This document shows positions 1-7,476 of a stretch of 7,476 bases of DNA, in pieces. A program made the translations under genes and the position numbers. Every line of letters begins with the position of its first letter. Position 1 is the stretch's first letter. Under the pieces are notes generated by a model. It had not been told where the DNA came from. It made no database searches and saw nothing but the letters and a program-made list of their open reading frames with translations. Source of the DNA: Gemmatimonadota bacterium (GTDB lineage: Bacteria > GCA-2686955); assembly GCA_002686955.1 (NCBI GenBank), contig NYZA01000253.1:1-7476 (forward strand), read 5' to 3'.

Positions 1-1
1 C

Positions 2-64
2 GCGGCCCTGGTCGAGGCGGCCGCCGCGGTCAGCCTGGCGGTGGTGATCTTCTTCATGTTCTGA
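2..64 (+). CDS. C-terminal tail of a small hydrophobic (membrane) protein, 5' truncated by the window
   Basis: Only the last 20 codons are visible, ending in TGA at 62-64. They read AALVEAAAAVSLAVVIFFMF, which would be a terminal transmembrane helix. The stop overlaps the speD start by one base (TGATG), so the two genes are probably translationally coupled. In many bacteria, genes for SpeD, membrane spermidine-synthase-like proteins and K+ channels sit beside a small DUF350 (YjfL-type) membrane protein. The AALVEA-then-helix pattern would suit the end of that family, but 20 residues cannot establish it. That this is a real coding tail is fairly likely from the spacing; the family assignment is a guess from context. 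Confidence 0.5.
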   Translation, partial: AALVEAAAAVSLAVVIFFMF

Positions 65-396
65 TGGCAAGAAAGAACCTTCTCTTCGAGCTTCATGGTG
101 GCTCCGCTCCGGATATGCGGGGGGGTGAGCTCGTGGCGGCATTGCGCTACGTCGCTCACAGAGCGGGACTCACCGTGCTTGCGTCACAATTCCATGATTT
201 CGCGCCGAGGGGCGCCACCGCCGCCCTACTCCTCTCTGAGAGCCACCTGACGGCGCACACCTGGCCGGAGGAACGCCACGTGGCCGTGGACCTCTTCACC
301 TGTGCCGGCGAGACCGATGCCGGCGAGGTCGAATCCGCACTCTCGGCCGCACTCGGGCCCGAAGAGATCGAGATGCGCGAAGTCTCCCGTCGATGA
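64..396 (+). CDS. speD: S-adenosylmethionine decarboxylase proenzyme, pyruvoyl-dependent (SpeD, prokaryotic class 1b)
   Basis: A 110-residue protein of the short SpeD family, which decarboxylates S-adenosylmethionine to give the aminopropyl donor for polyamine synthesis in the cytosol. The signature is LLSESHLTAHTWPEE at residues 56-70. Self-cleavage is expected between Glu59 and Ser60, turning Ser60 into the pyruvoyl group. His65 and Cys80 keep the spacing of the processing and proton-donor residues known in the Thermotoga and Bacillus enzymes (Ser63, His68, Cys83). FHDFAPRGATAA at 43-54 is the usual segment before the cleavage site, and AVDLFTC at 74-80 follows it. Length is slightly below the usual 115-130. 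The start overlaps the upstream stop, with no strong Shine-Dalgarno, and the stop overlaps the aminopropyltransferase start by 4 bases. Some SpeD homologues have been reported to act as arginine or ornithine decarboxylases, so the substrate is likely but not proven. Confidence 0.95.
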   Translation: MARKNLLFELHGGSAPDMRGGELVAALRYVAHRAGLTVLASQFHDFAPRGATAALLLSESHLTAHTWPEERHVAVDLFTCAGETDAGEVESALSAALGPEEIEMREVSRR

Positions 397-2045
397 GCGT
401 TCGCCGCCACGGGGGTCGCGTGCTCGCGCTTTCGATGTTCGTCATGGGGGCATGCGGATTGATCTACGAGTACACCCTCGGCGTGCTCGGCAACCACCTT
501 GTGGGAACGAGCCATGAGCAGATCTTCGTGGTGATCGGTCTCATGATGTTCTCTATGGGAGTCGGATCGGCGCTACAGCGGGCGCTCCATGTGGACCTGA
601 TCGATCGATGGCTGGCCATCGAGCTGGTGTTGGGTCTGGCCGGCGGATTGAGTGTGATCGGGATCTACGCCGCCTTCGTCTACACCGCGAGCTATCGGCT
701 CTTGATGTACGGAGCAGCGTCGCTCCTCGGCGTGCTCATCGGTATGGAGATTCCCCTGCTGATCCGCATCAACCAGCGGTATTCCTCCAGCCTGAGCGCC
801 AATCTTTCGGACGTGCTCTTCATGGACTACGCGGGCTCTTTGGCGGGGGCGATGCTCTTCGCTTACGTGCTCCTCACCCGCTTCACCATGTTTCGAATTG
901 CGCTGGTGCTGGGAATGGTGAACGTGGGGCTCGCGGCGATCGGCATCGCGTATTTCTGGCCTCTGATCCGGCGGCGCCGCCTCCTCTCTACCGCTGCCGG
1001 CGCATCGATCGTCGTGCTTATCGCTTTCATGGCGCGCGCGGACCCGCTGATGGCCACCTTCGAGCAACGCTGCTTTCGCGACCCGATCGTGGCCAGCGAG
1101 ACGACCGAGTACCAACACCTGGTCGTCACCCGCCGGGACGAACGAGTCCATCTCTACATCGACGGCAACCTGCAGTTTTCGTCGGTCGACGAGCGGATCT
1201 ACCATGAAATGCTCGTGCACCTGCCAATGATCATGGCGCGCGCACGGCAACGGGTCCTGATCCTCGGCGGAGGCGACGGACTGGCCCTCAGAGAGGTGCT
1301 GCGTTACGGCGATGTGGAGCAGGTCGTTTTGGTCGATATCGACCCGCGCATGACCGAGCTGGCCTCCACGCAAGCCGATCTCGTTCGACTGAACGAAGGC
1401 GCGTTCCACGATGCGAGAGTGCAGGCGCTGGAGGCGGCGGGGATCGGAGCGACAGGCAACACCGAGATTTGGCGCGAGGCGAACGAGCCATTCGAGCTCG
1501 GGGAGCGCTCGCAGGCTCGGCTGGCGCGCGTGAGCGTTCTGAATCTCGACGCCGACCTCTTCTTGCGCAATGCGGCCGGGCTTTTCGATGTCGTGCTCAT
1601 CGATTTCCCCGACCCCACCACGGTAGAGACCGCCAAGCTCTACTCGCGCGGCTTCTACCGAAACGTCGTCGCCCACCTCGCTCCGGGGGCCACGGTCGGC
1701 GTGCAGTCGACAAGCCCATTTCACGCCCGCGAGGTCTTTCTCTGTATCGGTGAGACACTCCGAGCCGCCGGCTTGCGGATCTTGCGATATCATCAAAACG
1801 TTCCGAGCTTCGGTGAGTGGGGATGGCATCTTGCCTGGCTGCCCGGCCCCGACGAGAAGAGCATGCGCGAACGACTCGGCCAGATCCGACACCTTCCGAT
1901 CGAGACCACTTACGTCACTCCGGAGCTCCTACGGGCATCGGTCGTCTTTGGGCGAGATCGATTGGCAACCGGCGACATCCGGCCCAACACCAAGATGCGG
2001 CCCGTCATCTTGGACTATCACCGCCGCGCCTGGAAGAGCATCTGA
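393..2045 (+). CDS. membrane-anchored spermidine-synthase-like aminopropyltransferase
   Basis: A 550-residue protein made of a membrane domain plus a spermidine-synthase-like domain. Hydrophobic segments lie near residues 9-32, 43-62, 74-98, 102-123, 146-164, 166-190 and 197-214, giving about seven helices. The catalytic domain begins near 239 (YQHLVVTR) and has the DERIYHEMLVHLP stretch (266-278), the nucleotide-binding ILGGGDG loop (290-296) and the acidic VDIDP end of the next strand (314-318). The catalytic aspartates are Asp404 and Asp407 in IDFPDPTT, where classic SpeE has DSTDP. SFGEWGWHLAW (472-482) is also typical. The expected reaction is transfer of aminopropyl from decarboxylated SAM, the product of the gene before it, to an amine acceptor at the membrane. 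The acceptor is unknown. Oddity: about 37 residues (344-380) are inserted between LNEGAFHDARV and VLNLDADLF, which are normally almost adjacent. The ATG overlaps the speD stop by 4 bases. Confidence 0.9.
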   Translation: MSVRRHGGRVLALSMFVMGACGLIYEYTLGVLGNHLVGTSHEQIFVVIGLMMFSMGVGSALQRALHVDLIDRWLAIELVLGLAGGLSVIGIYAAFVYTASYRLLMYGAASLLGVLIGMEIPLLIRINQRYSSSLSANLSDVLFMDYAGSLAGAMLFAYVLLTRFTMFRIALVLGMVNVGLAAIGIAYFWPLIRRRRLLSTAAGASIVVLIAFMARADPLMATFEQRCFRDPIVASETTEYQHLVVTRRDERVHLYIDGNLQFSSVDERIYHEMLVHLPMIMARARQRVLILGGGDGLALREVLRYGDVEQVVLVDIDPRMTELASTQADLVRLNEGAFHDARVQALEAAGIGATGNTEIWREANEPFELGERSQARLARVSVLNLDADLFLRNAAGLFDVVLIDFPDPTTVETAKLYSRGFYRNVVAHLAPGATVGVQSTSPFHAREVFLCIGETLRAAGLRILRYHQNVPSFGEWGWHLAWLPGPDEKSMRERLGQIRHLPIETTYVTPELLRASVVFGRDRLATGDIRPNTKMRPVILDYHRRAWKSI

Positions 2046-2050
2046 TCGTG

Positions 2051-3058
2051 ATGACCTTGCGTTTTCGATTCTCCCGGATCTGGCACCATCCGATGGGGCT
2101 TCTCGCACTCGCGGTGCTGCTTTTCGTCGGTCTGGGCTCGATCGGAATGTACGCCCTAGAGTCGGATCACGACATCAGTTCGTGGCCTGACGCGATCTGG
2201 TATTCCTTCGTGACCATGACCACGGTCGGTTACGGCGACCTTTTTCCGAAGACCGGAATGGGCAGAGCTCTGGGGATTGTCCTGATGGTTCTGGGAGTTG
2301 GTGTACTGGGCATGTTCACGGCGAATGTCGCCAGCTTGCTCGTGGAAAAAGCGATGAATAAAGACGAAGGCCTCGAGCAGATCGATGACATCAATCATTA
2401 CCTCGTTTGCGGCTGGAACAGCCGAGCCGAGCAGGTGGTCGATGAGCTGGTCCACCGCCTTCATGGGGTCACGACCGTCGTGGTCGTAGCCGATATCGAG
2501 CATACGCCGGTTCATCATCACTCTGTTCGCTTCGTTCAGGGAGATTCGACCGACGAGCGGGTGCTCAGAAGAGCCAACGTCCACAAAGCGAAGGCGGCAC
2601 TCATCCTATCGGCCGACACCAAGGGGAGCTCCGCCGACGCATCGGCTGTCTTGACCGTGTTGACGATCGAGAGCATCAATTCCGATGTCTACACCTGTGT
2701 GGAGCTTCAAGACGAGACCAATGCGCAACACTGCCGGCGGGCAAATGCCGATGAAATCCTGGTCAGCGGACACATGACTTCGAAGCTCCTCGCCAGCTCG
2801 ATTCTCGACCCGGGAAGCGCACAGGTGCTGTCCGAGTTGGCCACGGGAAGTGTCGGCAATAGCCTCTACCGAACACCGGTCGCGCCCGATCTCGTCGGAA
2901 GCGGATTCGATGAAGCGTTGGCATTGTTTCGCGATCGCCACAATGCGGTCTTGCTGGCCGTCCAGCACCAGGGGCGGCTGCTCATCAATCCGAAATCACA
3001 TACAATGGCGACCGGCGACCATCTCTTCGTGATCGCCGAGCGACCACCGAAATCATGA
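2051..3058 (+). CDS. two-TM potassium channel with cytosolic RCK (TrkA-N/TrkA-C) domain, MthK/Kch type
   Basis: A 335-residue ion channel subunit, expected to form tetramers in the inner membrane. TM1 is about 14-35, the pore helix about 47-57, the K+ selectivity filter is TTVGYGD at 57-63, and TM2 is about 73-98. A RCK_N Rossmann domain runs from about 115 to 240. It starts HYLVCGWNSRAEQ, with GW in place of the usual second glycine, as I recall for MthK. It includes FVQGDSTDERVLRRANV (161-177) and DEILVSGHMTSKLLASS (234-250). A RCK_C ligand-binding domain (about 270-331) ends with TGDHLFVIAE. The frame is open upstream inside the preceding gene, but homology begins at this ATG. GTG at 2048 is one codon earlier and better spaced from GGAAGAG (2032-2038), so the exact start is uncertain by one residue. 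It lies 5 bases after the aminopropyltransferase stop and overlaps the M55 gene by 4. The gating ligand is unknown. Confidence 0.93.
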   Translation: MTLRFRFSRIWHHPMGLLALAVLLFVGLGSIGMYALESDHDISSWPDAIWYSFVTMTTVGYGDLFPKTGMGRALGIVLMVLGVGVLGMFTANVASLLVEKAMNKDEGLEQIDDINHYLVCGWNSRAEQVVDELVHRLHGVTTVVVVADIEHTPVHHHSVRFVQGDSTDERVLRRANVHKAKAALILSADTKGSSADASAVLTVLTIESINSDVYTCVELQDETNAQHCRRANADEILVSGHMTSKLLASSILDPGSAQVLSELATGSVGNSLYRTPVAPDLVGSGFDEALALFRDRHNAVLLAVQHQGRLLINPKSHTMATGDHLFVIAERPPKS

Positions 3059-3855
3059 AGATCTACATCAGCGCCGACATCGAGGGAATCGCGGGCATCG
3101 CGCACCCGAGCGAGACCGACAAGAGCAAGGCCGACTACGGGGAGTTCGGTAAGCGCATGACCAAGCATGTGTCGGCGGCTTGCCAGGCGGCGGTCGAGGC
3201 GGGTGCGCACGAGATCTTGGTCAACGACGCGCACGACACGGGGAGGAATATCCTCCACGATGACCTCCCCCAATGCGCCAGGCTCCTGCGCGGGTGGAGC
3301 GAGCATCCGCTGATGATGGTGCAGGAGCTCGACGAGAGTTTCGACGCAGTGGCCATGTTGGGCTACCACGCCAGAGCCGGGTCGGGGGGCAATCCGCTGT
3401 CCCACACTCTTTCCAGCGCCCGACTCGACGAGATGCGAATCAATGGAAGAGAGGTGGCGGAGTTTCACCTCTACGCCTACGCGGCCGCGTCGCTCGGCGT
3501 ACCCGTCGTATTCGTTTCGGGCGACGAAGAGCTCTGCCGCGATGTCCATGAAGCCAATGACAACATCGTCACCGTCCCCACCCTCGAAGGGATCGGCGCG
3601 TCGGTCATCGGCCGCCACCCCTCAATCGTCGAAGAGGAGATCCGCGCGGGCATTAACCGGGCACTCCGCGGCGATCTGAACGAGTGCGAACTGAATCTGC
3701 CCGAGCGATTCGTGCTCGAGTTGAGCTACACAAGGGCGAGCGAAGCCTACAGGGCGTCGTTCTACCCCGGCGCGGAGCTCGCCGACACGCGACTGCTACG
3801 ATTCGAGACCGGCGAGTACTTCGAAGTTTTGCGCGCGCTGACTTTCGTGATCTGA
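3055..3855 (+). CDS. M55 family zinc D-aminopeptidase (DppA-like)
   Basis: A 266-residue cytosolic metallopeptidase of family M55, close to the usual length of about 270. The family member best known is Bacillus subtilis DppA, which removes N-terminal D-amino acids such as D-Ala from short peptides. The N-terminus MKIYISADIEGIAG carries Asp8 and Glu10, matching zinc ligands of DppA. VNDAHDTGRN (57-66) supplies His60, LGYHARAG (102-109) supplies His105, and NPLSHTLSS (113-121) supplies His117, the likely catalytic histidine. The last acidic ligand should be Glu133 or Glu136 in INGREVAE. No signal peptide is seen. The ATG overlaps the channel stop by 4 bases, making this the last gene of the operon. 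Its stop lies one base from the stop of the convergent matrixin gene. B. subtilis dppA sits in a dipeptide transport operon; no transporter is present here, so its substrate may relate to the polyamine or channel genes. That link is inference. Confidence 0.93.
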   Translation: MKIYISADIEGIAGIAHPSETDKSKADYGEFGKRMTKHVSAACQAAVEAGAHEILVNDAHDTGRNILHDDLPQCARLLRGWSEHPLMMVQELDESFDAVAMLGYHARAGSGGNPLSHTLSSARLDEMRINGREVAEFHLYAYAAASLGVPVVFVSGDEELCRDVHEANDNIVTVPTLEGIGASVIGRHPSIVEEEIRAGINRALRGDLNECELNLPERFVLELSYTRASEAYRASFYPGAELADTRLLRFETGEYFEVLRALTFVI

Positions 3856-3856
3856 T

Positions 3857-4459
3857 CTACTCCCCCGGGTAGAGTTCCCTCAAACACGCTTCGTCGGAAT
3901 CGGCGAGCTCCTCGTTGATCACGATGAGATTCATCACCGACTCCGGGTCGCTCGAGTGCCCCAATCCCAGGGCATGGCCGAGCTGATGGAGTGCAATGGC
4001 CATGAGCGACAGTTCGCCCCCGCCACAATCCCACAGGTCATCGAGAGTGAACGCGGCATCAGCCTCTCGCCCCGGCGGCCCATATACCCACACTTTGGCG
4101 ATTTGACCCACGTCGAGTGCCTTGAACTTCAGGTGCTGAACGCCGTCCCCAAAAAAGAGATGCCCGACCGCGCGCTCCTCGAATCCACCGAACCCGAACG
4201 AGAAAGCCGACCCCTCGACCGAGCTCCACGCTCGCGCCGCATCGGCGATCACGAACAGCTCAGATGCGCCGGGGCAGGCCGGCGTGCCGTCCCGATCGAC
4301 CGTGAAAACGGCCGGTAGCTCGTCGCCGGAATAGGGTGTGCCGAAGAGGTTGCAATCACCGGCTCCGGCGAAATCGGTCCGCAAGGGACAGATCCACGCC
4401 GCCGACGCGAGAGTGGCGTGGAATCCAAGACAGGCGAGCAGAAGACATTTGCTGAGCAT
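3857..4459 (-). CDS. secreted matrixin-like (metzincin) protein with HQxxHxxGxxH, possibly inactive
   Basis: A 200-residue exported protein of the matrixin/metzincin type. Residues 1-20 look like a signal peptide (LLLACLGFHATLASA, cleavage likely after ASA at 18-20). The pattern DRDGTPACPG (55-64), followed by AARAWSSVEGSAFSF (74-88), is typical of bacterial matrixin-like proteins. The zinc site is ALHQLGHALGLGH (156-168) with ligands His158, His162 and His168, followed by the Met-turn region SVMN (Met176). The catalytic Glu of HExxH is Gln159 (codon CAG, one base from GAG). The zinc fold should survive, but peptidase activity is expected to be strongly reduced. The mature part has five cysteines (24, 36, 62, 145, 192). 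A TTG start ten codons upstream (4487-4489) is possible, but this ATG has a Shine-Dalgarno 6 bases before it and places the signal peptide at the N-terminus. Its role is unknown. Confidence 0.85.
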   Translation of the reverse strand: MLSKCLLLACLGFHATLASAAWICPLRTDFAGAGDCNLFGTPYSGDELPAVFTVDRDGTPACPGASELFVIADAARAWSSVEGSAFSFGFGGFEERAVGHLFFGDGVQHLKFKALDVGQIAKVWVYGPPGREADAAFTLDDLWDCGGGELSLMAIALHQLGHALGLGHSSDPESVMNLIVINEELADSDEACLRELYPGE

Positions 4460-4465
4460 TGGGAT

Positions 4466-4474
4466 CACCTTTCC
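4466..4474 (-). promoter_or_regulatory. ribosome binding site of the matrixin-like gene
   Basis: On the minus strand GGAAAGGTG stands 6 bases before the ATG ending at 4459. It decides between that ATG and the in-frame TTG at 4487-4489, which lies upstream of this site. The remaining 85-base gap between this gene and msrA shows no convincing terminator or promoter. A GGCGCC palindrome is present but has no U-run after it. Confidence 0.65.
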
Positions 4475-4544
4475 GTCGTATGGTATCAAACCCTAACGTG
4501 GACGTCTCGGCGCCACCTTCAAAACTCAGCGGCACATCGGAATC

Positions 4545-5054
4545 TCATTTCACACCCGGACACGCAATTTCCGTTCCCCCCAGGCCGCAGTAGCCCAGCG
4601 GGTTCTTGGACAGATAGTGCTGGTGGTACTCCTCGGCCATGTAGAACTCGGCCGCCGGTTCGATCTCGGTAGTGATCAACGGATACCCGGCTTCACCCAA
4701 TGCAGCCTGGTACGCCTTTCTCGACAGCAGAGCCAGCTCAAGCTGCGCGTTCGAGGAGTAATAGATCACGGAACGATACTGTGATCCGACATCGTTTCCC
4801 TGGCGCATGCCCTGTGTAGGGTCGTGGTTCTCCCAGAAGAGGCGGAGCATCGATTCGTAGTCGGTTTCGCGTGGATCGAAAACCACACGCACGACCTCGG
4901 CATGGCCGGTACGACCGCCGCAAACCTCTTCATAGCTGGGATTGGTCGTCGCGCCGCCGCTGTAACCGACCGCGGTTTCGGAAACACCATCGGCGACCTG
5001 GAACACACGCTCGGCTCCCCAAAAGCACCCCATGCCGAAAACAGCGACTTCCAT
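4545..5054 (-). CDS. msrA: peptide-methionine (S)-S-oxide reductase MsrA
   Basis: A 169-residue cytosolic repair enzyme that reduces the S epimer of methionine sulfoxide, free or in proteins. The active-site motif GCFWG is at residues 9-13, with Cys10 as the nucleophile. Other family marks are YSGG (31-34), GHAEVV (50-55), NHDPTQ (76-81), GSQYRS (90-95) and EEYHQHYL (141-148). The C-terminal [17 protein letters not shown] carries Cys156 and Cys165, matching the resolving cysteines of the E. coli-type enzyme recycled by thioredoxin. The frame is open 16 codons further upstream, but that stretch overlaps glnS and has no family similarity. This ATG follows a perfect Shine-Dalgarno. It is downstream of glnS with 5 bases between stop and start, so co-transcription is likely. 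Confidence 0.97.
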
Positions 5055-5059
5055 CCTCG

Positions 5060-6772
5060 TTACCTCCTGCTCGCTCTCGCCTTCTTGACGATCTTCGCCC
5101 AACTGTCGCGAAGAGAGACGGTGCGATTGAAGACCAACGCTCCTCGTTTCGACTCGACCGAGTCCTTGCAGTAGTATCCCTGTCGCTCGAACTGATATGG
5201 AAGCCCCACCTCCGCTTCCGCCAGGCTCGGCTCGACACGGGCCCCATGAATCGTCTCAACCGAGTCTGGATTCAGGGCACCGAGGAAAGCGTCGCCCAAC
5301 GCGCCAGGATCCGGGCACGCAAAAAGGGAATTATAGAGCCGAACCGTCGCTTCGATCGCATGTCTCGCCGACACCCAATGGATCGTGCCCTTCACCTTTC
5401 GCCCGTCGGGAGCATGGCCCCCCCGCGTCTCGGGATCGTAGGTGCAGCGAAGCTCCACAACGTCGCCGGTCCTTTCGTCCTTCTCGAATCCGACGCAACG
5501 AATGAAGTAGCCGTAACGCAGACGCACTTCTCGCCCCGGTCCGAGACGGAAGTACTTCTTGGGGGGATCTTCCATGAAGTCGCTGCGTTCGATGTAGAGC
5601 TCCCGCGAGAAGGGGACCTTGCGAGTGCCGGCCGCATCGTCTTCCGGGTTGTTGATCGCCTCGAGCTTTTCCTCTTGCTCCTCGGGATAGTTCTCGATAA
5701 CCACCTTCAAAGGCCTCAGCACCGCGCTCCGCCGCAAGGCCGTTCGGTTCAGATCCTCCCGGACGCAGAATTCGAGCTGCGCCAGCTCGATCAGACTCGC
5801 CTGCTTGCCGACGCCGATCATTCCGCAAAAAGTACGGATCGATGTGGGCGGAAATCCGCGCCTGCGCATTCCCGAGAGAGTCGGCATGCGGGGATCGTCC
5901 CACCCCGATACGTGCCCATCGTTGACCAACTGCAACAGTTTCCGCTTGCTCAAGATAGTGTTGCTCAGATTGAGCGGGGCGAACTCGATCTGTCGCGGAT
6001 GATGAACCCCCAGCGCATCGAGATACCAATCGTAGAGCGGTCGATGATTTTCGAACTCAAGCGTGCAGGTGGAATGAGTGATCCCTTCGATCGAGTCGCT
6101 CTGACCGTGGGCCCAGTCGTAGGTTGGGTAGATACACCATTGATCTCCGCTTCGGTGGTGGCTCGTGTGCAGAACGCGATACATCACCGGGTCCCTGAGA
6201 TTCAGATTCCCGGATGCCATGTCGATCTTGGCCCGTAATGTGCGCGATCCATCCTCGAATTCGCCGCCACGCATCCTCTCGAAGAGATCCAGATTCTCGT
6301 CCACCGACCGATTCCGGAAAGGGCTCTCGATCCCCGGCTCCGTGAGGGTTCCCCGATGCGCGCGAATCTCCTCCGCGCTCAAGTCGCAAACAAATGCTTT
6401 GCCGGCCTCGATCAGCTTCACGGCCCATTCATAGAGCTGCTCGAAGTAGTCCGAGGCGTAGTAAAGCCGATCTCCCCACTCGTAGCCAAGCCACCGCACA
6501 TCTTCGGTGATCGCCTCGACGTACTTCGATTCCTCTTTGATCGGATTGGTGTCGTCGAAACGCAGGTTCGTGAGGCCTTCGTTCGTCTCGGCCAGAGAGA
6601 AGCCGAGGCAGATCGCCTTGGCGTGGCCGATATGGAGAAACCCGTTCGGCTCGGGTGGGAAGCGGGTGTGAACCCGGCCGTCGAAGCGACCGGCCGCGCG
6701 ATCCGAGGCTACGGCCACCTCGATGAAGTTCTGAGTCTCGCGAGCCTCGGGTGCGTTCTTCGCCTCCGCCAT
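5060..6772 (-). CDS. glnS: glutaminyl-tRNA synthetase
   Basis: A 570-residue class I aminoacyl-tRNA synthetase that charges tRNA(Gln) directly with glutamine in the cytosol. [18 protein letters not shown] (37-54) holds the HIGH signature at 47-50. LRFDDTNP (70-77) follows, and [13 protein letters not shown] (267-279) is the KMSKS-type loop in the ILSKRKL form seen in GlnRS rather than GluRS. The catalytic domain also has [20 protein letters not shown] (215-234). The C-terminal half, from about 345, is the two beta-barrel anticodon-binding region. Length is close to the E. coli enzyme (554), with a short N-terminal extension. ATG at 6770-6772 has AGGA 7 bases upstream. It is the first gene of a glnS-msrA unit. 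Its presence means the organism does not depend only on GatCAB amidation for Gln-tRNA. A single-copy housekeeping gene, it marks this half of the window as chromosomal core. Confidence 0.98.
5063..5068 (-). promoter_or_regulatory. msrA Shine-Dalgarno embedded in the end of glnS
   Basis: On the minus strand AGGAGG lies 8 bases before the msrA ATG. These six bases are also the last two codons of glnS (AGG AGG, Arg-Arg), directly before its TAA stop. Ribosomes ending glnS would clear or occupy this site, so the two genes are probably translationally coupled. It fixes the msrA start at 5054. Confidence 0.85.
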
Positions 6773-6779
6773 AGTCGAG

Positions 6780-6783
6780 TCCT
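6780..6783 (-). promoter_or_regulatory. probable ribosome binding site of glnS
   Basis: On the minus strand AGGA lies 7 bases before the glnS ATG. It is short but correctly spaced. No clear -10/-35 promoter was recognised in the 42 bases between the receiver-domain remnant and glnS, so the promoter may lie inside the remnant. Confidence 0.5.
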
Positions 6784-6800
6784 GGTGAGAAGAGGGGTGG

Positions 6801-6821
6801 TCTGTAGAGGTTGGCTACAGA
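6801..6821. other. short inverted repeat at the end of the receiver-domain remnant
   Basis: TCTGTAG and CTACAGA form a 7-bp perfect stem around a 7-base loop. On the minus strand the first arm contains the TAG stop of the receiver remnant, and the hairpin lies about 30 bases before the glnS start. No U-run follows on the minus strand (the bases after it are a C/T mixture), so a classic intrinsic terminator is not supported. It could be a 5' leader hairpin of glnS or chance. Confidence 0.35.
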
Positions 6822-7004
6822 ATAGAGCCTCTGCCCGCCCAGCGCTGGATCGCTACGCGAAGATCTTCGATCGGGGTCGGCTTGGCGAGAAAACCGTCCA
6901 TACCGGCCCTGAAGCAGCGCCGGCGATCCTCCCCCATCGCGCTCGCACTCAGAGCCAATCGGGATGCGCTCGCTCTTTCCCTCCCGCTCCAGCTCCCGTA
7001 TGCG
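6815..7004 (-). pseudogene. frameshifted C-terminal half of a response-regulator receiver (REC) domain
   Basis: Two minus-strand frames together give a receiver-domain end. RIRELEREGKSERIPI is read at 7004-6957. After one extra base (6956) the next frame continues ALSASAMGEDRRR...AGMDGFLAKPTPIEDLRVAIQRW to a TAG at 6815-6817. This matches the familiar REC pattern from RIRxLE through PIIALTA, then AGMDxFLxKP with its conserved Lys, to the last helix, as found at the end of hybrid histidine kinases. The second Ile of PIIAL is missing, so a 2-base deletion explains the shift better than a 1-base insertion. The phosphoacceptor Asp and the whole first half are absent. It is upstream of glnS on the same strand. 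A sequencing error could mimic the shift, but the missing N-terminal half supports real decay. Confidence 0.7.
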
Positions 7005-7377
7005 CGCGCATCTCCTCGAGGCAGTCCTTCGGCTCCAATAATCCCCGCGCCCGCAAGGTATCGTAGTCGCGGGCCAACTTGAGAATGCGCGCCTCGATTG
7101 GCTCCAGATGGGGGATCGAGCCCAGCACCGGCTCCAAGCGCGGGATGTTGCCGAGCAGATCGTCCTCCGGCGGCACTGCACCCAGAAGATCGAGCATCGC
7201 GTGAATGCTCCCGAATAGCGTCTCCTCCAGAAGAACCCTCTCGCTCGTCAGAAGCCGATGCCGCTCGATCGCCTCCGCGATCGCCCCCCTCAACTCCCCG
7301 GGATCGGTCGGCTTCTCAAAAAGCGGAAGAGCAGCCCGCTGTTCCCATAATCCACCACCTAATTCACGATTCGCCAT
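6949..7377 (-). pseudogene. remnant of a response regulator: receiver-domain end plus HD-type output-domain fragments
   Basis: The frame from ATG 7377 gives 142 residues. PLFEKPTDPGELRGAIAEAI (18-37) resembles the conserved-Lys loop and last helix of a REC domain. RHRLLTSERVLLEETLFGSI (39-58) resembles the linker after REC in RpfG-like regulators with an HD-type phosphohydrolase domain. LLGNIPRLEPV (74-84) and EARILKLARDYDTLRARGL (95-113) resemble separate pieces of that domain that normally lie tens of residues apart. The His-Asp metal site between them is missing, as are the first 80-100 residues of REC with the phosphorylated Asp. From about residue 124 the frame runs through DNA that, one frame over, encodes the REC fragment described separately, so the C-terminus is not native. 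The first 14 residues (MANRELGGGLWEQR) look unlike REC and may come from the adjacent repeat element. An expressed small protein cannot be excluded. Confidence 0.6.
7079..7138 (-). repeat. imperfect 30-base tandem repeat inside the regulator remnant
   Basis: On the minus strand two consecutive 30-base units encode NIPRLEPVLG and SIPHLEPIEA. They share ATCCC-C and TGGAGCC blocks in register. In intact relatives, as I recall them, the first copy is followed by tens of residues of HD-domain core before the ARILK stretch. A deletion or slippage event between short matching sequences could have created this junction. Coordinates are approximate to a few bases. Confidence 0.5.
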
Positions 7378-7405
7378 ACGCCTCTTGACCTTATCCTTCG
7401 TTGCT

Positions 7406-7460
7406 CGCACCGATTTGATGCTCAACGTAGTTCTACTACGCCTGCGCTCAAATCGGTGCG
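7406..7460. repeat. nested palindromic element (13-bp inverted repeat with inner hairpin)
   Basis: CGCACCGATTTGA (7406-7418) and TCAAATCGGTGCG (7448-7460) are perfect inverted repeats. Inside them CGTAG (7426-7430) and CTACG (7436-7440) form a second stem around a 5-base loop, and a GC pair with a T-G (7419-7421 with 7444-7446) can extend the outer stem. Flanking sequence to about 7340 is less GC-rich than the genes (minus strand GTGAATTAGGTGGTGGATTA). No gene is seen in 7378-7476. The structure is typical of dispersed palindromic repeats (REP/MITE-like), but only one copy is visible, so mobility is inference. Confidence 0.6.
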
Positions 7461-7462
7461 GC

Positions 7463-7476
7463 GCCTCGACTAAGGC
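7463..7476. repeat. small inverted repeat at the window edge
   Basis: GCCT (7463-7466) and AGGC (7473-7476) flank six bases, starting two bases after the nested palindrome. The window ends here, so a longer stem cannot be judged. It may be part of the same element or a chance match. Confidence 0.25.

Follow-up and report, generated by a model that had tools for sequence, protein, structure and literature searches.

A SpeD, membrane aminopropyltransferase and K+ channel gene run in a Gemmatimonadota bacterium, probably the tail of a PspA-containing operon

The stretch of DNA analysed here (the window) is a whole contig of 7,476 nt (C253) from a Gemmatimonadota genome (4.28 Mb, 84.5% complete), and it begins with five plus-strand genes in close succession. 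Our preferred reading, which we hold with rather more belief than doubt, is that this run is the downstream half of a PspA/DUF4178/DUF350/7TM-aminopropyltransferase operon, i.e., an envelope-stress cassette with its own K+ channel, in which SpeD feeds a membrane-anchored aminopropyltransferase (APT) acting on an acceptor that is probably not putrescine, and from which the M55 peptidase gene is probably functionally separate. Operons of this kind are already published; this one differs by an unusual insertion of SpeD and by the appended K+ channel and M55 genes.

We picture the cassette working as follows. SpeD would decarboxylate S-adenosylmethionine (SAM) in the cytosol, and the APT would move the aminopropyl group to an acceptor, probably not putrescine, at or in the membrane. 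DUF350, along with PspA, DUF4178 and a 486-aa protein encoded upstream, would form the membrane-associated part of the cassette. The RCK K+ channel would be its dedicated effector or sensor, gated by a ligand from the cytosol, perhaps the aminopropylated product and perhaps something else. The M55 peptidase, probably co-transcribed, would most likely be a peptide-salvage enzyme attached in this lineage. An earlier note on this DNA had joined SpeD, the APT, the channel and the peptidase into one system, and our results keep its SpeD/APT core, its envelope-stress setting and its K+ channel, which is recurrent, while the M55 peptidase, which does not recur, drops out. With donor enzyme, transferase and channel encoded in overlapping or near-touching frames, the run is a compact system for probing the acceptor and the channel ligand together.

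The gene run and its upstream neighbour

The genes of the run, and the one that follows it, are:

2..64 (+): C-terminal fragment of a DUF350 gene, 20 residues (AALVEAAAAVSLAVVIFFMF, then the stop TGA at 62-64), cut by the contig start
64..396 (+): speD (PF02675, 1.8e-24; TIGR03330)
393..2045 (+): membrane APT (NF002956), with a spermidine-synthase domain preceded by seven N-terminal helices
2051..3058 (+): K+ channel, 2-TM plus RCK (TrkA_N) domain (PF07885, 2.5e-19; PF02254, 2.3e-14)
3055..3855 (+): M55 (DppA-like) metallo D-aminopeptidase (PF04951, 1e-87)
3857-4489 (-): matrixin-like (M10) metallopeptidase, convergent with the M55 gene

The earlier note had described the five plus-strand genes as tied together by three overlaps between stop and start codons plus a single gap of 5 nt, and the junctions, read directly from the sequence, bear this out. 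One base is common to the DUF350 stop (TGA 62-64) and the speD start (ATG 64-66), giving TGATG. The speD stop (TGA 394-396) overlaps the APT start (ATG 393-395) as ATGA, as does the channel stop (TGA 3056-3058) with the M55 start (ATG 3055-3057). The gap of 5 nt lies between the APT stop (TGA 2043-2045) and the channel ATG at 2051; the channel could also start from a GTG at 2048. Because the matrixin-like gene is convergent and ends directly past the M55 stop (3855), the M55 gene is the last of the run. A promoter scan found no sigma-70-like promoter in 1-4600, and the terminator-like matches are few, weak and inside genes (6 vs 2.5 by chance, both strands). The run is presumably co-transcribed. 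The matrixin-like gene also matches, weakly, a model for myxosortase-dependent metalloproteases.

The fifth gene, which the earlier note's title left unnamed, encodes a DUF350 (YjfL-type) membrane protein. A search of the same genome for DUF350 found a gene at the very end of another contig (C213), with two PF03994 repeats (6.8e-50) and a frame that breaks off at ...LLPNSSLSHEIA. The 20 residues at the start of the window align with the C-termini of eight DUF350 homologues, with some 6 residues lost where the assembly breaks. The end of C213 and the start of the window have no exact overlap, so their junction rests on DUF350 homology. Since only these few residues part the two pieces in all eight homologues, C213 almost certainly adjoins the window upstream.

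Toward the window, C213 encodes a 161-aa protein, PspA (5.7e-42), DUF4178 (2.6e-07), a protein of about 486 aa and DUF350. Because the contig ends inside the same DUF350 and has PspA and DUF4178 upstream of it, we take the run to be the tail of a PspA-DUF4178-DUF350-7TM-APT operon, and these two upstream genes favour the envelope-stress setting that had earlier been suggested. Neither the 161-aa nor the 486-aa protein has a Pfam match. The 161-aa gene lies next to pspA, where the published operons have a CesT/Tir-type gene, but profile support for CesT/Tir and DUF2170 was weak or absent (the profile match to a CesT_Tir_1 protein was weak, P 0.018), and we assign it firmly to neither.

For comparison we used 46 other loci that encode a membrane APT, 22 from public and other genomes and 24 from a survey of 386 genomes, annotated with profiles built for the survey. 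A full DUF350 is present in 23 of them. The nearest relative among the searched genomes (G001, family level) has an APT 61-62% identical to that of the window and, in the channel's place after it, an AsmA-like gene, which is a point against our preferred reading. Ahead of DUF350, most cassettes encode a protein of roughly 480-530 aa that is shorter in some loci (L034:14895-16355, with homologues in 19 of the 46). It has an N-terminal membrane segment, an aromatic/glycine-rich conserved C-terminal region (WRRD..GSFW.FYG.Y.FMR..FWG), a terminal GGK and no Pfam match.

A published type of PspA operon combines a 7TM-fused spermidine/spermine synthase with DUF350, DUF4178 and a lipoprotein, and a related group comprises PspA, a glutathionylspermidine-synthetase-like ATP-grasp protein, a K+ channel and DUF350, with variants that include an AdoMet decarboxylase and a polyamine oxidase (PMC11237479, where Li et al. 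2019 is the source given for the gene linkages of AdoMet decarboxylase). Like the CesT/Tir-PspA second group of that paper, the operon studied here has PspA, DUF4178, DUF350 and the 7TM-APT in one run (across one assembly break, inside DUF350), with another conserved protein standing where that group has the lipoprotein. Unlike that group, it has SpeD between DUF350 and the transferase, a K+ channel and M55 appended, and a first gene (161 aa) that is not firmly CesT/Tir. The third group in the same paper shares the K+ channel, DUF350 and, in variants, the AdoMet decarboxylase, but it has an ATP-grasp ligase where the window has the 7TM transferase.

SpeD and the aminopropyltransferase

SpeD is a class 1b S-adenosylmethionine decarboxylase by TIGR03330 (81.4 bits, cut-off 75.65). 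Aligned with the T. maritima enzyme (1tlu), it has both the processing site LSESHLTAHTWPE (LSESHLTxHTWPE motif) and the catalytic Cys (DLFTCAG). SpeD homologues with neofunctionalised activity, which use ornithine or arginine and not SAM, exist (PMC10407285), but the overlap of speD with the transferase gene favours SAM as the substrate here.

The APT passes NF002956 (PRK03612; 591 bits, cut-off 472). Its AlphaFold model (mean pLDDT 85) has helices at residues 7-37, 42-64, 69-97, 101-130, 135-163, 166-187 and 195-226, and the best Foldseek match of the model is 1uir_A (E 1.4e-15), a spermidine-synthase fold. Across 17 aligned homologues, 34-61% identical to the window's APT, the residues D266-E267, Y270-H271-E272, G294-D295-G296, D317, D386 and D404xxD407-P408 are invariant. 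These are the positions that catalysis and binding of the donor should require, so the predicted enzyme appears catalytically intact, which agrees with the earlier picture of SpeD adjoining a working membrane APT. The alignment also places an insertion of 35-40 residues inside the transferase domain (approximately 344-382; window 1422..1538, +). It is mostly disordered in the model (pLDDT <50 at residues 348-376) and confined to one clade (the window, L038-L043, L049 and L050).

The two genes could have an everyday explanation, in which SpeD and a membrane-anchored SpeE supply the cell's spermidine and the neighbouring genes are incidental. They are the only SpeD and the only APT found in a search of the genome, the catalytic residues of the APT are intact, and the NF002956 family is named 'polyamine aminopropyltransferase'. 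However, neither an AR-fold (PF02784) nor an AAT-fold (PF01276) ornithine/arginine decarboxylase was detected in this genome, and the apparent lack of a putrescine-forming PLP decarboxylase argues against ordinary putrescine-to-spermidine synthesis; such absences are provisional because the genome is 84.5% complete. Moreover, the linkage with DUF350, PspA and the channel recurs far above chance. Li et al. 2019 are said to have found clusters of SpeD, a membrane-fused spermidine-synthase-like protein and DUF350, and such fusions reportedly failed to complement a spermidine synthase deletion, which also counts against a plain spermidine supply. Those clusters resemble the window in SpeD, membrane APT and DUF350, and are not known to include a K+ channel or an M55 gene. 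We consider the spermidine-supply explanation unlikely.

The preferred reading is instead that the APT acceptor is probably not putrescine. A non-putrescine acceptor fits the evidence but is unproven, because the genome is incomplete and the decarboxylase search covered PLP enzymes only. Pyruvoyl enzymes, uptake or another route could still supply putrescine. A flavin amine oxidase gene lies alongside the transferase in seven loci (L049, L050, L053-L055, L142 and L143), an arrangement that resembles the polyamine-oxidase variant in PMC11237479.

The placement of speD inside the cassette is seen in this window only: among the 23 other loci with a full DUF350 there is no SpeD nearby, and in four of the 23 without one, SpeD is 1.6-3.7 kb away. 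PF02675 (class-1 SpeD) has no match in 13 of 21 transferase genomes, including the whole chromosomes G064 and G070 (G001, G006, G049, G061, G064-G071 and G073; loci L035, L036, L038, L040, L043-L050 and L052). Decarboxylated SAM is therefore not proven as the general donor of the APT family. Class 2 AdoMet decarboxylase (PF01536) likewise has no match in the cassette genomes, but it has none in the control genomes either, which makes this negative uninformative. In the APT homologues that were aligned, the donor site keeps its residues, although PF02675 detects no class-1 SpeD in these 13 genomes.

The K+ channel

The channel combines a 2-TM pore, whose filter reads TVGYGD, with a cytosolic RCK (TrkA_N) domain, a layout like that of MthK, a Ca2+-gated K+ channel with a 2-TM pore and a single RCK, and it aligns with MthK end to end (9.4e-28). 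The acidic Ca2+ ligands in the RCK of MthK (D184, E210 and E212) are partly kept: the D and the first E align, but the second E (E212) is Q in the window's channel.

A K+ channel lies near the APT in 9 of the 46 other loci, against 0.34 expected at a density of approximately 0.46 channels per Mb, the value obtained from 19 of the surveyed genomes. All nine are among the 23 loci with a full DUF350, and none is among the 23 without. The corresponding Poisson value of 1e-10 is too extreme and overstates the linkage, because the loci are partly interdependent. Pfam detects an ion-channel pore in eight of the nine linked loci, in most of them together with an RCK/TrkA-type domain; L050, the ninth locus, contains the TrkA_N part alone, and the pore is beside it. 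Four of the linked channels (L041, L135, L136 and L149) are on the same strand as the APT and at most 600 nt downstream of it.

The linked channels also cluster phylogenetically, away from the unlinked ones. On a tree of 27 channels, ten of them linked, there are 3 label changes vs a mean of 8.3 when labels are shuffled, and none of 500 shuffles was as low. The sister of the window's channel is the one linked to the cassette in L135 (support 95/92). Because the tree has several long branches and some short rows, we claim clustering of the linked channels and not a single origin. The channel is a statistically real, recurring accessory of the DUF350/APT cassette in distant bacteria, so this gene passes the earlier note's own test of conserved co-occurrence, which M55 fails.

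What gates the channel can be framed in more than one way. The earlier note had the APT's polyamine-like product tuning it, which we read as block or gating, with M55 processing a D-amino-acid or amide conjugate of that product. Block of inward-rectifier K+ channels by polyamines is well established for animals and speaks for such a model, as do the adjacency and overlaps of the genes and the recurrence of the channel linkage. However, the RCK domain suggests a ligand that binds to this domain from the cytosol and not block of the pore, and M55 is missing from 46/46 other loci and from 19/20 cassette genomes, so we regard this model as very unlikely. A second possibility is a dedicated family of RCK channels within the DUF350/7TM-APT cassette, in which either the aminopropylated product or a membrane state under the cassette's control does the gating. 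We offer it as a speculative idea of low probability; if true, a product- or membrane-gated channel would be a bacterial circuit linking aminopropyl chemistry to K+ flux.

The M55 peptidase

The last gene of the run matches its family strongly (PF04951, 294 bits). Aligned over its full length with B. subtilis DppA (1hi9), it keeps the zinc-ligand motifs DxE, DAHD, GYHA, SHT and E. However, it falls under the NCBIfam DppA cut-off (153.6 vs 430) and would therefore belong to an M55 subgroup other than that of DppA.

Comparison with other genomes separates this gene from the channel. No M55 gene lies near the APT in any of the 46 other loci, and one occurs anywhere in just 1 of 20 other transferase genomes, at 34% identity and away from the cassette. 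The closest relatives of the window's M55 in 290 genomes (29-52% identity) are flanked by unrelated genes, e.g., for transporters, a DegP-like protease or an isoaspartyl-peptidase-like protein, and in the loci examined (1.5-kb flanks) none has SpeD, an APT or a relative of the window's channel beside it. A paper search on M55 gene clusters returned nothing relevant. Given this lack of recurrence in loci and cassette genomes, we rejected M55 as a component of the system, contrary to the earlier note. It is probably a passenger, co-transcribed yet functionally separate, and the survey thus sets a real partner (the channel) apart from a chance neighbour (M55).

M55 might still be a genuine lineage-specific effector, which would take part in an envelope response as a D-aminopeptidase by trimming modified peptides or those derived from peptidoglycan. 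Its ATGA overlap with the channel gene, its intact metal-binding motifs and its standing as the sole M55 found in the genome are all consistent with that role. Against this, the arrangement recurs nowhere, and a single case is indistinguishable from a chance insertion, which makes an effector role quite improbable in our view. For the passenger reading, the closest relative (52% identity; L073, about 2292-3230, -) is informative: it overlaps an isoaspartyl-peptidase/asparaginase-like gene, which suggests that the M55 subgroup of the window serves peptide salvage.
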